Source: a bacterium 1XD21-70 (GTDB lineage Bacteria; Bacillota; Clostridia; Lachnospirales; Lachnospiraceae). Taken from it: 60,417 bases of DNA. Both the position numbers and the translations under genes were made by a program. The stretch spans positions 1 to 60,417 of the forward strand of contig RAYB01000032.1 of NCBI GenBank assembly GCA_003669055.1, written 5' to 3'. Below are positions 1-60,417 of the stretch, piece by piece (positions within the stretch are counted from its first letter, which is position 1; the number at the start of each line of letters is the position of its first letter). Below the pieces are notes generated by a model. That model did no database searches. It was not told the origin of the DNA and worked only from the letters and a program-made list of their open reading frames with translations.

Positions 1-120
1 ACTTTATTCTACCAAACGGCTATAGACCATGTCTATTTTTATGAAATTAATTTGCGAAACTTATTATACGTCATCTGTAGGGCTATCTATTTCCCGACAG
101 CCACTCCACACGGAGTGATT

Positions 121-356
121 GATGGAAAAACGTAGACAAAGGAAGTAAAATTTTATAATTTAGATGCCATAATATCGGTTGGCTATAGAGTGAACTTAAA
201 AAAGCAACTCATTTTAGAATTTGGGTGACTAAAATTTTGAAAGAATATATGCAAAAAGGATTTGTGTTGGATGGTGATAGACTTAAGCAGGGGAATGCTG
301 CATTTGGGAAAAACTACTTCAGAGAATTACTTGAAAGACTTTTGATATTTAGGTAG
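121..356 (+). pseudogene. Decayed RhuM-family (virulence_RhuM) gene fragment
   Basis: Reading 121-195 in one frame and 204-353 in another gives a continuous RhuM-like segment: a stretch reading KEVKFYNLDAI, then ISVGYRVN, then FRIWVTKILKEYM, KGFVLDGDRLKQ and FGKNYFRELLERL. The frame changes at about 196-204, there is a TAG inside the first part at 133-135, and the second part stops at 354. RhuM-type proteins are common passengers in mobile and defence islands; their biochemical role is unclear. The rest of 1-560 is AT-rich with stops in all frames and I see no other gene there. The family call is by recalled motif. Confidence 0.6.
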
Positions 357-522
357 AGTTTATTAAGCTAAAGATGACTATTTCTCAATCGAAGTACATT
401 GAGATAAAATATTATATTTGACGTGCAATAGCCAATGATTAAAGATGTAGACCAAGAAATTGAATAGATATAGAAATTTTACTGTCAAATACTTAAGTTT
501 CCGCATTGCATGAAGAAATAGA

Positions 523-551
523 ATGACGAATGAAGCATTATGGGTTATAAT
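523..551 (+). promoter_or_regulatory. Candidate sigma-A promoter of the jet operon
   Basis: A perfect TATAAT (546-551) is preceded after 17 bases by ATGACG (523-528), which matches TTGACA at four of six positions. It lies about 80 bases before jetA with no gene between. The -35 is imperfect. Confidence 0.45.
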
Positions 552-631
552 AGATTGACAAAAGCGAGATCCAGCAGGCGGTTTCTGTTTTTGGAGCAGC
601 TGTCGGCGAACAGGTAAGAGGAAACTGTATT

Positions 632-2038
632 ATGCCATTTTTTGAAAACGTCAACGATAAATTTTTTAACCCCTTCTGTTGCAGGAACCGGGAAATCTAT
701 TTTGAGTGCATCAGCCTTCTGATCGAAAAATCAAAGGAAATTCCGGTTCTTTATGAAACGGATGCGAGGAACTGTCTTATTCTGTATCTGCAGAACTGCC
801 AGTATTCCATCGAGACGGAGAATATCGGGGAGGAAGTGAGCAGCGGGCGCTCGCCGCAGGAGAATGCTTCCTCCATTCTCCGCTATTTCCGGATGTGTGG
901 GTGGATTACGCCTCAGGAAATCGGGCGGAGCGGCGATAATATTGCTTCCGTGTCAGCCTACTGTCGGCGCCTGATTGATGCGGTACACAAAATTTTTGAT
1001 ATGGATGTCAACAGCGCGATCACAAATCATATTTTTTCGATTTATGAGATCTTGAGAGCAGCCCTTGCCAGGGACAGCGCCCGTGCCATCCGTCCCTATT
1101 CCAATATTTTGGTGCCGCTGATTGAAAATGAATGTGACTTAAAAAATGAGCTCCTGGTTTTGAAGGACAGCATCCGCGAGATTATGCGGACAGTGATAAA
1201 AATAGACAGTGCCAACAGTTTTGGACAGTTTTTAATTAAGGATGAACTGCTGAACCGGTTTTTCAGCGATTATTTCTTTATCAAAAAAAGCGGTCTGATC
1301 CCATCCTACATTGCGGGTATTGACCGGATGCTGATAAAGCTGAGAAATTCAGAACTGTATGGCCAGATGATTAAGGAATACAGGAAAATAAAAAATGCGG
1401 ATGAAGCGCAGGCCAGGGAACGGATCGACCGGCAGTTTGACGAGTTGGACAGCTTTATTAATCTGGAATATGACCAGGAGATCGGCTATATTGACCGGAA
1501 AATCAACACTTACTATAATCTGTATTCCACCCGCATGCTGATGGTGCTGAGCAATGGGACGAACCTGGAAAGTGAACTGAACCGTCTGCTTTTGCTGTTA
1601 AAAGATATGGATGGGGAAGACCGGGAACTGGCACTGAGGGAGATTGGGCAGGCTCACCGTCTGCAGTCTGTCGGTTACATTGGCCGGAAATCCATAGAGC
1701 GGCGTCAGCGGCAAAATCCCAACATGGAACATGCAGGCCTGTCTGTCGGAACCCTCTCGGAGGAGGAAAAACGGCGGCTGACAGAGGAACTGCTGACGGA
1801 AATTCCAGACCGGTACAGCATGGACAATGTAAAAGAATATTTTGACCAGATGACTTTTGATAAGGGTAGGCTGTCGGTGGAGGAATGCAAAGTACATACG
1901 AGAGACGATGCGATGATGATTGCCGCCAGCATGATTTATTCCGGCACGGCTGGATTTCCCTATGAGGTAGAGTTTGAAAGCGGAATGGTGGAGACAGAGG
2001 TGGCCGCCATCAGCAGAATACAGATAAAGAGGAAATAG
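632..2038 (+). CDS. jetA: Wadjet anti-plasmid system protein JetA
   Basis: This 468-residue protein is the first of four tightly packed genes whose order, sizes and motifs fit a Wadjet JetABCD system. In Wadjet, JetA is the kleisin-like subunit that joins JetB and the SMC-like JetC; the complex extrudes DNA loops and JetD cuts small circular DNA such as plasmids. The N terminus (FFNPFCCRNREIYFE, residues 11-25) resembles JetA proteins of the DUF5716 group found in Clostridia. The protein is soluble, alpha-helical in character and has no signal peptide. The start is ATG at 632 with AGAGG about ten bases upstream. The stop is separated from jetB by one base, so translation is probably coupled. 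The assignment rests on operon context as much as on the protein itself; I did not assign a Wadjet subtype. Confidence 0.8.
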   Translation: MPFFENVNDKFFNPFCCRNREIYFECISLLIEKSKEIPVLYETDARNCLILYLQNCQYSIETENIGEEVSSGRSPQENASSILRYFRMCGWITPQEIGRSGDNIASVSAYCRRLIDAVHKIFDMDVNSAITNHIFSIYEILRAALARDSARAIRPYSNILVPLIENECDLKNELLVLKDSIREIMRTVIKIDSANSFGQFLIKDELLNRFFSDYFFIKKSGLIPSYIAGIDRMLIKLRNSELYGQMIKEYRKIKNADEAQARERIDRQFDELDSFINLEYDQEIGYIDRKINTYYNLYSTRMLMVLSNGTNLESELNRLLLLLKDMDGEDRELALREIGQAHRLQSVGYIGRKSIERRQRQNPNMEHAGLSVGTLSEEEKRRLTEELLTEIPDRYSMDNVKEYFDQMTFDKGRLSVEECKVHTRDDAMMIAASMIYSGTAGFPYEVEFESGMVETEVAAISRIQIKRK

Positions 2039-2039
2039 C

Positions 2040-2705
2040 ATGAGTGATATCAGTTTGCAGCTTACAATCAAAGAAGAAAGCAGTCATTTATTTAAGCGGT
2101 GCATCCGGAAACTTCTGGAGGCTACCTTTATTTTGCAGGATCGGGATGAAAAGCTGTTTGCATTTATATGCCGGGAATCAAACCGGCAGGATATTTCCGA
2201 ATATCTGCGGATGATCGGGTTTGATATTTTAGTGGATGAAAAGACCGGTGTGGGGATGCTGATTGCCAGCGAGGAGGACTCGGAGACTGTGGGATTAAAG
2301 CGTGCCAATGTGGTCACCTTTACAATGCTTCAGTACCATTTGCTGCTGGTACTCTGGAAAGTATACTTGGAAGGTCTGGGTTACAATGAGGGGAATTTTG
2401 TTACCAAGGGAGATTTGATTGACAAGATCAAGTCCTACGGACTGGTGCCGGTGCGCACGGAGTTGAACGCTGCGTTTAAGCTTTTTAAGAAGTACAGTCT
2501 CATCAATTATGCTGAGGATGGGGATGGGGAGGATATGAAAATCAAGCTCTATCCATCTCTGCAGTTCGGTTGGGATCTGCCCCAGTTTCAGACGGTTGCG
2601 CGGGAGTATTTAAAGGAAGATGCCGAGGCGGTTTTGGAAACAGAAATAGGGCAGGAGCCGGATCTTGCAGAGAATTTGGTGGAGTTTGAGGAGGAAGAAT
2701 TATGA
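2040..2705 (+). CDS. jetB: Wadjet anti-plasmid system protein JetB (DUF4194-like)
   Basis: This 221-residue protein is the expected size for JetB, the MukE/kite-like winged-helix subunit that bridges the kleisin JetA and the JetC ATPase. Segments such as EYLRMIGFDI (about 53-62) and KGDLIDKIKSYG (about 123-134) fit the winged-helix part of the DUF4194 family. The C-terminal 35 residues are strongly acidic and end in a run of glutamates. The gene starts one base after the jetA stop, and its TGA overlaps the ATG of jetC in an ATGA arrangement, which points to translational coupling within one complex. No odd residues or breaks are seen. Confidence 0.8.
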   Translation: MSDISLQLTIKEESSHLFKRCIRKLLEATFILQDRDEKLFAFICRESNRQDISEYLRMIGFDILVDEKTGVGMLIASEEDSETVGLKRANVVTFTMLQYHLLLVLWKVYLEGLGYNEGNFVTKGDLIDKIKSYGLVPVRTELNAAFKLFKKYSLINYAEDGDGEDMKIKLYPSLQFGWDLPQFQTVAREYLKEDAEAVLETEIGQEPDLAENLVEFEEEEL

Positions 2706-5700
2706 TTTTGCTGAAAAAACTCCGATTGATTAACTGGTATGGTTTTGTCAATGAAACAGCGCCCATCGGTTTTTTTACCTTGATTGCCGGAAAGAATGGA
2801 AATGGAAAATCGGTCATGCTGGATGCTATCAAATACGCGGCTTATGGTGATACGGTGTTCAATAAGTCCTCGGAAAGTAAGGGGAGCCGGACGCTTTCCT
2901 CCTACACCCGGGGACTTCTCGATGCCACGGCGGGGACTTATATGCGCCCGGCAGGTAAGGTGCCCAATGTATACAGTCATATTGTGCTGGAATTTTATGA
3001 CAAGACGGAGGAGAAATCCTTTATCCTTGGGACAGCGATCGAGACCAATGCGGCCAACAACTGCCAGTCCTACCGCTATGTGATGGATCGGAAAAATCTG
3101 GAGGAGGTAGAGCATGTCTGTGTGGAAAATGGGATCGCCAGACCCTATACGGCTTCGGAACTGCAGAAACGGTATCGGCTGACTCTTTTGAACCGGGAAC
3201 AGGGGCTTCCTCGGTTTATGCAGATGACGGGTTTAAAGCTGACCATCGACCAGCTTCCCACCTATTTGAGAAAGCTGCGGGGAATCATGTCCTATGACCC
3301 CAATGCGAAAATTGACCGTTTCATCAGGGAAAGTGTTCTGGAAGAAAAGAAAGTGGACTTTTCCAAACTGATTGAGGCAAGGGAGAACATTGAACGGTTA
3401 AACGACATGTTTTCCAGTATTCAGAATGAGATTGGAGAACTGGAGGGAATCCTTGCGGAGTATGACGGCTGCGAAAGTGAGAAAAATCGTCTTTTGACGG
3501 ATGACATTAAAATCAGTTATAAGAAGATCAAGGGGCTGAACGGGGAAATCGAGAGGCGGATCCGGGAGCAGGTGCTGGCAAGGCAGAAAAAGGAAGAGAC
3601 AGATCAAGCTCTTGAGGTGCTGAATGACCGCATGGGAAGCCTGGATGACCGGCTGCTGGATGCGAGAGTCAGCCTGAATCAACTGGACAGTGCCAAAATG
3701 ATCGAGGAGGAGAAACGGCGTCTGGCAGTTCTGGAAGGGAAGAAAAAGGAACTGTCATTACAATGCAGGGAACTGGAGGATTTCCAGACAAAAATCAGTG
3801 AGATTCTTCATCATTTTTTGAAGGAGGGCAGCGAAGCAGTCGGGAGTCAACAACCCCGCTGCAAGCAACAAGACATCAAACTTGCAGCGTTGCAGAGCAG
3901 CGGGGTTGTTGACCCCGCGGGCAGTCGCCAAAGTCAAGCCAGCTTGACCTTGGCTCGTTGCCTTTGCGAGAATAAGGAGGTTTTGGCTTCTTTGTGTGGC
4001 AGCGGGTATCCGGCGGCGGAGAAACGCCATGCGGTTGAGGAATTGAAAAAGCTTGTGGATGCAGCCCATGAGAAACAAATCGGAGTCCTTGTCCGCCTAG
4101 AGCAGGGGCTGGGAGACCTTGGCAGAAAGCTGACCGCACAACTGGCAATTGTGGAAGAGTGCAAAAAGCACAGGAATGCCTACGGACAGATTCCCGGATA
4201 CGTGGGACTGCGGGATGAAATCAACAAGGAATTTGCAAAACGGGGGATTCCGGAAAAGGCGCAGTTCGCCTGTGAATATGTGATCGGGATTTCTGATGAG
4301 AGTTGGCGGGATGCCATCGAGGCGTTTTTGGGTCCACGGCGCTACAGTATTCTGGTAGAACCACAATATTACGATATTGCGGATGATGTGCTGAACCGAT
4401 CCCAGTATAAGTACGCCCATCTGTTCAATACAAAGCTGCTGATGCGAAAAGAGATGAAACCGGAGGAGGATTCGGTGGTACATATGCTGGAAATCAAAAA
4501 CCCCGTGGCAAAGAAATATTTTGATTTCCAATTAGGACGCATGCATGGGGTGAAACTGAATGAGGTTCGGAATTTCGAGAATGCCATTTCCAGAGAAGGG
4601 CGTGTGTCTGTGGCCATGGACAGCTTTTTCCTGCGGTTTGAGAAAATTAGGTCTTACTACCTGGGGCAGAAGACCTTTGAACTTAACCGGATCCGAGCCG
4701 AAAAAGAGATGCAGCGCCTGAATGAAGAAAAGAAGCAGTACCTGGAAGAAAAGAAAAAGGCAGAAGGACGGAAAAACCAGCTAAAAATGGATCGGGAGAC
4801 CTTTAAGGAATACCAGTACGATGTACACCAGCAGTATCAGGAGACGACAGCGGCGGCAAAAGAGTCGGAAACTCAACTGAAACGGTTGAAGAAAGCCCAG
4901 CAGAATAACCGGGAGTATCTGGAACTGAGCCAGACGGTGGCAAGACTTCAGTCAGAGAAGGAGGCCGTAAAGAACGAGCAGGAGAAAAAACTCCAAGAAA
5001 GCAGCGAACTGGAAACCACAATTCAGGTCTGCGGCAGGGATATTGACCGAAAGGCGGCAGAACTTAAGAGCGAGGAGGCTGTCTTTTTGGAGTTTGAGAT
5101 TAAGGCCTATTCTGTAGTACAGAAAGCGGTGGAGACCTATGAGAAGTATCTGGAGAATGGGAAAAATAGCCCCGGCGGACTTCTTGCGATCGAAACAAGA
5201 GGGAGAATCCAGCGAAGCATTGAGCAGCATAAGAAAGCACTTTTCGGACTGCAGGCGGCCTATAACACAAAGCACGCGGATCTGGGACTTCCCACCGGCG
5301 AGGAAGGCCGGGAAATCTTTGCCGCCAGAAAAGACCGCATCTGGATGGATAATCTGCAGGAGGTGCGCAGGAAGCTGGAGGAGCAGACAAGACGGTATGA
5401 GGATATTTTCAAAAATGAATTTGTTCTGACAATTCTGAAGTATTGCAGAAAGGCGCGGGAAGATTTAAAACAGATGAATGCAGAACTTTCCCGGTTGAAT
5501 TTCTCTGCCAAGTACCAGTTTGATGTCCACTATGTAAAGGACAGTTCCGAATATGCCAGAATCATTAAATTTGCGGAATATTTGGATGAGCGGGAAAAGC
5601 TGGGCACCGCGGACGGTCAGATGACCTTTGGGATGTTTACCTCAGTTACTGATGAGGCGGGAGAGCAGCTGGAAAAGGATTTAAAACAGATTATCAACCG

Positions 5701-6145
5701 GATTATTGAAAAAAACAGCGAAGAAACCATTGCCCAGTTTGCGGATTACCGGAATTATATGACCTATGAAATTTTAATCAGCAACCAGATTTTAGATCGG
5801 GCGAAGCTTTCTCGGCAGACCGGCTTTAATTCCGGAGCGGAAGTACAGATTCCATATCTTCTGATTCTGTCATCGGCGCTTTTGATGATTTATAATCAGA
5901 GGGTCAATTCTACGCGCCTTGTTTTTATTGATGAGCCTTTTGCCAAGATGGATCCGGGAAATGTAAAGCTGATGCTGGATTTCATGAAGAAACAGAAAAT
6001 GCAGGTGATTTTCTGTTCGCCGGACAAGACAGAATCCATCGGAAATGCGTGTGAGGTCATTCTTCCAGTGCTGCGTGTGCGGGCGGACAGTATGCTACTT
6101 GGAATTGTGCAGTTCCATAAGGAGAAGGCAAATGAATCAGTATGA
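2702..6145 (+). CDS. jetC: Wadjet SMC-like ATPase JetC, with in-frame palindromic insertion
   Basis: This 1147-residue SMC/MukB-like ATPase is the motor of the Wadjet complex. The Walker A motif GKNGNGKS is at residues 30-37, and a Walker B-like VFIDEP is at about 1074-1079 near the C terminus. Between them are two long charged coiled-coil arms (about 210-375 and 660-800) around a hinge-like globular part (about 480-640, including YVIGISDESWRDAIEAFLG). Residues about 380-423 interrupt the first arm with a Gln/Ser/Ala-rich, non-coiled segment. The DNA there (3841-3970) is a set of nested palindromes, so this segment is probably an inserted repeat that kept the frame. The gene overlaps jetB by 4 bases and jetD by 14. 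If the insertion breaks the coiled coil the protein could be impaired, but the frame is intact and insertions in SMC arms can be tolerated. Confidence 0.88.
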   Translation: MILLKKLRLINWYGFVNETAPIGFFTLIAGKNGNGKSVMLDAIKYAAYGDTVFNKSSESKGSRTLSSYTRGLLDATAGTYMRPAGKVPNVYSHIVLEFYDKTEEKSFILGTAIETNAANNCQSYRYVMDRKNLEEVEHVCVENGIARPYTASELQKRYRLTLLNREQGLPRFMQMTGLKLTIDQLPTYLRKLRGIMSYDPNAKIDRFIRESVLEEKKVDFSKLIEARENIERLNDMFSSIQNEIGELEGILAEYDGCESEKNRLLTDDIKISYKKIKGLNGEIERRIREQVLARQKKEETDQALEVLNDRMGSLDDRLLDARVSLNQLDSAKMIEEEKRRLAVLEGKKKELSLQCRELEDFQTKISEILHHFLKEGSEAVGSQQPRCKQQDIKLAALQSSGVVDPAGSRQSQASLTLARCLCENKEVLASLCGSGYPAAEKRHAVEELKKLVDAAHEKQIGVLVRLEQGLGDLGRKLTAQLAIVEECKKHRNAYGQIPGYVGLRDEINKEFAKRGIPEKAQFACEYVIGISDESWRDAIEAFLGPRRYSILVEPQYYDIADDVLNRSQYKYAHLFNTKLLMRKEMKPEEDSVVHMLEIKNPVAKKYFDFQLGRMHGVKLNEVRNFENAISREGRVSVAMDSFFLRFEKIRSYYLGQKTFELNRIRAEKEMQRLNEEKKQYLEEKKKAEGRKNQLKMDRETFKEYQYDVHQQYQETTAAAKESETQLKRLKKAQQNNREYLELSQTVARLQSEKEAVKNEQEKKLQESSELETTIQVCGRDIDRKAAELKSEEAVFLEFEIKAYSVVQKAVETYEKYLENGKNSPGGLLAIETRGRIQRSIEQHKKALFGLQAAYNTKHADLGLPTGEEGREIFAARKDRIWMDNLQEVRRKLEEQTRRYEDIFKNEFVLTILKYCRKAREDLKQMNAELSRLNFSAKYQFDVHYVKDSSEYARIIKFAEYLDEREKLGTADGQMTFGMFTSVTDEAGEQLEKDLKQIINRIIEKNSEETIAQFADYRNYMTYEILISNQILDRAKLSRQTGFNSGAEVQIPYLLILSSALLMIYNQRVNSTRLVFIDEPFAKMDPGNVKLMLDFMKKQKMQVIFCSPDKTESIGNACEVILPVLRVRADSMLLGIVQFHKEKANESV
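3841..3970. repeat. Nested palindromic repeat element inside jetC
   Basis: The outer arms at 3846-3862 and 3897-3913 are a perfect 17-bp inverted repeat (GTCAACAACCCCGCTGC and its complement). An inner perfect 9-bp pair lies at 3857-3865 and 3881-3889. A second hairpin follows with arms 3927-3939 and 3942-3954, matching at 12 of 13 positions. No stop codon is created in the jetC frame. This density of symmetry is unlike the flanking coiled-coil coding sequence and suggests a REP-like or RPE-like mobile palindrome. Only one copy was noticed in the window. The element's true ends are uncertain by some tens of bases. Confidence 0.75.
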
Positions 6146-7370
6146 GGAAAAAATGCTGGTTTTGTTGGCTGAAAAATACAGGAAAAGTAAAAAGGACAAC
6201 AAAACCGGCATGATTTCCAGGCGAACCCAGGCAAAGCCATCGGAACTTTATAAAAATTATAATCGAAATGACGCGGATTTGGAACAGATCGAGGCGGTCA
6301 ACCAGGCAGCAGAAGAATGCAGGAAAAAAGGCTTTCTTACCTATAAGATGAATGGATTCAGCAGTGAAATTATGAAAATCTATCTGGTGGATGAGAAAAT
6401 CAGTGAGGTGGAGCAGTATCTGACAGAGCATTATCAGTATGAACCCAAATATGTGAAACAGCAATATGTGGAACGGATGATTGAAACCTACGGTGGGAAA
6501 TCGCCGGTGGCCGGCAAGGAGTGTGAGAAACTTAAACGGATACTGGATCGGAACAGGGTGCCCAAAGATTATCTTCAGACGGAGGAGATCTTAAAAGCGC
6601 TGGTGTTTATTGAGAATAATGAGTGGGATTTGTATCTGCGGGAAGCCTCTATGCTGATTTATGGAAGTTCCAAATATCTGGAGGAGCATACTCTGGAAAG
6701 CGTGTGCCGTCTTTTACGTGCACATTGGAACCGGCCGTTGGGAGAAAAGGAATTTTTCGATGAGATTTTGGAGGAATACCATATTACCAGAGAAAAGCAG
6801 AAAATATGCCTGAAAGGGGACGTCACGATCAAAATCGCCGGGAAGGTGCTGGAGGTCGGCGCGCTGGAAGACGGGATCGAATTTTTTGCTGACGGGCTTG
6901 AAAAGCTGGAATCTGTCAGAGTGCACACGGCTGATTTTATGACAGTGGAAAATCGGACCGCTTACTTCCGATGTGGAAGATCGGGTGCTTCGTTCTTTTA
7001 TCTGGGCGGCTATGCGACCCGGTTTCAGCGGGATTTTTTGAAAAAGGTTTACCGGGACAATCCCGAGGTCCGGTATCTGCATTTTGGTGATATTGACGCG
7101 GGGGGATTCTATATTCATGAGCATTTGTGCCGGGTGACGGAGATTCCGTTTGGGATGGATCGAATGTCGGTGAGGGAACTTGAGGATGAACGGTTCTCTG
7201 GCTGTTTACAGGAGTTGACGGAAAATGACAAAAAGAGGCTTGGGGCGCTTCTTGACAGGGAAGAGTACCGGGAGACGGCCCAGTATATGCTGGAGAAGGA
7301 TGTGAAGCTGGAGCAGGAGATTGTGAGTTTGGGTGGGGAGAGTACGTTTATGCCTTTTGGTGTGAGGTAG
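6132..7370 (+). CDS. jetD: Wadjet nuclease subunit JetD (DUF2220/Toprim-like)
   Basis: JetD is the nuclease of Wadjet, a topoisomerase VI-like protein with a C-terminal Toprim domain that cleaves DNA held by the JetABC loop extruder. The motif HFGDIDAGG at about residues 317-325 gives the metal-binding Asp-x-Asp of the Toprim fold, and an acidic C-terminal region follows. The reading frame is open upstream to 6045, but that part lies wholly inside jetC. The ATG at 6132 has AAGGAG eight bases upstream and gives a 412-residue protein starting MNQYEEKM, so it is the better start. The 14-base overlap with jetC suggests coupled translation. No signal peptide or membrane segment is present. The gene ends the operon. 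Confidence 0.82.
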   Translation: MNQYEEKMLVLLAEKYRKSKKDNKTGMISRRTQAKPSELYKNYNRNDADLEQIEAVNQAAEECRKKGFLTYKMNGFSSEIMKIYLVDEKISEVEQYLTEHYQYEPKYVKQQYVERMIETYGGKSPVAGKECEKLKRILDRNRVPKDYLQTEEILKALVFIENNEWDLYLREASMLIYGSSKYLEEHTLESVCRLLRAHWNRPLGEKEFFDEILEEYHITREKQKICLKGDVTIKIAGKVLEVGALEDGIEFFADGLEKLESVRVHTADFMTVENRTAYFRCGRSGASFFYLGGYATRFQRDFLKKVYRDNPEVRYLHFGDIDAGGFYIHEHLCRVTEIPFGMDRMSVRELEDERFSGCLQELTENDKKRLGALLDREEYRETAQYMLEKDVKLEQEIVSLGGESTFMPFGVR

Positions 7371-7375
7371 ATGTG

Positions 7376-7425
7376 TTTCGTAAAACTGAAAGTTCTGGAA
7401 ACAGTCAAAACATAGTTTTGCGAAA
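7376..7425 (+). terminator. Possible weak terminator hairpin after jetD
   Basis: Arms 7376-7387 (TTTCGTAAAACT) and 7414-7425 (AGTTTTGCGAAA) can pair over 12 positions with one G-U pair. The loop is long (26 bases) and no T-run follows, so efficient intrinsic termination is doubtful. Confidence 0.3.
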
Positions 7426-7487
7426 AAGATTCAGACTGATTGAGGGGAATATATTATAAGGAGAGGTAGAGACGAGATAGGCAGTGA

Positions 7488-7932
7488 GTTTTCAAATTTT
7501 TGGAGCAATTTGATCATGGTGGATCCGGAGATTATACAAGAGAGAAATATGAAAATGAGGAACAAGAACCTACAGATGAAGAAATTCGTTGTAATAATTT
7601 TTGCTAAAATCTGTAGAGTATTTCATGAAAATAAGATATGTAGTGATTTTGGAAAACAGAGGTGTCCATATGGAATCTTTCCATTTTAAAATAAGTTACA
7701 ACCAAATAATTGGATACCAAAGCGTCAAAGAGCACCTGGAGAAAACGGGGAAGTTATCGGAACAATTTGCGACGAAAATAAATATGCCAAGGACAATGTT
7801 ATAGAGGAGTTGCGCGATAAAGAAAATGCGATTTCGGAAATCGTTGCGGAGATTTTGGTTATGGCCATCACCAACCATCATGGGGGGATTAAGGGACTTC
7901 TTGAGGGGGATGTTAATGCTTTAAATCAATAA
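7488..7932 (+). pseudogene. Broken gene of unknown family at island edge
   Basis: Two frames carry plausible protein text that joins into one degraded gene. From 7488 the frame reads through GGSGDYTREKYENEE to a stop at 7605. A second frame then reads FHENKICSDFGKQRCPYGIF, hits a stop at 7687, and continues as NNWIPKRQRAPG and SEIVAEILVMAITNHHGG to a stop at 7930-7932. I do not recognise the family. Composition is AT-rich like the rest of the island. A 67-codon frame at 7601-7804 overlaps it but looks less protein-like. The remnant lies between jetD and the first GC-richer backbone promoter and may be a leftover from island insertion. Confidence 0.35.
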
Positions 7933-7937
7933 AGCGC

Positions 7938-7966
7938 TTCACAAGACGGGCAGGATACGGTATAAT
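7938..7966 (+). promoter_or_regulatory. Candidate sigma-A promoter
   Basis: TTCACA (7938-7943), a 17-base spacer and a perfect TATAAT (7961-7966) form a good sigma-A promoter directed at the gene from about 7981. The predicted transcription start is around 7973, almost at the first ATG. The promoter overlaps the right edge of the island remnant. Confidence 0.6.
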
Positions 7967-7980
7967 AGAATCATGAACCC

Positions 7981-8919
7981 ATGGCTGTTCCAAAACGCAG
8001 CAGGCTGCTGAACGGAGGAAGAGGTAAAGGCGGGGAAGGAAGATGGTACCTGTTCCGGCTGGGTGGTATCCTGGCTCATATGTTGGATCTGCAGGTGGAG
8101 AAGGCAGGGGTGCTCCGCCTGGACGATGACGACGAGAAGCTGTTAGGGCAATATCTGGAGAGGACGCCGGAAAGCCTGCCGGATGTACTAGGAACCGGCG
8201 GCAGTGCCGCACGAAAGCGGACAGAAGCAGAAGGGGTTGGCACCCCGCAGGAGGCGGCAGCGGCTTATCTTGTAGGTTTGAAGGCCTGCGATGCGGATCA
8301 GATGCTCCGTTCGTTTTCCGTGGAAAGCTACGGGGAAAATTATGATCTCCTGGCATATGCAGAATATACCCAGATGTATTTGTTTATGGGGCAGGATGTG
8401 AAGTTCCCGGGGGTTAATGCATTTGCCAGGGCGGCCATAAGCTATGACAGGGAAAAAAGCCTGGAGAAGGATATATTGAAACAGGGGAAGGCGCTTTATT
8501 TGTGTACCCAATATTCTGCCGGTGCCCAGGCTGGTGTGGAAAATGATATTTCCAGCTGGGAGGAATTGGCTAAGAAGGTGGATCTGGCTTCGGTTGAGAT
8601 CCTGGGCGTGATTCCTGTGGAAGCGTTCCCGGATTCCGCCATGATGAAGAACATGGCTGCCCGGGATGGGCAGAAGGCGCCGCTTTATGGGGCGGAGCAG
8701 ACGGAGCCTTGTGTGGATGCCTATGAGTGTGGAGGCGTAAGGTATGCCTTATTTATGGAAGCAGTAAAGTATAACGGCAAATGGTACAATAACCGGATCG
8801 GGAACGCTCTTTCAGAGGCTTTGGGGGTAAGCCCGGATTTTATGGGGGCAGTGCCCTTGGAGGTTTTGGGCGATCCGGGTCAGATATTGGCAAAACCAGA
8901 AAGGATACCAGGAGTATGA
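7981..8919 (+). CDS. Hypothetical protein, uncertain or altered N terminus
   Basis: I do not recognise this 312-residue protein. It is soluble and acidic in the middle. A segment from about residue 92 (EAAAAYLVGLKACDADQML) followed by NYDLLAYAEYTQMY resembles small extracytoplasmic or lipoprotein-like Lachnospiraceae proteins, but no signal peptide or lipobox is seen in this frame. The start is unclear: ATG 7981 has no ribosome binding site, GGAGG at 8014-8018 has no ATG in frame at a proper distance, and the next in-frame ATG is at 8080. Another frame from ATG 7973 reads MNPWLFQNAAGC and then stops. A frameshift or 5' loss at the island edge would explain this. The stop overlaps the yaaA ATG (ATGA), so this gene and yaaA are likely co-transcribed. 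Confidence 0.55.
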   Translation: MAVPKRSRLLNGGRGKGGEGRWYLFRLGGILAHMLDLQVEKAGVLRLDDDDEKLLGQYLERTPESLPDVLGTGGSAARKRTEAEGVGTPQEAAAAYLVGLKACDADQMLRSFSVESYGENYDLLAYAEYTQMYLFMGQDVKFPGVNAFARAAISYDREKSLEKDILKQGKALYLCTQYSAGAQAGVENDISSWEELAKKVDLASVEILGVIPVEAFPDSAMMKNMAARDGQKAPLYGAEQTEPCVDAYECGGVRYALFMEAVKYNGKWYNNRIGNALSEALGVSPDFMGAVPLEVLGDPGQILAKPERIPGV

Positions 8920-9680
8920 TCATAATTATCTCACCGGCCAAGAAGATGAATGAGGATACCGATTCCTTCGGCATCAGCGGGCTGCCGGAGTTTCTGGAGG
9001 ATACAAAGGTACTGATGAAAGCAATGCAGTCCTTGCCGTTGCCGGAGGCAAAGGCTTTGTGGAAATGCAATGGCCGGCTTGCCGACCTGAATTACAGGCG
9101 GCTGCAGTCCATGGAACCGGAGAAAGCGCTGACCCCGGCGGTGATAGCATACGAAGGGCTCCAGTACCAACACCTGGCTCCCAAAGTGCTCACCAAGGAT
9201 GCCCTTTCCTATATTGCAGACCGTCTTTGCATCTTATCGGGCTTCTACGGCCTTTTAAAGGCTTTTGACGGGGTGGTTCCTTACCGGCTGGAGATGCAGG
9301 CCAAGCTTCCGGTGCGGGGGTGCAAGGATTTGTATGGTTTTTGGGGAGGGCGGCTCTATGAAAGTTTGAGCGCACAAAATAAAAAGCTGCCGGAGGGTGA
9401 CAGGGTGATCCTCAACCTGGCTTCTAAAGAGTACTCCCGGTGCATTGAGAACTACGTTACCAAGGAGGACCGGTGGGTCACTGTGGAATTCGGACAGGCC
9501 GTCGGAGGGAAGGTGAAGCAGAAAGGAACCTTAGCAAAGATGACCCGGGGGGAGATGGTGAGGTATCTGGCAGAACACGGGATCACAGACCCAAAAGGGA
9601 TGAAGGGCTTTTGCCGGTTGGGATTTGCCTACTCAGAGGAATTGTCCGGGGAGAACCGGTATGTGTTCCTGGCCGGATAG
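8916..9680 (+). CDS. yaaA: Peroxide stress protein YaaA (UPF0246/DUF328)
   Basis: This 254-residue protein opens with the YaaA hallmark IIISPAKKM and contains further family segments: AIAYEGLQYQ-like text at about residues 75-84, LSGFYGLLKAFDGVVPYRLEM (about 108-128) and NLASKEYSR (about 168-176). In Escherichia coli YaaA lowers free intracellular iron under peroxide stress and binds DNA; its exact chemistry is still debated. The length matches the family and no domain is missing. The start ATG overlaps the previous stop by four bases. It converges on the lactate dehydrogenase gene, with a strong hairpin between them at 9720-9747. Confidence 0.9.
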   Translation: MIIIISPAKKMNEDTDSFGISGLPEFLEDTKVLMKAMQSLPLPEAKALWKCNGRLADLNYRRLQSMEPEKALTPAVIAYEGLQYQHLAPKVLTKDALSYIADRLCILSGFYGLLKAFDGVVPYRLEMQAKLPVRGCKDLYGFWGGRLYESLSAQNKKLPEGDRVILNLASKEYSRCIENYVTKEDRWVTVEFGQAVGGKVKQKGTLAKMTRGEMVRYLAEHGITDPKGMKGFCRLGFAYSEELSGENRYVFLAG

Positions 9681-9719
9681 GAGAGCAGTGCCAAGCCGGG
9701 ATTTGCCGGGAAGGCCAAA

Positions 9720-9747
9720 GGGGCAGGACAGGGAGATATCCTGCCCC
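9720..9747. other. Symmetric hairpin between convergent yaaA and ldh
   Basis: GGGGCAGGA (9720-9728) pairs perfectly with TCCTGCCCC (9739-9747) around a ten-base loop. It lies between two converging genes, where a bidirectional terminator is expected, but neither side has a T-run. It may aid Rho-dependent termination or protect the RNA 3' ends. Confidence 0.45.
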
Positions 9748-9792
9748 AGCCAGTGGCAGGGGACGGCAGCGCCTGCCGCAGGTTTTGGTCTG

Positions 9793-10758
9793 TCAGCAGC
9801 CATCCTGCCCGCTCCCTGCCAACTCCTCATAGCATTCCCTCAGCACCCGGCAGGATTCCCCGAAGCGGTCGGATTCTTCCTGCGGCAGGGATAGTTTCAG
9901 CACCCGCTGGACGCCGCTTTTGTTGATAATGCAGGGAACCCCGGCGAACACGTCCGTTTGCCCATATTCGCCCCGGAGCATGGCGGAGACGGTGAGCACG
10001 CTGTTTTCGTCTCCTAAGATTGCCCGGGTGATGCGGGCCATGGCCATGCCGATGCCATAGTAGGTGGCATTTTTGGCCTCAATGATTTTATAGGCTGCTT
10101 CCTGGACGTCCCGTTCAATGCCTGCCAGATGCTCTTGGTCAATCTCCGGGTTTTCCGCACATAATTCCAAGATGGACTTGGTTGCCACCTGGGCCTGGCT
10201 CCAGGGGACGAACTCGCTGTCACCGTGTTCCCCCATCACATAGGCATGCACGTTCCTCGGGTCAACCCGCAGGTATTCCCCTAGGAGGTAGCGCAGCCTG
10301 GCCGTGTCAAGGGCTGTGCCGGTGCCCAGGACTTTCCTGGGGTTAAAGCCGGACAGCATATAGGTAATCCTCGTCATGATGTCCACCGGGTTAGTGGCCA
10401 CAAGGAAGATCCCGTCAAAGCCGGAAGCGGTTACCGGATCCACAATGGAGGAAAACACTTTGGCATTCCGCTTAAGGAGCGCCAGCCGGGTTTCTCCCGG
10501 GCGTTGGGCGACTCCCGCGCAGATGGCCACGATGTCTGCATCCTTGCAGTCTGCATATTCCCCGGAGGAGATTTTCATGTTGGCGCCGGAGAAGGCAAGC
10601 CCATGGTTTAGGTCCATGGCCTCCCCCTCCGCCCGTTTCTTATTTAAATCAATCAGCACCAGTTCGTCGCAGGCATTCTGGTTAAGGAGTGCATAAGCAT
10701 AACTCATCCCCACCATTCCGGTGCCAACCAGCACTACCTTCCGCTTGTCGTTTACCAT
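9793..10758 (-). CDS. ldh: L-lactate dehydrogenase
   Basis: This 321-residue NAD-dependent enzyme interconverts pyruvate and L-lactate at the end of fermentation. The Rossmann motif GTGMVG is near the N terminus (about 12-17). The active-site loop AQRPGETR has Gln before the Arg, the choice typical of lactate rather than malate dehydrogenase. GEHGDSEFVPWS holds the catalytic His, and ATNPVD follows the family pattern. The frame is open 98 codons further upstream, but that part is Leu/Ser-rich and overlaps the neighbouring promoter region. The ATG at 10758 has GAGGG upstream and matches family starts. The gene is convergent with yaaA and divergent from the FRG gene. No convincing sigma-A -35 was found for it. 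Confidence 0.92.
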   Translation of the reverse strand: MVNDKRKVVLVGTGMVGMSYAYALLNQNACDELVLIDLNKKRAEGEAMDLNHGLAFSGANMKISSGEYADCKDADIVAICAGVAQRPGETRLALLKRNAKVFSSIVDPVTASGFDGIFLVATNPVDIMTRITYMLSGFNPRKVLGTGTALDTARLRYLLGEYLRVDPRNVHAYVMGEHGDSEFVPWSQAQVATKSILELCAENPEIDQEHLAGIERDVQEAAYKIIEAKNATYYGIGMAMARITRAILGDENSVLTVSAMLRGEYGQTDVFAGVPCIINKSGVQRVLKLSLPQEESDRFGESCRVLRECYEELAGSGQDGC

Positions 10759-10866
10759 TGTCAGACCCTCTTTTCTATGATTTCGTTGTTTGGTTATTTT
10801 TTGGATTCTTTTCTTATAGTATCCCAGATTGCGGCAAAAGTATGAATGGAAGTGCCGGAAATGAAG

Positions 10867-10895
10867 TTGTTTTCTGGCAGGCAGGATGGTATAAT
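10867..10895 (+). promoter_or_regulatory. Candidate promoter of the FRG-AIPR-MEMO unit
   Basis: TATAAT (10890-10895) is preceded after 17 bases by TTGTTT (10867-10872). It sits 30 bases before the FRG start codon, in the divergent gap with ldh. The bases around the -10 (GGTATAAT preceded by GCAGGAT) resemble those of the promoter at 7938-7966. Confidence 0.55.
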
Positions 10896-10924
10896 AAAAA
10901 CCATGGATGAGGAGGGCATTTGAG

Positions 10925-12091
10925 ATGGCAGCAGTAAGAAGCAATATCCTTCCCAAAGAGAAGAACATAAGGGACGAATGGGTCCGCGACGTTTCCCAGT
11001 TTATAAAGCGGGTCAATGAATACATCCAAGTGAAAAGCAGTGCCGACAGCACGGTTGTATACCGGGGGGAGCCGGAGGTTTATCCGTCCCCCTGCAGGCC
11101 GAATATTTTCCGCAAGGGGGTTATGGACGGCAACCGCTTTTTTGAAAAGAGCCTGTTTGATACCATGAGGCAGAACAAGCTGACAGGAGAAAGCCGCTAT
11201 TTGGACAATGCCATAGACGCACAGCACGGGGAATTTCCCAGCCGGCTTCTGGATGTGTCCTATAACTGCCTCACTGCCTTGTATTTTGCGGTGACCCCCT
11301 ATTACCACAACCGGGAGGATGCCTTAGACGGCAAGGACGGGATGGTATTTTTATTTTTTGTGGATGAGATATTCAGCCCCAGCGCCCAGAATACCAATGA
11401 CAATTATGATGCGATCATCAAGCGTGACTGCGGATGGTACCAGGATAAACAGCTGTTTGAAAAGAACCATAAGTTTATTGACCATACAAAGCTGAACAAC
11501 CGGATTATCGCCCAGCAGGGGGCGTTTATCCTGTTCCCGGGGGATGAGCCGGAGAACCTCCCGGAATGCATGGGCTATGGGATCCGGATCCCGGGAGAGG
11601 CCAAGCCGCTGATCCGCAGGGAATTGAAGCAGCTGTTTGGCATTCATACGGGAAGCATATACCCGGAGATCATCAACCTGGTCGGGGAACTCAGCAGCAA
11701 AAGCAAAAAGCTGAACACGGAAGAGTTCAATTGCAAGAACGAACTGCTTTATGCGTGGAGGCAGATGGAGAAGGAACTGGACTACTATCTGGATTATGCC
11801 ATTGGGCTGGGCAAAAACGGCAGAAAGCATGGGGAAGCAGTCCCTGTGCAGGTGCTTATGCATATGGAGCATGTGATTGATAGCTACCGCAAAGGCTTTT
11901 TGGAGTTTGCCAGGGATTGGCAGGATGGGAAGGAGCCTGGGCAGGAGGGGCAAAAAGGTGATTTGCGGATGGAGGACTTAAAGATGGTTATCGAAAAATA
12001 CAATCAGTCTGTGGAGGAATTTTCCCGAAATTTACAACAGTATGGGATCGGGGAAATTTCCGAGAAGATGCTGCTGATCCGTTTGGACTGA
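10925..12091 (+). CDS. FRG-domain protein, putative defence component
   Basis: This 388-residue protein has the FRG-domain pattern: YRG at residues 46-48, QH at 100-101 followed by PSRLLD (105-110) and ALYFAV, and a later AQQGAFILF (196-204). FRG domains are named after the Phe/Tyr-Arg-Gly motif and often occur near phage-resistance genes; their biochemical activity is not established to my knowledge. The C-terminal third (about 230-388) is helical and charged with no recognised motif. The start at 10925 has AGGAGG nine bases upstream; the ATG at 10907 overlaps that site and is less likely. Its stop lies 31 bases before an AIPR gene in the same direction, so the two are probably co-expressed. 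The domain call is firm; a defence role is inferred from family and partner. Confidence 0.82.
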   Translation: MAAVRSNILPKEKNIRDEWVRDVSQFIKRVNEYIQVKSSADSTVVYRGEPEVYPSPCRPNIFRKGVMDGNRFFEKSLFDTMRQNKLTGESRYLDNAIDAQHGEFPSRLLDVSYNCLTALYFAVTPYYHNREDALDGKDGMVFLFFVDEIFSPSAQNTNDNYDAIIKRDCGWYQDKQLFEKNHKFIDHTKLNNRIIAQQGAFILFPGDEPENLPECMGYGIRIPGEAKPLIRRELKQLFGIHTGSIYPEIINLVGELSSKSKKLNTEEFNCKNELLYAWRQMEKELDYYLDYAIGLGKNGRKHGEAVPVQVLMHMEHVIDSYRKGFLEFARDWQDGKEPGQEGQKGDLRMEDLKMVIEKYNQSVEEFSRNLQQYGIGEISEKMLLIRLD

Positions 12092-12122
12092 CTGGCTTGG
12101 CAAAAAGGGGTGAATAAAAAGC

Positions 12123-14411
12123 ATGGGGATGATGATCCAAAAGAAGAAGCAGGCCGAGAATATCAGGAATTACATTGATAAAATACTGAAAAACCAGGAA
12201 ATTGACTGTGACGAGGAATGGTGGAACGGCGAGGGCGTTGAGGAGGAACTCACAAAGCTGGCCGGCACAGAAAAAAACCATGTCTGCGATCCGGGCATGT
12301 TCAGCATGGAAGGGGACGAGAGGCTGGTTTTCGCTGCTTTTCGGGAGAGGCCGGAGGAACTGTTGGAGGAACTCACAAAGCTGGCCTGCCAGCTGGCAGA
12401 ACAGAGTGAACTGGCAGGGATCCAGTTCATATTTTTTGTGCGGGATATGAAGGGAAGGGTATGCCTGGAGGAGGCTTTGGACCGTGATTTCCTCACCAAG
12501 CTGAGAGCCAATGTCAGGAGGGTATCTGGGAACAGGAGGCTGTCAGTCCATTGTACCTATATCCTTCAGAAGGAGTTTGCCAAGCAGGATGTGAAGCTGA
12601 AGAACCTGATGCGCCATGAGATGATACAGATGCCGCCGATCCGGGGAAGGATCAACCAGGAGGGCCGGGAGGAGACAACAGGTTCCGGGAGCCCGGGGGA
12701 GCATTTGAATGCGCTGGTCTTTACGATGGATCTGTATCAGCTGGCGGAGTTATACAATTTAATCGGGGATAAGCTTTTTAAGAACAATGTCCGTTTTGGC
12801 ATCAGCGAGATGCTGGGGGTGGATTATTCGATCCGTGAAACCCTGGACAAGGAGCCGGAACTGTTTTGGTTTAAGAATAACGGAATTGTGGTTTTGGTGG
12901 AGAATCCGGATTTTAGGCCTAAAAATGCGGAAGAGTTGGTGCTGGACCATATAGGGAGGGATAAGGAGCCAGGTTTTTCCGTTGTAAATGGGGCACAGAC
13001 GATCACTACCTCTGCCCGGTATTTTTTTGAGATGGAATACCGCTGGCAGAACAGCAGTGAAGGGAGCGAGGAAAGGCTGCGTTACCAGAAAAAGCTGGAA
13101 GCAGCCAAAAAGGCTCAGGTGTTGGTACGGATCATCCATATTTCCGGGGAAAAGGAGCAATCCTCAGATATGGCGAAGGCGCTCAGTGTGGCATTGAACC
13201 GCCAGAAGCCGATCAAGATGGAGGATATTGCCTTTACACTGCGTTTTGTGGAAAAGCTGACAGGATACCTCAACCGGCCTTATGCGGATAACAAGGAGTC
13301 TTTTGGGCTGGTCAGGCGGGGGGAAGGCGGCGAGGCCGGGCAGTATATGGATCTGGTGGAGTTTGCCCGGGCAAGGAAAGCCTGCCTGGGGGAACCTGGG
13401 GAAGCCAGAAGCCAGGGGGCAAAGACCTTGTTAAAGATCCAGCCAGGAGAAGGGCTGCCGGATTTTTTCCAGCAGAAGGATATCTTTGTGGATGAATGGC
13501 TGGAGGCGGATGAGGCTGAGGAGGAACGCGTGTTCCGGCGCCATTACGGTGCATTGTGGTTTGCCCATCAGGCAGCCAGGGAATATGACAGGTGCAGAAA
13601 GGCGGTTGCCAAAGAACAAAGGGATGATTTCAGGACTGTCATCAATAACGGGAAATGGTATTTTACGGCCGTTTTAGTCCGGCTTTTGAATGGCTTTGCC
13701 CCGGATTTTGTGGAGAACGGCAGGGGGCTGCCGGATTTTACGCGGTTTACGGTTCCTTTCGGGACGGTGCGCGAGAATATTCCGGGAGCCATGGGGCTTT
13801 TTGCGGATATTGTGCTGCTCTACATAGAAGGAAAAGAAGAATACAAGAACCTGGATTCCAACCTTTTTAAGAAAAGCGACCTCTATAAGAATCTGATGGA
13901 AGAAATCCGGCATTTCTGCTGTTTGGGGGCACAAGGGAGGACAAAACTGGAATGCCGGATACAGGAATTGGCAGATCTGTTTTTGGGGGAAGGAGACCGG
14001 GCATGCTATGCCGGTGACGGGCACGGCATGGGGGAGCCGCCTGCGGCCGGGCAGCTTACAAACAAGGTGGTCTTAAAGGGCAGCATGCGGCCGCTAGAGA
14101 GCATTGTCCAGGCCATGAAGGAAACGGTACGGTATGTCCTGGAGAACTATCCGCTTTCCGGGGAACAGATTAAGGAACATGGTTCCGGCTGGCTGACGGA
14201 CGAGGAGAACGTGGAGGGGGCTGCCGGCTGCATGCGCAGGCCGGAAAGAATCCAGGCAAGAGGGAAAAACTACTGGGTGGGAACCTTGTCCAATACGCGG
14301 GTCAAATGCCGCCAGATGGCGCGCCTGTGCCAGGCGGCAGGCGTGCCAAAGGGCAAGGGCGAGGTCGCCTGGTATGGGGATTCGCCGGATGAGCCGGTAT
14401 TTTACTGGTAA
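12123..14411 (+). CDS. AIPR-family (abortive infection phage resistance) protein
   Basis: This 762-residue protein carries the AIPR core: FWFKNNGI at residues 248-255, VNGAQT at 288-293, then a beta-rich stretch QVLVRIIHI and ALNRQKPI at 357-364. This matches the family pattern of a NNGI segment, a NG.QT segment and an N.Q.P segment. AIPR proteins were first noted as plasmid-borne abortive infection proteins; the mechanism is not known to me. The first 190 residues are variable and contain a duplicated short segment (EELTKLA at about 41-47 and 83-89). The last 120 residues (about 640-762) look like a separate domain with a WVGTLSNTRVKCRQM segment. The start ATG has AAGGGG 12 bases upstream. 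The gene follows the FRG gene by 31 bases and precedes the MEMO/AMMECR1 gene by 46. Confidence 0.82.
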   Translation: MGMMIQKKKQAENIRNYIDKILKNQEIDCDEEWWNGEGVEEELTKLAGTEKNHVCDPGMFSMEGDERLVFAAFRERPEELLEELTKLACQLAEQSELAGIQFIFFVRDMKGRVCLEEALDRDFLTKLRANVRRVSGNRRLSVHCTYILQKEFAKQDVKLKNLMRHEMIQMPPIRGRINQEGREETTGSGSPGEHLNALVFTMDLYQLAELYNLIGDKLFKNNVRFGISEMLGVDYSIRETLDKEPELFWFKNNGIVVLVENPDFRPKNAEELVLDHIGRDKEPGFSVVNGAQTITTSARYFFEMEYRWQNSSEGSEERLRYQKKLEAAKKAQVLVRIIHISGEKEQSSDMAKALSVALNRQKPIKMEDIAFTLRFVEKLTGYLNRPYADNKESFGLVRRGEGGEAGQYMDLVEFARARKACLGEPGEARSQGAKTLLKIQPGEGLPDFFQQKDIFVDEWLEADEAEEERVFRRHYGALWFAHQAAREYDRCRKAVAKEQRDDFRTVINNGKWYFTAVLVRLLNGFAPDFVENGRGLPDFTRFTVPFGTVRENIPGAMGLFADIVLLYIEGKEEYKNLDSNLFKKSDLYKNLMEEIRHFCCLGAQGRTKLECRIQELADLFLGEGDRACYAGDGHGMGEPPAAGQLTNKVVLKGSMRPLESIVQAMKETVRYVLENYPLSGEQIKEHGSGWLTDEENVEGAAGCMRRPERIQARGKNYWVGTLSNTRVKCRQMARLCQAAGVPKGKGEVAWYGDSPDEPVFYW

Positions 14412-14457
14412 AAAGGCTGATATTGAATCAGCAGGAAAATGAGAGGAGGAGTTGTCC

Positions 14458-15843
14458 ATGGCTGTTGAGGCAGCATTTGTAGTTCCGCACCCGCCGCTGA
14501 TTGTGCCGGAGATCGGAAAGGGGGAGGAGCGGGCGGTCCAGAAGACGATTGATGCCTACCGCCAGGTAGCCCGCAGGATCGGGGAAGCCAAACCAGATAC
14601 AATAGTGGTGATTTCTTCCCATCAGGTGATGTATGCCAATTATTTCCATATATCTCCAGGCGAGGAGGCCAGGGGGACTTTCGGGAAATTCCAGGCAGGG
14701 CAGGTGGGCTTTGAGGTTACCTACGATACCGAGTTTGTGGAACTTCTCAGTGGGCTGGCGGCAGAGAAGGGGCTCCCCGCAGGGACACAAGGGGAGACAG
14801 ACCGCCAGCTTGACCACGGGACTATGGTACCTTTATATTTCATCGGGAAATGCTGGACAGACTGCCGCCTGGTGCGCATCGGCATGTCAGGGCTGTCCCT
14901 GATGAGGCATTATGAACTGGGGCAGTGCATCAAGGAGGCGGCAGAACTTCTGGGCAGGAAGACGGTAGTGGTTGCCAGCGGGGATCTCTCCCACAAGCTG
15001 AAATCCAAAGGACCTTACGGGTTCCAAAAGGAGGGGCCGGAGTACGACAGCCGGATGATGTATGTGCTGGGGAACGGGGATTTTGGGGAACTTTTGGAAT
15101 TCCCGGAGGAGTTGTGCAACAAGGCGGGGGAATGCGGGCATCGCGCCATTGTGATGATGGCAGGCGCCCTCGACCGGACTGAGGTGACGGCAAGGCGCCT
15201 TTCCTATGAGGGGCCGTTTGGCATTGGGTATGGGATCTGTGAATACCTGGTCCGCGGGGAGGATCCCAAGAGGGATTTTAAGGAACAGCATGAGCAAAAG
15301 GAACGGGTGAAGGTTCGCGCCCAGATTGAGAAGCAGGATGCCTATGTGGGGCTTGCACGCAGGGCAATCGAAGAGTATGTCCGCACGGGGCGTACAATGG
15401 GGATCCCGTCCGGCCTTCCCAAGGAACTGTATAGCCAAAGGGCAGGGGCATTTGTATCCATTAAGGAGAACGGAAGCCTGCGGGGGTGCATCGGAACCAT
15501 CCAGCCGGGGGAAGAAACCCTGGCCGGGGAGATTATCCGCAACGCGGTCAGCGCGGCAGTCCGCGATCCCAGGTTTGCCCCGGTGGAAGCGGAGGAACTG
15601 GACCGTTTGAGCATTACCGTAGACGTGTTAGGTGAGGTGGAAAAGATCCGTTCCGACAAAGAACTGGATGTGAAACGCTATGGGGTGATTGTGTCGTCGG
15701 GCAGCAGCAAGGGGCTTTTGCTGCCGAACTTAGACGGGGTGGAGACTGTCCGGGAACAGATTGCCATAGCCAGGAGGAAAGCAGGCATTGACGAACGGGA
15801 AGAGGTAGAACTGGAGCGGTTTGAGGTAGTGAGGCATTTCTGA
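14458..15843 (+). CDS. AmmeMemoRadiSam protein: MEMO-like/LigB plus AMMECR1 fusion
   Basis: This 461-residue protein joins two conserved domains. Residues about 1-265 are a MEMO/LigB extradiol-dioxygenase-like domain, with early HPP (11-13), LDHGTMVPL near 121 and SGDLSHKL, whose His and Asp residues can bind metal. Residues about 285-461 are an AMMECR1 domain with SLRGCIGT and RDPRFAPV. Such fusions define the A/B parts of the AmmeMemoRadiSam set, which usually includes a radical SAM protein. No radical SAM gene is present here; a terminator follows at once. The function of the set is unsettled. The ATG at 14458 has GGAGG eight bases upstream; the in-frame TTG at 14452 is too close to that site. 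The gene is 46 bases after the AIPR gene and has no promoter of its own that I can see. Confidence 0.88.
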   Translation: MAVEAAFVVPHPPLIVPEIGKGEERAVQKTIDAYRQVARRIGEAKPDTIVVISSHQVMYANYFHISPGEEARGTFGKFQAGQVGFEVTYDTEFVELLSGLAAEKGLPAGTQGETDRQLDHGTMVPLYFIGKCWTDCRLVRIGMSGLSLMRHYELGQCIKEAAELLGRKTVVVASGDLSHKLKSKGPYGFQKEGPEYDSRMMYVLGNGDFGELLEFPEELCNKAGECGHRAIVMMAGALDRTEVTARRLSYEGPFGIGYGICEYLVRGEDPKRDFKEQHEQKERVKVRAQIEKQDAYVGLARRAIEEYVRTGRTMGIPSGLPKELYSQRAGAFVSIKENGSLRGCIGTIQPGEETLAGEIIRNAVSAAVRDPRFAPVEAEELDRLSITVDVLGEVEKIRSDKELDVKRYGVIVSSGSSKGLLLPNLDGVETVREQIAIARRKAGIDEREEVELERFEVVRHF

Positions 15844-15851
15844 CAGGCGAA

Positions 15852-15881
15852 AGAATCCTGCACGGCAGGGTTCTTTTTTTT
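15852..15881 (+). terminator. Intrinsic terminator after MEMO/AMMECR1 gene
   Basis: GAATCCTGC pairs with GCAGGGTTC around a three-base loop (one G-U pair) and is followed by an eight-T run. It begins nine bases after the stop codon and is a textbook intrinsic terminator closing the FRG-AIPR-MEMO unit. Confidence 0.9.
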
Positions 15882-15910
15882 ACGCAGGCCCATGCAATGG
15901 AAGTTTGCCG

Positions 15911-15997
15911 CTAAAGCGGCGCACGGGTTTTCCATATCAAATCCGGCTTCAAAAAAATACCTAATGCAAAAAATATCATTCCCCACAGATAGGCCAT
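15911..15997 (-). pseudogene. Possible fragment of a DUF6199-like small membrane protein
   Basis: A 28-codon minus-strand frame contains one hydrophobic helix followed by LGIFLKPDLIWKT, which recalls the N-terminal part of DUF6199-type small membrane proteins, then stops early. An AAAGGAG lies upstream but about 15 bases from this ATG. It may be a remnant or a chance frame. The rest of 15882-16158 shows no other gene. Confidence 0.25.
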
Positions 15998-16158
15998 AAC
16001 ATATTTATTGTGCTCCTTTATCAAAATTCGGTTTGCTGCCAGGTTCAGCTTAGCATATGTACAACGAATACCGCAAAAGAAAAATGGACAAAGTAATAAG
16101 GCTCTGCAAGGTTGTGATGCGGGCAGACAAAAGGCCACAAGGAAAAGGAGCAAAAGCG

Positions 16159-17184
16159 ATGCAGAAAGGGAAAGCGAGTTTGTTGTTTGAACATCCGGCA
16201 TATATTATGGGGATGGCATGTGTTGCCGGAAAGAAAGAAGGAGAAGGACCCTTGGGAAGCACCATTGATGTGGTGGAACAGGATCCGATGTTTGGCGCGG
16301 AGAACTGGGAGCAGGCCGAATCTGCCATGCAGAAGCAGGCCGCGGACCTGGCTTTGGAGAAGGGGGACATCCACCGCAAGGACGTCCGCTATCTGTTTGC
16401 CGGGGATCTGCTGGGGCAGCTGATTGCCACGTCCTTTGGGACAGTTGACCTTAAGATCCCGCTCTTTGGGCTATATGGCGCCTGCTCCACCATCGGGGAA
16501 GCATTAAGCCTTGGCGCTATGTGTATCGACGGCGGGCATGCAGACAAGGTAATGGCCATGGCCTCCAGCCATTATGCGACGGCAGAAAAACAGTTCCGGT
16601 TCCCCTTGGGCTATGGGAACCAGAGGCCGCAATGTACGACCTGGACGGTCACCGGCTGCGGAGCCCTGGTGCTGTCGGCACAGGGGACGGACAGCCAGGT
16701 AAAGATTACCGGGATCACCACGGGAAGGATGGTGGACCTAGGGGCAAAGGATTCCATGAATATGGGTGCGGCCATGGCACCGGCGGCCTGGGATACCATC
16801 ATGCAGAATTTTAAGGATTTTGATGTGGATGAGGGCTGCTATGACAAAATAATCACAGGCGATTTGGGGGAAGTAGGGAAAAAAATCCTGCTGGATTTCA
16901 TGAAAAACGAGAGCCATGACCTGTCGGATAAGCATATGGACTGCGGCCTGGAAATCTATGATAATAAGAAGCAGGACACCCATTCCGGCGGCAGCGGATG
17001 CGGATGTGCTGCCGTAACGCTGTGTGCAAAAATAATCCCTGAGATGCTGGCGGGAACCTGGGAGCGGGTATTGTTTGTGCCCACGGGTGCATTGCTGTCA
17101 ACGGTCAGCTACAATGAAGGGCAAAGTATTCCCGGGATTGCGCATGGGGTAATCCTGGAACGGACAGGAGGGAAAAAGAAGTGA
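16159..17184 (+). CDS. spoVAD: Stage V sporulation protein AD
   Basis: SpoVAD (341 residues here) is part of the SpoVA complex in the spore inner membrane, which moves Ca-dipicolinic acid into the forespore and out at germination. It has a thiolase-like fold and binds DPA. Visible family segments are KEGEGPLG near the N terminus, YLFAGDLLGQ, PLFGLYGACST, GYGNQRPQ and HSGGSGCGC. The frame is open 34 codons further upstream, but the ATG at 16159 has AAGGAG ten bases upstream and starts the family-like MQKGKASLLFEHPAYIMG. The stop overlaps the spoVAE start. spoVAC, which commonly precedes spoVAD in Clostridia, is not here. No clear sigma-G box was found upstream. Confidence 0.92.
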   Translation: MQKGKASLLFEHPAYIMGMACVAGKKEGEGPLGSTIDVVEQDPMFGAENWEQAESAMQKQAADLALEKGDIHRKDVRYLFAGDLLGQLIATSFGTVDLKIPLFGLYGACSTIGEALSLGAMCIDGGHADKVMAMASSHYATAEKQFRFPLGYGNQRPQCTTWTVTGCGALVLSAQGTDSQVKITGITTGRMVDLGAKDSMNMGAAMAPAAWDTIMQNFKDFDVDEGCYDKIITGDLGEVGKKILLDFMKNESHDLSDKHMDCGLEIYDNKKQDTHSGGSGCGCAAVTLCAKIIPEMLAGTWERVLFVPTGALLSTVSYNEGQSIPGIAHGVILERTGGKKK

Positions 17185-17543
17185 TGACGGAATTGGTAAA
17201 AGCATTTTTGGTAGGCGGGGCAATCTGCGCCCTGGTGCAGGTTTTACTGAACAAAACAAAGCTGATGCCAGGGCGGGTAATGGTTCTTTTAGTAGTATCA
17301 GGGGCATTCTTAGGATGGCTGGGGATTTATGAGCCGTTTGCAAAATGGGCAGGTGCAGGTGCCTCGGTGCCGCTCCTCGGTTTTGGCAATACCCTGTGGA
17401 AGGGGGTTGCCAAGAGCCTGGGGGAGGAGGGGTTCTTGGGAATCTTCAAGGGAGGCCTGACAGCGGCTTCTGCAGGGATTGCGGGGGCAATCATATTTGG
17501 CTATCTGGGCTCCCTTGCATTTAAACCGAAAATGAAAGAGTGA
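17184..17543 (+). CDS. spoVAE: Stage V sporulation protein AE
   Basis: This small membrane protein (119 residues from ATG 17184) belongs to the SpoVA channel for dipicolinic acid. It shows about four hydrophobic segments with the family-typical Gly-rich text GGAICALVQ at the start, SGAFLGWLGIYEPFAKWAGAG in the middle and GGLTAASAGIAGAI near the end. Its ATG overlaps the spoVAD stop (TGATG); the GTG at 17181 is an equally spaced alternative behind GGAGGG. The gene is directly followed by a strong symmetrical terminator. Confidence 0.9.
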   Translation: MTELVKAFLVGGAICALVQVLLNKTKLMPGRVMVLLVVSGAFLGWLGIYEPFAKWAGAGASVPLLGFGNTLWKGVAKSLGEEGFLGIFKGGLTAASAGIAGAIIFGYLGSLAFKPKMKE

Positions 17544-17571
17544 TGGCAGCATTTGCTGCCATCACTCTTTT
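17537..17571. terminator. Bidirectional terminator between spoVAE and PBP gene
   Basis: A perfect 14-bp inverted repeat (17537-17550 and 17555-17568) with a four-base loop overlaps the spoVAE stop codon. A CTCTTTT run follows on the plus strand, and CTCTTTCATTTT follows on the minus strand, so it can serve both convergent genes. Confidence 0.85.
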
Positions 17572-17578
17572 GCTGGGG

Positions 17579-20245
17579 TCAGTCTTGTCCGGGTCCCCTG
17601 GAAATTGCGGAGCCGGAGTATCCGGCACCCGGGGACACATAGCCTGGGCCGATCGGTTTTGGCTCGCTGCTCTCACTGCTCTCGGGAACCTCCCCTTCTT
17701 CCGGCTCGATAATTGCCGCAGCATGTCCGGGGCAATACCGTGAGGACAAGGCAAAGGCAGAGTCGTCAGTGGAAGATTCGGCATCTGCCGGCAGTGCGAT
17801 GCGCACCCGGGTAGCCCGCGGGCAGAACGTTCCCGGCAGCAGCCCGGAGGAAGCGCATACCGTGGTGCGTACATGGGTATCACAGACTTCCGTGGGAACG
17901 CTCCCCTTGGCAAAATATTCGGTGTAGATGGCGTTCCCCCTGGGGTCATTGGAGCAGACGCCCGGGATAGCCAGCTTGCCTGATTTGCGGCATATCTCTG
18001 CCGTCTCCACGCTGTCCGGCACATCGAAGCCGGGATCCGGGAGATTCTCATGGAGCCTTGTCATGATCTTGCGCCAGATCGCTTTGTGGAAGGAGGTGTT
18101 GCCGTTGATCCCTCCTAGGCGCTGGTTGTTGTCGCAGCCAGCCCAGATGCCGGCGGTGTAGTAGGGGGTAAAGCCTACAAACCAGATATCCACATTGTTG
18201 GAGGTGGTTCCGCTCTTGCCGGCATTGGACATCCCCGGGATATTCGCCGCCACGCTGGTGGAATTGACGCTGACGCCGGAACGCGCAAATTTGCGGTGGC
18301 TTTCCATGGAGTCAGACAAGGCGTCCGTGAGGAGGAATGCGGTTGAGTCTTTGATCACCCGGTGGGTCTCCGGCTCGTTGTCGATCAGGATCTTGCCGTT
18401 ATGGTCCAGGATCCGGGTGAAAAAGACCGGTTTGGTATAAATGCCGTCATTGGCAATGGAAGCATAGGCGGCCGTAAGTTCTAAGTTCGTGACGCCCCTG
18501 GTGATGCCGCCTAAGGCGGTGGCGGCATTTAAGTCGGTGTCAGTCAGGGTGGAAATGCCGAAGTTTTTGGCATACTCCACGCCAAGCTGGGGATACACGG
18601 TTTCCATCAGGCAGCGGACAGCCACAATGTTCATCGAATAAATAATGCCGTCCCGGATGCTGGAGTAGCCTAAGTAGCCCTGGCTATACCAGTTGGAAAA
18701 AGTCTTTTTGTCCACCGTGAACGGCTCGTCGTAGTAGACTGTGCCCAGGGTGGCGCCGCAGGTATCGATAGCGGGGGCAAAAGCGGTGATGACCTTGAAG
18801 GTGGAGCCTGGCTGACGGGTGGAGCCGCTTGCGCGGTTTAAGGTCAGGCTGTCGGTCTTCGGGCCGCGGCCGCCGCTGATAGCCTTGACTTGCCCGGTTC
18901 TCTGGTCCATAATCACGAAAGAGACCTGGGGCTGCAGCACCGCAGTGAACTTTTCACCGATAATCGTATCTTCCGGAGCCAGCCGGTAGGCCTTGTAGGC
19001 TTCCACATCGGCCTTGGCGGCATCCTCCGTATTGTACAGGCCGTCAAATTTGTCATGGAGCACGTTTCTGTGCCAGTTCTGGATGTCTTTTTCCGAGAAA
19101 TGCTCGGCCTCCCCGTCCATGTGCCTTACAGACAGCCGGTATTCAACAGAGTAGCGCGTGGCGGTATAGTTGGCCGGGTTATTGACCTCCTCGTCCACAA
19201 TCGCCTGGATGGCCGGATCCAGGGTGGTCTGGATCTGCAGGCCGCCGCCGTAGAGCAGGTTGTGTGCCTGCGTCTCCGAGTAGCCAAGCTTTTCCATGAG
19301 CGAATCCTTGACCTGCTGGATCAGTTCATCGGTAAAATAGCTGTAGGGCGTGGTGGCGGCTTCCCGCGCCACGATATTGACATTTTGGATGCGGGAGTAG
19401 ACGTCATCGGCCAGCGCTTCCTCCTGCTGCCATTTTTCGATATACCCCTGGTCTACCATATACTGCAAGATAATCTCGCGTTTTTCCGCGTTGTTCTCCG
19501 GGTGGGAGATGGGGTCAAAGCGGGACGGGCTCTGGGTGATCCCGGCTAATACCGTGGCCTCGGATAAGGTGAGGTCAGAAACTTCCTTATCAAAATAGCG
19601 GCGTGCCGCAACCTTGACGCCCAGGGCATTGTTGCCTAAATTGATGGTGTTTAAATAGTTGGTAAGGATCAGTTCCTTGTTCATGGATTTGCTGAGCTGT
19701 AGGGCCAGGTACTGTTCCTGCAGCTTCCGCTCCAGCTTGGCGCCAAAGCTGGCCTCCATGCCGCCGTTGAAAACATTGTTTTTGATCAGCTGCTGGGTGA
19801 TGGTGCTTCCTCCTCCGCGGTTTTCCTTGGTGATCACGCCGTAAGCAGCGCGGGAAATGGAGCGCAGGTCAATGCCGTTGTGCTTCCAGAAACGAGCATC
19901 CTCGATGGCGACAAAGGCGTTGATCAGGTCTTTGGGAAGTTCATCATAGGAGGCCTCCTCCCGGTTGGCGCCTGCCATGACCAGGGTGTCGGTCAGGTTC
20001 CCGGCGCTGTCGTAGATCGTGGTGGCATAGCCCATGGGGACGATGCTTTCCACATCAATGTCCGGTGCGCTGTCAATGATGCCCATGAACATGCCGAAGC
20101 CGGTGCTGCATATCACCAGGACAGTAAACAGGCAGAGGACAAAACAGGTTTTAAAGATGGTCAGCAGGATGCGGGAAGTATATTTCTCGGCGTTGGAATG
20201 AGCCGCTTTTATCTTCTTTTCAGTTGCATGCTTTCCGTAATTCAT
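17579..20245 (-). CDS. Class A penicillin-binding protein (PBP1A family)
   Basis: This 888-residue bifunctional enzyme polymerises and cross-links peptidoglycan on the outer face of the membrane. A cytoplasmic tail is followed by one membrane helix (about 26-56). The glycosyltransferase 51 domain has EDARFWKHNG with catalytic Glu115, and GGSTITQQL. The transpeptidase domain has the serine motif STFK at 481-484, a YSMN segment for the SxN motif, and GKSGTTSN for the KTG-type motif (here KSGT). The C-terminal 100 residues are Ser/Pro/Glu-rich and probably extend into the wall. The start has AGGAGG upstream and a good minus-strand promoter. The gene stands alone, convergent with spoVAE and divergent from yigZ. 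Confidence 0.92.
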   Translation of the reverse strand: MNYGKHATEKKIKAAHSNAEKYTSRILLTIFKTCFVLCLFTVLVICSTGFGMFMGIIDSAPDIDVESIVPMGYATTIYDSAGNLTDTLVMAGANREEASYDELPKDLINAFVAIEDARFWKHNGIDLRSISRAAYGVITKENRGGGSTITQQLIKNNVFNGGMEASFGAKLERKLQEQYLALQLSKSMNKELILTNYLNTINLGNNALGVKVAARRYFDKEVSDLTLSEATVLAGITQSPSRFDPISHPENNAEKREIILQYMVDQGYIEKWQQEEALADDVYSRIQNVNIVAREAATTPYSYFTDELIQQVKDSLMEKLGYSETQAHNLLYGGGLQIQTTLDPAIQAIVDEEVNNPANYTATRYSVEYRLSVRHMDGEAEHFSEKDIQNWHRNVLHDKFDGLYNTEDAAKADVEAYKAYRLAPEDTIIGEKFTAVLQPQVSFVIMDQRTGQVKAISGGRGPKTDSLTLNRASGSTRQPGSTFKVITAFAPAIDTCGATLGTVYYDEPFTVDKKTFSNWYSQGYLGYSSIRDGIIYSMNIVAVRCLMETVYPQLGVEYAKNFGISTLTDTDLNAATALGGITRGVTNLELTAAYASIANDGIYTKPVFFTRILDHNGKILIDNEPETHRVIKDSTAFLLTDALSDSMESHRKFARSGVSVNSTSVAANIPGMSNAGKSGTTSNNVDIWFVGFTPYYTAGIWAGCDNNQRLGGINGNTSFHKAIWRKIMTRLHENLPDPGFDVPDSVETAEICRKSGKLAIPGVCSNDPRGNAIYTEYFAKGSVPTEVCDTHVRTTVCASSGLLPGTFCPRATRVRIALPADAESSTDDSAFALSSRYCPGHAAAIIEPEEGEVPESSESSEPKPIGPGYVSPGAGYSGSAISRGPGQD

Positions 20246-20281
20246 AAGTTCCTCCTTTCAGAGAGTAAAAACCTGGATTCC

Positions 20282-20310
20282 ATTATAGCAAAAATTGTGG
20301 TACAATTCAA
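20282..20310 (-). promoter_or_regulatory. Sigma-A promoter of the PBP gene
   Basis: On the minus strand TTGAAT (20310-20305), a 17-base spacer and a perfect TATAAT (20287-20282) precede the PBP start by about 37 bases. The same region holds a weaker plus-strand TACAAT (20301-20306) that may serve yigZ. Confidence 0.65.
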
Positions 20311-20352
20311 TAAGGTTAAAAAGATTGAACCGTGATCAGGAGGGATGGCTTT

Positions 20353-21003
20353 ATGATGGAGGCATATAAGATCCTTTACCAGGGCGGAGAAGGGGAACTG
20401 GTGGAGAAAAAATCACGCTTTATTGCTACAACAAGGCCGGTGAAGACGGAGGAGGAAGCGGCAGCATTTGTGGAAGAGACGAAAAAAAAATACTGGGACG
20501 CCAGACATAACTGCCATGCCTATGTGATCGGGGAGAGGGGGCAGCTATGCCGCTGCAGCGACGACGGGGAACCGGCGCAGACGGCAGGCAGGCCGATGCT
20601 GGATGTCCTTTTAGGGGAAGGGGTGCGGGATGCCTGCGTGGTGGTAACGCGGTATTTTGGCGGCACGCTTTTGGGGACCGGCGGGCTGGTGCGTGCCTAT
20701 TCCGGTGCCGTGCAGGAGGCGCTGCGCCATAGCGTCATCGTGGAAAAGACCCCTGGCAGGCGGCTGCGGGTCGTCACGGATTATAACGGGATCGGCAAGA
20801 TCCAGTACGTGGCGGCACAGCTGGGGGTTCTCGTACTGGATACGGAGTATACGGAGCAGGTGGCGGTGACCTTGATGGCGCCTCTGCCCCTGGAGCGGCA
20901 GCTGATTGCCCAGGTGACGGAGCGGACGGCAGGGAAGGCCCGGATTGAGGACGGGGGGACGTGCTATTACGGTCTGGCACAGGGGGAGGTGCTGCAATTT
21001 TAA
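20353..21003 (+). CDS. yigZ: YigZ/IMPACT family protein (UPF0029)
   Basis: This 216-residue protein matches the YigZ/IMPACT family: KKSRFIA near the N terminus, DARHNCHAYV, the hallmark CSDDGEPAQTAGRPML, and VTRYFGGTLLGTGGLVRAY. A C-terminal ferredoxin-like domain (about 135-216) completes the family architecture. The eukaryotic relative IMPACT regulates translation under stress; the bacterial role is not well defined. The ATG at 20353 has AGGAGG about nine bases upstream; the GTG at 20332 is less likely because it precedes that site. Three near-copies of GCTGCCAAAAT follow at 21024-21057, outside the gene. Confidence 0.88.
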   Translation: MMEAYKILYQGGEGELVEKKSRFIATTRPVKTEEEAAAFVEETKKKYWDARHNCHAYVIGERGQLCRCSDDGEPAQTAGRPMLDVLLGEGVRDACVVVTRYFGGTLLGTGGLVRAYSGAVQEALRHSVIVEKTPGRRLRVVTDYNGIGKIQYVAAQLGVLVLDTEYTEQVAVTLMAPLPLERQLIAQVTERTAGKARIEDGGTCYYGLAQGEVLQF

Positions 21004-21067
21004 ACGCGGGTTCCGCCGTTTTTGCTGCCAAAATGCTGCCCAAAATGCTGCCAAAACAAATAACTGC

Positions 21068-21096
21068 TTGCAATCTTTCCCCGAAAATGTTATATT
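21068..21096 (+). promoter_or_regulatory. Candidate promoter of typA leader
   Basis: TTGCAA (21068-21073), 17 bases, TATATT (21091-21096). The predicted start is near 21103, just before the hairpin at 21119. Confidence 0.5.
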
Positions 21097-21118
21097 AATA
21101 CATTGTAGATTATCAGGA

Positions 21119-21151
21119 GCTAAGGACCGACACCGTGTTCTTAGCTTTTTT
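21119..21151 (+). terminator. Terminator hairpin in the typA leader (possible attenuator)
   Basis: GCTAAGGAC (21119-21127) pairs with GTTCTTAGC (21137-21145) with one G-U pair, followed by six T's. It lies about 16 bases after a predicted start and 70 bases before typA. It could end yigZ transcription or attenuate typA. Confidence 0.7.
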
Positions 21152-21221
21152 GGAGGAGAAAGGTGGAGGGAATCCTTCACCCGTCTCTGCCTGCAGCGGC
21201 AGGGGCAAAATGGAGGGAAAG

Positions 21222-23045
21222 ATGAAAAGAGAAGATGTCAGGAATGTGGCGATTATTGCACACGTAGACCATGGTAAGACCACATTGGTAGATGAACTGT
21301 TAAAGAGCAGCGGGGTGTTCCGCGCCAACCAGGAGGTTGTGGAGCGGGTGATGGACTCCAACGATATTGAGAGGGAGAGGGGGATTACCATCCTTTCCAA
21401 GAACACCGCCGTTTTTTACAACGATATCAGGATTAATATTATAGACACCCCCGGGCATGCCGATTTCGGCGGAGAGGTAGAGCGGGTGCTCAAGATGGTA
21501 AACGGCGTCATCCTGGTGGTGGATGCCTACGAAGGGCCGATGCCGCAGACAAAGTTTGTGCTGAAGAAGGCGCTGGAACTGGATCTCCCGGCGATTGTCT
21601 GCATCAACAAGATTGACCGGCCGGAGGCCAGGCCGAAGGAGGTCATCGACGAGGTGCTGGAACTGTTTATGGACCTGGACGCCTCGGACGAGCAGCTTGA
21701 CTGCCCATTTGTGTTTGCTTCCGCACGGGCTGGCTTTGCCAAGAAGAACCTAGAAGACCCGGAAGGGGATATGAGGCCGCTGTTTGAGACGATTGTGGAC
21801 TATATCCCGGCTCCGGAAGGGGATCCAAAGGCAGATGCCCAGATTTTGATCAGCACGATTGATTACAACGAATATGTGGGGCGGATTGGGATTGGCAAGA
21901 TTGACAACGGGACGGTGCGCGTGAACCAGGAGTGCGTGATTGTCAACCACCATGACCCGGACAAGCTGCGCAAGGTGAAGCTGGGCAAGCTTTACCAGTT
22001 CGACGGGCTGAACCGGGTGGAAGTGGCGGAGGCGACGGTAGGGGATATCGTGGCCATGTCCGGTATCACGGACCTGCACATCGGCGATACGATCTGTTCC
22101 CCGGAGAACCCGCAGTCTATCCCGTTCCAGAAGATTTCCGAGCCGACGATCGCCATGAATTTCATGGTCAATGACAGCCCTCTGGCAGGGCAGGAGGGAA
22201 AGTTTGTCACCTCCCGCCATATCCGGGAACGCCTGTTTAAGGAACTGAATACGGACGTGAGCCTGCGGGTGGAGGAGACGGATTCCCCGGATTGTTTTAA
22301 GGTGTCCGGGCGCGGCGAACTGCACCTGTCGGTGCTGATTGAGAATATGCGCCGGGAAGGCTATGAGTTTGCGGTCAGCAAGGCGGAGGTATTGTACAAG
22401 TACAATGAGAGGAACCAGAAGCAGGAGCCGATGGAACTGGCCTATATTGACGTGCCGGAGGAGTTTACCGGCAACGTGATCCAGAAGCTGACCTCCCGGA
22501 AGGGGGAACTGCAGGGCATGAGCCCGGTGAGCGGCGGCTATACCCGCCTGGAATTTGCCATCCCGTCCAGGGGGCTGATCGGCTACCGCGGCGAATTTTT
22601 GACGGATACGAAGGGCAACGGCATCATGAATACGATTTTTGACGGCTATGCCCCCTACAAGGGAGACTTGAATTACCGCAAGACCGGTTCCCTGATCGCC
22701 TACGAGAGCGGCGAGACGATCACTTACGGGCTGTTCAATGCCCAGGAACGCGGGCTTCTGTTTGTGGGGCCGGGGGAGAAGGTATATGGAGGCATGGTGA
22801 TCGGACAGAACCCGAAGGCAGAGGACATTGAGGTGAATGTCTGCAAGACGAAAAAACTGACCAATACCCGTTCCTCCAGCGCAGACGAAGCACTTAAGCT
22901 GGTGCCGAAAAAAGAAATGAGCCTGGAGCAGTGCCTGGAATTTATCGATACGGACGAACTGCTGGAGGTGACCCCGAAAAACCTGCGGATCCGCAAAAAG
23001 ATCTTGGATCCCACCCTGCGCAAGCGCGCGTCATTTAAAAAGTAA
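21222..23045 (+). CDS. typA: Ribosome-associated GTPase TypA/BipA
   Basis: TypA (607 residues) is a translational GTPase related to EF-G that helps ribosome assembly and stress or cold adaptation. The G1 motif HVDHGKTT is near residue 14. [12 protein letters not shown] (G3) and NKIDRPEA (G4) follow, and the C-terminal half has [11 protein letters not shown] and [18 protein letters not shown], typical of the family. The length matches the usual 600-615. The frame is open 29 codons upstream of 21222, through the leader hairpin region, but the ATG at 21222 with GGAGGG just upstream starts the conserved [18 protein letters not shown]. Expression may be limited by the hairpin at 21119-21151. Confidence 0.96.
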
Positions 23046-23104
23046 CCGGGCCGGGGAAACGGGCGCGGCTGGTGTCGGACTTTGGCGAGAGAAAAGCTTC
23101 ATAA

Positions 23105-23133
23105 TTGGGTTCTCCTTTTCATAGACATATAAG
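23105..23133 (+). promoter_or_regulatory. Candidate sigma-A promoter of the SSB-like gene
   Basis: TTGGGT (23105-23110), a 17-base spacer and TATAAG (23128-23133), about 55 bases before the start. The gene follows typA by 142 bases, so an own promoter is plausible. Confidence 0.4.
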
Positions 23134-23187
23134 TGAAGACAGTAAAACGCTGATATGAATATGAAAAAGGAAGAGGAGAGAAGTACC

Positions 23188-23835
23188 ATGGCAGAAAAAG
23201 TAATCGAAAATAACAAAGTCAGTGTAATTGGGGAGATCATTTCCGAGTTCACCTTCAGCCACGAAGTGTTCGGGGAAGGGTTTTATGTGGTGGATGTGGC
23301 GGTCAGCCGCCTAAGTGAGCAGGCAGACATCATCCCGCTGATGATTTCAGACCGGCTGATCCATGTGCAGGAGGATTACCGGGGCTGCACGGTGGAAGCC
23401 ATCGGCCAGTTCCGTTCTTATAACCGGCACGAAGGGGTGAAAAACCGCCTGGTGCTGTCGGTGTTCGTGCGGGAGATTAATTTCCTGGAAGAATTTACCG
23501 ATTACACAAAGACGAATCAGATCTTTTTGGACGGATATATCTGTAAGGCTCCGATTTACCGGAAAACGCCGCTCGGGAGGGAGATTGCCGACCTTCTGCT
23601 GGCAGTGAACCGGCCTTATGGCAAATCAGACTATATCCCATGCATCGCCTGGGGCCGCAACGCACGTTTTGCCTCCGGGTTTGAGGTGGGTACCCGGGTA
23701 CGGGTCTGGGGCAGGGTCCAGAGCCGGGAATATACCAAAAAGCTTTCCGAGACAGAATGTGAAAAGCGGGTTGCCTATGAAGTGTCAATCAGCAAGCTGG
23801 AATGTGGCGATGAGGAGATGCAAGGAATTATCTGA
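23188..23835 (+). CDS. Single-stranded DNA-binding protein-like, two OB folds
   Basis: This 215-residue protein looks like two OB-fold units in tandem. Residues about 1-105 are an SSB-like first unit (NNKVSVIGEIISEF, then FYVVDVAVSRL). Residues about 110-205 are a more typical SSB OB fold (TNQIFLDGYICKAPIYRKTP, LAVNRPYGKSDYIPCIAWG). Proteins of this layout are annotated as SSB in many Lachnospiraceae, in addition to the canonical short SSB, and it lacks the acidic C-terminal tip used by classical SSB to recruit partners. The ATG at 23188 has GGAGAG upstream; ATG 23155 lies before that site. A 41-codon gene overlaps its 3' end. Confidence 0.78.
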   Translation: MAEKVIENNKVSVIGEIISEFTFSHEVFGEGFYVVDVAVSRLSEQADIIPLMISDRLIHVQEDYRGCTVEAIGQFRSYNRHEGVKNRLVLSVFVREINFLEEFTDYTKTNQIFLDGYICKAPIYRKTPLGREIADLLLAVNRPYGKSDYIPCIAWGRNARFASGFEVGTRVRVWGRVQSREYTKKLSETECEKRVAYEVSISKLECGDEEMQGII

Positions 23836-23935
23836 GCGGATGCTTACGCTAAAAAACCGGCTGGTGCAGGAGCAGAAAGCAGCCTTTTGGAATGCGACGG
23901 AGGCAGGGCGGATGTCAGATATACTGAGGAGTTAA
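23810..23935 (+). CDS. Small hypothetical protein, 41 residues
   Basis: This short frame begins inside the end of the SSB-like gene and ends five bases before the adenosyltransferase gene. It would encode a basic helical peptide beginning MRRCKELSERM and containing AAFWNATEAGRMSDIL. Codon choice looks like the neighbouring genes, and the position in a tight gene chain fits a translationally coupled small protein. No dedicated ribosome binding site is obvious and I know no family for it. It could be a chance frame. Confidence 0.4.
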   Translation: MRRCKELSERMLTLKNRLVQEQKAAFWNATEAGRMSDILRS

Positions 23936-23940
23936 TAAGG

Positions 23941-24444
23941 ATGAAAACAGGGAAAATAGAAATTATTTATGGCGAGGGTTCCGGGAAGACGGCGATGGCG
24001 CTTGGCAGGGGGCTGCAGGCATTGGCACACCATAAAAAGGTGATTGCCATCCAATTCCTTAAGGGCAGCCAGAACCAGGACAAGATGGAGATCATCCGGC
24101 GCCTGGAGCCGGAGATGAATGTGTTCCGCTTTGAGAAGGCGGAATGCAATTTTGAAGAACTTTCCGAACTGGCAAAGCAGGAGGAGTGCGCCAATATCCG
24201 CAACGGTGTCAATTATGCCAGGAAGGTGCTGGTCACGGGGGAGTGTGACCTGCTGATTTTGGACGAGGTCCTGGGGCTTTTGGACCAGGAGATTATACTG
24301 GAACAAGAACTGGGGCAGATCCTCGAGGGCAGGGGAAGGGCAGATGTGATCCTCACAGGGAGGATCCTGCCGGAGAGCCTGTCTGCCATGGCAGACAGGA
24401 TTGACCGGATTACCAGGATTGCTTCGGGAAGGGAGCAGGGTTGA
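23941..24444 (+). CDS. Cob(I)yrinic acid a,c-diamide adenosyltransferase-like ATPase
   Basis: This 167-residue P-loop protein resembles CobA/CobO/BtuR enzymes, which transfer adenosyl from ATP to cob(I)alamin precursors. The P-loop GEGSGKTAM lies at about 10-18, QFLKG follows the second strand as in the family, and LLILDEVLGLL gives the Walker B Asp-Glu. It is shorter than typical CobO (about 180-200) because the N-terminal arm is missing, which is common in Lachnospiraceae versions. No cobalamin genes are nearby, so the substrate is an inference. The ATG at 23941 has GAGGAG about nine bases upstream. It lies between the SSB-like gene and the lysine riboswitch. Confidence 0.75.
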   Translation: MKTGKIEIIYGEGSGKTAMALGRGLQALAHHKKVIAIQFLKGSQNQDKMEIIRRLEPEMNVFRFEKAECNFEELSELAKQEECANIRNGVNYARKVLVTGECDLLILDEVLGLLDQEIILEQELGQILEGRGRADVILTGRILPESLSAMADRIDRITRIASGREQG

Positions 24445-24454
24445 AAAGTTCTGG

Positions 24455-24483
24455 TTGACAAAGCACAGCAATGATGATAGTAT
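24455..24483 (+). promoter_or_regulatory. Promoter of the dapA riboswitch leader
   Basis: A perfect TTGACA (24455-24460), a 17-base spacer and TAGTAT (24478-24483). The predicted start near 24490 falls right at the 5' end of the riboswitch. Confidence 0.65.
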
Positions 24484-24493
24484 TTTGATATTA

Positions 24494-24663
24494 TAGAAGT
24501 AGAGGTTGCGTAAGGCAAAAGTAAGCTGCCGGATGTTCCAGAGACAGGGGAAGGCAGCAGAAAGGGCCAAACGCCGAAGATGCATGCAGTCTGGCTGCAT
24601 TCGTCTGGGCGCAGGGTGAAGAACCTTGTGACTGTCATCCGGGATCGGGTGGAGTGCTTGAGG
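24494..24663 (+). ncRNA. Lysine riboswitch (L box) controlling dapA
   Basis: The leader carries the conserved L-box blocks in order: GTAGAGGTTGCG at the start, AAAAGTAAG in the next junction, CCAAACGCCGAAG, a TGCATGCAG/CTGCAT hairpin, TCTGGGCG, GACTGTCATCC and GGTGGAGTGCTT. The first and last blocks can close stem P1 (AAGTA with TGCTT). It lies between a TTGACA promoter and a strong terminator, upstream of dapA. Lysine binding would favour the terminator and lower dapA expression. Boundaries are approximate. Confidence 0.88.
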
Positions 24664-24714
24664 TCGGATGGGGAGCTGCTCAAAAAGAAGACTGTTAGGA
24701 TAAGATAACTTTTT

Positions 24715-24746
24715 GGGAAGCCGTCCGGACGGCTTCCCTGTTTTTT
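24715..24746 (+). terminator. Riboswitch expression-platform terminator
   Basis: GGGAAGCC pairs with GGCTTCCC, with further pairing into a GTCCGGAC tip, followed by GTTTTTTG and more T's. It stands 33 bases before dapA, as expected for the lysine-dependent terminator. Confidence 0.9.
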
Positions 24747-24778
24747 GTTTCTTTTTTGAGGATAAGGAGGAATTTACT

Positions 24779-25663
24779 ATGGCGATTTTTGAAGGCGCAG
24801 GAGTAGCATTGGTGACCCCGTTTTTGCCGGACGGGGAAGTGAATTATGACAAGCTGGAGGAACTGCTAGAGGAGCAGATTGCCGGTGGGACGGATGCCAT
24901 TATCTCGTGCGGCACGACTGGGGAATCTTCCACCATGAGCCATGAGGAGCATATCGAAGTGGTGAGGTTTACCTGTGAGGTGGTAAAAAAGAGGATCCCG
25001 GTCATAGCCGGTACCGGCTCCAACTCCACGAGGGAGGCAGTCCATTTGTCGGAGGAGGCTGAAAAAGCCGGCGCAGATGGGCTTTTGCTGGTTACGCCTT
25101 ATTACAATAAGGCAACCCAGGCAGGGCTTTATGCCCATTACACGGCAGTTGCAGGCGCGGTGGGGATTCCGATCCTTCTGTACCATATCCCCGGGCGTAC
25201 CGGTGTAACCATGTCGCCGGAGACGATGGTAAGGCTTTGCAGGGAGGTGCCGAATATTGTCGGCATCAAGGAGGCCAGCGCTAATTTTTCAGCCATTGCT
25301 GAGATCATGAACTTGGCTGACGGGTGTGTGGATCTCTATTCCGGCAATGATGACCAGATTGTCCCGCTTTTGTCCCTCGGGGGGAAGGGAGTGATCTCGG
25401 TGCTCTCCAATATTGCGCCCCGGCAGACACACGATATCTGCGAGGCATATATGGCAGGGGATGTGAAGAGAAGCTGTGAACTGCAGCTGCAGGCGATTCC
25501 GCTGGTCAATGCCCTGTTCTGTGAGGTGAACCCGATCCCGGTTAAGGCTGCCATGAACCTGATGGGAAAAAACACAGGGCCTTTGAGGATGCCGCTGACC
25601 GAGATGGAGCCGCAGAACAAAAAACGCCTGGCAAAGGCGATGAGGGAGTACGGGCTTTTGTAA
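24779..25663 (+). CDS. dapA: 4-hydroxy-tetrahydrodipicolinate synthase
   Basis: DapA (294 residues) condenses pyruvate with aspartate semialdehyde, the first committed step to diaminopimelate and lysine. It is a TIM-barrel aldolase. Family landmarks are VALVTPF near the N terminus, the pyruvate-binding GTTGESS (about 45-51), the tyrosine in LVTPYYNKATQ, and the Schiff-base lysine in VGIKEAS. The frame is open 22 codons upstream through the terminator; the ATG at 24779 with AAGGAGG upstream is the right start. The lysine riboswitch upstream implies feedback by lysine. dapB follows, and in a spore former the product also supplies dipicolinate, which links it to the spoVA genes. Confidence 0.97.
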   Translation: MAIFEGAGVALVTPFLPDGEVNYDKLEELLEEQIAGGTDAIISCGTTGESSTMSHEEHIEVVRFTCEVVKKRIPVIAGTGSNSTREAVHLSEEAEKAGADGLLLVTPYYNKATQAGLYAHYTAVAGAVGIPILLYHIPGRTGVTMSPETMVRLCREVPNIVGIKEASANFSAIAEIMNLADGCVDLYSGNDDQIVPLLSLGGKGVISVLSNIAPRQTHDICEAYMAGDVKRSCELQLQAIPLVNALFCEVNPIPVKAAMNLMGKNTGPLRMPLTEMEPQNKKRLAKAMREYGLL

Positions 25664-25759
25664 ATTTTCGGATGGCTCTGCAGAGCCGTCCCGGTTTGGC
25701 GGGAACCGCCGAAAAACGGATACCCGGGCAGGGTGTAAAGAGGAGAGGATGGGAATACT

Positions 25760-26524
25760 ATGACCAGGATGATCATGCATGGATGCAACGGAGCCATGGG
25801 GCAGGTGATTTCCGGGCTGGCGGCGGATATGGCAGATTTGGAGATTGTGGCCGGAATCGATCCGGATGGCCGTATTTTAAGCGGTTACCCGGTATACAAA
25901 AGCCTGGAACTGTGTGATGCCGCGGCGGATGTGATCGTGGATTTTACCACAGCCGCGGCGGTGGACGGGCTGCTGGAATATTGCAGGGAGAGGAAAATGC
26001 CGTTGGTTTTATGTACCACCGGCCTTTCGGAGGGACAGGTAAAACAGGTGGAGAGGGCGGCGGCACAGACGGCAATCCTGCGTTCCGCCAATATGTCCCT
26101 GGGCATTAACACCCTCTTAAAGCTTTTGCAGGATGCCGCAAAGGTGCTGGCAGGCGCAGGGTTTGACGTGGAGATTGTGGAGAAGCACCATAACCGGAAG
26201 GTGGATGCGCCGAGCGGCACTGCCTTGGCCCTGGCAGATTCTGTGAACGAGGCCATGGGGCATGCTTACCATTACCAATATGACCGCGCATCAAAGCGAG
26301 GGAAGAGGGATCCGCATGAGATCGGGATCCAGGCGGTCCGCGGAGGAACCATCGTAGGGGAACATGAGGTGGTTTTTGCCGGCCAGGATGAAGTGGTAAC
26401 CTTTTCCCACACGGCTTATTCAAAGGCTGTTTTTGCCAAAGGCGCTTTGGAGGCAGCACGGTTTTTGGCCGGAAAGGAGCCGGGGCTTTACACCATGGCA
26501 GATGTGATTGCGTCAGCCACATAA
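25760..26524 (+). CDS. dapB: 4-hydroxy-tetrahydrodipicolinate reductase
   Basis: DapB (254 residues) reduces the DapA product with NAD(P)H. The N-terminal Rossmann motif reads HGCNGAMGQ (about 7-15). The catalytic and substrate-binding block EKHHNRKVDAPSGTA is at about 137-151, followed by the family segment RGGTIVGEHEVVFAG. The length is slightly short for the family (about 265) but nothing is missing. The start at 25760 follows GAGAGGATGGG. The 96-base gap after dapA has two small hairpins, including the perfect palindrome GGCTCTGCAGAGCC, without a T-run, so read-through from dapA is likely. Confidence 0.96.
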   Translation: MTRMIMHGCNGAMGQVISGLAADMADLEIVAGIDPDGRILSGYPVYKSLELCDAAADVIVDFTTAAAVDGLLEYCRERKMPLVLCTTGLSEGQVKQVERAAAQTAILRSANMSLGINTLLKLLQDAAKVLAGAGFDVEIVEKHHNRKVDAPSGTALALADSVNEAMGHAYHYQYDRASKRGKRDPHEIGIQAVRGGTIVGEHEVVFAGQDEVVTFSHTAYSKAVFAKGALEAARFLAGKEPGLYTMADVIASAT

Positions 26525-26594
26525 AATAATTAAAAAATAATATGATGGTAAAAACATTGTTTTGGGAACAGGAGGCGGCAGAATAAAAAACAGG

Positions 26595-26613
26595 CTTTAG
26601 TAGCATACTAAAG
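26595..26613. repeat. Inverted repeat upstream of lipoprotein gene
   Basis: CTTTAGTA (26595-26602) and TACTAAAG (26606-26613) form a perfect 8-bp inverted repeat with a three-base centre. It lies between dapB and the lipoprotein, 31 bases before the start. It could be an operator or an RNA hairpin; the T-run needed for a terminator is absent. Confidence 0.45.
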
Positions 26614-26644
26614 GAGGATAATCAGAGAAAGGAGAACAGATATT

Positions 26645-26968
26645 ATGAAGAAAATGAAGATGTCCGTTCTGTTTTTGCTGGCATTGCTGTCCGTTTCCTG
26701 CCTTGTTGCCTGCGGGGGCAACCAAAATGACAGCACAACCGGCACCAGCGCTTCCTCCAGCCAGTCATCCTCATCCGCGGCACAGGAGAGCACTTCCGGG
26801 GGCAGCGGTACTGCCGGGACCGGCAGCAGTACCGGGACCAATGCCTCGGGTGATGCCGGTGAGGAGAGCAGCCAGGGGGTGCTTGACGGGCTGATGGATG
26901 ATGTGGAGCAGGGGGTCGATGACCTGACAAGAGATGGGGACTCCAGGGCTTCGGATGAGAGCAAATAA
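26645..26968 (+). CDS. Small Ser/Gly-rich lipoprotein
   Basis: This 107-residue protein has a lipoprotein signal peptide: MKKMKMSV, a hydrophobic core, and the lipobox LVAC with the modified cysteine near residue 23. After cleavage it would be membrane-anchored outside the cell. The rest is low-complexity Ser/Thr/Gly text up to about residue 80, then a short acidic helix (LDGLMDDVEQGVDDL). I do not recognise a functional family; such proteins are common in Lachnospiraceae. A clear AAAGGAG ribosome binding site precedes the start, and a terminator follows. Confidence 0.8.
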   Translation: MKKMKMSVLFLLALLSVSCLVACGGNQNDSTTGTSASSSQSSSSAAQESTSGGSGTAGTGSSTGTNASGDAGEESSQGVLDGLMDDVEQGVDDLTRDGDSRASDESK

Positions 26969-26981
26969 AAGAAACAGGGAA

Positions 26982-27015
26982 ATGCCAGACAGGAGTGTGC
27001 TGTCTGGTATTTTTC
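26982..27015 (+). terminator. Intrinsic terminator after lipoprotein gene
   Basis: ATGCCAGACAG pairs with CTGTCTGGTAT (one G-U) around a seven-base loop, followed by five T's. It closes the dapA-dapB-lipoprotein stretch. Confidence 0.88.
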
Positions 27016-27020
27016 TGTTC

Positions 27021-27049
27021 TTGACAGCATAGGAAGATTGTGCTATGTT
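27021..27049 (+). promoter_or_regulatory. Candidate sigma-A promoter
   Basis: Perfect TTGACA (27021-27026), 17-base spacer, TATGTT (27044-27049). It directly follows the terminator and points to the gene at 27145. Confidence 0.6.
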
Positions 27050-27144
27050 CAGGATATCATGCGCAGGAGGTTCCTCCTGCGATTTCCAGGGGACAGACAA
27101 GCAGGAAGGGCTATAGGGGCAATTTCACAAGACAGGGGAAGAAA

Positions 27145-27519
27145 ATGGGGAGGATGGGCAAACGGTTGGCAGCAGGGCGGGAAAAATGGAAAAAAAGGCG
27201 GGGGGAGAGGCTGGCCTTCCGGGGGAAATGCCCATGGAGGAAGAGGGTGGGGAAGAACCCGGGAGCCCGGTACGGCCTGCGGGTGGCATTAATGATGGCT
27301 TTCGGCCTGGAGGCGGCGGTAATCTGTAACCGTGCCCCTTCCGGGGAGAGGCCGGGGTTTGGCGTGGTAAGCAGCCGGGAGGAATACAAGGTAGAATGGG
27401 TTCTCCCGCCGCGGCAGCCGGGGGCTTTAGGCGGGGAGGCCTATGGGATACGCATCCGGCCCCGGGAGTGGGAACTGGAACTCTACCACAGCAAGGAGCG
27501 CATCCGGCCGGAACCATAA
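27145..27519 (+). CDS. Hypothetical basic membrane-anchored protein
   Basis: I do not recognise this 124-residue protein. The first 45 residues are very rich in Lys/Arg. One hydrophobic segment follows (RVALMMAFGLEAAVIC, about 47-62), then a 60-residue tail that may lie outside the membrane and includes YKVEWVLPPRQPGALGG. The topology would be a basic cytoplasmic tail with one transmembrane helix. The frame is open to 27040, but the ATG at 27145 has GGGGAAG upstream and the earlier part reads as leader sequence. It has a good promoter at 27021 and precedes purC, which has its own promoter. Confidence 0.5.
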   Translation: MGRMGKRLAAGREKWKKRRGERLAFRGKCPWRKRVGKNPGARYGLRVALMMAFGLEAAVICNRAPSGERPGFGVVSSREEYKVEWVLPPRQPGALGGEAYGIRIRPREWELELYHSKERIRPEP

Positions 27520-27529
27520 AAAGAAGTTA

Positions 27530-27558
27530 TTGCAATTATAAGGGTGATATATTATAAT
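27530..27558 (+). promoter_or_regulatory. Sigma-A promoter of the pur genes
   Basis: TTGCAA (27530-27535), 17-base spacer, perfect TATAAT (27553-27558), about 60 bases before purC. The leader is short and I see no purine riboswitch in it. Confidence 0.7.
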
Positions 27559-27617
27559 TTCACTGAATCAGGATATCCCAGAATCGTCAATTATTTGGAA
27601 AAGGACAGGAGAATACC

Positions 27618-28328
<711 letters not shown>

Positions 28329-28360
28329 GCAGGCGTTACCTATAAATGAGGAGGGGCAAC

Positions 28361-29791
28361 ATGTACGACAAATATCAGAGCCCGCTGTCGGAGCGCTATG
28401 CCAGCAGTGAGATGCAGTATATCTTTTCTCCGGACAAGAAATTTAAGACCTGGAGGAAACTCTGGATTGCCCTGGCAGAGACGGAGAAGGAACTGGGGCT
28501 TTCAATCACCCAGGAACAGATCGACGAACTTAAGGCGCACGCGGAGGATATCAATTATGAGGTGGCCAAGGAGCGGGAACGCGTGGTGCGCCATGATGTG
28601 ATGTCCCATGTGTATGCCTATGGGCAGCAGTGCCCGAAGGCGAAAGGCATCATCCACCTGGGGGCGACCTCCTGCTATGTGGGCGACAACACGGATATCA
28701 TTATCATGTCGGAGGCGCTGCGCCTGGTGCGCAAAAAGCTGGTCAATGTCATGGCCGGGCTGGCGAAGTTTGCGGCGGGCTATAAAGACCAGCCGACCCT
28801 GGCTTTTACCCATTTCCAGCCGGCGCAGCCCACGACCGTGGGAAAGCGGGCGACGCTGTGGCTGCAGGATCTGTGCCTGGACTTAGAGGATCTGGACCAT
28901 GTGCTTGGCTCCCTGATGCTTTTGGGGTCCAAGGGGACGACGGGCACCCAGGCCAGCTTTCTGGAACTGTTTGAGGGAGACCACGAAAAATGCCGCCAGG
29001 CAGACCGGATGATCGCCGGGAAGATGGGTTTTTCCGGCTGCTACCCGGTGTCAGGGCAGACGTATTCGCGCAAGGTGGATACACGGGTGGTCAATGTTCT
29101 GGCCGGAATCGCCCAGAGTGCGCATAAGTTTTCCAATGATATCCGCCTTCTGCAGCACTTAAAGGAGGTGGAGGAGCCTTTTGAGAAAAACCAGATCGGC
29201 TCCTCTGCCATGGCCTACAAGCGGAATCCCATGCGCAGCGAGCGCATTGCATCCCTCTCCAACTATGTGATGAGCGATGTGATCAATCCCATGCTGGTGG
29301 CTTCCACCCAATGGTTTGAGAGGACGCTCGACGATTCCGCCAACAAACGCCTCAGCATCCCGGAGGGCTTCCTGGCAGTGGACGGGATCCTGGATTTGTA
29401 CCTGAATGTCGTGGACGGGCTGGTCGTGTACCCGAAGGTGATCGAGAAGCATTTCATGGCAGAATTGCCTTTTATGGCGACAGAAAATATTATGATGGAT
29501 GCGGTGAAAGCGGGTGGGGACCGCCAGGAACTCCATGAACGGATCCGGACGCTTTCGATGGAAGCCGGGCGGAACGTGAAGGAAAAAGGGCTGGAGAACA
29601 ACTTGCTGGAACTGATTGCGGCGGATCCGGCCTTTGGGCTGTCCCTAGAGGAACTGCAGCAATGTATGGAGCCGTCCCGCTATGTGGGGAGGGCGCCTAA
29701 GCAGGTGGAGGAGTTCTTAGAGGAAGTAGTGTCCCCGATCCTGGAAAAGAACCAGGAGTTTTTGGGGATGAAAGCCGAGATCCATGTATAA
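28361..29791 (+). CDS. purB: Adenylosuccinate lyase
   Basis: PurB (476 residues) removes fumarate from SAICAR and from adenylosuccinate, acting directly after PurC and PurA. The fumarase/lyase signature GSSAMAYKRNP at about 282-292 is clear. HLGATSCYVGDN and TAFTHFQPAQ-like text give the other two conserved regions of the superfamily. It is of the longer adenylosuccinate lyase type common in Clostridia and animals. ATG 28361 lies behind GAGGAGGGG; the upstream ATG 28346 overlaps that site and is rejected. purA follows after 25 bases. Confidence 0.96.
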   Translation: MYDKYQSPLSERYASSEMQYIFSPDKKFKTWRKLWIALAETEKELGLSITQEQIDELKAHAEDINYEVAKERERVVRHDVMSHVYAYGQQCPKAKGIIHLGATSCYVGDNTDIIIMSEALRLVRKKLVNVMAGLAKFAAGYKDQPTLAFTHFQPAQPTTVGKRATLWLQDLCLDLEDLDHVLGSLMLLGSKGTTGTQASFLELFEGDHEKCRQADRMIAGKMGFSGCYPVSGQTYSRKVDTRVVNVLAGIAQSAHKFSNDIRLLQHLKEVEEPFEKNQIGSSAMAYKRNPMRSERIASLSNYVMSDVINPMLVASTQWFERTLDDSANKRLSIPEGFLAVDGILDLYLNVVDGLVVYPKVIEKHFMAELPFMATENIMMDAVKAGGDRQELHERIRTLSMEAGRNVKEKGLENNLLELIAADPAFGLSLEELQQCMEPSRYVGRAPKQVEEFLEEVVSPILEKNQEFLGMKAEIHV

Positions 29792-29801
29792 TTTTAAATA
29801 A

Positions 29802-31106
<1,305 letters not shown>

Positions 31107-31141
31107 GGAAAATCATAGGGAAACCGTAAAAATGCCTTATT

Positions 31142-31164
31142 TTTCCTGGCAGGAAAGCCGATAT
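31142..31164 (+). promoter_or_regulatory. Sigma-28-like -10 box with inverted repeat
   Basis: GCCGATAT (31157-31164) matches the -10 of sigma-D/FliA promoters. The expected TAAA -35 is not seen at the usual distance. Instead a perfect TTTCCTG-G-CAGGAAA inverted repeat (31142-31156) abuts the -10. fliA is encoded in this window, so FliA-dependent expression of the FliD-like gene is plausible. Confidence 0.5.
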
Positions 31165-31206
31165 AAATAGTGTAAAAGGTATGTTTGTACCAGAAAGGAG
31201 AGCACT

Positions 31207-32121
31207 ATGGCAGTCAATGGAGTTTCGTCAAATTATAGCTACAATTACGGTGGCTATAGCAGCTATCAGAATTCGATGATCAACAGCGATGGCTGGAAGG
31301 AAAGTGCGGAGAAGGAAGCGGATAAGATCAAGGACAGCTTGGGGATTAACACTTCCGGTTCCAACAAGACCAGCAGTTCCAGCACCGCCAAGGCAACCAG
31401 CAGCACGTCCGCATTCCTGATGGAATACCAGGACAGGCTAGAGGATTTAGAGGCATCCGCCAGCAAGCTGCAGACCAGCAAGAAGGACAATGTGTTCGAC
31501 CAGTATGACAAGGCCGTCGCGGAGGCATCCAAGACCCAGATCATGGGGGAGGACGGAAAGCCCGCGGAGGTTTCCAACGAGAAAGTGGACGCGGCGAAGG
31601 ATGCCATCGTAGATGCGACCAAGGATTTTCTCGACCAGCTTAACGGGACGATTGCTTATCTGTCCAAGAACAGCGGCCACAGTTCAACCGTTGCCTTCCA
31701 GCTTGCAGGCCTGAGAAGGACGATCCCGTCCGATAAGGCACTGGCAAAGATCGGCATCAGTGTCGATACCAAGGGCAATTTGGAGATGGACGAGGAGAAG
31801 TTCAGGGAAGCCCTGGAGAAGGATCCGGGTCTGGTGAAGGATCTGCTGGGCGGGCAGTTCGGCATGGCAGAACGCGCAGGCGACAAAGCCACCGAAATCC
31901 TGGATATGTCGGTGAACGAGATCTTAGGCGGGTCTGCTTCCACCAATGATACCTCGAATACCAACACCTCTGGCGGCAGCAGCAGCGTTTCCGGTGCGGC
32001 GGCCTCTTCCTCGAAGTCTGCGATGTCGGATTCGTTCCGCCAGTTCGCTAATTTTGCTAAGAGCGGCGCATTCAACCTAAGCAATTATTACGCAGTTTCT
32101 ATGCTGAACATCCTGGTCTGA
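31207..32121 (+). CDS. FliD-like (filament-cap C-terminal motif) protein
   Basis: This 304-residue protein has a Ser/Tyr/Asn-rich N-terminal 75 residues, a helical segment (about 68-150), then a segment from about 182, LAKIGISVDTKGNLEMDEE followed by KFREALEKDPGLVKDLL, which matches the end of FliD C-terminal domains. The C-terminal 60 residues are Ser/Gly/Thr-rich and end in a hydrophobic LSNYYAVSMLNILV. It is about half the size of full FliD (450-900 residues) and lacks the FliD N-terminal motif. It precedes the fla/che operon with its own sigma-28-like promoter and terminator. It may be a short cap-related or secreted flagellar protein; the exact role is unknown. AAAGGAGAG precedes the start. 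Confidence 0.6.
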   Translation: MAVNGVSSNYSYNYGGYSSYQNSMINSDGWKESAEKEADKIKDSLGINTSGSNKTSSSSTAKATSSTSAFLMEYQDRLEDLEASASKLQTSKKDNVFDQYDKAVAEASKTQIMGEDGKPAEVSNEKVDAAKDAIVDATKDFLDQLNGTIAYLSKNSGHSSTVAFQLAGLRRTIPSDKALAKIGISVDTKGNLEMDEEKFREALEKDPGLVKDLLGGQFGMAERAGDKATEILDMSVNEILGGSASTNDTSNTNTSGGSSSVSGAAASSSKSAMSDSFRQFANFAKSGAFNLSNYYAVSMLNILV

Positions 32122-32136
32122 CGGACAGGAAAATAT

Positions 32137-32191
32137 CGGCAGGGGAGCAGAAAGGGCAGGGAAGTTTCCCCGCCTTTTTGCCCCTCTGCCG
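32137..32191 (+). terminator. Long terminator hairpin after FliD-like gene
   Basis: CGGCAGGGG... and ...CCCCTCTGCCG form the outer arms, and AAAGGGCAGGGAA with TTTCCCCGCCTTTT form the inner arms of a long imperfect hairpin. Several T-rich stretches follow (CTGTTTTG and an eight-T run). Confidence 0.75.
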
Positions 32192-32277
32192 AATTCTGTT
32201 TTGACTAATTTTTTTTCTGAAAAAGATGTATTTGCATGAAAAAAATTGTGAAAATAGCCAGAAGCTTTTGAAACCTC

Positions 32278-32306
32278 TTGACACCAAAAAAATATTGGGG
32301 CATAAT
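32278..32306 (+). promoter_or_regulatory. Main sigma-A promoter of the fla/che operon
   Basis: Perfect TTGACA (32278-32283), 17-base spacer, CATAAT (32301-32306). It gives a leader of about 175 bases before flgB. A TATAAT at 32306-32311 overlaps but is too far from the -35. Confidence 0.7.
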
Positions 32307-32339
32307 ATAATGAGATTGGGGGAGGGGGAATTTTCGGTT

Positions 32340-32400
32340 GCTCAAACATACCCCCTCATTTAGCGTTTTGCTTTTTAACCGCATGTTTGGGCTTGGGGTT
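32340..32400 (+). promoter_or_regulatory. Structured fla/che leader, possible pseudoknot
   Basis: GCTCAAACAT (32340-32349) pairs with ATGTTTGGGC (32383-32392) over ten positions with one G-U. ACCCC (32350-32354) inside the loop can pair with GGGGT (32395-32399) just outside, an H-type pseudoknot layout. The conserved core of c-di-GMP riboswitches is not present. The leader ends 86 bases before flgB. Confidence 0.45.
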
Positions 32401-32485
32401 ATATGGCAGAAAGTCCCTATTGAAAAGTGTTCGCTTATGGCAGAGAATAATAACAAGACTGACATAGTAAAAAGGAGAAAAAAGC

Positions 32486-32878
32486 ATGAATGGGATTTAT
32501 GGGAATGGCGTTGCGCTTTCAGAGAAAGTTCTGGATTATCTGTGGGGCAGGCAGAGCGTATCATTGAACAATGTAGCAAATGTGGATACTCCGGGGTTCA
32601 AGTCCCAGTACGTGACTTTTGAGGAAGAGATGGGCAGACGCCTGTCGGAGGCCAGCAGCTTAAAGAAATCGCCAAAGAAAGCGGTATCCGAGGCGATCCG
32701 TGCCTCCCAGTCCAAGCTGAATACTACCTGGCAGGAGTCGTCCAGGCTAGACGGCAACAATGTGGATATGGATCAGGAGCAGGTAGAGATTGTCCGGACG
32801 GCATACCAGTACCAGTATGTCCTTAATTCAATTACCAATGACATCAACCGTTTAAAGAGTGCGGCGAAGACCTTTTGA
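32486..32878 (+). CDS. flgB: Flagellar proximal rod protein FlgB
   Basis: FlgB (130 residues) forms the proximal rod that joins the MS ring to the rest of the flagellar rod, after export by the flagellar type III system. The conserved rod motif LNNVANVDTPGFKSQ is at about 27-41, and the C-terminal helix reads EIVRTAYQYQYVLNSI as in the family. Length is normal. The start follows AAAAGGAG. It opens the fla/che operon behind a strong promoter and structured leader. Unusually, flgC does not follow; fliE does, after 36 bases. Confidence 0.94.
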   Translation: MNGIYGNGVALSEKVLDYLWGRQSVSLNNVANVDTPGFKSQYVTFEEEMGRRLSEASSLKKSPKKAVSEAIRASQSKLNTTWQESSRLDGNNVDMDQEQVEIVRTAYQYQYVLNSITNDINRLKSAAKTF

Positions 32879-32914
32879 TTTTTTTGATTGCAGATAAGAG
32901 GGAGGAATATAATT

Positions 32915-33238
32915 ATGGAAGGTGCATCCTTTATCACACCTATGCTTCCGTGGGCAAATATCGGGGCGGCCGGTGGCCTGGATCAGGTTCAGAATGCCCC
33001 GACAGCAAATGCGGAGGCATCTTTATTTAAGGATATTTTTAAGAACACGGTCAACCAGGTGAAAGAGACCCAGGCGGATGTGGAGCACAAGCAGTATCTT
33101 CTGGCCACCGGGCAGCTGGATGATGCCCATACGCTTCCGATTGCGGAGGCGAAGGCCGGGCTTGCTTTGGATGTGATGATTTCCCTCCGCAATAAGACGA
33201 TGGAAGCCTACAACGAATTGATTAAGATCAATGTCTGA
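32915..33238 (+). CDS. fliE: Flagellar hook-basal body protein FliE
   Basis: FliE (107 residues) links the MS ring to the rod. The C-terminal two thirds match the family: FKDIFKNTVNQVKETQAD and LPIAEAKAGLALDVMISLRNKTMEAYNELIKI. The N-terminal 30 residues are variable. The frame extends to 32888, but the ATG at 32915 with GGGAGGAA ten bases upstream is the natural start. It sits between flgB and fliF in the place where Clostridia normally have flgC-fliE. Confidence 0.93.
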   Translation: MEGASFITPMLPWANIGAAGGLDQVQNAPTANAEASLFKDIFKNTVNQVKETQADVEHKQYLLATGQLDDAHTLPIAEAKAGLALDVMISLRNKTMEAYNELIKINV

Positions 33239-33305
33239 TGCAGTGTGGAGTTGGGGATGTTAAGGGATTTTTTGATATTAATTATGACAAAGGTTGGATA
33301 AAAAC

Positions 33306-35042
33306 GTGCAGAATTTGAAAGAAAGCTGGCAGAACCTGCCAGAGAAAACCCGGACTCTTATAAAGGTACTTGCGGGGGGCACGGCAGTGATTGCCCTGAT
33401 TGCGGTCCTTGCATTAAATCTTGGGAAGAATAAGGATTATAGCACCCTGTTTACAGGGCTGAACCAGGAGGAAGCCCAGGAAGTGGTCAGCCTTCTTCAG
33501 GACGAGGGGATCGATTACCGTTTCGATACCAATGACAATTCGATACGGGTGCCGTCGGTTACGGTAGACCAGACAAGGGCGGATCTTCTGAGCAAAGGAT
33601 ATCCCAAAAGCGGTTTTACATATAATATGTATCTTAACAATACAGGCCTGATGACCACGGAGTCAGACAAGGAGCAGATCACTTTGTATGAACTGCAGGA
33701 CCGCCTGGGTGCGCAGATCCGTCTGTTTGACGGCGTGCAGGATGCAAAGGTGACGATATCACCGGCCGGTGAGCGGCGGTTTGTGATCGGGGACGAGGCG
33801 GAGATGGATGCGTCCAGTTCCGTGGTAGTGACCATGAGAAACGGCAGTTCCCTGACTCCCGAGAAGGCACAGGCGGTAAAGAGCCTGATTTCCCATGCAG
33901 TCCGCGGGCTGAATGTGACAAATGTGGCAGTGTACGATGCCGCCACCATGATCGAGGTGGGCGGGGATACGGAAGGCACGTCCGGCGGAGCCACGGATAT
34001 CACCAGCCTCACAAACATGGTGGAGAGCAGCATAGCTGCCAATGTCAGGAGGGTGCTGGAGCAGCTTTACGGATCCGGGAATGTGGCGGTTTCCGTAAAG
34101 GGCAGGCTCAATATGGAAAAGCTGATCCAGGAGAGTACCCAGTATACCACTCCGGATAAGATTGATGAGGAAGACAAGAACGGCCTGCTGCAGACGGAGG
34201 AGGTGCGGGATGAGAGCACCACTTCGACCAACCAGGCGGCAGGGGGGCTTGTAGGGGCAGATGCCAATGCAGACACCCCCCGCTATACGAACAACAACGG
34301 CACCGGGCAGGTAGATGACAGCTATGCCAACAGCAGTGCGTCCAGGGTATGGCTTTATAACATGCTCAAGGAGCAAAGGCAGATTGAGCCGGGCGTCTTG
34401 GAGGATGTCTCGATCGGCGTCATGATTACCACGGAGGATATGGAGTCCGTGACGCAGGAAAACCTGGTGCGTTTGGTGGCCAATTCGGCGGGCATCCCGG
34501 TGGATACCGCAGAACAGAAGGTGACGATCATCCGGGCGCCGGGGCCGAAGGTGGAAGTACCTACGGCAAAACCGGATGTGCCTACAGGCGGAGTCGGGGA
34601 ACTGGTTGCGAAGGTGCCGCTCCCGCTCCTGATTGCCATTGGTGCGGGCATTCTGCTGTTGCTGCTGTTGCTGCTGCTGTTATTGCTCCGCGCGAAGCGC
34701 AAGAAGAAAGAGCAGGTGCTGGAAGGCGAAGAATTCCTGGATGACCAAGGGGCTGAAGGCGGCCTGATAGCCGGGGAGGACGGTGAACTGATAGCCGGGG
34801 AGGACGACATGGATATGCCGGGCATGCCTGGACAGGAAGAGGAAGAGGACGAATTCGCCAAGAATGAAGAGATCCTCAACCTGCGCATGCAGAGAAGCCT
34901 GCGCTTAAAGCAGAATATATCTGACTTTGTTGACCAGAACCCGCAGATCGCTGCGAAACTGGTGCAAAGCTGGCTGAGAGGGGAGGATAACAGTGGCGAC
35001 GATAGAAGAAAATCTTCTGGGTCTCGAAAACAGTCCAGATAG
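33306..35042 (+). CDS. fliF: Flagellar MS-ring protein FliF
   Basis: FliF (578 residues from GTG 33306) forms the MS ring in the membrane. An N-terminal helix (LAGGTAVIALIAVLALNLG) and a C-terminal helix (PLPLLIAIGAGILLLLLLLL) flank a periplasmic-type region with the secretin-like ring-building motifs YSTLFTGLNQEEA and GERRFVIGDEAE. A Gly/Thr/Asn-rich variable loop is around residues 300-350. The cytoplasmic tail ends in an acidic/basic segment that binds FliG. The start is uncertain: AAAGG at 33289-33293 is directly before an in-frame TTG (33294) and 12 bases before GTG 33306, and I prefer the latter. Its last 50 bases overlap fliG. Confidence 0.95.
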   Translation: MQNLKESWQNLPEKTRTLIKVLAGGTAVIALIAVLALNLGKNKDYSTLFTGLNQEEAQEVVSLLQDEGIDYRFDTNDNSIRVPSVTVDQTRADLLSKGYPKSGFTYNMYLNNTGLMTTESDKEQITLYELQDRLGAQIRLFDGVQDAKVTISPAGERRFVIGDEAEMDASSSVVVTMRNGSSLTPEKAQAVKSLISHAVRGLNVTNVAVYDAATMIEVGGDTEGTSGGATDITSLTNMVESSIAANVRRVLEQLYGSGNVAVSVKGRLNMEKLIQESTQYTTPDKIDEEDKNGLLQTEEVRDESTTSTNQAAGGLVGADANADTPRYTNNNGTGQVDDSYANSSASRVWLYNMLKEQRQIEPGVLEDVSIGVMITTEDMESVTQENLVRLVANSAGIPVDTAEQKVTIIRAPGPKVEVPTAKPDVPTGGVGELVAKVPLPLLIAIGAGILLLLLLLLLLLLRAKRKKKEQVLEGEEFLDDQGAEGGLIAGEDGELIAGEDDMDMPGMPGQEEEEDEFAKNEEILNLRMQRSLRLKQNISDFVDQNPQIAAKLVQSWLRGEDNSGDDRRKSSGSRKQSR

Positions 35043-36060
35043 GGCAGACGGGGAGATGATAACCGACCCGAGGAGCAAGGCGGCCCTGGTGGTGGTGTCG
35101 TTGGGTGCCGACCGGGCTTCCCAGATTTACAAATATTTGAATGAAGAGGATATCGAGGATCTTACCTATGAGGTGGCAAAGCTTGGCAAGACCGGCAATG
35201 CCCAGGTGGAGACGGTGCTGGATGAGTTTTATAAGCTGTGCCTGACCCACAAGATGATGACGGACGGCGGCCTGGATTACGCCCGCAACGTGCTGGAGAA
35301 GGCCTTTGGGGAGTCCACGGCAAGGAACCTTTTGGAGAAGGTGTCCAAGACACTCCAGTCCAAGCCGTTCAACTTCTTTACCAAGGGAGATCCCAAGGCG
35401 CTGTTCTCCCTGCTGCAGAATGAGCGTCCCCAGGTGATCGCGCTGATCCTGGCCTATATGGATTCCATGCAGGCGGCACAGGTTCTGGAGGAGCTTCCGG
35501 ACGAGAAGCGGATCCAGACGGTGGAGAGCATGGCGAGGATGGACCGGGTATCCCCGGAGGCCATTGCCATTGTGGAAGAGGAGATGAAGCGCAAGTTCGC
35601 CACCATCATTACCAGCGAGGACAATATGAGCCTGGGCGGCATCGATTATGTGGCGGATATGATGAACCATGTAGACCGCAGCAGCGAGAGGAAGATATTC
35701 GAGGAACTGGGGAAACGCAACCCGGAACTGGCACAGAGCATCCGCGACAAGATGTTCGTGTTCGAGAACATCCTCGACATGGACGACCGTTCCGTGCAGC
35801 GTTTTATCCGGGACTGCGATGCCAAGGATATCGTGTTTGCCTTGAAGAATGCATCCGAGGAGATGCGGACGGTGTTCTTCAGCAATATGTCCAAACGTAT
35901 GATGGAGACGGTTCGCGGAGACCTGGAGATTACGACCAATGTAAGGCTGAAGGATGTGGAGGAAGCCCAGCAGAGGATCGTCAATATTATCCGGAACCTG
36001 GAGGAGCAGGGTGAAGTGATCATTAAGAAGGGAGGCGACAATGACGACATTATCGTCTAG
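34993..36060 (+). CDS. fliG: Flagellar motor switch protein FliG
   Basis: FliG (355 residues) couples the stator to the C ring and carries the torque-generating charged helix. The family opening AALVVVSLGADRASQIYKYL, the middle EHPQ-like segment (NERPQVIALILAYM, about 138-151) and the C-terminal block (IRDKMFVFENILDMDDRSVQ, then FSNMSKRM) are all present. The length is slightly over the usual 330-340 because of an N-terminal lead of about 25 residues. The start is GTG inside fliF, behind GGGGAGG, giving a 50-base overlap. Confidence 0.95.
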   Translation: MATIEENLLGLENSPDRADGEMITDPRSKAALVVVSLGADRASQIYKYLNEEDIEDLTYEVAKLGKTGNAQVETVLDEFYKLCLTHKMMTDGGLDYARNVLEKAFGESTARNLLEKVSKTLQSKPFNFFTKGDPKALFSLLQNERPQVIALILAYMDSMQAAQVLEELPDEKRIQTVESMARMDRVSPEAIAIVEEEMKRKFATIITSEDNMSLGGIDYVADMMNHVDRSSERKIFEELGKRNPELAQSIRDKMFVFENILDMDDRSVQRFIRDCDAKDIVFALKNASEEMRTVFFSNMSKRMMETVRGDLEITTNVRLKDVEEAQQRIVNIIRNLEEQGEVIIKKGGDNDDIIV

Positions 36061-36940
36061 CCGGATCATTAAACGCCCGGATACCACAAAAAGCGCTATA
36101 GTGGAACAGTATATCCCGCCAAGGGAAATGTTTATCAAAAGCGGGGAACCGATTCCGAAAGGGATCTCTTTTCCCCACTATAAAAGCGACGGAAGAGAGG
36201 CCGGGGAATATCACTTAAACCCAGGGAAGGAACCTGCGAAGGAAGAGAAAAAGACGGGAGGAGCCGAAGGGCAGCCCGAGGAAGAGCCGGATCCCAAACA
36301 AGACCTTCTCCGGGAATGGAAGGAAGAGGCCCGCAGAGCCTTGGAGGAAGCACAAAAGGAAGCGGGGCAGATCTTAGAGAAGGCAAAGGAAGAGGCGCAG
36401 CGGGAACAGGAACGCGCCAGGGAAGCAGGGCTGCGGGAAGGCTATGAGGCAGGGTACCGGGAAGGAAGGGAAAAAGCCGAGGAAGAATGCAGGCAGGAGT
36501 TGGAAGATACGCTTTCTTCCTTCCGGGAGGATATGTGCCAGGCCATAAAGTCCGTGGAGACGGCCAAGGAGAAGTGCATACGCAATTATCTGGACCAATT
36601 GAAGGACTGTGCGGTAGCGGTGGGGGAAAAGGTGATCCATATCAGCCTCCGTTCCAGCGGCGAGGTGATCAAACAGATGATTGTCTCTGCGACGGAAAAG
36701 CTGAAAAAGACCGCATGGGTCAAGATTTACATAGATAAGCCGGATTACGACATGATGATGGAGGCAGATGCCGATATCCTGGATGAACTTTCCCATTTAT
36801 CGGATAATATTAAGTTCATTGTGATGGATAAAGAAGACAGGGGCAACTGCATTATCGAGATGCCGGAAGAGATCATTGATGTGAGCGTCAATACACAGAT
36901 GGAGAATATCAAGGATATATTAGAGAATGTGAGGGTATAG
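36041..36940 (+). CDS. fliH: Flagellar export regulator FliH
   Basis: FliH (299 residues) binds and restrains the export ATPase FliI. It has a variable N-terminal part, a long charged coiled coil (about 85-165, mainly Glu/Lys/Arg/Ala) with AREAGLREGYEAGYREGRE matching the glycine-repeat region of the family, and a C-terminal domain (VAVGEKVIHISL through CIIEMPEEIIDVSVNTQMENI). It overlaps fliG by 20 bases and precedes fliI by 11. It is somewhat longer than average because of the N-terminal linker. Confidence 0.9.
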   Translation: MTTLSSSRIIKRPDTTKSAIVEQYIPPREMFIKSGEPIPKGISFPHYKSDGREAGEYHLNPGKEPAKEEKKTGGAEGQPEEEPDPKQDLLREWKEEARRALEEAQKEAGQILEKAKEEAQREQERAREAGLREGYEAGYREGREKAEEECRQELEDTLSSFREDMCQAIKSVETAKEKCIRNYLDQLKDCAVAVGEKVIHISLRSSGEVIKQMIVSATEKLKKTAWVKIYIDKPDYDMMMEADADILDELSHLSDNIKFIVMDKEDRGNCIIEMPEEIIDVSVNTQMENIKDILENVRV

Positions 36941-36951
36941 GAGCATATTGT

Positions 36952-38253
36952 ATGTATGAGAAGATTCCCCAGCTGATCAGCAAATCGGAGACGGTCAGCC
37001 ATATCGGAAAAATTGAAAATGTGGTGGGGATGTCTATGGAGGCATCCGGCGGCCGGTCCAGCATCGGGGATATCGTAATGATCTACAACGAGGAGCAGAA
37101 CCGTCAGATGCCGGCGGAGGTGGTGGGCTTTAAGGATAACAAGATCCAGCTGATGACCTATGAGGCTACCAGCGGCATCGCCTCCGGAAGCTTTGTGCGC
37201 AATACCAGGCGCAGGCTGAAAGTGCCGGTAGGGGATTTCCTGCGGGGGAGGATTATCAATGCCTTAGGGGAGCCTATGGATGGGGGGGAGAGCCTGCCCA
37301 CCAACCGCTTCTATACGGTCAGCAGCCCTTACATTAACCCCCTGAACCGGCCGCCTATCCGCGAACGTCTGGAATTCGGCGTGAAGGCGATTGACGGGCT
37401 GAACACGATCGGGAAGGGGCAGAGGATCGGCATTTTTGCAGGCTCCGGCGTGGGGAAAAGTACGCTGATGGGGATGATTGCCAAGAATGTCAAGACAGAT
37501 ATCAATGTGATAGCGCTGGTGGGCGAGCGTGGGCGTGAGGTTTTGGAATTTATCCAAAAGGATTTAGGGGAGGAAGGGATGAGGCGTTCCGTCTTGGTCG
37601 TCGCTACTTCCGACCAGCCGGCGATGCTGCGCATGAAATGCCCTCTGGTGGCGACTACAATTGCAGAATATTTCAAGGATCAAGGTTATGATGTGCTCCT
37701 GATGATGGACTCCCTTACCCGATATGCGATGGCGCAGAGGGAGATCGGTCTCGCGATTGGCGAACCTCCCATTGCCAGGGGCTATACGCCGTCTATCTAT
37801 GCGGAATTCCCCAAACTGTTAGAGCGGAGCGGGAACTTTGACAAGGGATCGATTACCGGTGTCTATACGGTATTGGTAGAAGGCGACGATACCAACGAAC
37901 CGATTTCCGACACGGTGCGCGGTATCTTAGACGGGCATATTGTCCTCAGCAGGCAGCTTGCCAATGAGAACCATTTCCCGGCGATTGATATTGGCGCCAG
38001 TATTTCGCGCCTGATGGTGGAGATCGTATCCAAGGAGCACCAGGCGAGTGCGTCCCGTCTGAGGAACCTTCTGGGGCTCTACCAGAAGAATGCAGACCTG
38101 ATCTCCATCGGGGCGTATAAGAGGGGAACCAACGCCGCCCTTGATGAGGCGGTTTCCAAGATCAATGAGGTCAATGCTTTTTTACAGCAGGAGATCGATG
38201 AGAGTTTCAGTTATGAAGAAACCCTGCAGCTGATCAGGAAGATAATCGGCTGA
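36952..38253 (+). CDS. fliI: Flagellum-specific ATPase FliI
   Basis: FliI (433 residues) is the F1-beta-like ATPase of the flagellar export apparatus. The Walker A is GSGVGKST at about 164-171; LLMMDSLTRYAMAQREIGLA is the Walker B and following segment; IARGYTPSIYAEFPKLLERSG is typical of FliI. The N-terminal 90 residues form the beta-barrel domain. The C-terminal AFLQQEIDESFSYEE fits the family. It lies 11 bases after fliH and 17 before fliJ, and FliHIJ act together. Confidence 0.97.
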   Translation: MYEKIPQLISKSETVSHIGKIENVVGMSMEASGGRSSIGDIVMIYNEEQNRQMPAEVVGFKDNKIQLMTYEATSGIASGSFVRNTRRRLKVPVGDFLRGRIINALGEPMDGGESLPTNRFYTVSSPYINPLNRPPIRERLEFGVKAIDGLNTIGKGQRIGIFAGSGVGKSTLMGMIAKNVKTDINVIALVGERGREVLEFIQKDLGEEGMRRSVLVVATSDQPAMLRMKCPLVATTIAEYFKDQGYDVLLMMDSLTRYAMAQREIGLAIGEPPIARGYTPSIYAEFPKLLERSGNFDKGSITGVYTVLVEGDDTNEPISDTVRGILDGHIVLSRQLANENHFPAIDIGASISRLMVEIVSKEHQASASRLRNLLGLYQKNADLISIGAYKRGTNAALDEAVSKINEVNAFLQQEIDESFSYEETLQLIRKIIG

Positions 38254-38270
38254 CTTCGGAGGGACATACA

Positions 38271-38729
38271 GTGAAGAAATTTCAGTACAGGTTAGAGACG
38301 GTTCTGGCCTATAAGACGCAGGTTTTGGATAACTTAAAGACAGAGCATGCCGCCATCATACAGAATGTGAACCGCAAGCGGGAAGAAATCCGGGGGCTGA
38401 ACCAGGAATTGGCAGGGTATGAAAGCCGGTTTGACCAGGCCAGGGAGGAAGGCATCAGCATTGAGAGTTACCGGCTTTTTGACATGTGCATCGGGCGCAT
38501 GGAAGAGATTATTGACACAGAAAAAGAGCGCCTGAAGGCTCTGCGCAGGCAGGAGGATGAAAAGAAGCAGGAAGTAATCAGCGCCAAAGTAGATACCTCC
38601 AAATTTGAGAAACTCAAAGAAAAGAAGATCATAGAATATCAGAAGGTGGCCATGAAAGCAGATGAGATGTTTGTGGAAGAATTTGTATCCAATGCCGCCC
38701 TGCGCCAGAGGCACCAGAACAGGGGATAG
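38271..38729 (+). CDS. fliJ: Flagellar export chaperone/stalk protein FliJ
   Basis: This 152-residue protein starts at GTG with the family-typical KKFQYRLETVLAYK and is almost entirely one charged coiled coil, as expected for FliJ, the gamma-subunit-like stalk of the FliI ring. FVSNAALRQRHQNRG ends the protein. GGAGGG precedes the start. It is followed by a 185-base gap with an internal promoter and hairpins. Confidence 0.85.
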   Translation: MKKFQYRLETVLAYKTQVLDNLKTEHAAIIQNVNRKREEIRGLNQELAGYESRFDQAREEGISIESYRLFDMCIGRMEEIIDTEKERLKALRRQEDEKKQEVISAKVDTSKFEKLKEKKIIEYQKVAMKADEMFVEEFVSNAALRQRHQNRG

Positions 38730-38781
38730 GGTATTTTATCCATCGACATATTTATTGTAATAAAAGTAATAAAAAGTAGTA

Positions 38782-38847
38782 TTTTGCGGTTTTTTATGAT
38801 ATAGTATAATAGTGCGGCAATTTTTGCCCCCGTTTGGGGCATTTGTT
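38782..38847 (+). promoter_or_regulatory. Internal promoter followed by overlapping hairpins
   Basis: TATAAT (38805-38810) lies 17 bases after a poor -35 TTTTGC (38782-38787). Directly downstream, GGCAA (38816-38820) can pair with TTGCC (38824-38828), or TGCCCC (38825-38830) with GGGGCA (38836-38841) followed by TTTGTT. The two hairpins share bases and exclude each other. This is the longest gap inside the first half of the operon. Confidence 0.45.
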
Positions 38848-38914
38848 ATGGATTGGATAGTCACAGCCACAAGCTGTTGATTATAGATATTTTAGCAGAG
38901 AAAGGAGGGATTGG

Positions 38915-40072
38915 GTGAATGTAGCAGTGAAGGTGCAGAATATGGCGTCCGCGAACACAGCCGGACGGTTAAAATCCCTGGAGCAATCCGTGAAAAACGG
39001 TGATTTTACTAAAATGCTGCAGGTGAAGAAGGATCTGGCGGATGTTGCGGAACAGGCCGGGAAGAAACAACCGGAGAAGACTGACGGGGAGACGGCGGAA
39101 AAACCGTCCGCAGAGAAGGCAGAAGACCCCAAGACCCCGGTGAAGGGGGACGAGGATGCCGGACAGCAGGAAGCATTGCAGCAGGCGGCGCTTCAGCAGG
39201 CGGCGGCACAGGCAGCCGGGATGATGGCACAGGAAGCTGAGGCAGCCGGGATGCCGGAGGCGGCAGCAGAGACAGTGCCGGAGGCATTGGCAGTGGATAT
39301 GCAGACATCCGGCAAAGAGACGCCGGCGCTTTTGGCGGAGGAAAAAGCCGTACCGGTACGGCAGGAGGCAGCGCTGTCCATGGCAGAGAAAGCGCCGCAG
39401 GCCGAGGCTCCGAAAGAGAAAGGTGAACCGGAACCGGCTGCGTTCCAGGTTCAGGAGATTGCCGGCGGGGAGAAAAAGGCAGAGGTGAGGCCGGATACCC
39501 GCGGGCAGGAGAAGAGAGAAGATACAGGTGCTTCCGGCGGCCAGCGGGCGCAGGATACGGCGGAAACCGGCAGGCAGGAACTGTACGGCGCGGCATCGTT
39601 TAAGATGTCGGGGCAGGCAGAGCGGCCGTTTGCGGATGTGGGCAGGGGGAGTGAGATTCCTTTAAAGACAACCCCGCAGGCTTTGCCGGAGGATTTGGGC
39701 AAGACACTGGCAGCGAGGCTTCCGGACACCGGCAGGACACTGACCGTGGAATTGGAACCGGCGTCGCTTGGCAAGCTTACGATCCGTATGACTTATGAGG
39801 CCGGCAGGGCGGCAGTATCCATTATGGCGACGAACCCGAAAACGCTGGAGCTTCTCAATGAGAAGGCGGCGGAGATCGCATCGATCCTGGAGGAGAAGAC
39901 CGGACAGGAGACGGTGATCCTTACCCAGCAGCCCCACGAGCAGGAGCAGTACCAGGAGGATAAGGACGGTGCGGCAAAACGCGGAGAGCAGGAGCAGGGG
40001 AAGCAACAGGAAGAAAAGAAAGAACAGCATAGCGATTCTTTCGCCCAGCAGCTGAGGCTAGGGCTGATATAG
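38915..40072 (+). CDS. fliK: Flagellar hook-length control protein FliK
   Basis: This 385-residue protein fits FliK, the molecular ruler that stops hook growth and switches export to filament proteins. The N-terminal 260 residues are low-complexity Ala/Glu/Gln/Pro-rich with repeated AAAETVPEA-like and GGQR-like text, as expected for the ruler part. The C-terminal domain (about 262-330) carries LTVELEPASLGKLTIRM, the conserved FliK motif. The last 50 residues are Gln/Glu-rich. The start is GTG 38915 behind AAAGGAGG. It follows fliJ and precedes flgD, the normal order. Confidence 0.88.
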   Translation: MNVAVKVQNMASANTAGRLKSLEQSVKNGDFTKMLQVKKDLADVAEQAGKKQPEKTDGETAEKPSAEKAEDPKTPVKGDEDAGQQEALQQAALQQAAAQAAGMMAQEAEAAGMPEAAAETVPEALAVDMQTSGKETPALLAEEKAVPVRQEAALSMAEKAPQAEAPKEKGEPEPAAFQVQEIAGGEKKAEVRPDTRGQEKREDTGASGGQRAQDTAETGRQELYGAASFKMSGQAERPFADVGRGSEIPLKTTPQALPEDLGKTLAARLPDTGRTLTVELEPASLGKLTIRMTYEAGRAAVSIMATNPKTLELLNEKAAEIASILEEKTGQETVILTQQPHEQEQYQEDKDGAAKRGEQEQGKQQEEKKEQHSDSFAQQLRLGLI

Positions 40073-40099
40073 AAAGGATCAGGAGGCAGAGAAGAGATT

Positions 40100-40810
40100 A
40101 TGGCAGACAATTTATCCGTCAGCGGAACAACAAACCCTTATGGGGTGCAGTCGTATACACCAGCGTCCAATGACAAGAATACGATAACCATGACCGGGTT
40201 TTTCCAGCTTCTGGCGACCCAGCTTCAAAACCAGGATATGAGCAACCCCATGGATAACAGCGAGATTATGGCGCAGATGGTGCAGATGGCGATGGTGCAG
40301 TCCATGACTACCATGTCGGATGCAGTAAAGAATTCCACGGCGGTTAACACCCAGACATATGCGGCAGGCCTTGTGGGCCAGGAAGTGACCATGGCTGTAA
40401 CCGAAGAAAATGAGTATGGACAAGAGACGCCGGTAGATGTAAAATATGCTAAGGTGGAATGGGTCAACTTCACCACCGGTGAGCCGACGATCAAGATCGC
40501 GGACGACGATAAGGAGTATAAGCTGGCGCATTTGGTCGGCATGGGCAGGGTGCCCAATCCATTTACGTCCGATTCTGCATCCGACGGGGACGACAAGGAG
40601 CCGGGCGGTGTCGAAGGGGACGGTGACGAGAACCAGAAACCGGGCGGCGCCGAAGGGGATGGCAGCGACAGCCAGAAACCGGGCGGTGTCGAAGGGGACA
40701 GTAAGAACGCGATGTATGCCAGCGGAGCCAGGACAGGAAACAAGAACCGGGATGAGGACGGCCGGGATTCGGGCGCCGAGCCGGAGGGCATGGAGACTGC
40801 ACTGGTTTAA
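40100..40810 (+). CDS. flgD: Flagellar hook capping protein FlgD, with repeat tail
   Basis: FlgD (236 residues) is the scaffold that caps the growing hook. The diagnostic segment FFQLLATQLQNQDMSNPMDNSEIMAQMVQMA is present in pieces from about residue 34 to 64. The middle part (AGLVGQEVTMAV, about 95-140) matches short clostridial FlgD. After about residue 155 the protein turns into a hydrophilic tail with three 13-residue repeats based on KPGGVEGDGDENQ, then a charged end. The tail is not part of the usual family. AGGAGGCAGAG precedes the start. The core alone would be about 150 residues, as in many Clostridia. Confidence 0.9.
   Translation: MADNLSVSGTTNPYGVQSYTPASNDKNTITMTGFFQLLATQLQNQDMSNPMDNSEIMAQMVQMAMVQSMTTMSDAVKNSTAVNTQTYAAGLVGQEVTMAVTEENEYGQETPVDVKYAKVEWVNFTTGEPTIKIADDDKEYKLAHLVGMGRVPNPFTSDSASDGDDKEPGGVEGDGDENQKPGGAEGDGSDSQKPGGVEGDSKNAMYASGARTGNKNRDEDGRDSGAEPEGMETALV
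40601..40700 (+). repeat. Three 39-bp tandem repeats in the flgD tail
   Basis: Units begin at 40601, 40640 and 40679 (CCGGGCGG...), each 39 bp and in frame, the last one partial. Differences are mostly silent or conservative (GTC to GCC, GGT to GGC). The repeat encodes PGGVEGDG-type text. Confidence 0.9.
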
Positions 40811-40860
40811 GGGCAAGAGGATTACATAAGAAGGGCAAGGCATTGGAAAAAGGAGAATAT

Positions 40861-41241
40861 ATGGGTATTAATGGAATGCGTGTTTATGAGAACGGCATGT
40901 CCGGTATCCCCCACCAGAATACCATAGCACCTGGGACCGGGGAGCGCCAGACGGGGTTCGGCCAGCTTCTCCAGGAAAAGGCGAAGGTGGGTCTGAACTT
41001 TTCCAAGCATGCCGCAAAAAGGCTTAATGAGCGGGGGATCGCCGTTGACAACCAGCTGATGAGCGATTTGGAGCACGCCGTGGAAGGCGCCAGGAAGAAA
41101 GGCGCGAAGGACGTGGCAGTGATCGGCCCCCAGGGAGTATTTATAGTAAATGTACCCAACAACATGGTGGTCACAACCATGGGGCAGCAGGATATGCGGG
41201 AGCGGGTATTTACGAATATTGACAGCGCCGTCCTGATGTAA
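40861..41241 (+). CDS. Small conserved flagellar operon protein (TIGR02530 type)
   Basis: This 126-residue protein matches the small flagellar operon protein found between flgD and flgE in Firmicutes. The core is FSKHAAKRLNERGIAV followed by a helix and VAVIGPQGVFIVNVPNNMVVTTM. It is presumed to help hook assembly; the mechanism is not known to me. The frame reaches TTG 40843, but ATG 40861 behind AAAGGAG is the better start. A strong hairpin follows at 41268. Confidence 0.85.
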   Translation: MGINGMRVYENGMSGIPHQNTIAPGTGERQTGFGQLLQEKAKVGLNFSKHAAKRLNERGIAVDNQLMSDLEHAVEGARKKGAKDVAVIGPQGVFIVNVPNNMVVTTMGQQDMRERVFTNIDSAVLM

Positions 41242-41267
41242 GCAGGACCTCGGATGAGGGTGTTTAT

Positions 41268-41292
41268 CCCGCCTGCCGGACGGGCAGGCGGG
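41268..41292 (+). other. Strong intercistronic hairpin before flgE
   Basis: CCCGCCTGCC (41268-41277) and GGCAGGCGGG (41283-41292) form a perfect ten-base GC-rich stem with a five-base loop. No T-run follows. It may stabilise or process the mRNA between the small flagellar protein and the highly expressed hook gene. Confidence 0.7.
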
Positions 41293-41329
41293 AGGGACGT
41301 GTTGCAGGAAAGAAAGGAAAAAGGAAATT

Positions 41330-42280
41330 ATGTTAAGAGCAATGGATTCAGCAGTGGCGGGTCTGCGCGCCCACCAGAACAAGATGGACGTAGTCGGGCA
41401 CAATATTGCAAACGTAAACACATTTGGATTTAAAGCACAGACATATACCTTTAAGGAGGCGATGTACCAGACATCGACGGGCTCGACCGGAGGTACGGCG
41501 ACAGCGGCAGGCGGAAACGCGGCACAGTTTGGTTATGGTGCCTTGATGGGAACCATCGGCATGGATATGACGGCCAGCACCCCGACCTATGTCGGCGGGT
41601 TCAATGCCAGCATCAGCGGGGACGGGTTTTTCCTGGTGAAAGCGACAAAAGAAACAATCAATGAGGGTGAGGATATCAAGGAAAAGGATATGCTCCTGAC
41701 CAGGGTGGGGCAGTTTTCCTTAGACAGCAACGGTTACGTGGTTGACGGGGACTTTAATTTTGTCTATGGCTATGCGGCGAAATATGAAAATGATCAATGG
41801 ACAGTAGACACGACCAAACTGGTTCCGCTGCGTATGCCGTCCGATGATTATGATGGTACTCCTGGCTCTGTAAAGTTTGAGTATGGGGATGAAGATGTTT
41901 TGATTTCAAAAGGTGTCAATATTAACAGTGCAGGAGAGATAACAGTAAAGGCAGAGTATGAAAAAAATGGTGAAAAGCAGTCGGCAGTCCTTTCCTTAGG
42001 CAAGCTGGCAGTTGCCACCTTCCAGAACCCGAATGGTGTGACCAAGGCAGGGGGCAACTATTACACGACAAATACGTCCGACAACGCCGGTGATGGCGCG
42101 GTAGGTGTTCCCGGAGGACCCAATCCCGATCTGATGACCGGTTACGTGGAGGCCTCCAACGTAGACCTTGCCAAGGAGTTTGCAGACATGATCACCACCC
42201 ACAGAGGCTTCCAGTCCAACACCAAGATGATCACGGTTTCGGACGAGATGCTGTCTGACTTGGTGGCAATGAAGAGATAA
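41330..42280 (+). CDS. flgE: Flagellar hook protein FlgE
   Basis: FlgE (316 residues) polymerises into the hook. The N-terminal helix and rod/hook motif (MLRAMDSAVAGL, then HNIANVNTFGFKAQ) and the C-terminal VEASNVDLAKEFADMITTHRGFQ motif are textbook. The middle (about 140-225) is the surface-exposed domain and is clearly AT-richer than its flanks, with more AAA/GAT/TTT codons. FlgE in Clostridia varies in this region. AAAGGAAA precedes the start. It follows the small flagellar protein and precedes flbD. Confidence 0.94.
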   Translation: MLRAMDSAVAGLRAHQNKMDVVGHNIANVNTFGFKAQTYTFKEAMYQTSTGSTGGTATAAGGNAAQFGYGALMGTIGMDMTASTPTYVGGFNASISGDGFFLVKATKETINEGEDIKEKDMLLTRVGQFSLDSNGYVVDGDFNFVYGYAAKYENDQWTVDTTKLVPLRMPSDDYDGTPGSVKFEYGDEDVLISKGVNINSAGEITVKAEYEKNGEKQSAVLSLGKLAVATFQNPNGVTKAGGNYYTTNTSDNAGDGAVGVPGGPNPDLMTGYVEASNVDLAKEFADMITTHRGFQSNTKMITVSDEMLSDLVAMKR

Positions 42281-42385
42281 TAGCAGGCAATAACAGGTAA
42301 AAAGGGATGAGGATTAGGCGGCAGAACGAGAATCAGAAGATAATGGACCGCGCCCGCAAAGCCAGGAAGGAAAGAATATCCGGGG

Positions 42386-42417
42386 AGAGGAGCCGCGAAC
42401 GCCGCGGCTACTCCTCT
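42386..42417. repeat. Inverted repeat just upstream of the flbD core
   Basis: AGAGGAGCCGCG (42386-42397) and CGCGGCTACTCCTCT (42403-42417) pair almost perfectly, with a small bulge (TA). It lies in the stretch between flgE and the FlbD core and may be an RNA hairpin or a small inserted palindrome. Confidence 0.6.
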
Positions 42418-42459
42418 GGCGAGGCGGAAAACCAGGTTAGTGACAGTGGAGGAAAAGGA

Positions 42460-42660
42460 ATGGTCAGGGTAGTCCGGTTAAATGGAGAAGAATTGTACCT
42501 GAATTTGCTCCAGATCGAGTCTATGGAGTCGATTCCGGAGACAAAGGTAAAGATGATGAACGGGGATTATTTCCTTGTGAAGGATTCAGCGGATTCGATA
42601 TTGGATCAGATCAGAGCGTTTGTAAAGAGCTGCATTGTCTATGACGGCGGAAAGGAATAA
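42460..42660 (+). CDS. flbD: Flagellar protein FlbD (SwrD type)
   Basis: The 66-residue core MVRVVRLNGEELYLN, LQIESMESIPETKV and MMNGDYFLVKDS is a clear FlbD/SwrD, a small protein that in Bacillus subtilis raises flagellar power and stator function. The frame is open from ATG 42307, which would add 51 basic residues (rich in Arg/Lys/Glu). The ATG at 42460 has GGAGG seven bases upstream and gives the usual length, so I chose it. The longer form cannot be excluded because AAAGGG also precedes 42307. motA follows after 59 bases, the normal order. Confidence 0.85.
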   Translation: MVRVVRLNGEELYLNLLQIESMESIPETKVKMMNGDYFLVKDSADSILDQIRAFVKSCIVYDGGKE

Positions 42661-42719
42661 GCGTTTCATAGGGTAGCTGGTGCGGCGGCGGCCGTATGAA
42701 AAATTAGGAGGAAGATACA

Positions 42720-43529
42720 ATGGATTTGACAACGCTTATAGGCATTATCATGGCCCTGGGGCTGTGCTTGTGGGGGATTGGGCCGAGCAAAATAGGGAAT
42801 TTCATAGATCCGCAGTCCCTTGCTATCGTTATCGGTGGCACGATCGCGGCGGTTACCGCCAGCTATCCGCTCCGGATCCTGTTAGATATCCCCAAACACA
42901 TTTCCGTGCTGTTCCGGGGCAAGAAATATAATATCCCAAAGCTGGTAGACCAGCTGGTGGACCTGGCGATGCTGGCCAGGCAGAGCGGCCTTTTGGCGCT
43001 GGAAGAAAAGGCGGAGGAGATCAAAGACCCTTTCTTAAAACAGAGCGTACTGATGATTGTGGATGCCAGTGACCCGGATAAAGTCCGGGATATGCTGGAA
43101 AAGCAGATGGACGACATGATGGCCAGGCACGATGAAGCGGCAGGCCTTTACGAGAAGGCTTCCTCCTACGCCCCGGCATTCGGTATGATCGGTACCCTGA
43201 TCGGCCTTATTAATATGCTGAAGGGACTGAACTTAGACGGAGGCGGCGGAGCCAGCAGCTTAGGCGCGGATATGTCCGTGGCGTTGATTACAACCTTTTA
43301 CGGCAGTGGTTTTGCCAATATTTTCTGCCAGCCGATTGCAAAGAAGCTGAGGGTACGGCAGGCGGAGGAAGAACTGTATTGTTCAACGGTAGTTGAGGGG
43401 CTTATGGGAATTCAGGCAGGAGAGAATCCCAAAATGCTTCGGGAGCATTTGCTTTCATGTATGAAACAGTCCCAGCAGAAGAAACTTCTTTTGAAGGCCG
43501 AGAAGGCCGGCGGAGGCGGAGAGGGCTGA
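42720..43529 (+). CDS. motA: Flagellar stator protein MotA
   Basis: MotA (269 residues) forms the ion channel stator with MotB. Four membrane segments are seen: two near the N terminus (LIGIIMALGLCLWGI and SLAIVIGGTIAAVTASY) and two in the C-terminal half (SYAPAFGMIGTLIGLINML and SVALITTFYGSGFANIF). A charged cytoplasmic loop lies between. The C-terminal tail is Lys/Gly-rich. The start has TTAGGAGG upstream. Its stop overlaps the motB start (TGATG). Confidence 0.95.
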   Translation: MDLTTLIGIIMALGLCLWGIGPSKIGNFIDPQSLAIVIGGTIAAVTASYPLRILLDIPKHISVLFRGKKYNIPKLVDQLVDLAMLARQSGLLALEEKAEEIKDPFLKQSVLMIVDASDPDKVRDMLEKQMDDMMARHDEAAGLYEKASSYAPAFGMIGTLIGLINMLKGLNLDGGGGASSLGADMSVALITTFYGSGFANIFCQPIAKKLRVRQAEEELYCSTVVEGLMGIQAGENPKMLREHLLSCMKQSQQKKLLLKAEKAGGGGEG

Positions 43530-44473
43530 TGAGCAGGAGAAAAAAAGGCGGCGGAGGAGGAGAAGACTGCGGAAGCTGGATGGATACTTATGGCGACATG
43601 GTTACCTTGCTGTTATGTTTTTTTGTCATGTTGTATTCCATGTCGAGCCTCGATCAGCAGAAGTGGGAAGTCTTCGTAAAAAGTGTTTTTCCGAACTCGA
43701 ATGAAAAAGAGCAGATCGCCATTAATGAGAATATATTGGAGGGTGAATTCGACGTTTCAGGAACTCTTCAGATTGAAGAGGAGACGGAACTAGACGAGTT
43801 GGATAAGCTGTGGCTTGCCCTTCAGGAAAAGTTGGAACAGAGCGGGCTTTCTGACGGCGTCAGCATGAGCAAGGGGGAAGGGTATGCCTTTATTTCCTTT
43901 GAGAACCATACCTTTTTCAATCCGGATCAGTCCATGCTGACCGATGAGGCAACCCGGGTGCTGGATGTGTTCTGTGAAGCCGTCGCCCCCCAGGCTGACG
44001 CTATCTCACAGATTGAGATCTTAGGGCATACGGCACAGGCTGACCCGCATCACCGCAATAACCCGCGGACAGACCGGCTGCTTTCGGCTATGCGCTCGGC
44101 CGAGGTGGCTGCCTATATCCAGAACAAGGAGATCATCGATCCCAGCAAGCTGATCGGGATCAGTTACGGGCAGTTCCGCCCGGTGGATACCTTTGAAACC
44201 CGGGAGGGCAGGGCGAAAAACAGGCGCGTAGAGTTTTTGATTATCGACAATGGGGCAGATATTAAGTCCATGAATGATTTTTATGATGAGATTAATGGTG
44301 TGGAGAATGAGGGTGCTGCTGCTCCGGATGGCTTCACGGAAGTCGGCGGCAGTATGGAAGGCTCGGCCAGCATGGTAAACCAGCCGGATAATGCGGCTGC
44401 CCAGGGGTCTGCAGATCCTGCCCAGGCAGGGGGAGCAGTCCTGGATAGCATGATCAATCCCGCAGCGGAATAA
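43529..44473 (+). CDS. motB: Flagellar stator protein MotB
   Basis: MotB (314 residues) anchors the stator to peptidoglycan. A basic N terminus is followed by one membrane helix with the ion-carrying aspartate in TYGDMVTLLLCFFVMLYSMS. The C-terminal OmpA-like domain includes ILGHTAQADPHHRNNP and NRRVEFLIID. The last 60 residues are an extra Ala/Gly/Gln-rich tail. The frame is open upstream to 43457, but ATG 43529, overlapping the motA stop, starts the usual MSRRKK basic leader. fliL, which usually follows, is absent; fliM starts 26 bases later. Confidence 0.94.
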   Translation: MSRRKKGGGGGEDCGSWMDTYGDMVTLLLCFFVMLYSMSSLDQQKWEVFVKSVFPNSNEKEQIAINENILEGEFDVSGTLQIEEETELDELDKLWLALQEKLEQSGLSDGVSMSKGEGYAFISFENHTFFNPDQSMLTDEATRVLDVFCEAVAPQADAISQIEILGHTAQADPHHRNNPRTDRLLSAMRSAEVAAYIQNKEIIDPSKLIGISYGQFRPVDTFETREGRAKNRRVEFLIIDNGADIKSMNDFYDEINGVENEGAAAPDGFTEVGGSMEGSASMVNQPDNAAAQGSADPAQAGGAVLDSMINPAAE

Positions 44474-44499
44474 CTATTGAGAAAAGGTGGCGTTTTGAA

Positions 44500-45627
44500 A
44501 TGGCAGACGTATTATCCCAAAGTCAGATTGATGCGCTTTTGAAGTCCATGCAGGGCGGAGGAGGCGACGGAGGCGACGGAGGCGGAAGCAGTGCGCCTGC
44601 ACAGACGGAGACAAAGGCGGCTGTGCAGGAAGAGAAAAAGAAACCAGATACACCAGAGATCAAATACAGTAAATACGATTTTTACAGCCCCAGGAAATTT
44701 ACCAAGGATAAGATGAAGATCCTGACCAGCGTATTTGAAAATTATGCGCGGATAATCACCTCACAGGTGAACGGTGTGTTCAGGGTCATGACCGACATCA
44801 CGGTGATGGAGGTACAGGAGCGGCGTTACTACGAATTTGTAAACTCTTTGAATGAAAATGATGTAATGACCCTGGTCAATGCAAATATAGAGAATTACAA
44901 CCGGAAATTGGTGCCATTGATGATGTATGTCACCCCGGGCTTGGTGATTACTCTGATTGACCGCATGCTGGGTGGGGAGGAAACTGTAGTCAAGGTAAAA
45001 GACGGATACCGTTATTCTGATGTGGAGACTGCCCTGTACCGGAGGGTGCTCTCCCAGCTGATACAGGCGCTTAAGGACGGCTTTGCCAGCTACATAAACG
45101 TGAATTTTGAGGCTTACCGGATTGAGGAAAACCCGACCATGATGCAGGATGTGGGACTGGACGAGACCGTGGCGATTATCCACCTTAATGTGGATGTGAC
45201 AGGCCTGGCAGTAGAACGGATCCGGATCTGTATGCCGGGGACATTGCTGGAAGCCATGTTCCAGGTGATGGACAGCCACAGGCATCTGGCCAAGGGCTAT
45301 GCTTATGAAGATAACCGGGAGACCATCCTGGAGAATATCCGCCAGTCCCGGCTCCCGATTACCGGGCAGCTTGGCACGGTATCTCTGGATCTGGATGATA
45401 TATACCATCTGAAAGTTGGCGATGTGATCGATATGAACAAGCCTAAAGACAAAGACGTTAAGCTTTATGTGGGCAGGCAGGCATGGTTCAGCGGAAAGAT
45501 GGGTATCTATAAAAAGAATATTGCCATCCGCATTAACCGTAGGCTCTATGATGAGGAACATGCGGAGGGTTCCCGGGAGGAACTTTTGGAAGTTGGGGAT
45601 GGAGAGGAAGCAACTCTTGACGAATAA
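44500..45627 (+). CDS. fliM: Flagellar motor switch protein FliM
   Basis: FliM (375 residues) is the middle C-ring protein that binds CheY-P and FliG. The N-terminal CheY-binding/switch peptide is MADVLSQSQIDALLKSMQGG. A Gly/Asp-rich linker follows. The core reads YDFYSPRKFTKDKMKIL, TPGLVITLIDRMLGGEE and the C-terminal SpoA domain KVGDVIDMNKPKDKDVKLYVG. The Gly-rich linker (GGGGDGGDGGG) is longer than usual. AAAAGGTGG precedes the start. It lies directly after motB, without fliL. Confidence 0.95.
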   Translation: MADVLSQSQIDALLKSMQGGGGDGGDGGGSSAPAQTETKAAVQEEKKKPDTPEIKYSKYDFYSPRKFTKDKMKILTSVFENYARIITSQVNGVFRVMTDITVMEVQERRYYEFVNSLNENDVMTLVNANIENYNRKLVPLMMYVTPGLVITLIDRMLGGEETVVKVKDGYRYSDVETALYRRVLSQLIQALKDGFASYINVNFEAYRIEENPTMMQDVGLDETVAIIHLNVDVTGLAVERIRICMPGTLLEAMFQVMDSHRHLAKGYAYEDNRETILENIRQSRLPITGQLGTVSLDLDDIYHLKVGDVIDMNKPKDKDVKLYVGRQAWFSGKMGIYKKNIAIRINRRLYDEEHAEGSREELLEVGDGEEATLDE

Positions 45628-45714
45628 GTGACATACCAGTAAAATAGGGTAAGAGGTTGCTGATATACGGCAACATCACATATTATTATTTTTAAAAGAA
45701 GAGAGGGGAACACA

Positions 45715-46077
45715 ATGCCTAAAATTATGTTGGTTGATGACGCTGCATTTATGAGAATGATGGTAAAGAATGCCTTGACGAAAAGCGGATATGATAATAT
45801 TATAGAGGCTCAGGACGGGGCAGAGGCAGTGAAAAAGTATGCAGAGGAGAAGCCGGACATGGTATTTATGGATATCACCATGCCGAATATGGACGGCTTA
45901 CAGGCTCTTAAAAAGATTCGTGAGGATGATCCCAATGCCAAGATTGTGATGTGTACGGCTATGGGCCAGGAGGGCATGGTGGTGGATGCCATCAAGTCCG
46001 GTGCCAGGGATTTTATTGTAAAACCGTTTAACGCTGAACGTATTGTTCAGACCGCACAGGCAATTTTAGGGGGCTGA
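45715..46077 (+). CDS. cheY: Chemotaxis response regulator CheY
   Basis: This 120-residue single-domain receiver is the CheY of this locus. The acidic pair DD is at residues 8-9, the phosphorylation site is the Asp of VFMDITMPNMDG (about 53), the Thr in MCTAMGQ and the Lys in FIVKPF complete the switch. CheY-P binds FliM or FliY to set rotation. GAGAGGGG precedes the start. It stands between fliM and the displaced flgC, while in most Clostridia cheY follows fliY, so the local order is slightly shuffled. Confidence 0.93.
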   Translation: MPKIMLVDDAAFMRMMVKNALTKSGYDNIIEAQDGAEAVKKYAEEKPDMVFMDITMPNMDGLQALKKIREDDPNAKIVMCTAMGQEGMVVDAIKSGARDFIVKPFNAERIVQTAQAILGG

Positions 46078-46099
46078 TCCCGGGCAGGAGGAATAAGAG

Positions 46100-46549
46100 A
46101 TGGCATTTTTGAGTTCTTTTGACATCAGTGCATCTGCTTTGAGTGCTCAGCGTGTCCGTATGGATATTGCAGCAGAGAATATTGCGAATATCGACACTAC
46201 CAGGACAGAGGGAGGTGGCGCGTACCGCAGGAAGGATGTGCTCTTTGAGAGTTATGGGGCGAATTCTTTCCGGGAGGCACTGCGCAATGCTTCTGCGGGA
46301 AAAGGATTTTCTGGCAGGAATGCAGGCGTCCGGGTTGCGGGCATCATCGAGGATGACAGGGAGATGAAACAGGTATATAATCCAGGGCATCCGGATGCGG
46401 ATGAGAATGGTTTTGTCACCTTGCCCAATGTGGATCTCTTGAAGGAGACGGTGGACAGCATGTCTGCCACCAGATCATATGAGGCCAATGTTACGGCATT
46501 GAATGCAATGAAGCTGATGGCGCAGAAAGCGCTGGAAATTGGAAAGTAA
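46100..46549 (+). CDS. flgC: Flagellar basal-body rod protein FlgC (displaced)
   Basis: FlgC (149 residues) is a proximal rod protein normally encoded between flgB and fliE. The family motifs are complete: DISASALSAQRVRMD, AENIANIDTTRTEGGGAYRRK, and the C-terminal NPGHPDADENGFVTLPNVDLL followed by MSATRSYEANVTALNAMK. It has a normal AGGAGG-type ribosome binding site and sits between cheY and fliY. Its place 13 kb downstream of flgB within the same operon is unusual; the protein itself looks intact. Confidence 0.95.
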   Translation: MAFLSSFDISASALSAQRVRMDIAAENIANIDTTRTEGGGAYRRKDVLFESYGANSFREALRNASAGKGFSGRNAGVRVAGIIEDDREMKQVYNPGHPDADENGFVTLPNVDLLKETVDSMSATRSYEANVTALNAMKLMAQKALEIGK

Positions 46550-46592
46550 TGTTCCGCGCGTAAGAAAATTTGGGATAAAAGGAGATTGAGAA

Positions 46593-47900
46593 ATGGGCGC
46601 TAGCAGCTTTAATGAGATGGAACTGGACGCCATAGGCGAGATTATGAATATCAGCCTTGGGGCTTCGGCAACAGCAGTTTCCACGATGCTGGGCACAAAG
46701 GTGAATATTACCACGCCGGTCGTGCTGGTTCAGACGCGTCAGGAATTTGAATTCAAACGCTTAGAGCCTGCAATCGGTGTTGAGATCGATTATGTAGAGG
46801 GATTAGACGGGAAGAATATCATGATGTTCCGGAAGGAGGATATCCGGATCATCGTGGGAACCATGATGGGAGAAGAACCGCCTGCAGAGGCATTTGAGAT
46901 GATGGATGAGTTATACATCAGTGCCATCTGCGAGGTTATGAACCAGATGATGGGGTCGTCAGCCACGGCTCTGTCAGAATTTTTGGGTACCGTTGTAAAT
47001 ATATCCACGCCGAAATCTTTTGAGGTAGGTGAGCCGGAGGAATTTAAGAACAAGTATTTTACGGAAGAGAGCGGCATGGTAATTGTCCGTTTCCGGCTGG
47101 AGATTGAAGATAAGCTGAACAGTGAGTTCATGAACCTGATGCCGGTAAAACTGGCAAAGAGGCTCTTGGAGCCGTTCGCGGATTCCCTTGGGCAGGCAGA
47201 GCCGGCACCAGATCCTGCACCTGCGCCGCAGCCGGAACCAGCACCGCAGCCGGTACCGGAACCAACGCCGGCGCCGCAGCCGGTACCGGAACCTGTGCCC
47301 GCGCCTGCTCCGCAGCCGCAGGCAGCGCCGGCACCACAGCCGCAGGCAGCACCGGCACCACAGCCGCAGGCAGCACCGCAGCCAATGCCGCAGGCGGTAC
47401 CTATGCAGCAAGATCCGGCAGCGACAGGCATGCAGCAGCCGTATTATGCCTATCCGCCTATGGGGATGGATCCCATGATGCTTCAGCTCCTCAATCAGAT
47501 GCAGCAGACACAGATGCAGATGATGGAGATGATGAAGTCTCCCAAGTCGCATGAACCTGCTCCGTCCAGTACGGGCAGTTCCATTATCCGGCCGCTTACT
47601 TCCCAGCAGATGCAGGGAGACGAAGGGGACGGTGAGGAGGATAAAGCAAACCAGGAGATGCTGATGAAGGTTCCCCTGGAACTTTCGGTGGAAATCGGGA
47701 GAACCAAGAGGCTGGTGAAGGATATCCTGGAGTTTACGCAGGGCACATTGGTAGTCCTTGATAAGATGGCCGGTGAGCAGGTGGATCTGTTTGTCAACGG
47801 GCAATGTATTGCCAGGGGCGATATCGTGGTCGTAGAGGATAATTTTGGTATCCGTATTACAGAGATTGTGTCAAGGGAATTGCATCCGGAAAGCTTATAA
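46593..47900 (+). CDS. fliY: Flagellar motor switch phosphatase FliY (CheC-FliN fusion)
   Basis: FliY (435 residues) combines a CheC-like CheY-P phosphatase with a FliN-type C-ring domain. Two phosphatase helices are present with the ExxN pattern: EIMNIS (about 16-21) and EVMNQMMGSSATALS (about 111-125). Residues about 205-285 are a Pro/Ala/Gln-rich linker with repeated PAPQPQAA text. A Met/Gln-rich stretch (MQQTQMQMMEMM) follows, then the FliN/SpoA domain (VPLELSVEIGRTKRLVKDIL to DNFGIRITEIV). The linker is much longer than usual. AAAGGAG precedes the start. fliO follows after one base. Confidence 0.95.
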   Translation: MGASSFNEMELDAIGEIMNISLGASATAVSTMLGTKVNITTPVVLVQTRQEFEFKRLEPAIGVEIDYVEGLDGKNIMMFRKEDIRIIVGTMMGEEPPAEAFEMMDELYISAICEVMNQMMGSSATALSEFLGTVVNISTPKSFEVGEPEEFKNKYFTEESGMVIVRFRLEIEDKLNSEFMNLMPVKLAKRLLEPFADSLGQAEPAPDPAPAPQPEPAPQPVPEPTPAPQPVPEPVPAPAPQPQAAPAPQPQAAPAPQPQAAPQPMPQAVPMQQDPAATGMQQPYYAYPPMGMDPMMLQLLNQMQQTQMQMMEMMKSPKSHEPAPSSTGSSIIRPLTSQQMQGDEGDGEEDKANQEMLMKVPLELSVEIGRTKRLVKDILEFTQGTLVVLDKMAGEQVDLFVNGQCIARGDIVVVEDNFGIRITEIVSRELHPESL

Positions 47901-47901
47901 G

Positions 47902-48249
47902 ATGGAAGAACTGACGATGATTCGCGCTGTGCTGACGGTTGTGATTGTTCTGGTGATGGCTTGGTGGTGCAGCAGGCTGCTGGGGAAGCAGTGGGCAGTG
48001 AGAGCCACCGGCTCTGGCAACATAGAACTGATCGAGCAGCTTCAGGTAGGACAGGATCGGAGGATTCTGCTGATGAAGGTGGGGGAGAAATGTTTCCTGG
48101 TGGGCGTCAGCCCGGCAGGGATCCAGCTTCTGTCTGAGGTGGAAGGGGATTTTAAGACTCCGCGGTCACCGGAGATGCCTGCCGGTACACAGCTTCCTTT
48201 CCGGGAATTTCTTAAGCAGCACCGGGATAAATGGGAGGGAAGGCGATGA
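47902..48249 (+). CDS. fliO: Flagellar biosynthesis protein FliO
   Basis: This 115-residue protein has one N-terminal membrane helix (MIRAVLTVVIVLVMAWWCS) and a small cytoplasmic domain (IELIEQLQVGQDRRILLMKVGEKCFLVGVS) typical of FliO, which helps FliP assembly into the export gate. The ATG at 47902 is one base after fliY and starts MEELTMIRAV; the longer frame from 47845 lies inside fliY. Its stop overlaps the fliP start by four bases. Position before fliP supports the call, as FliO sequences are poorly conserved. Confidence 0.82.
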   Translation: MEELTMIRAVLTVVIVLVMAWWCSRLLGKQWAVRATGSGNIELIEQLQVGQDRRILLMKVGEKCFLVGVSPAGIQLLSEVEGDFKTPRSPEMPAGTQLPFREFLKQHRDKWEGRR

Positions 48250-48902
48250 ATGACCTTCTTACGCAGTTAAATGGCGGGAACGTTCCCGCCCTGGAACTGA
48301 TATTTTTGATTACTTTTGCGGCATTGCTCCCCTCAATTGTTGTTATGATGACCTCCTTTACCAGGACGATCATCATACTCTCTTTTACGAGGAATGCCAT
48401 GGGCGTCCAGCAGGCACCGCCGAACATGGTGCTGGTGGGCATTGCCATGTTTTTGACGTTGTATATTATGAGCCCGGTTATCAGCCGCATCAATGAGGAG
48501 GCTTACCAGCCTTATGTCCGTGAGGAGATCTCACAGGAGGAGGCTTTCGAGCGGATGATAGTTCCTATGAAGGAATTCATGCTCCGGAATACGGAGGTGA
48601 ATACCATGGAGACATTTGTCAGGATGTCCGGTGTGGAAGTACCGGAAAATCCAGAGGACTATCCCCTGACAGTGGTTGTCCCGGCTTTTATGACCAGTGA
48701 ACTGAAAGCGGGATTCACGGCAGGTTTCCTGATTTATCTGCCGTTTTTGCTGGTGGATATCATCGTGTCCACAACATTGATGTCCATGGGTATGGTGATG
48801 CTGCCCCCGGCCATGATATCCCTGCCTTTTAAGCTATTGCTTTTTGTGACAGTGGATGGCTGGGAATTGTTGTTTTCTAGTATCGTTGCGAGTTTCCGCT
48901 AG
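48246..48902 (+). CDS. fliP: Flagellar export gate protein FliP
   Basis: FliP (218 residues) is a core subunit of the export gate. Family motifs are present: LIFLITFAALLPSIVVMMTSFTR in pieces from about 23, the FxRTIIILSFTRNAMGVQQAPPN region, and PAFMTSELKAGFTAGFLIYLPFLLVDIIVS. Four membrane segments are expected. The classical signal peptide of many FliP proteins is not seen, so it is shorter than proteobacterial versions. ATG 48246 forms ATGA with fliO and has GGAGGG upstream; ATG 48231 is less likely. Confidence 0.95.
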   Translation: MNDLLTQLNGGNVPALELIFLITFAALLPSIVVMMTSFTRTIIILSFTRNAMGVQQAPPNMVLVGIAMFLTLYIMSPVISRINEEAYQPYVREEISQEEAFERMIVPMKEFMLRNTEVNTMETFVRMSGVEVPENPEDYPLTVVVPAFMTSELKAGFTAGFLIYLPFLLVDIIVSTTLMSMGMVMLPPAMISLPFKLLLFVTVDGWELLFSSIVASFR

Positions 48903-48935
48903 GAGGATATCCCGGGAAGAGAGGAGAGGAAAGCG

Positions 48936-49196
48936 ATGTCGGATCTGCAGATTATGGATATTTTGTACCAGACATTCCAGCTGGCAGTGCGGCTGACGAT
49001 GCCGTTTCTTCTGATCAGCATGATTGTGGGTGTGCTGATTGCAATATTCCAGGCAGCGACACAGATCAATGAACAGACCCTCACTTTTGTGCCGAAGTTC
49101 CTCTCAATCCTGGCAGTGATGGGGTTTTTAGGAAGTACGATTTTGGCTATGCTGCAGGACTTCACCAGGCTCATGATGTCCTATATAGGGGGCTGA
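48936..49196 (+). CDS. fliQ: Flagellar export gate protein FliQ
   Basis: FliQ (86 residues) has the two expected membrane helices and the family text LTMPFLLISMIVGVLIAIFQ, AATQINEQTLTFVPKFL and LQDFTRLMM. It forms the gate complex with FliP and FliR. GAGAGGAAAG precedes the start. fliR begins six bases after its stop. Confidence 0.95.
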   Translation: MSDLQIMDILYQTFQLAVRLTMPFLLISMIVGVLIAIFQAATQINEQTLTFVPKFLSILAVMGFLGSTILAMLQDFTRLMMSYIGG

Positions 49197-49202
49197 TAAC
49201 CC

Positions 49203-49955
49203 ATGTTTATCCTGTTTGCCCTGATTTTTATGCGGATGAGCGGAGCCATTGCTTTTAATCCGATTTTCGGAAGGACCAATTTCCCGAGGATGGCAAAAGG
49301 ATCGCTGATTTTTCTGCTGTCCTTAATGTTGTATGTGGGAACGGATGGTGCGCTCAGCCATTATCCGGCCAATATGGTCGAGTATGGCGTCATGCTGGTA
49401 AAAGAATTGATGGTGGGTTTCGTATTAGGGTTTTCCATGGAACTTACCTTTTCCATAGTCCGGTTTGCGTCGGCAATTATGGACCATACCATGGGGCTTT
49501 CCATGGCCCAGGTATATGACCCGCAATATAATACACAGATGACCATCACTTCCGGCCTCTATTATGCCTTCCTGGCAATGGTTTTTTTGGCGACAGACGG
49601 GCATGTGCGGCTGATTGCGCTGTTTTTTTCTTCGGCCAGGCTGATTCCCTTCGGGGAGGTGGTGATCCGCCCGGAATTGTCACAGCTGATGATGGAGATT
49701 TTCCGTACCTCTGTGGTGACAGGGTTCCAATTTGCATTTCCTTTGGTGGCCATGGAACTGGTGACAGAGGCGGCAGTGGGGATCCTGATGAGGATGATCC
49801 CCCAGATCAATGTGTTTGCCATCAATTTCCAGATAAAGATCCTGGTAGGGCTGATGATGCTGGTATACTTATTCAGCCCCATGGCAGCGCGGCTCTATGT
49901 GATGATTGATGATATGTTTCTCTACATGCAGCGCCTGCTTGCCCTGATGGCATAG
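49203..49955 (+). CDS. fliR: Flagellar export gate protein FliR
   Basis: FliR (250 residues) is a multi-pass membrane protein of the export gate. About six hydrophobic segments are seen, and family landmarks are RMSGAIAFNPIFG near the N terminus, KELMVGFVLGFSMELTFSIVRFA, DHTMGLSMAQVYDPQ and RMIPQINVFAINFQIKI. Length is normal. It follows fliQ closely and precedes flhB, the standard gate order P-Q-R-B. Confidence 0.95.
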   Translation: MFILFALIFMRMSGAIAFNPIFGRTNFPRMAKGSLIFLLSLMLYVGTDGALSHYPANMVEYGVMLVKELMVGFVLGFSMELTFSIVRFASAIMDHTMGLSMAQVYDPQYNTQMTITSGLYYAFLAMVFLATDGHVRLIALFFSSARLIPFGEVVIRPELSQLMMEIFRTSVVTGFQFAFPLVAMELVTEAAVGILMRMIPQINVFAINFQIKILVGLMMLVYLFSPMAARLYVMIDDMFLYMQRLLALMA

Positions 49956-50008
49956 GCTCCCGGCAACAGCGGCACTGACGCGCGGACGGGTTTGGATGAC
50001 AGAAGGGA

Positions 50009-51091
50009 GTGGTGGAATTGGCGGAGTCGAACGGACAGGAGAAGACCGAAAAACCTACCAGTAAACGGCGTAAAGATGCCCGTAAGGAAGGAAATGTATT
50101 CCAGAGCAGGGATGCCGTCACGGTAGTGATGCTGTTTGGGGTATTCTGCATACTGAAACTGGCGTTACCGCTTCTGTATGAAACGATACGGGATTGCATG
50201 GTTTATTTTTTTGGTGCAGTGGGAATTGAGAATCCATTAGGCACCTCGCCTCATATCTATATATACATGGTTGTGGCGATTATCAAATGTGCAATGCCGG
50301 TTCTTCTGGCCTCCATGGTTTTGGGGATCATTGCCCATGGGGTTCAGACGAGGTTTAATGTCAGCTTCGAGTCGCTTCGCCCGAAATTCAGCAAGATGAA
50401 TCCGATCACCGGGATCAAGAAGATGTTCGGCATTAAGAAACTGGTGGACCTGGCCAAGAACCTGATCAAGATCGTATTGCTGGTGGCTCTTTTGATAAAC
50501 ATGCTAAAGACCGATCTGATTGAAGTATCCCAGATGCTGGATATGCAGACTTATACGTCCGCCATCCGGATGCTTCAGCTGGTATTTGAACTGGTGGTGG
50601 AGGTCTGCGTGGCATTTGCAGTAGTAGCATTTTTTGATTACCTTTACCAGAGGTGGGACTATGAGAATAACCTAAAGATGACCAAGCAGGAGGTAAAGGA
50701 CGAGTACAAAAATACGGAGGGAAATCCGGAGATTAAGGGAAGGATCCGCAGGCTGCAGCGCCAGATGGCGATGAGCCGTATGATGCAGAAGGTTCCCGAG
50801 GCAGATGTGATCGTGAGAAACCCGACCCATTTTGCCGTGGCGTTAAAATACGACCCTGAGAAGAACGGGGCGCCCGTAGTCCTTGCCAAAGGGCAGGATG
50901 AACTGGCATTGCGGATTGTGCGTGTTGGCGAGGAGAACGGGGTGTATGTGATAGAGAACCGGCCATTGGCGAGGGCTCTCTATGCTTCCTGTGAACTGGA
51001 CCGGGAAATCCCGGCGGAGTTTTACGGGGCAGTGGCAGAGATTCTGGTATATATTTACCGGGAGGGCCACAGGGAGGATATGCTCCGCTGA
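50009..51091 (+). CDS. flhB: Flagellar export substrate-switch protein FlhB
   Basis: FlhB (360 residues) controls the change from rod/hook to filament export. The N terminus has EKTEKPTSKRRKDARKEGNV, four membrane segments follow, and the C-terminal cytoplasmic domain has the self-cleavage motif NPTH at 271-274 with the expected flanking VIVRNPTHFAVAL. The start is GTG 50009 behind AAGGGAG. It lies 53 bases after fliR and is followed by flhA. All motifs needed for autocleavage are present. Confidence 0.96.
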   Translation: MVELAESNGQEKTEKPTSKRRKDARKEGNVFQSRDAVTVVMLFGVFCILKLALPLLYETIRDCMVYFFGAVGIENPLGTSPHIYIYMVVAIIKCAMPVLLASMVLGIIAHGVQTRFNVSFESLRPKFSKMNPITGIKKMFGIKKLVDLAKNLIKIVLLVALLINMLKTDLIEVSQMLDMQTYTSAIRMLQLVFELVVEVCVAFAVVAFFDYLYQRWDYENNLKMTKQEVKDEYKNTEGNPEIKGRIRRLQRQMAMSRMMQKVPEADVIVRNPTHFAVALKYDPEKNGAPVVLAKGQDELALRIVRVGEENGVYVIENRPLARALYASCELDREIPAEFYGAVAEILVYIYREGHREDMLR

Positions 51092-51132
51092 TGGGGCTGA
51101 TTTGATTCTATATCATATGGATGGAGTTTTTC

Positions 51133-53277
51133 ATGAAAAAGATGCTGAGTTATTCGGTAGTACTGTTCGTGCTTACCGTAATCCTATTATTGATTATACC
51201 ACTGCCGGCGGCTCTGGTGGACGTGGCCATTATCATCAATATGTCGCTTTCCATGATGATACTGGTTACCACAATGACCATCCGGGAACCGCTGGAGTTT
51301 TCCATATTTCCGTCATTGCTGCTGATCACTACGTTGTTCCGCCTAGGGATCAATGTGTCTACCACCAGGAATATCCTGACGAATTCCGGCTCTTCCGGGC
51401 AGGTTATCAAGGCATTTGGTGATTTTGTCCTTCAAGGAAATGTGGTGGTCGGGCTGATCATCTACATGATTATCGTGTTGATGCAGTTCATTGTTATCAC
51501 CAAGGGTGCGGAGCGTGTGTCTGAGGTGGCGGCAAGGTTTACCTTGGATGCCATGCCCGGTAAGCAGATGGCCATTGACGCCGATCTGAATTCCGGCCTT
51601 ATCAACGAACAGCAGGCAAAACTCCGGCGTGAGAAGATCCAGAGGGAAGCGGACTTTTATGGTTCCATGGACGGTGCTACCAAGATCGTAAAGGGCGATT
51701 CGATTATGTCCCTGATCACAACGGCCATCAACCTGATCGGCGGAAGCATCATCGGCATCGTGCAGGGAGGCGGAACCGTCGCTGATGTCTTAAACACGTA
51801 TTCGATTGCCACAGTGGGTGACGGCCTGGTAGGCCAGATCCCGTCTTTGCTGATCTCCACGGCCACGGGCATGATCGTGACCCGGGCAGTGTCAGAAGGC
51901 AGCCTAAACGAGGATGTGTCGAAGCAGTTCATGGGGCAGCCTACTGCGATCATGATCAGCGGCATTGTGATTGCCGTGCTGGCCGTGATCCCGGGAATGC
52001 CGGTGGTTCAGCTGCTGATTATCTCGGTAGGCCTGATGGGCGGAGGCTATTATCTGTCAAGGCGCTTAAAGGCAGAGCCCGGCCTGGCTTTGGCCGGGGC
52101 ATTCGGGGCACCGGCGGAACCGGGGATGGCGCCGGAGGCGGCTCAGGAGGAATCACAGGAAGAGGCATCAAGGCCGGTCAGCGAGGAGGAATATTTCAAG
52201 GATGTGAACAATGTCTACACCTTGCTTTCGGTGGAGGCAATTGAGATGGAGTTTGGCTACAGCCTGATCCCGCTGGTGGATGAATCGGTCGGCGGCCGGC
52301 TGATTAACCGGATTATCATCTTCCGGAGGCAATATGCACAGGATATGGGTTTTGTCATCCCTTCGATCCGTTTAAGGGACAGTTCGGGCCTGAACACGAA
52401 CCAGTACTGCATTAAGATCAAGGGCGAGGAAGTGGCAAAGGGGGAGATCCTGGTAGATTATTTCTTGGCCTTAGAGCCGGAAAACCCGGAGAAGGAGATT
52501 GACGGCATCGAGACGATCGAGCCGGCTTACGGGATCCCCAGCCGCTGGATCCGGCCGGAGAACCGGGAACTGGCGGAGATCTACGGGTATACGGTAATTG
52601 ACCCCTTGTCTGTGCTGGTGACCCATTTATCGGAAGTCGTCAGGCAGCATGCTCATGAACTGATCACCAGGCAGGAGGTGATCCATTTAGTGGAAAATAT
52701 CAAGAAAACATCCCCGGAACTGGTGGAAGAGGCTTTCCCGAATGTGATCAGCTACAGCATGTTCCAGAAGATCCTGACCAGCCTGCTTAAAGAGGGGGTT
52801 CCCATTAAGGATCTGGAGACGATTATTGAGAGCATCATTGAAACAATATCAGATACAGGGCTTCCGGTCAAAGACGTGGACGGTATGATTGAGAATATCC
52901 GCGCAGCCCTAAAGCGCACGATTACCCGCATGTACTGCGAGGACGGCAGCATGAAGGTGATCACGATGGATGCCGAACTGGAGAGGACTATGGTGGGATG
53001 CCTTTCCAAGGGGGAGAGAGGCTATTACCTTGCCTTAAGCCCGGATGTGCTCCAGAGCCTGATAAACCAGGTCACGGTCCAGCTTAAGAAATTCAACGGG
53101 CTTTCCCAGAACCCGGTGATCTTGACATCCCAGGTGATGCGGATCCATTTTTACCGGCTGATTGACCAGTTTTACCCCAATGTGCGGGTTCTTTCCTTTA
53201 ATGAGATATCCAACAATGTCCAGATTCAGTCTATCGGCAGCCTGACCCTTGACAACACGGGGAGAAAAGGCGCCTGA
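51133..53277 (+). CDS. flhA: Flagellar export protein FlhA
   Basis: FlhA (714 residues) is the large export-gate protein that docks chaperone-substrate complexes. Eight membrane segments fill the first 330 residues, with the family signature FPSLLLITTLFRLGINVSTTR in pieces around 58-80 and the FHIPEP-type block KGAERVSEVAARFTLDAMPGKQMAID. A Glu/Pro-rich linker (about 320-350) leads to the cytoplasmic domain. ATG 51133 has GGAG six bases upstream; ATG 51121 gives four more residues without a site. flhF and flhG, which commonly follow, are absent. Confidence 0.95.
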   Translation: MKKMLSYSVVLFVLTVILLLIIPLPAALVDVAIIINMSLSMMILVTTMTIREPLEFSIFPSLLLITTLFRLGINVSTTRNILTNSGSSGQVIKAFGDFVLQGNVVVGLIIYMIIVLMQFIVITKGAERVSEVAARFTLDAMPGKQMAIDADLNSGLINEQQAKLRREKIQREADFYGSMDGATKIVKGDSIMSLITTAINLIGGSIIGIVQGGGTVADVLNTYSIATVGDGLVGQIPSLLISTATGMIVTRAVSEGSLNEDVSKQFMGQPTAIMISGIVIAVLAVIPGMPVVQLLIISVGLMGGGYYLSRRLKAEPGLALAGAFGAPAEPGMAPEAAQEESQEEASRPVSEEEYFKDVNNVYTLLSVEAIEMEFGYSLIPLVDESVGGRLINRIIIFRRQYAQDMGFVIPSIRLRDSSGLNTNQYCIKIKGEEVAKGEILVDYFLALEPENPEKEIDGIETIEPAYGIPSRWIRPENRELAEIYGYTVIDPLSVLVTHLSEVVRQHAHELITRQEVIHLVENIKKTSPELVEEAFPNVISYSMFQKILTSLLKEGVPIKDLETIIESIIETISDTGLPVKDVDGMIENIRAALKRTITRMYCEDGSMKVITMDAELERTMVGCLSKGERGYYLALSPDVLQSLINQVTVQLKKFNGLSQNPVILTSQVMRIHFYRLIDQFYPNVRVLSFNEISNNVQIQSIGSLTLDNTGRKGA

Positions 53278-53303
53278 GCGGTTCAAAGGAGGTGACGCAA
53301 AGG

Positions 53304-54074
53304 ATGCTGCCCACAGATTATCTGGAAGAGAAGACGAATGAAGAATTATTGGAGATGTACCGGAGAGAGGGGAAGTTAGAGGTGAAGCAGGCGTTAACGC
53401 TCCGCCACCTCTACATAGTAAAAACGATTGCCATGCAGATGCGCAGCATCTATGCAGGTACCCTCCAGATGGAAGATATCATCAATGAAGGCGTGATTGC
53501 CATCATGAAAGGTATTGACAGATACGACCCGGAGCGAGATAATAAGTTTGAGACTTTTATTTCCCGGAGAATACGTGGGATGATCATAGACTTGGTCCGC
53601 AAGAATGACTGGATGCCCAGGGATTTCCGCAAGCAGGTGAAGGCTATGGAGGATGCCCGCACGGTTTTGGAGAGGACACTGGGGCATCTGCCGTCAGACG
53701 AGGAGACTGCGGACTATATGGGGATGGATATCCGCAAATACCGCAAACTCCAACGGATGAGCGTCATGATGAATGTGCTTTCTTTGGATATGATCACAGA
53801 CGATGAAGGTGAGCACCAGTCACTGCAGCTTTCCAGCGGGGATCTGGATTCCCAGCCGGAGAAGGCATTTTTAAAGGGTGAGTCCCGCCAGGTACTGGCG
53901 GAGGCTATCGAGAGCCTGAAAGAAAAGGAAAAGCTGGTGGTTTCCCTGTATTATGTGGAAGAGCTGAATATGGGGCAGATTGCCCAGATATTAAAGGTCA
54001 GTGAGCCGCGGATTTCACAGATCCACAGTTCGGCTATACGGAAACTAAAAGCTTATATGGACAATTACCGATAA
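53304..54074 (+). CDS. fliA: Flagellar sigma factor FliA (WhiG/sigma-28 type)
   Basis: This 256-residue protein is the late flagellar sigma factor that directs flagellin, cap and chemotaxis promoters. Region 2 reads INEGVIAIMKGIDRYDPERDNKFETFISRRIRGMIIDLVRKNDW in pieces from about 60-105. Region 3 (ERTLGHLPSDEETADYMG) and region 4 (LKEKEKLVVSLYYVEELNMGQIAQILKVSEPRISQIHS) match sigma-28. ATG 53304 lies 11 bases after AAAGGAGG. Its presence supports the sigma-28-like -10 box at 31157. An anti-sigma FlgM is not in the window. Confidence 0.94.
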   Translation: MLPTDYLEEKTNEELLEMYRREGKLEVKQALTLRHLYIVKTIAMQMRSIYAGTLQMEDIINEGVIAIMKGIDRYDPERDNKFETFISRRIRGMIIDLVRKNDWMPRDFRKQVKAMEDARTVLERTLGHLPSDEETADYMGMDIRKYRKLQRMSVMMNVLSLDMITDDEGEHQSLQLSSGDLDSQPEKAFLKGESRQVLAEAIESLKEKEKLVVSLYYVEELNMGQIAQILKVSEPRISQIHSSAIRKLKAYMDNYR

Positions 54075-54153
54075 ATTAGACATGGAACCATAAAGGGAAG
54101 CGCCGGGACGGGAAAATTTGCCAGGCGTTTTGGGCTAAAAGGAGGAGACGGGC

Positions 54154-54948
54154 ATGTATCAGGGTTTTTATAATCTGACATCAGGTATGCTGACTCAAAG
54201 CAGGAACCTAAACGTTATCAGCAACAATATGGTAAACATCCAGACCGCAGGATATAAGCGGGATAAGATGGTCAGCACGACATTTCAGGAGGAGATGCTT
54301 TACCGGACAGGAAAGCGCTATAAAGAGGGTGCAGAAGAACTTGCCACAACCTCCAAGATCCGGACGGCCGAGAGGACGTATGTGAATTATGAGCAGGGAA
54401 GCTTTGACGTGACGGACGGTATTTTTGATTTTGCATTGGCTGACAAAGGGTTTTTCTGTATCCAGACTCCAATGGGGGTTCGTTATACCCGCAACGGGTC
54501 TTTTTGTGTGGATGATGAGGGTTATCTCTCCTTAAACGGCATGGGGCGCGTCTTAGGGACTGACGGGCAGCCAATTGCCATTGACAACGAGAACTTTATC
54601 GTGGACGGAAGGGGAACCATCCGTGTCAGTGAAAGCACAGGGGGAGGTTCTGAGGATGAAGCGGCGACGGCGGAAGTCCGTGAATTGGGTACGCTGAGGG
54701 TCGTGGATTTTGAGGACTATGAGCAGCTGCATAAGGAGGATTACGGCTTGTATTCTACCGGCCAGGCACCGCAGGAGGTGGAAAGCCCTCCTATCGTGTG
54801 GAAGACACTGGAGAGATCCAATGTGGACATGGTGGAGGAGATGGTTTCCATGATGACATCCCAGCGGGCGCTGCAGAGTGCTGCACAGGTGCTCAAAATG
54901 TATGACCAGCTTCTGAGCAAAGCGGCTTCAGATGTAGGCAGATTGTAA
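54154..54948 (+). CDS. Flagellar rod protein, FlgF/FlgG family (first copy)
   Basis: This 264-residue protein belongs to the FlgF/FlgG rod group: the N-terminal YQGFYNLTSGMLTQSRNLNVISNNMVNIQTAGYKRD (in pieces), GFFCIQTPMGVRYTRNGSF, and the C-terminal LERSNVDMVEEMVSMMTSQRALQ motif. Its YTRNGSF and LERSNV motifs are closer to FlgF/FlgG than to FlgE. It lies directly before a second paralogue. The two probably form consecutive rod parts. AAAGGAGGAG precedes the start. Confidence 0.88.
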   Translation: MYQGFYNLTSGMLTQSRNLNVISNNMVNIQTAGYKRDKMVSTTFQEEMLYRTGKRYKEGAEELATTSKIRTAERTYVNYEQGSFDVTDGIFDFALADKGFFCIQTPMGVRYTRNGSFCVDDEGYLSLNGMGRVLGTDGQPIAIDNENFIVDGRGTIRVSESTGGGSEDEAATAEVRELGTLRVVDFEDYEQLHKEDYGLYSTGQAPQEVESPPIVWKTLERSNVDMVEEMVSMMTSQRALQSAAQVLKMYDQLLSKAASDVGRL

Positions 54949-54973
54949 AGACGGTAAGGAGGAAGTATCGACT

Positions 54974-55759
54974 ATGTACCAATCATTTTATACAGGCGCG
55001 TTAGGTGCCGGGACCTGCATGGCTAAGATGGGCGTGATGGCAAATAATCTGGCCAACATCAACAATGAAGGCTTTAAGCCGAAGACCGTGGCGTTCTCTG
55101 ACCTTCTCAATTACAACCTGAATGACTCCGAGGGGGCGGTTACGGAATTGATGGCAGGCAATGGGGTGAGGATACAGCGGACTTACGCCAATTACAACGT
55201 GGGGGCGCTGGTTTCGACGAACAGTGACTGCGACTATGCGATCTTAGAGGACAATGCGTTCTTTATGGTGAAGGATCCGGCGACAGGGGCGATTAGCTAC
55301 ACCAGAAGCGGGAATTTCCATCGGGGAAAGATGGAGGACGGATATTATCTGACCACAGCCAACGGAAAGCTGGTACTGGACCAGAACGGGGAACCGATGA
55401 AAGCAGATGTCATCGATGTGGAAAAGATCCGCGAGATGATGGAAGAGGACTATGAGCCGGAGGAAGCGGATGAGGAGGAAGAGGAAGATGAGGATGCTCC
55501 CCGCATCGGTGTGTACACCTTTTCTAATCCCAGCCATCTGCTCAGCGCAGGGGACAACGAATATACTGCCCCTGCGGGCATGGAGCCGCAATTGGTGGAA
55601 AATGCGAAGATTATGTCCAGTACCCTGGAACGTTCCGGAACCGATATGTCGAAGGAGATGGTGAGGGTGATTGAGTGCCAGCGGGCGTATTCTTATGCAC
55701 TTAAGATGGTGACTACGGCAGACGAGATTGAATCCACGATTAATTCCCTGCGGGGGTAA
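54974..55759 (+). CDS. flgG: Flagellar rod protein, FlgF/FlgG family (second copy), acidic insert
   Basis: This 261-residue paralogue of the preceding gene has the same end motifs (MGVMANNLANINNEGFKPK and LERSGTDMSKEMVRVIECQRAYS). The central AILEDNAFFMVKDPATGAISYTRSGNF matches FlgG. Residues about 158-175 carry an unusual acidic run (EEADEEEEEDED) that is not part of the family core. It is tentatively called flgG as the last rod gene before chemotaxis genes. AAGGAGGAAG precedes the start. Confidence 0.85.
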   Translation: MYQSFYTGALGAGTCMAKMGVMANNLANINNEGFKPKTVAFSDLLNYNLNDSEGAVTELMAGNGVRIQRTYANYNVGALVSTNSDCDYAILEDNAFFMVKDPATGAISYTRSGNFHRGKMEDGYYLTTANGKLVLDQNGEPMKADVIDVEKIREMMEEDYEPEEADEEEEEDEDAPRIGVYTFSNPSHLLSAGDNEYTAPAGMEPQLVENAKIMSSTLERSGTDMSKEMVRVIECQRAYSYALKMVTTADEIESTINSLRG

Positions 55760-55782
55760 TAGAATAAATGGGAGGGCATACA

Positions 55783-56409
55783 GTGACTAAGAAACTCAAA
55801 AGCTATGAGGATATGAATCTCCAGGAATTAGATGTGATGAAGGAGATCAGCAGCATCGGCACCAGCCATGCGGCGACATCCCTTTCCAAGCTTCTGCAAA
55901 AGGAAGTGCGGATTTCAATCCCGGAGATCAACGTCCTTGGATATGACGAAACCGTAAGCCGGATTGGCGAGATTGAGGAACTGGTGGCCGCAACCCTGGT
56001 GCGGATGTCCAATGAGGTTAACGGCCTGATGCTGTTTATCTTTAAGCTGGATCTGGCCAATGTAGTGCTGGAAAAGCTGATTGGGAGGAAGTATGATTCC
56101 TTTGAGCAGATGGATGAACTGGATTATTCTGCCTTGGAGGAAGTCGGGAATATCATCATTTGTTCCTACGTGAATGCGTTCACCCAGCTGGTCGGGGTGG
56201 AGATTGACCTTTCCGTACCGAGTTCCACCTTGAATATGCTGGGAGGCATCCTGACAGTGCCGATGGCGGAATATGGGTATGAGACTGACAAACTGATGTA
56301 TATCAATGCAGAATTTATCATGGATGGAAGGAAATTGTCCGACGGGCTTTTGATGCTTCCGGACATTGACTCCCTCAATAGTATCTTAGAGAAATTAGGA
56401 GTTTTGTGA
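55783..56409 (+). CDS. cheC: CheY-P phosphatase CheC
   Basis: CheC (208 residues) dephosphorylates CheY-P and is activated by CheD. It has two pseudosymmetric phosphatase helices. The first reads KEISSIGTSHAATSLS, where the ExxN motif appears as E-I-S-S, so the catalytic Asn is replaced by Ser. The second, EEVGNIIICSYVNAF, keeps the E..N pattern. The start is GTG 55783 behind GGAGGG; ATG 55768 overlaps that site. The stop overlaps cheD (TGATG), the usual CheC-CheD pairing. Confidence 0.92.
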   Translation: MTKKLKSYEDMNLQELDVMKEISSIGTSHAATSLSKLLQKEVRISIPEINVLGYDETVSRIGEIEELVAATLVRMSNEVNGLMLFIFKLDLANVVLEKLIGRKYDSFEQMDELDYSALEEVGNIIICSYVNAFTQLVGVEIDLSVPSSTLNMLGGILTVPMAEYGYETDKLMYINAEFIMDGRKLSDGLLMLPDIDSLNSILEKLGVL

Positions 56410-56894
56410 TGGCGGAGAGGGATATCAAAGTAGGGATCGGTGATATGAAGTTCACCAGGGGGACTGGCACGATTATTACATATGCCCTTGGTTCCTGCAT
56501 AGGGATTACGCTATATGACCCGGCTATCAAGCTAGGAGGGCTTTTACATATCATGCTGCCAACCAGGAATGATCCTGGTGACACGAAAGTGTTTAAATAT
56601 GCTGACAGTGGGATCCATGAGATGATCCGCAAGCTTTCTGCCTTTGGGATGGTAAAAAGCAGAACCATCGTAAAGATTGCGGGAGGTGCCAAGATGTTCG
56701 ATATTAAGGGGAATACCGACTTTGGCAATATCGGGCAGAGAAACGCAGCGATGGTAAAGAAGATACTGATGGAAGAGAAGATGCGCATTTCGGCAGAGGA
56801 TACCGGCGGAGCTTACGCCCGTACCATGCTTTTGAATGTGGACACCGGTGAAGTGGCAATCCGGACGGTGGGAAAGCCGGAGAAGAAGCTTTAG
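56409..56894 (+). CDS. cheD: Chemoreceptor glutamine deamidase CheD
   Basis: CheD (161 residues) deamidates receptor glutamines and binds CheC. The catalytic Cys is in ALGSCIGITLYD (about 27-38) and the His in LGGLLHIMLP; KIAGGAKMF and NTDFGNIGQRNAAMVKKIL are the remaining family blocks. ATG 56409 overlaps the cheC stop; GTG 56406 is an alternative. CheC and CheD together set adaptation, although cheA and the receptors are not in the window. Confidence 0.95.
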   Translation: MAERDIKVGIGDMKFTRGTGTIITYALGSCIGITLYDPAIKLGGLLHIMLPTRNDPGDTKVFKYADSGIHEMIRKLSAFGMVKSRTIVKIAGGAKMFDIKGNTDFGNIGQRNAAMVKKILMEEKMRISAEDTGGAYARTMLLNVDTGEVAIRTVGKPEKKL

Positions 56895-56973
56895 GCAGCT
56901 GGCGGTGTTTTTGGCCGCTGGCGGCATAAGGAGGCCTGCCGCTTGTGGTGCATGAAGGTTTAGAGAGGAGCGT

Positions 56974-57915
56974 ATGAACGTGGAGAAAGAAAAAGAAGGA
57001 ATCTTGCTGGAATCGGGTACGAATGAGATTGAGATTATGAAATTCACGATTCAGGGTGAGTTTTACGGGATCAATGTGGCTAAGGTAAAAGAGATCATGA
57101 TGTCAGAGAAAGTCAAGGCGATGCCTCACGCCCATCCCGCTGTGGAAGGGATCTTCAAGCCCAGGGATATTTTGATCACCGTGATTGACCTTGGATTTTA
57201 TCTGACCGGGGAGCGCCTGGAGCATCAGCCCAGGGAACTGTTTATTGTAACGAATTTTAACAAGATGACCGTGGCATTCCGGGTTCAGAGCATTGAGGGG
57301 ATCAGCAGGATTTCCTGGAAAGATATCCAGAAGCCGGATAAGACCTTAAGCCATGGCGATGAGGGAGTGGCTACGGGGATTGCCCAATGTGCAGGGGAAC
57401 TGGTGACGATCCTGGATTTCGAGAAAATTGTGGCAGAGATTGCGCCTGAGACCAGCATCCAGCTCTCGGAAGTGGAGCAGATGGGGGATAGGCCGATCTG
57501 CAACAGCCCGCTGGTGATTGCTGAGGATTCCATCCTTTTGCAGAAGATGATCGACGAGGCGCTGGAGAGGGCCGGGTTTACCAATATCAAGAATTTCAAC
57601 AATGGGCAGGAGGCATGGGACTATCTGCATTCTATCAGCAAGGATGCTGACCTGTATGATAAGGTGAACCTGATTATTACAGATATTGAGATGCCCAAGA
57701 TGGACGGGCACCGCCTGACCAAGCTGGTCAAGGATGATTCCAGGCTGAAGCACCTTCCGGTGGTGATTTTCTCGTCCCTGATTGACGACCAGATGCGCCT
57801 GAAAGGCCAGAGCCTGGGGGCTGACGAACAGCTGACGAAGCCGGAGATCGGCAACCTGGTACACGTAATCGACCGTTTGCTGGTTCGGTTTGAGAACACG
57901 ATCCGGGATTTATAG
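56974..57915 (+). CDS. cheV: Chemotaxis coupling/receiver protein CheV
   Basis: CheV (313 residues) joins a CheW-like coupling domain (about 18-160, with KFTIQGEFYGINVAKVKEIM in pieces and FIVTNFNKMTVAFRVQSIEGI) to a C-terminal receiver domain (about 178-305). The phosphoacceptor is the Asp in LIITDIEMPKMDG, with an acidic pair AEDS near 186 and the Lys of LTKPE. It links receptors to CheA and adds adaptation. AGAGGAG precedes the start. It ends the motility genes. Confidence 0.93.
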   Translation: MNVEKEKEGILLESGTNEIEIMKFTIQGEFYGINVAKVKEIMMSEKVKAMPHAHPAVEGIFKPRDILITVIDLGFYLTGERLEHQPRELFIVTNFNKMTVAFRVQSIEGISRISWKDIQKPDKTLSHGDEGVATGIAQCAGELVTILDFEKIVAEIAPETSIQLSEVEQMGDRPICNSPLVIAEDSILLQKMIDEALERAGFTNIKNFNNGQEAWDYLHSISKDADLYDKVNLIITDIEMPKMDGHRLTKLVKDDSRLKHLPVVIFSSLIDDQMRLKGQSLGADEQLTKPEIGNLVHVIDRLLVRFENTIRDL

Positions 57916-57935
57916 GAACAGCAGACATTTGTGCG

Positions 57936-57980
57936 GAGCACTTTCAGAACCTTTTTGTACAAAGGCGTATGGAAGTGCTC
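57936..57980 (+). terminator. Hairpin after cheV, possible terminator
   Basis: GAGCACTTTC (57936-57945) pairs with GGAAGTGCTC (57971-57980) with one G-U, and CCTTT with AAAGG forms an inner hairpin. A weak T-rich stretch (ATAATATTTGG) follows. It marks the end of the fla/che operon. Confidence 0.5.
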
Positions 57981-58005
57981 ATGATAATATTTGGAGGTTG
58001 ATAGA

Positions 58006-58941
58006 GTGAAAAGATGGGTGGCAGCCTGCTGCGCCCTGGTATTTGGGGCAGCGGCAGCTTTTCCTGCTATGGCAGGAGAATGGGAGTTAACAGAGGATGG
58101 CAAATATTGGAATTACTGTGAATCCCCGGGGAACCCGATCAAAGACGAGTGGATTGAGGATAACGGCAAAACCTATTACCTGGATTCAAGCGGGAAGATG
58201 AAGACCGGCTGGGTAACCGAAGAAGACAGCGGGAACCGCTATTTTATGGGTGAGGATGGCGCTATGTGCCGGAATGCTTTTACCAAGGATGACCGCTATG
58301 TGGGGGCAGACGGGCTGCGTGTGGAACGTTATGACAACTACCGCAAGGCCGTCAAGTCGGAACTGAAAAAAGCCGCCAGGAAAAAGACTTCTAAACAGAG
58401 CAGCCGGAGAGGTGCTGCCTCTGCCAAAGGCGTGGAGGAGAGGCAGCAATATTTTCTGATGGCAGATTTAAATCTTGATGAATATATGGATCTGGTGGTG
58501 ACGGAGGGGACAGAAGAGAACATGAGCCTGGTGGAGATTGCCATTTGGGATCCGGAGGAGGAGAAGTTCCAGCTGTCTGCGGAGTTTGACGAGCCGGAGG
58601 AGGGAACTGTGCGCAGCAATCTGTACCGGGACCCGCAGGGGGAGACTGTGTGGCTGGAGCTGGCTGAGCCAAACGGAGACCTCCGTCTGTTCCAGATGGC
58701 AGACCAGGATTCCGGTTTTAAGAGCGTATGGAGTTTTGCCATGGAGTTGGATGACTGGGGAGGTCCAGTGTATCTGGTCAACGGACAGGAAGAGGATAAG
58801 GAAGAGTGGGATCAGGACATGGCAGAAGCCCTTCGGACGCGGGGCAATGAGGTTATGGGCGGCTATCTTCCGGCAACAGATGAGAACATCAAGGCTCAGG
58901 TGGACCGTGTGCTGACGGAGGAGGAATTGGGGCTGTGGTGA
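58006..58941 (+). CDS. Secreted protein with cell-wall-binding-like repeats
   Basis: This 311-residue protein starts at GTG behind GGAGGTTG and has a signal peptide with likely cleavage after PAMA (about residue 23-24). Residues about 25-115 contain short aromatic/glycine repeats (GKTYYLDSSGKMKTGW, RYFMGEDGAMCRNAF, DDRYVGADGLRVERYD), like choline/cell-wall-binding modules. A basic linker (KKAARKKTSKQSSRRG) follows, then a C-terminal domain (about 145-311) with FLMADLNLDEYMDLVVTEG, which may bind Ca2+ like EF-hand or FG-GAP-type loops. I do not recognise the C-terminal family. It lies just after the flagellar operon but may be a separate unit. Confidence 0.75.
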   Translation: MKRWVAACCALVFGAAAAFPAMAGEWELTEDGKYWNYCESPGNPIKDEWIEDNGKTYYLDSSGKMKTGWVTEEDSGNRYFMGEDGAMCRNAFTKDDRYVGADGLRVERYDNYRKAVKSELKKAARKKTSKQSSRRGAASAKGVEERQQYFLMADLNLDEYMDLVVTEGTEENMSLVEIAIWDPEEEKFQLSAEFDEPEEGTVRSNLYRDPQGETVWLELAEPNGDLRLFQMADQDSGFKSVWSFAMELDDWGGPVYLVNGQEEDKEEWDQDMAEALRTRGNEVMGGYLPATDENIKAQVDRVLTEEELGLW

Positions 58942-58982
58942 GGATAGGCAGCCCTTGGTGCCAAATATCAGGGGTACGTTCC

Positions 58983-59019
58983 AAAGGCATTGAATAGCCC
59001 TATGCTATTCAATGCCTTT
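58983..59019. terminator. Perfect 16-bp stem after secreted protein gene
   Basis: AAAGGCATTGAATAGC (58983-58998) and its exact complement (59004-59019) form a 16-bp stem with a five-base loop. The arm ends in TTT on one side and starts with AAA on the other, so it can act in both directions. Confidence 0.6.
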
Positions 59020-59358
59020 AGAGTTGGCGGCGCTCTGCTGGTGTGATGCAAAAACGGCTTTGCATTTCCAGTGTGTTAGGAGGACACTCCTGAAATTAGG
59101 CAGTTCTAATGGAAACGTTTCAGGTATTGGTTTATGCCCTTAGTGGATAAGCAATGGAAGAAAATGGTTGCGGATTTATAGGATATGTGGTATGGTAAAA
59201 ATGTCTTTTACGGATGGCACTCGGTCTGTCCGGAATTCTGATATCTCTTGGATAAGAGATGGTTCTTTTGCCAATGGATAATTTCTTTTGGCATTTCTTA
59301 GCGGCTATGGCCGGAAAAATCCCAGCAGAACATGATATCGTATCAGGAGGAATTGCGT
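59020..59358 (+). other. Non-coding leader region with promoter and several hairpins
   Basis: No gene is seen here. A possible promoter is TTGCGG (59168-59173), 17 bases, TATGGT (59191-59196). Hairpins include ATGCAAA/TTTGCAT (59046-59068), ATCTCTT/AAGAGAT (59242-59259, followed by GGTTCTTTT) and TGCCAA/TTGGCA (about 59272-59294). The last two lie between the promoter and the nuclease gene and look like a regulatory leader. Confidence 0.4.
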
Positions 59359-60417
59359 ATGAAGAAAAGCTTGGCTTTGCCTGCCACGAAGAGGGCAGGC
59401 AGGCAAAAAGGGAATAGGACGGGGAGGCAGGCACCTCTGGCAAAATATTTTCCCAATGTCCGGTCTCGGAACGAGGTTATCCAGATCATCCATTCTAGGA
59501 AAGACTTGAGAAACATTTTCTATCAGTGGAATAAAGAGGAGCAGGATGTTTTTTTGGACTGTTGTACGGGTGCTAGGGGGATGAAGGTGCTGTATGACGG
59601 GATTTTTAAGGAAGTATTTAACCCGGAGGCTGTCCCGGAGCGGCTGGAAGGGTTTCTGACTTTGCTGATGAAGAGAGAGGTAAGGGTGAATCAGGTTCTC
59701 CCGAATGATTCTGTGCGCTTGGGGGCGGAATCGTCGTTGCTTTATACAGATATTATCATCCAGCTGGAGGATGGTAGCTTAGCGAATGTGGAGGTACAGA
59801 AAATCGGGTACGCTTTTCCCGGGGAGAGGAGCGCCTGCTATTCAGCAGACCATCTGTTGCGTCAGTATAAACGGGTACGAGGTGAGATGGGGAAGAAGTT
59901 CAACTACCGGAATATCAAAAATGTCTATACTGTCGTGTTCTTTGAGCAGTCACCGGAGGAGTTCCACTGCTTTCCGGGGCAATGGATTCATGTGTTTCGC
60001 CAGAAATCGGATACGGGGCTTTTCTTGGAACTTTTGCAGGAATATTATTTTATCCCTCTTGACATTTTCAGGGAAACGATGGAAAATAAACGTATTAGCA
60101 GTGAGTTGGAGGCATGGCTTTCATTCCTGTGCTATGATGAGCCGGAACGGATTGAGGAACTGATCACTGGATATCCGAAGTTTAAAGCCATGTATGGAGA
60201 TATTTTTGAAGTCTGTAGGAATATGGAAAAGGTGATGGATATGTACTCAAAGGAACTTCAAGAATTGGATCATAATACGGTGCTCTATATGATTGATGAG
60301 ATGCAGGAAAGGCTGAATGAAAAAAAGACATTGCTGAAAGAACTGGATGGGCGTTTGAAGGAGCAGGATGCACGTCTGAAGGAACGTGATGCACGTCTGA
60401 AGGAACGTGATGCACGT
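59359..60417 (+). CDS. PD-(D/E)XK nuclease family transposase (Rpn-like), partial
   Basis: An open frame of 353 codons runs from ATG 59359 (AGGAGG eight bases upstream) to the right edge without a stop. The N-terminal 30 residues are basic. The nuclease core has LYDGIFKEVFN and LYTDIIIQLEDGSLANVEVQK (in pieces), which fit the Asp and the ExQ catalytic motifs of PF12784-type nuclease/transposases. Such proteins are common in Clostridia, often multi-copy, and related to recombination-promoting Rpn nucleases. The C-terminal part is a helical stretch turning into a heptad repeat RLKERDA, cut off by the window edge. It is intact as far as it can be read. Confidence 0.78.
   Translation, partial: MKKSLALPATKRAGRQKGNRTGRQAPLAKYFPNVRSRNEVIQIIHSRKDLRNIFYQWNKEEQDVFLDCCTGARGMKVLYDGIFKEVFNPEAVPERLEGFLTLLMKREVRVNQVLPNDSVRLGAESSLLYTDIIIQLEDGSLANVEVQKIGYAFPGERSACYSADHLLRQYKRVRGEMGKKFNYRNIKNVYTVVFFEQSPEEFHCFPGQWIHVFRQKSDTGLFLELLQEYYFIPLDIFRETMENKRISSELEAWLSFLCYDEPERIEELITGYPKFKAMYGDIFEVCRNMEKVMDMYSKELQELDHNTVLYMIDEMQERLNEKKTLLKELDGRLKEQDARLKERDARLKERDAR
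60352..60417 (+). repeat. 21-bp tandem repeat at nuclease C terminus
   Basis: Units begin at 60352, 60373 and 60394 (CGTCTGAAGGAACGTGATGCA and variants), each encoding RLKE(R/Q)DA. The last two complete units are identical, which suggests recent slippage or ongoing length change. The array runs off the window. Confidence 0.9.

Follow-up and report, generated by a model that had tools for sequence, protein, structure and literature searches.

The described proteins closest to those of this locus include the phosphorothioation-sensing DUF262 effectors SspE (of SspABCD-SspE) and DndI (of IscS-DndBCDE-DndI). MZA, through its component MzaE, and AbiU/AIPR share Pfam family PF10592 with the AIPR protein studied here, and PADLOC holds a single-gene FRG candidate, PDC-S15. 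SeqA, a negative modulator of replication initiation, consists in part of an N-terminal oligomerization domain. The ParB-like superfamily includes DndB (PMC11662687). The FRG and AIPR families both have published links to defense (PMC9503650, PMC2292703, PMC3506569), as the preliminary description of this DNA had maintained, and matches to PADLOC PDC-S15, AbiU, and MzaE agree with this. That description had also named no known system made of FRG plus AIPR, and none was found in the open-licence PMC literature, a collection with no preprints and few subscription journals, in which the terms “FRG domain” and “AIPR” occur together in no paper and related combinations returned nothing relevant. 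The parts are known, but within that literature the FRG-AIPR pair and the SeqA-like domain of its AIPR appear to be undescribed.

The window, the whole stretch of DNA that was analyzed, is 60,417 nucleotides long and carries, as first described, three closely spaced genes on the + strand. These encode a 388-aa FRG-domain protein (10925-12091; Pfam PF08867, E 1.5e-10), a 762-aa AIPR protein (12123-14411; Pfam PF10592, E 6.1e-16), and a MEMO(LigB)/AMMECR1 fusion (14458-15843; LigB E 5.2e-46, AMMECR1 E 2.5e-45), with gaps of 31 bases between FRG and AIPR and 46 bases between AIPR and MEMO. The FRG start at 10925 was preferred by eye to one at 10907 on the basis of its ribosome-binding site. One promoter and one terminator were said to enclose all three genes, and the terminator is well supported: a rho-independent site 3' of MEMO/AMMECR1 (15850-15881, +) has a hairpin with a T run, and the RNA fold of 15846-15886 has an energy of -17.9 kcal/mol (z -4.5). 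The promoter before FRG is only plausible. The candidate at 10867-10895 (+; TTGTTT-17-TATAAT with an extended -10, TGGTATAAT), in which TGG precedes the -10, was read by eye and is missing from a consensus scan whose total was itself at chance (4 found vs 3.8 expected), and it is therefore weak. Consensus scanning showed no + strand terminator-like site within the 46-base AIPR/MEMO gap and one such site (14384-14398) overlapping the last AIPR codons; it is possible that the three genes share one transcript. A Wadjet set (JetA, a DUF4194 protein that we take to be JetB, JetC, and JetD) lies at 632-7370, about 3.5 kb upstream of FRG, and the genes from there to FRG are an unknown gene, yaaA, and ldh (ldh, spoVAD, and other housekeeping neighbors were named by eye). 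The 312-aa protein encoded between Wadjet and yaaA (7981-8919) has no match in Pfam, PADLOC, or NCBIfam.

That FRG and AIPR form a recurring pair had been put forward with a genome search as the check, and the searches confirm it. Among 299 genomes of the family that were searched for AIPR, 8 were positive, including the window's own, and FRG is directly upstream in all 8. Furthermore, an FRG alignment, with patterns derived from FRG alone, was used to scan 84,980 genomes and gave 27 loci, and in 27/27 an AIPR sequence comes next on the same strand. The two counts overlap (L020, L022, L024, L025, L041, L042, and L043 are probably the same records), and two of the loci, L018 and L019, belong to one MAG. 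In three of the 27 loci AIPR is broken or cut, being in pieces in L038 and L042, which were both left out of alignment A3 (L042 also out of A4), and cut short in L034, which was kept. In L034 (8521-15827), an insert of about 5 kb, in which recombinase-like genes were recognized by eye, apparently splits the AIPR gene, and a C-terminal SeqA-like fragment is present on its far side. The FRG-AIPR gap ranges from -104 to 320 bases and is within 50 bases in 24 of 28 pairs, with AIPR starts taken as longest-ORF starts. A small gene (150 to 199 aa) is found directly upstream of FRG in L026 (326-778), L028 (9536-9988), and L027 (9388-9987); the three look alike, the two that were scanned have no Pfam match, and a subgroup of the pairs may have in them a regulator or a third component.

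The association is not a general one. Pfam AIPR was detected in 22 of the 398 genomes of a phylum sample, and FRG is adjacent in only 3 of these (the window's genome, G569, and G341), so a general FRG-AIPR association was rejected and the pairing is confined to one AIPR lineage. The three FRG-adjacent proteins have the three lowest AIPR Pfam scores in that sample. In an AIPR tree of 47 rows (28 FRG-linked and 19 other), which has several long branches, the FRG-linked sequences fall on one side of a single branch with support of 99/99, and, over 28 pairs, the pairwise distances among the FRG proteins are strongly correlated with those among their AIPR partners (Spearman 0.95; 0/1000 permutations as high). 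The tree and this correlation indicate that, in this sample, one AIPR lineage has been inherited jointly with FRG. Among the first 14 relatives, identity to the window proteins is 38 to 56% for AIPR vs 58 to 70% for FRG; the faster divergence of AIPR is what one might expect of a part that recognizes an opponent. By genome comparison, FRG-AIPR is a conserved, co-inherited two-gene cassette, and its reading as a recurrent module with the look of a defense system is supported.

The FRG domain comprises aa 43-126 of the protein and scores 42.3 bits against PF08867 (curated cut-off, 25). The protein matches 12 PDC-S15 models of PADLOC (best E 5.2e-31); unlike PDC-S15, which is listed as a single-gene candidate, the FRG gene here is paired with AIPR in every locus of the large scan. 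The residues R47-G48-E49, A99-Q100-H101, S106-R107, H187, R193, and P247-E248 are invariant over 29 rows. Frg has been assigned to the ADP-ribosyltransferase superfamily and described as a possible NADase and a potential antiviral effector of prokaryotic immunity (PMC9503650), and on that assignment the FRG protein would belong to this superfamily; it is probably a cell-disabling enzyme. PDB searches with its AlphaFold model (pLDDT 84) gave a best Foldseek E of 0.12, and the VIA rows mostly span aa 181-388, the helical C-terminus. Because these helices dominate the lists, the fold searches miss the catalytic part, and the absence of ART entries excludes nothing. FRG searches of plasmids and phages returned nothing useful, and 13 pattern matches in viral contigs included no relatives. 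In the phylum sample, the FRG profile also has four weak places away from a listed AIPR (G366, G377, G650, and contig 12 of G341; E 1e-11 to 1e-12).

The AIPR protein scores 59.4 bits against PF10592 (curated cut-off, 25), and its AlphaFold model has a pLDDT of 83 and a pTM of 0.55. It weakly matches models of AbiU, MzaE, and “Abi alpha-like” proteins. The MzaE score is 28.4 bits vs an equivalog cut-off of 1050, the neighboring genes are not MZA genes, and the FRG-linked AIPRs form a separate clade in a tree that is without MzaE itself. In the model, the core (aa 190-361; 12690-13205, +) aligns at moderate Z with the N-terminal domains of SspE and DndI, which gives moderate support to a resemblance to the modification sensors SspE, DndI, and BrxU. 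The pentapeptide NGAQT (aa 289-293; nt 12987-13001) is present in 28/28 rows at the putative place of DGQQR, which is itself absent, and this substitution is the reason that AIPR is not filed as DUF262. Several FRG-AIPR pairs reside in dnd loci. However, AIPR differs from both proteins in having no match to an HNH or other nuclease family (Pfam, PADLOC, and NCBIfam), in its NGAQT, in a putative effector that is a separate FRG protein, and, in the window, in an added SeqA-like domain. A profile comparison of AIPR with DndB found nothing, and AIPR searches of plasmids gave nothing useful. At least 14 viral contigs (L045 to L058) encode distant AIPR relatives, with 29 to 40% identity over short stretches and parts of the core only.

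The C-terminal domain of AIPR (aa 650-760; 14070-14402, +) matches, in the predicted structure, the fold of the C-terminal DNA-binding domain of SeqA, and the two share the stretch YWVxTxxNTxxK; a SeqA-like domain in AIPR is thus well supported. The window sequence has no Pfam match for this domain at E 5, PF03925 (SeqA) included, and the domain is therefore called SeqA-like and not SeqA, although 4 of 17 members do match PF03925 (best E 0.0079). With Foldseek alone, no match to AIPR had an E below 0.001, and SeqA ranked 17th. The domain model (A5) was built from 17 of the 19 domain-bearing rows (L028 and L036 were left out), so that 17 of its 19 matches arise by construction. In contrast to SeqA, the domain occurs here in Bacillota and as part of AIPR or, in G451, of a TIR protein. 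The position of SeqA N152 is N in 15/17 rows. An adenine mark is possible, since the window's genome encodes a D12-type methyltransferase, but the positions of N150 and R118, contact residues of SeqA, are not kept. Overall, AIPR seems able to read DNA marks. The SeqA-like domain is absent from five phosphorothioation-linked AIPRs, from G341, L039, and L089, and from the cut L034, and is kept in L033. In another Bacillota genome, a TIR-domain protein (L137, 9046-10392, −) apparently has two copies of the domain, the second recognized by eye, and is a second defense-type architecture that uses it.

Phosphorothioation genes are found in or near 5 of the 27 FRG-AIPR loci. In L043, dndH, B, C, D, E, and A are followed on one strand by FRG and AIPR. 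In L037 and L040, dndF, G, and H precede the pair and a dndA-type gene follows on the other strand, which in L040 comes after a KAP-family NTPase gene. That gene (12947-14848), directly 3' of AIPR in a dnd locus of Clostridium neonatale, perhaps encodes an extra component. In L041 the pair is preceded by PbeA, PbeC-type, and DndA-type genes (Pbe genes being presumably phosphorothioation-based), and in L044 genes for DndC, DndB, and a PbeC/DndD-type protein lie about 4 to 10 kb from it. Other settings are, in L033, genes for a GHKL ATPase, an HNH protein, and a Type II-like methyltransferase that precede the pair, in L039, a nearby RloB-type pair, and, in G341 (L090) of the phylum sample, the order AspBHI/Mrr enzyme, MutH, FRG, AIPR, and C5 methyltransferase, the last assigned by eye. 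No phosphorothioation or restriction-modification genes were seen in the available DNA around L039 and L089. A link of several relatives to DNA modification loci is thus moderately supported. The 122 ORFs (≥150 aa, within 5 kb) that flank 17 loci were compared with PADLOC at 1e-10, a scan that did not include L022, L033, or L037 to L044 (L033, L037, L039, L040, L041, L043, and L044 were inspected separately), and they gave matches to HTH_VI (3), RT-Protease_XI (2), a GlgB model (1), and RmrA (1) only. Stand-alone pairs as regular members of defense islands were rejected on this basis. The defense context drawn for this locus therefore holds in part: Wadjet is close by and several relatives sit in dnd, Pbe, or restriction-modification loci, but the flanking proteins are nearly without matches to defense models.

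We propose that FRG-AIPR is a patchily distributed anti-phage module in which AIPR would sense the modification state of DNA and license FRG to halt the infected cell, a reading to which we give close to an even chance; its mechanism is inferred. AIPR would be the sensor, its core having a putative DUF262/ParB-like fold as in SspE, DndI, and BrxU, with NGAQT where those enzymes have their DGQQR nucleotide motif, and DNA binding by its SeqA-like domain would depend on how the DNA is methylated or replicated. An encounter with wrongly marked DNA may make AIPR change shape and release or activate FRG, which could then consume NAD+ or ADP-ribosylate a target and so stop the infected cell. The mark would be a phosphorothioate for dnd-linked forms, whereas stand-alone pairs would use their SeqA-like domain to read the methylation or replication state. 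Several early-branching lineages that lack this domain have the pair appended to dnd, Pbe, or restriction-modification loci, the makers of the mark. A bolder and more tentative proposal is that Bacillota have adopted a SeqA-like module as the sensor for defense proteins that target NAD+ (AIPR-FRG and, separately, the TIR protein), reading hemimethylation, replication state, or missing host marks on invading DNA and triggering an ADP-ribosyltransferase-type effector in trans. Self/non-self recognition of the restriction type and abortive infection would then be joined in one two-gene unit.

The preliminary description had included MEMO/AMMECR1 in a three-gene unit, either as a partner or as a passenger, and such a unit would be in line with the 46-base gap, within which no + strand terminator is listed, and with the one strong terminator after MEMO. 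However, the gene is near none of the 27 FRG-AIPR loci (up to 10 kb on each side, less at contig ends). It occurs in seven of the congeners searched, directly beside spoVAD in five and within 2 kb of it in a sixth, and none of the six congeners with upstream DNA has the pair in front of it (in the seventh, MEMO is almost at the start of its contig). One of them, G311, has an empty site: the order is yaaA, ldh, MEMO, spoVAD without the pair, and its alignment with the window extends through the ldh start on the left and picks up again on the right at the ribosome-binding site of MEMO. This indicates that FRG-AIPR entered the site as a two-gene cassette (the alternative being its loss from G311), with MEMO a mere neighbor; insertion between ldh and MEMO/AMMECR1 is most likely. 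The fusion (TIGR04335, 133 bits, cut-off 99; TIGR04336, 32 bits, cut-off 26) recalls AmmeMemoRadiSam, but the best match to the radical SAM partner AmrS in the window's genome, which is 96.7% complete, has 22.1 bits vs a cut-off of 220, and the gene does not travel with FRG-AIPR. MEMO/AMMECR1 was matched in 10 of 31 genomes searched, its own included. It was rejected as a component and is shown by these comparisons to be a host gene outside the module that keeps its spoVAD neighborhood; a functional role within a three-gene unit is very improbable. Chance adjacency or an annotation artifact, with two unrelated genes side by side, could account for FRG standing next to AIPR in so few AIPR-bearing genomes of the phylum sample, but those three belong to one distinct lineage inside which pairing is complete, so this explanation is already refuted and has next to no probability left.

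Two other divisions of labor between the proteins were weighed. The pair could resemble a toxin-antitoxin system, with FRG as the toxin and AIPR only sequestering it, and act as a selfish or stabilizing element without phage sensing; strict two-gene pairing with short gaps, the empty site in G311, and the lack of defense neighbors at most stand-alone loci all fit. The large size of AIPR, with its sensor-type domains, its faster divergence than FRG, and the presence of several pairs within dnd and restriction-modification loci speak against it, and we regard it as unlikely. Alternatively, AIPR may itself be the effector and act as a nuclease or RNase, an activity proposed for AbiU1/AIPR with HEPN, and FRG would regulate it or ADP-ribosylate its target. 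AbiU1/AIPR has been described with an N-terminal HEPN toxin domain and a restriction-modification link (PMC3506569), which, like the weak matches to MzaE, AbiU, and “Abi alpha-like” models, favors this arrangement, but FRG is the more conserved partner and the nuclease family comparisons came back empty, which leaves it with a low probability.

Under the preferred reading of AIPR as the sensor and FRG as the effector, two families that are familiar by name from defense neighborhoods, with little mechanism attached, would each gain a testable partner and trigger through their pairing and the DNA-reading domain. If the SeqA-like domain does read methylation or replication state, abortive-infection systems would have a new means of discriminating host from phage DNA, and this would also explain why the pair is found in phosphorothioation and restriction-modification loci, which write such marks.
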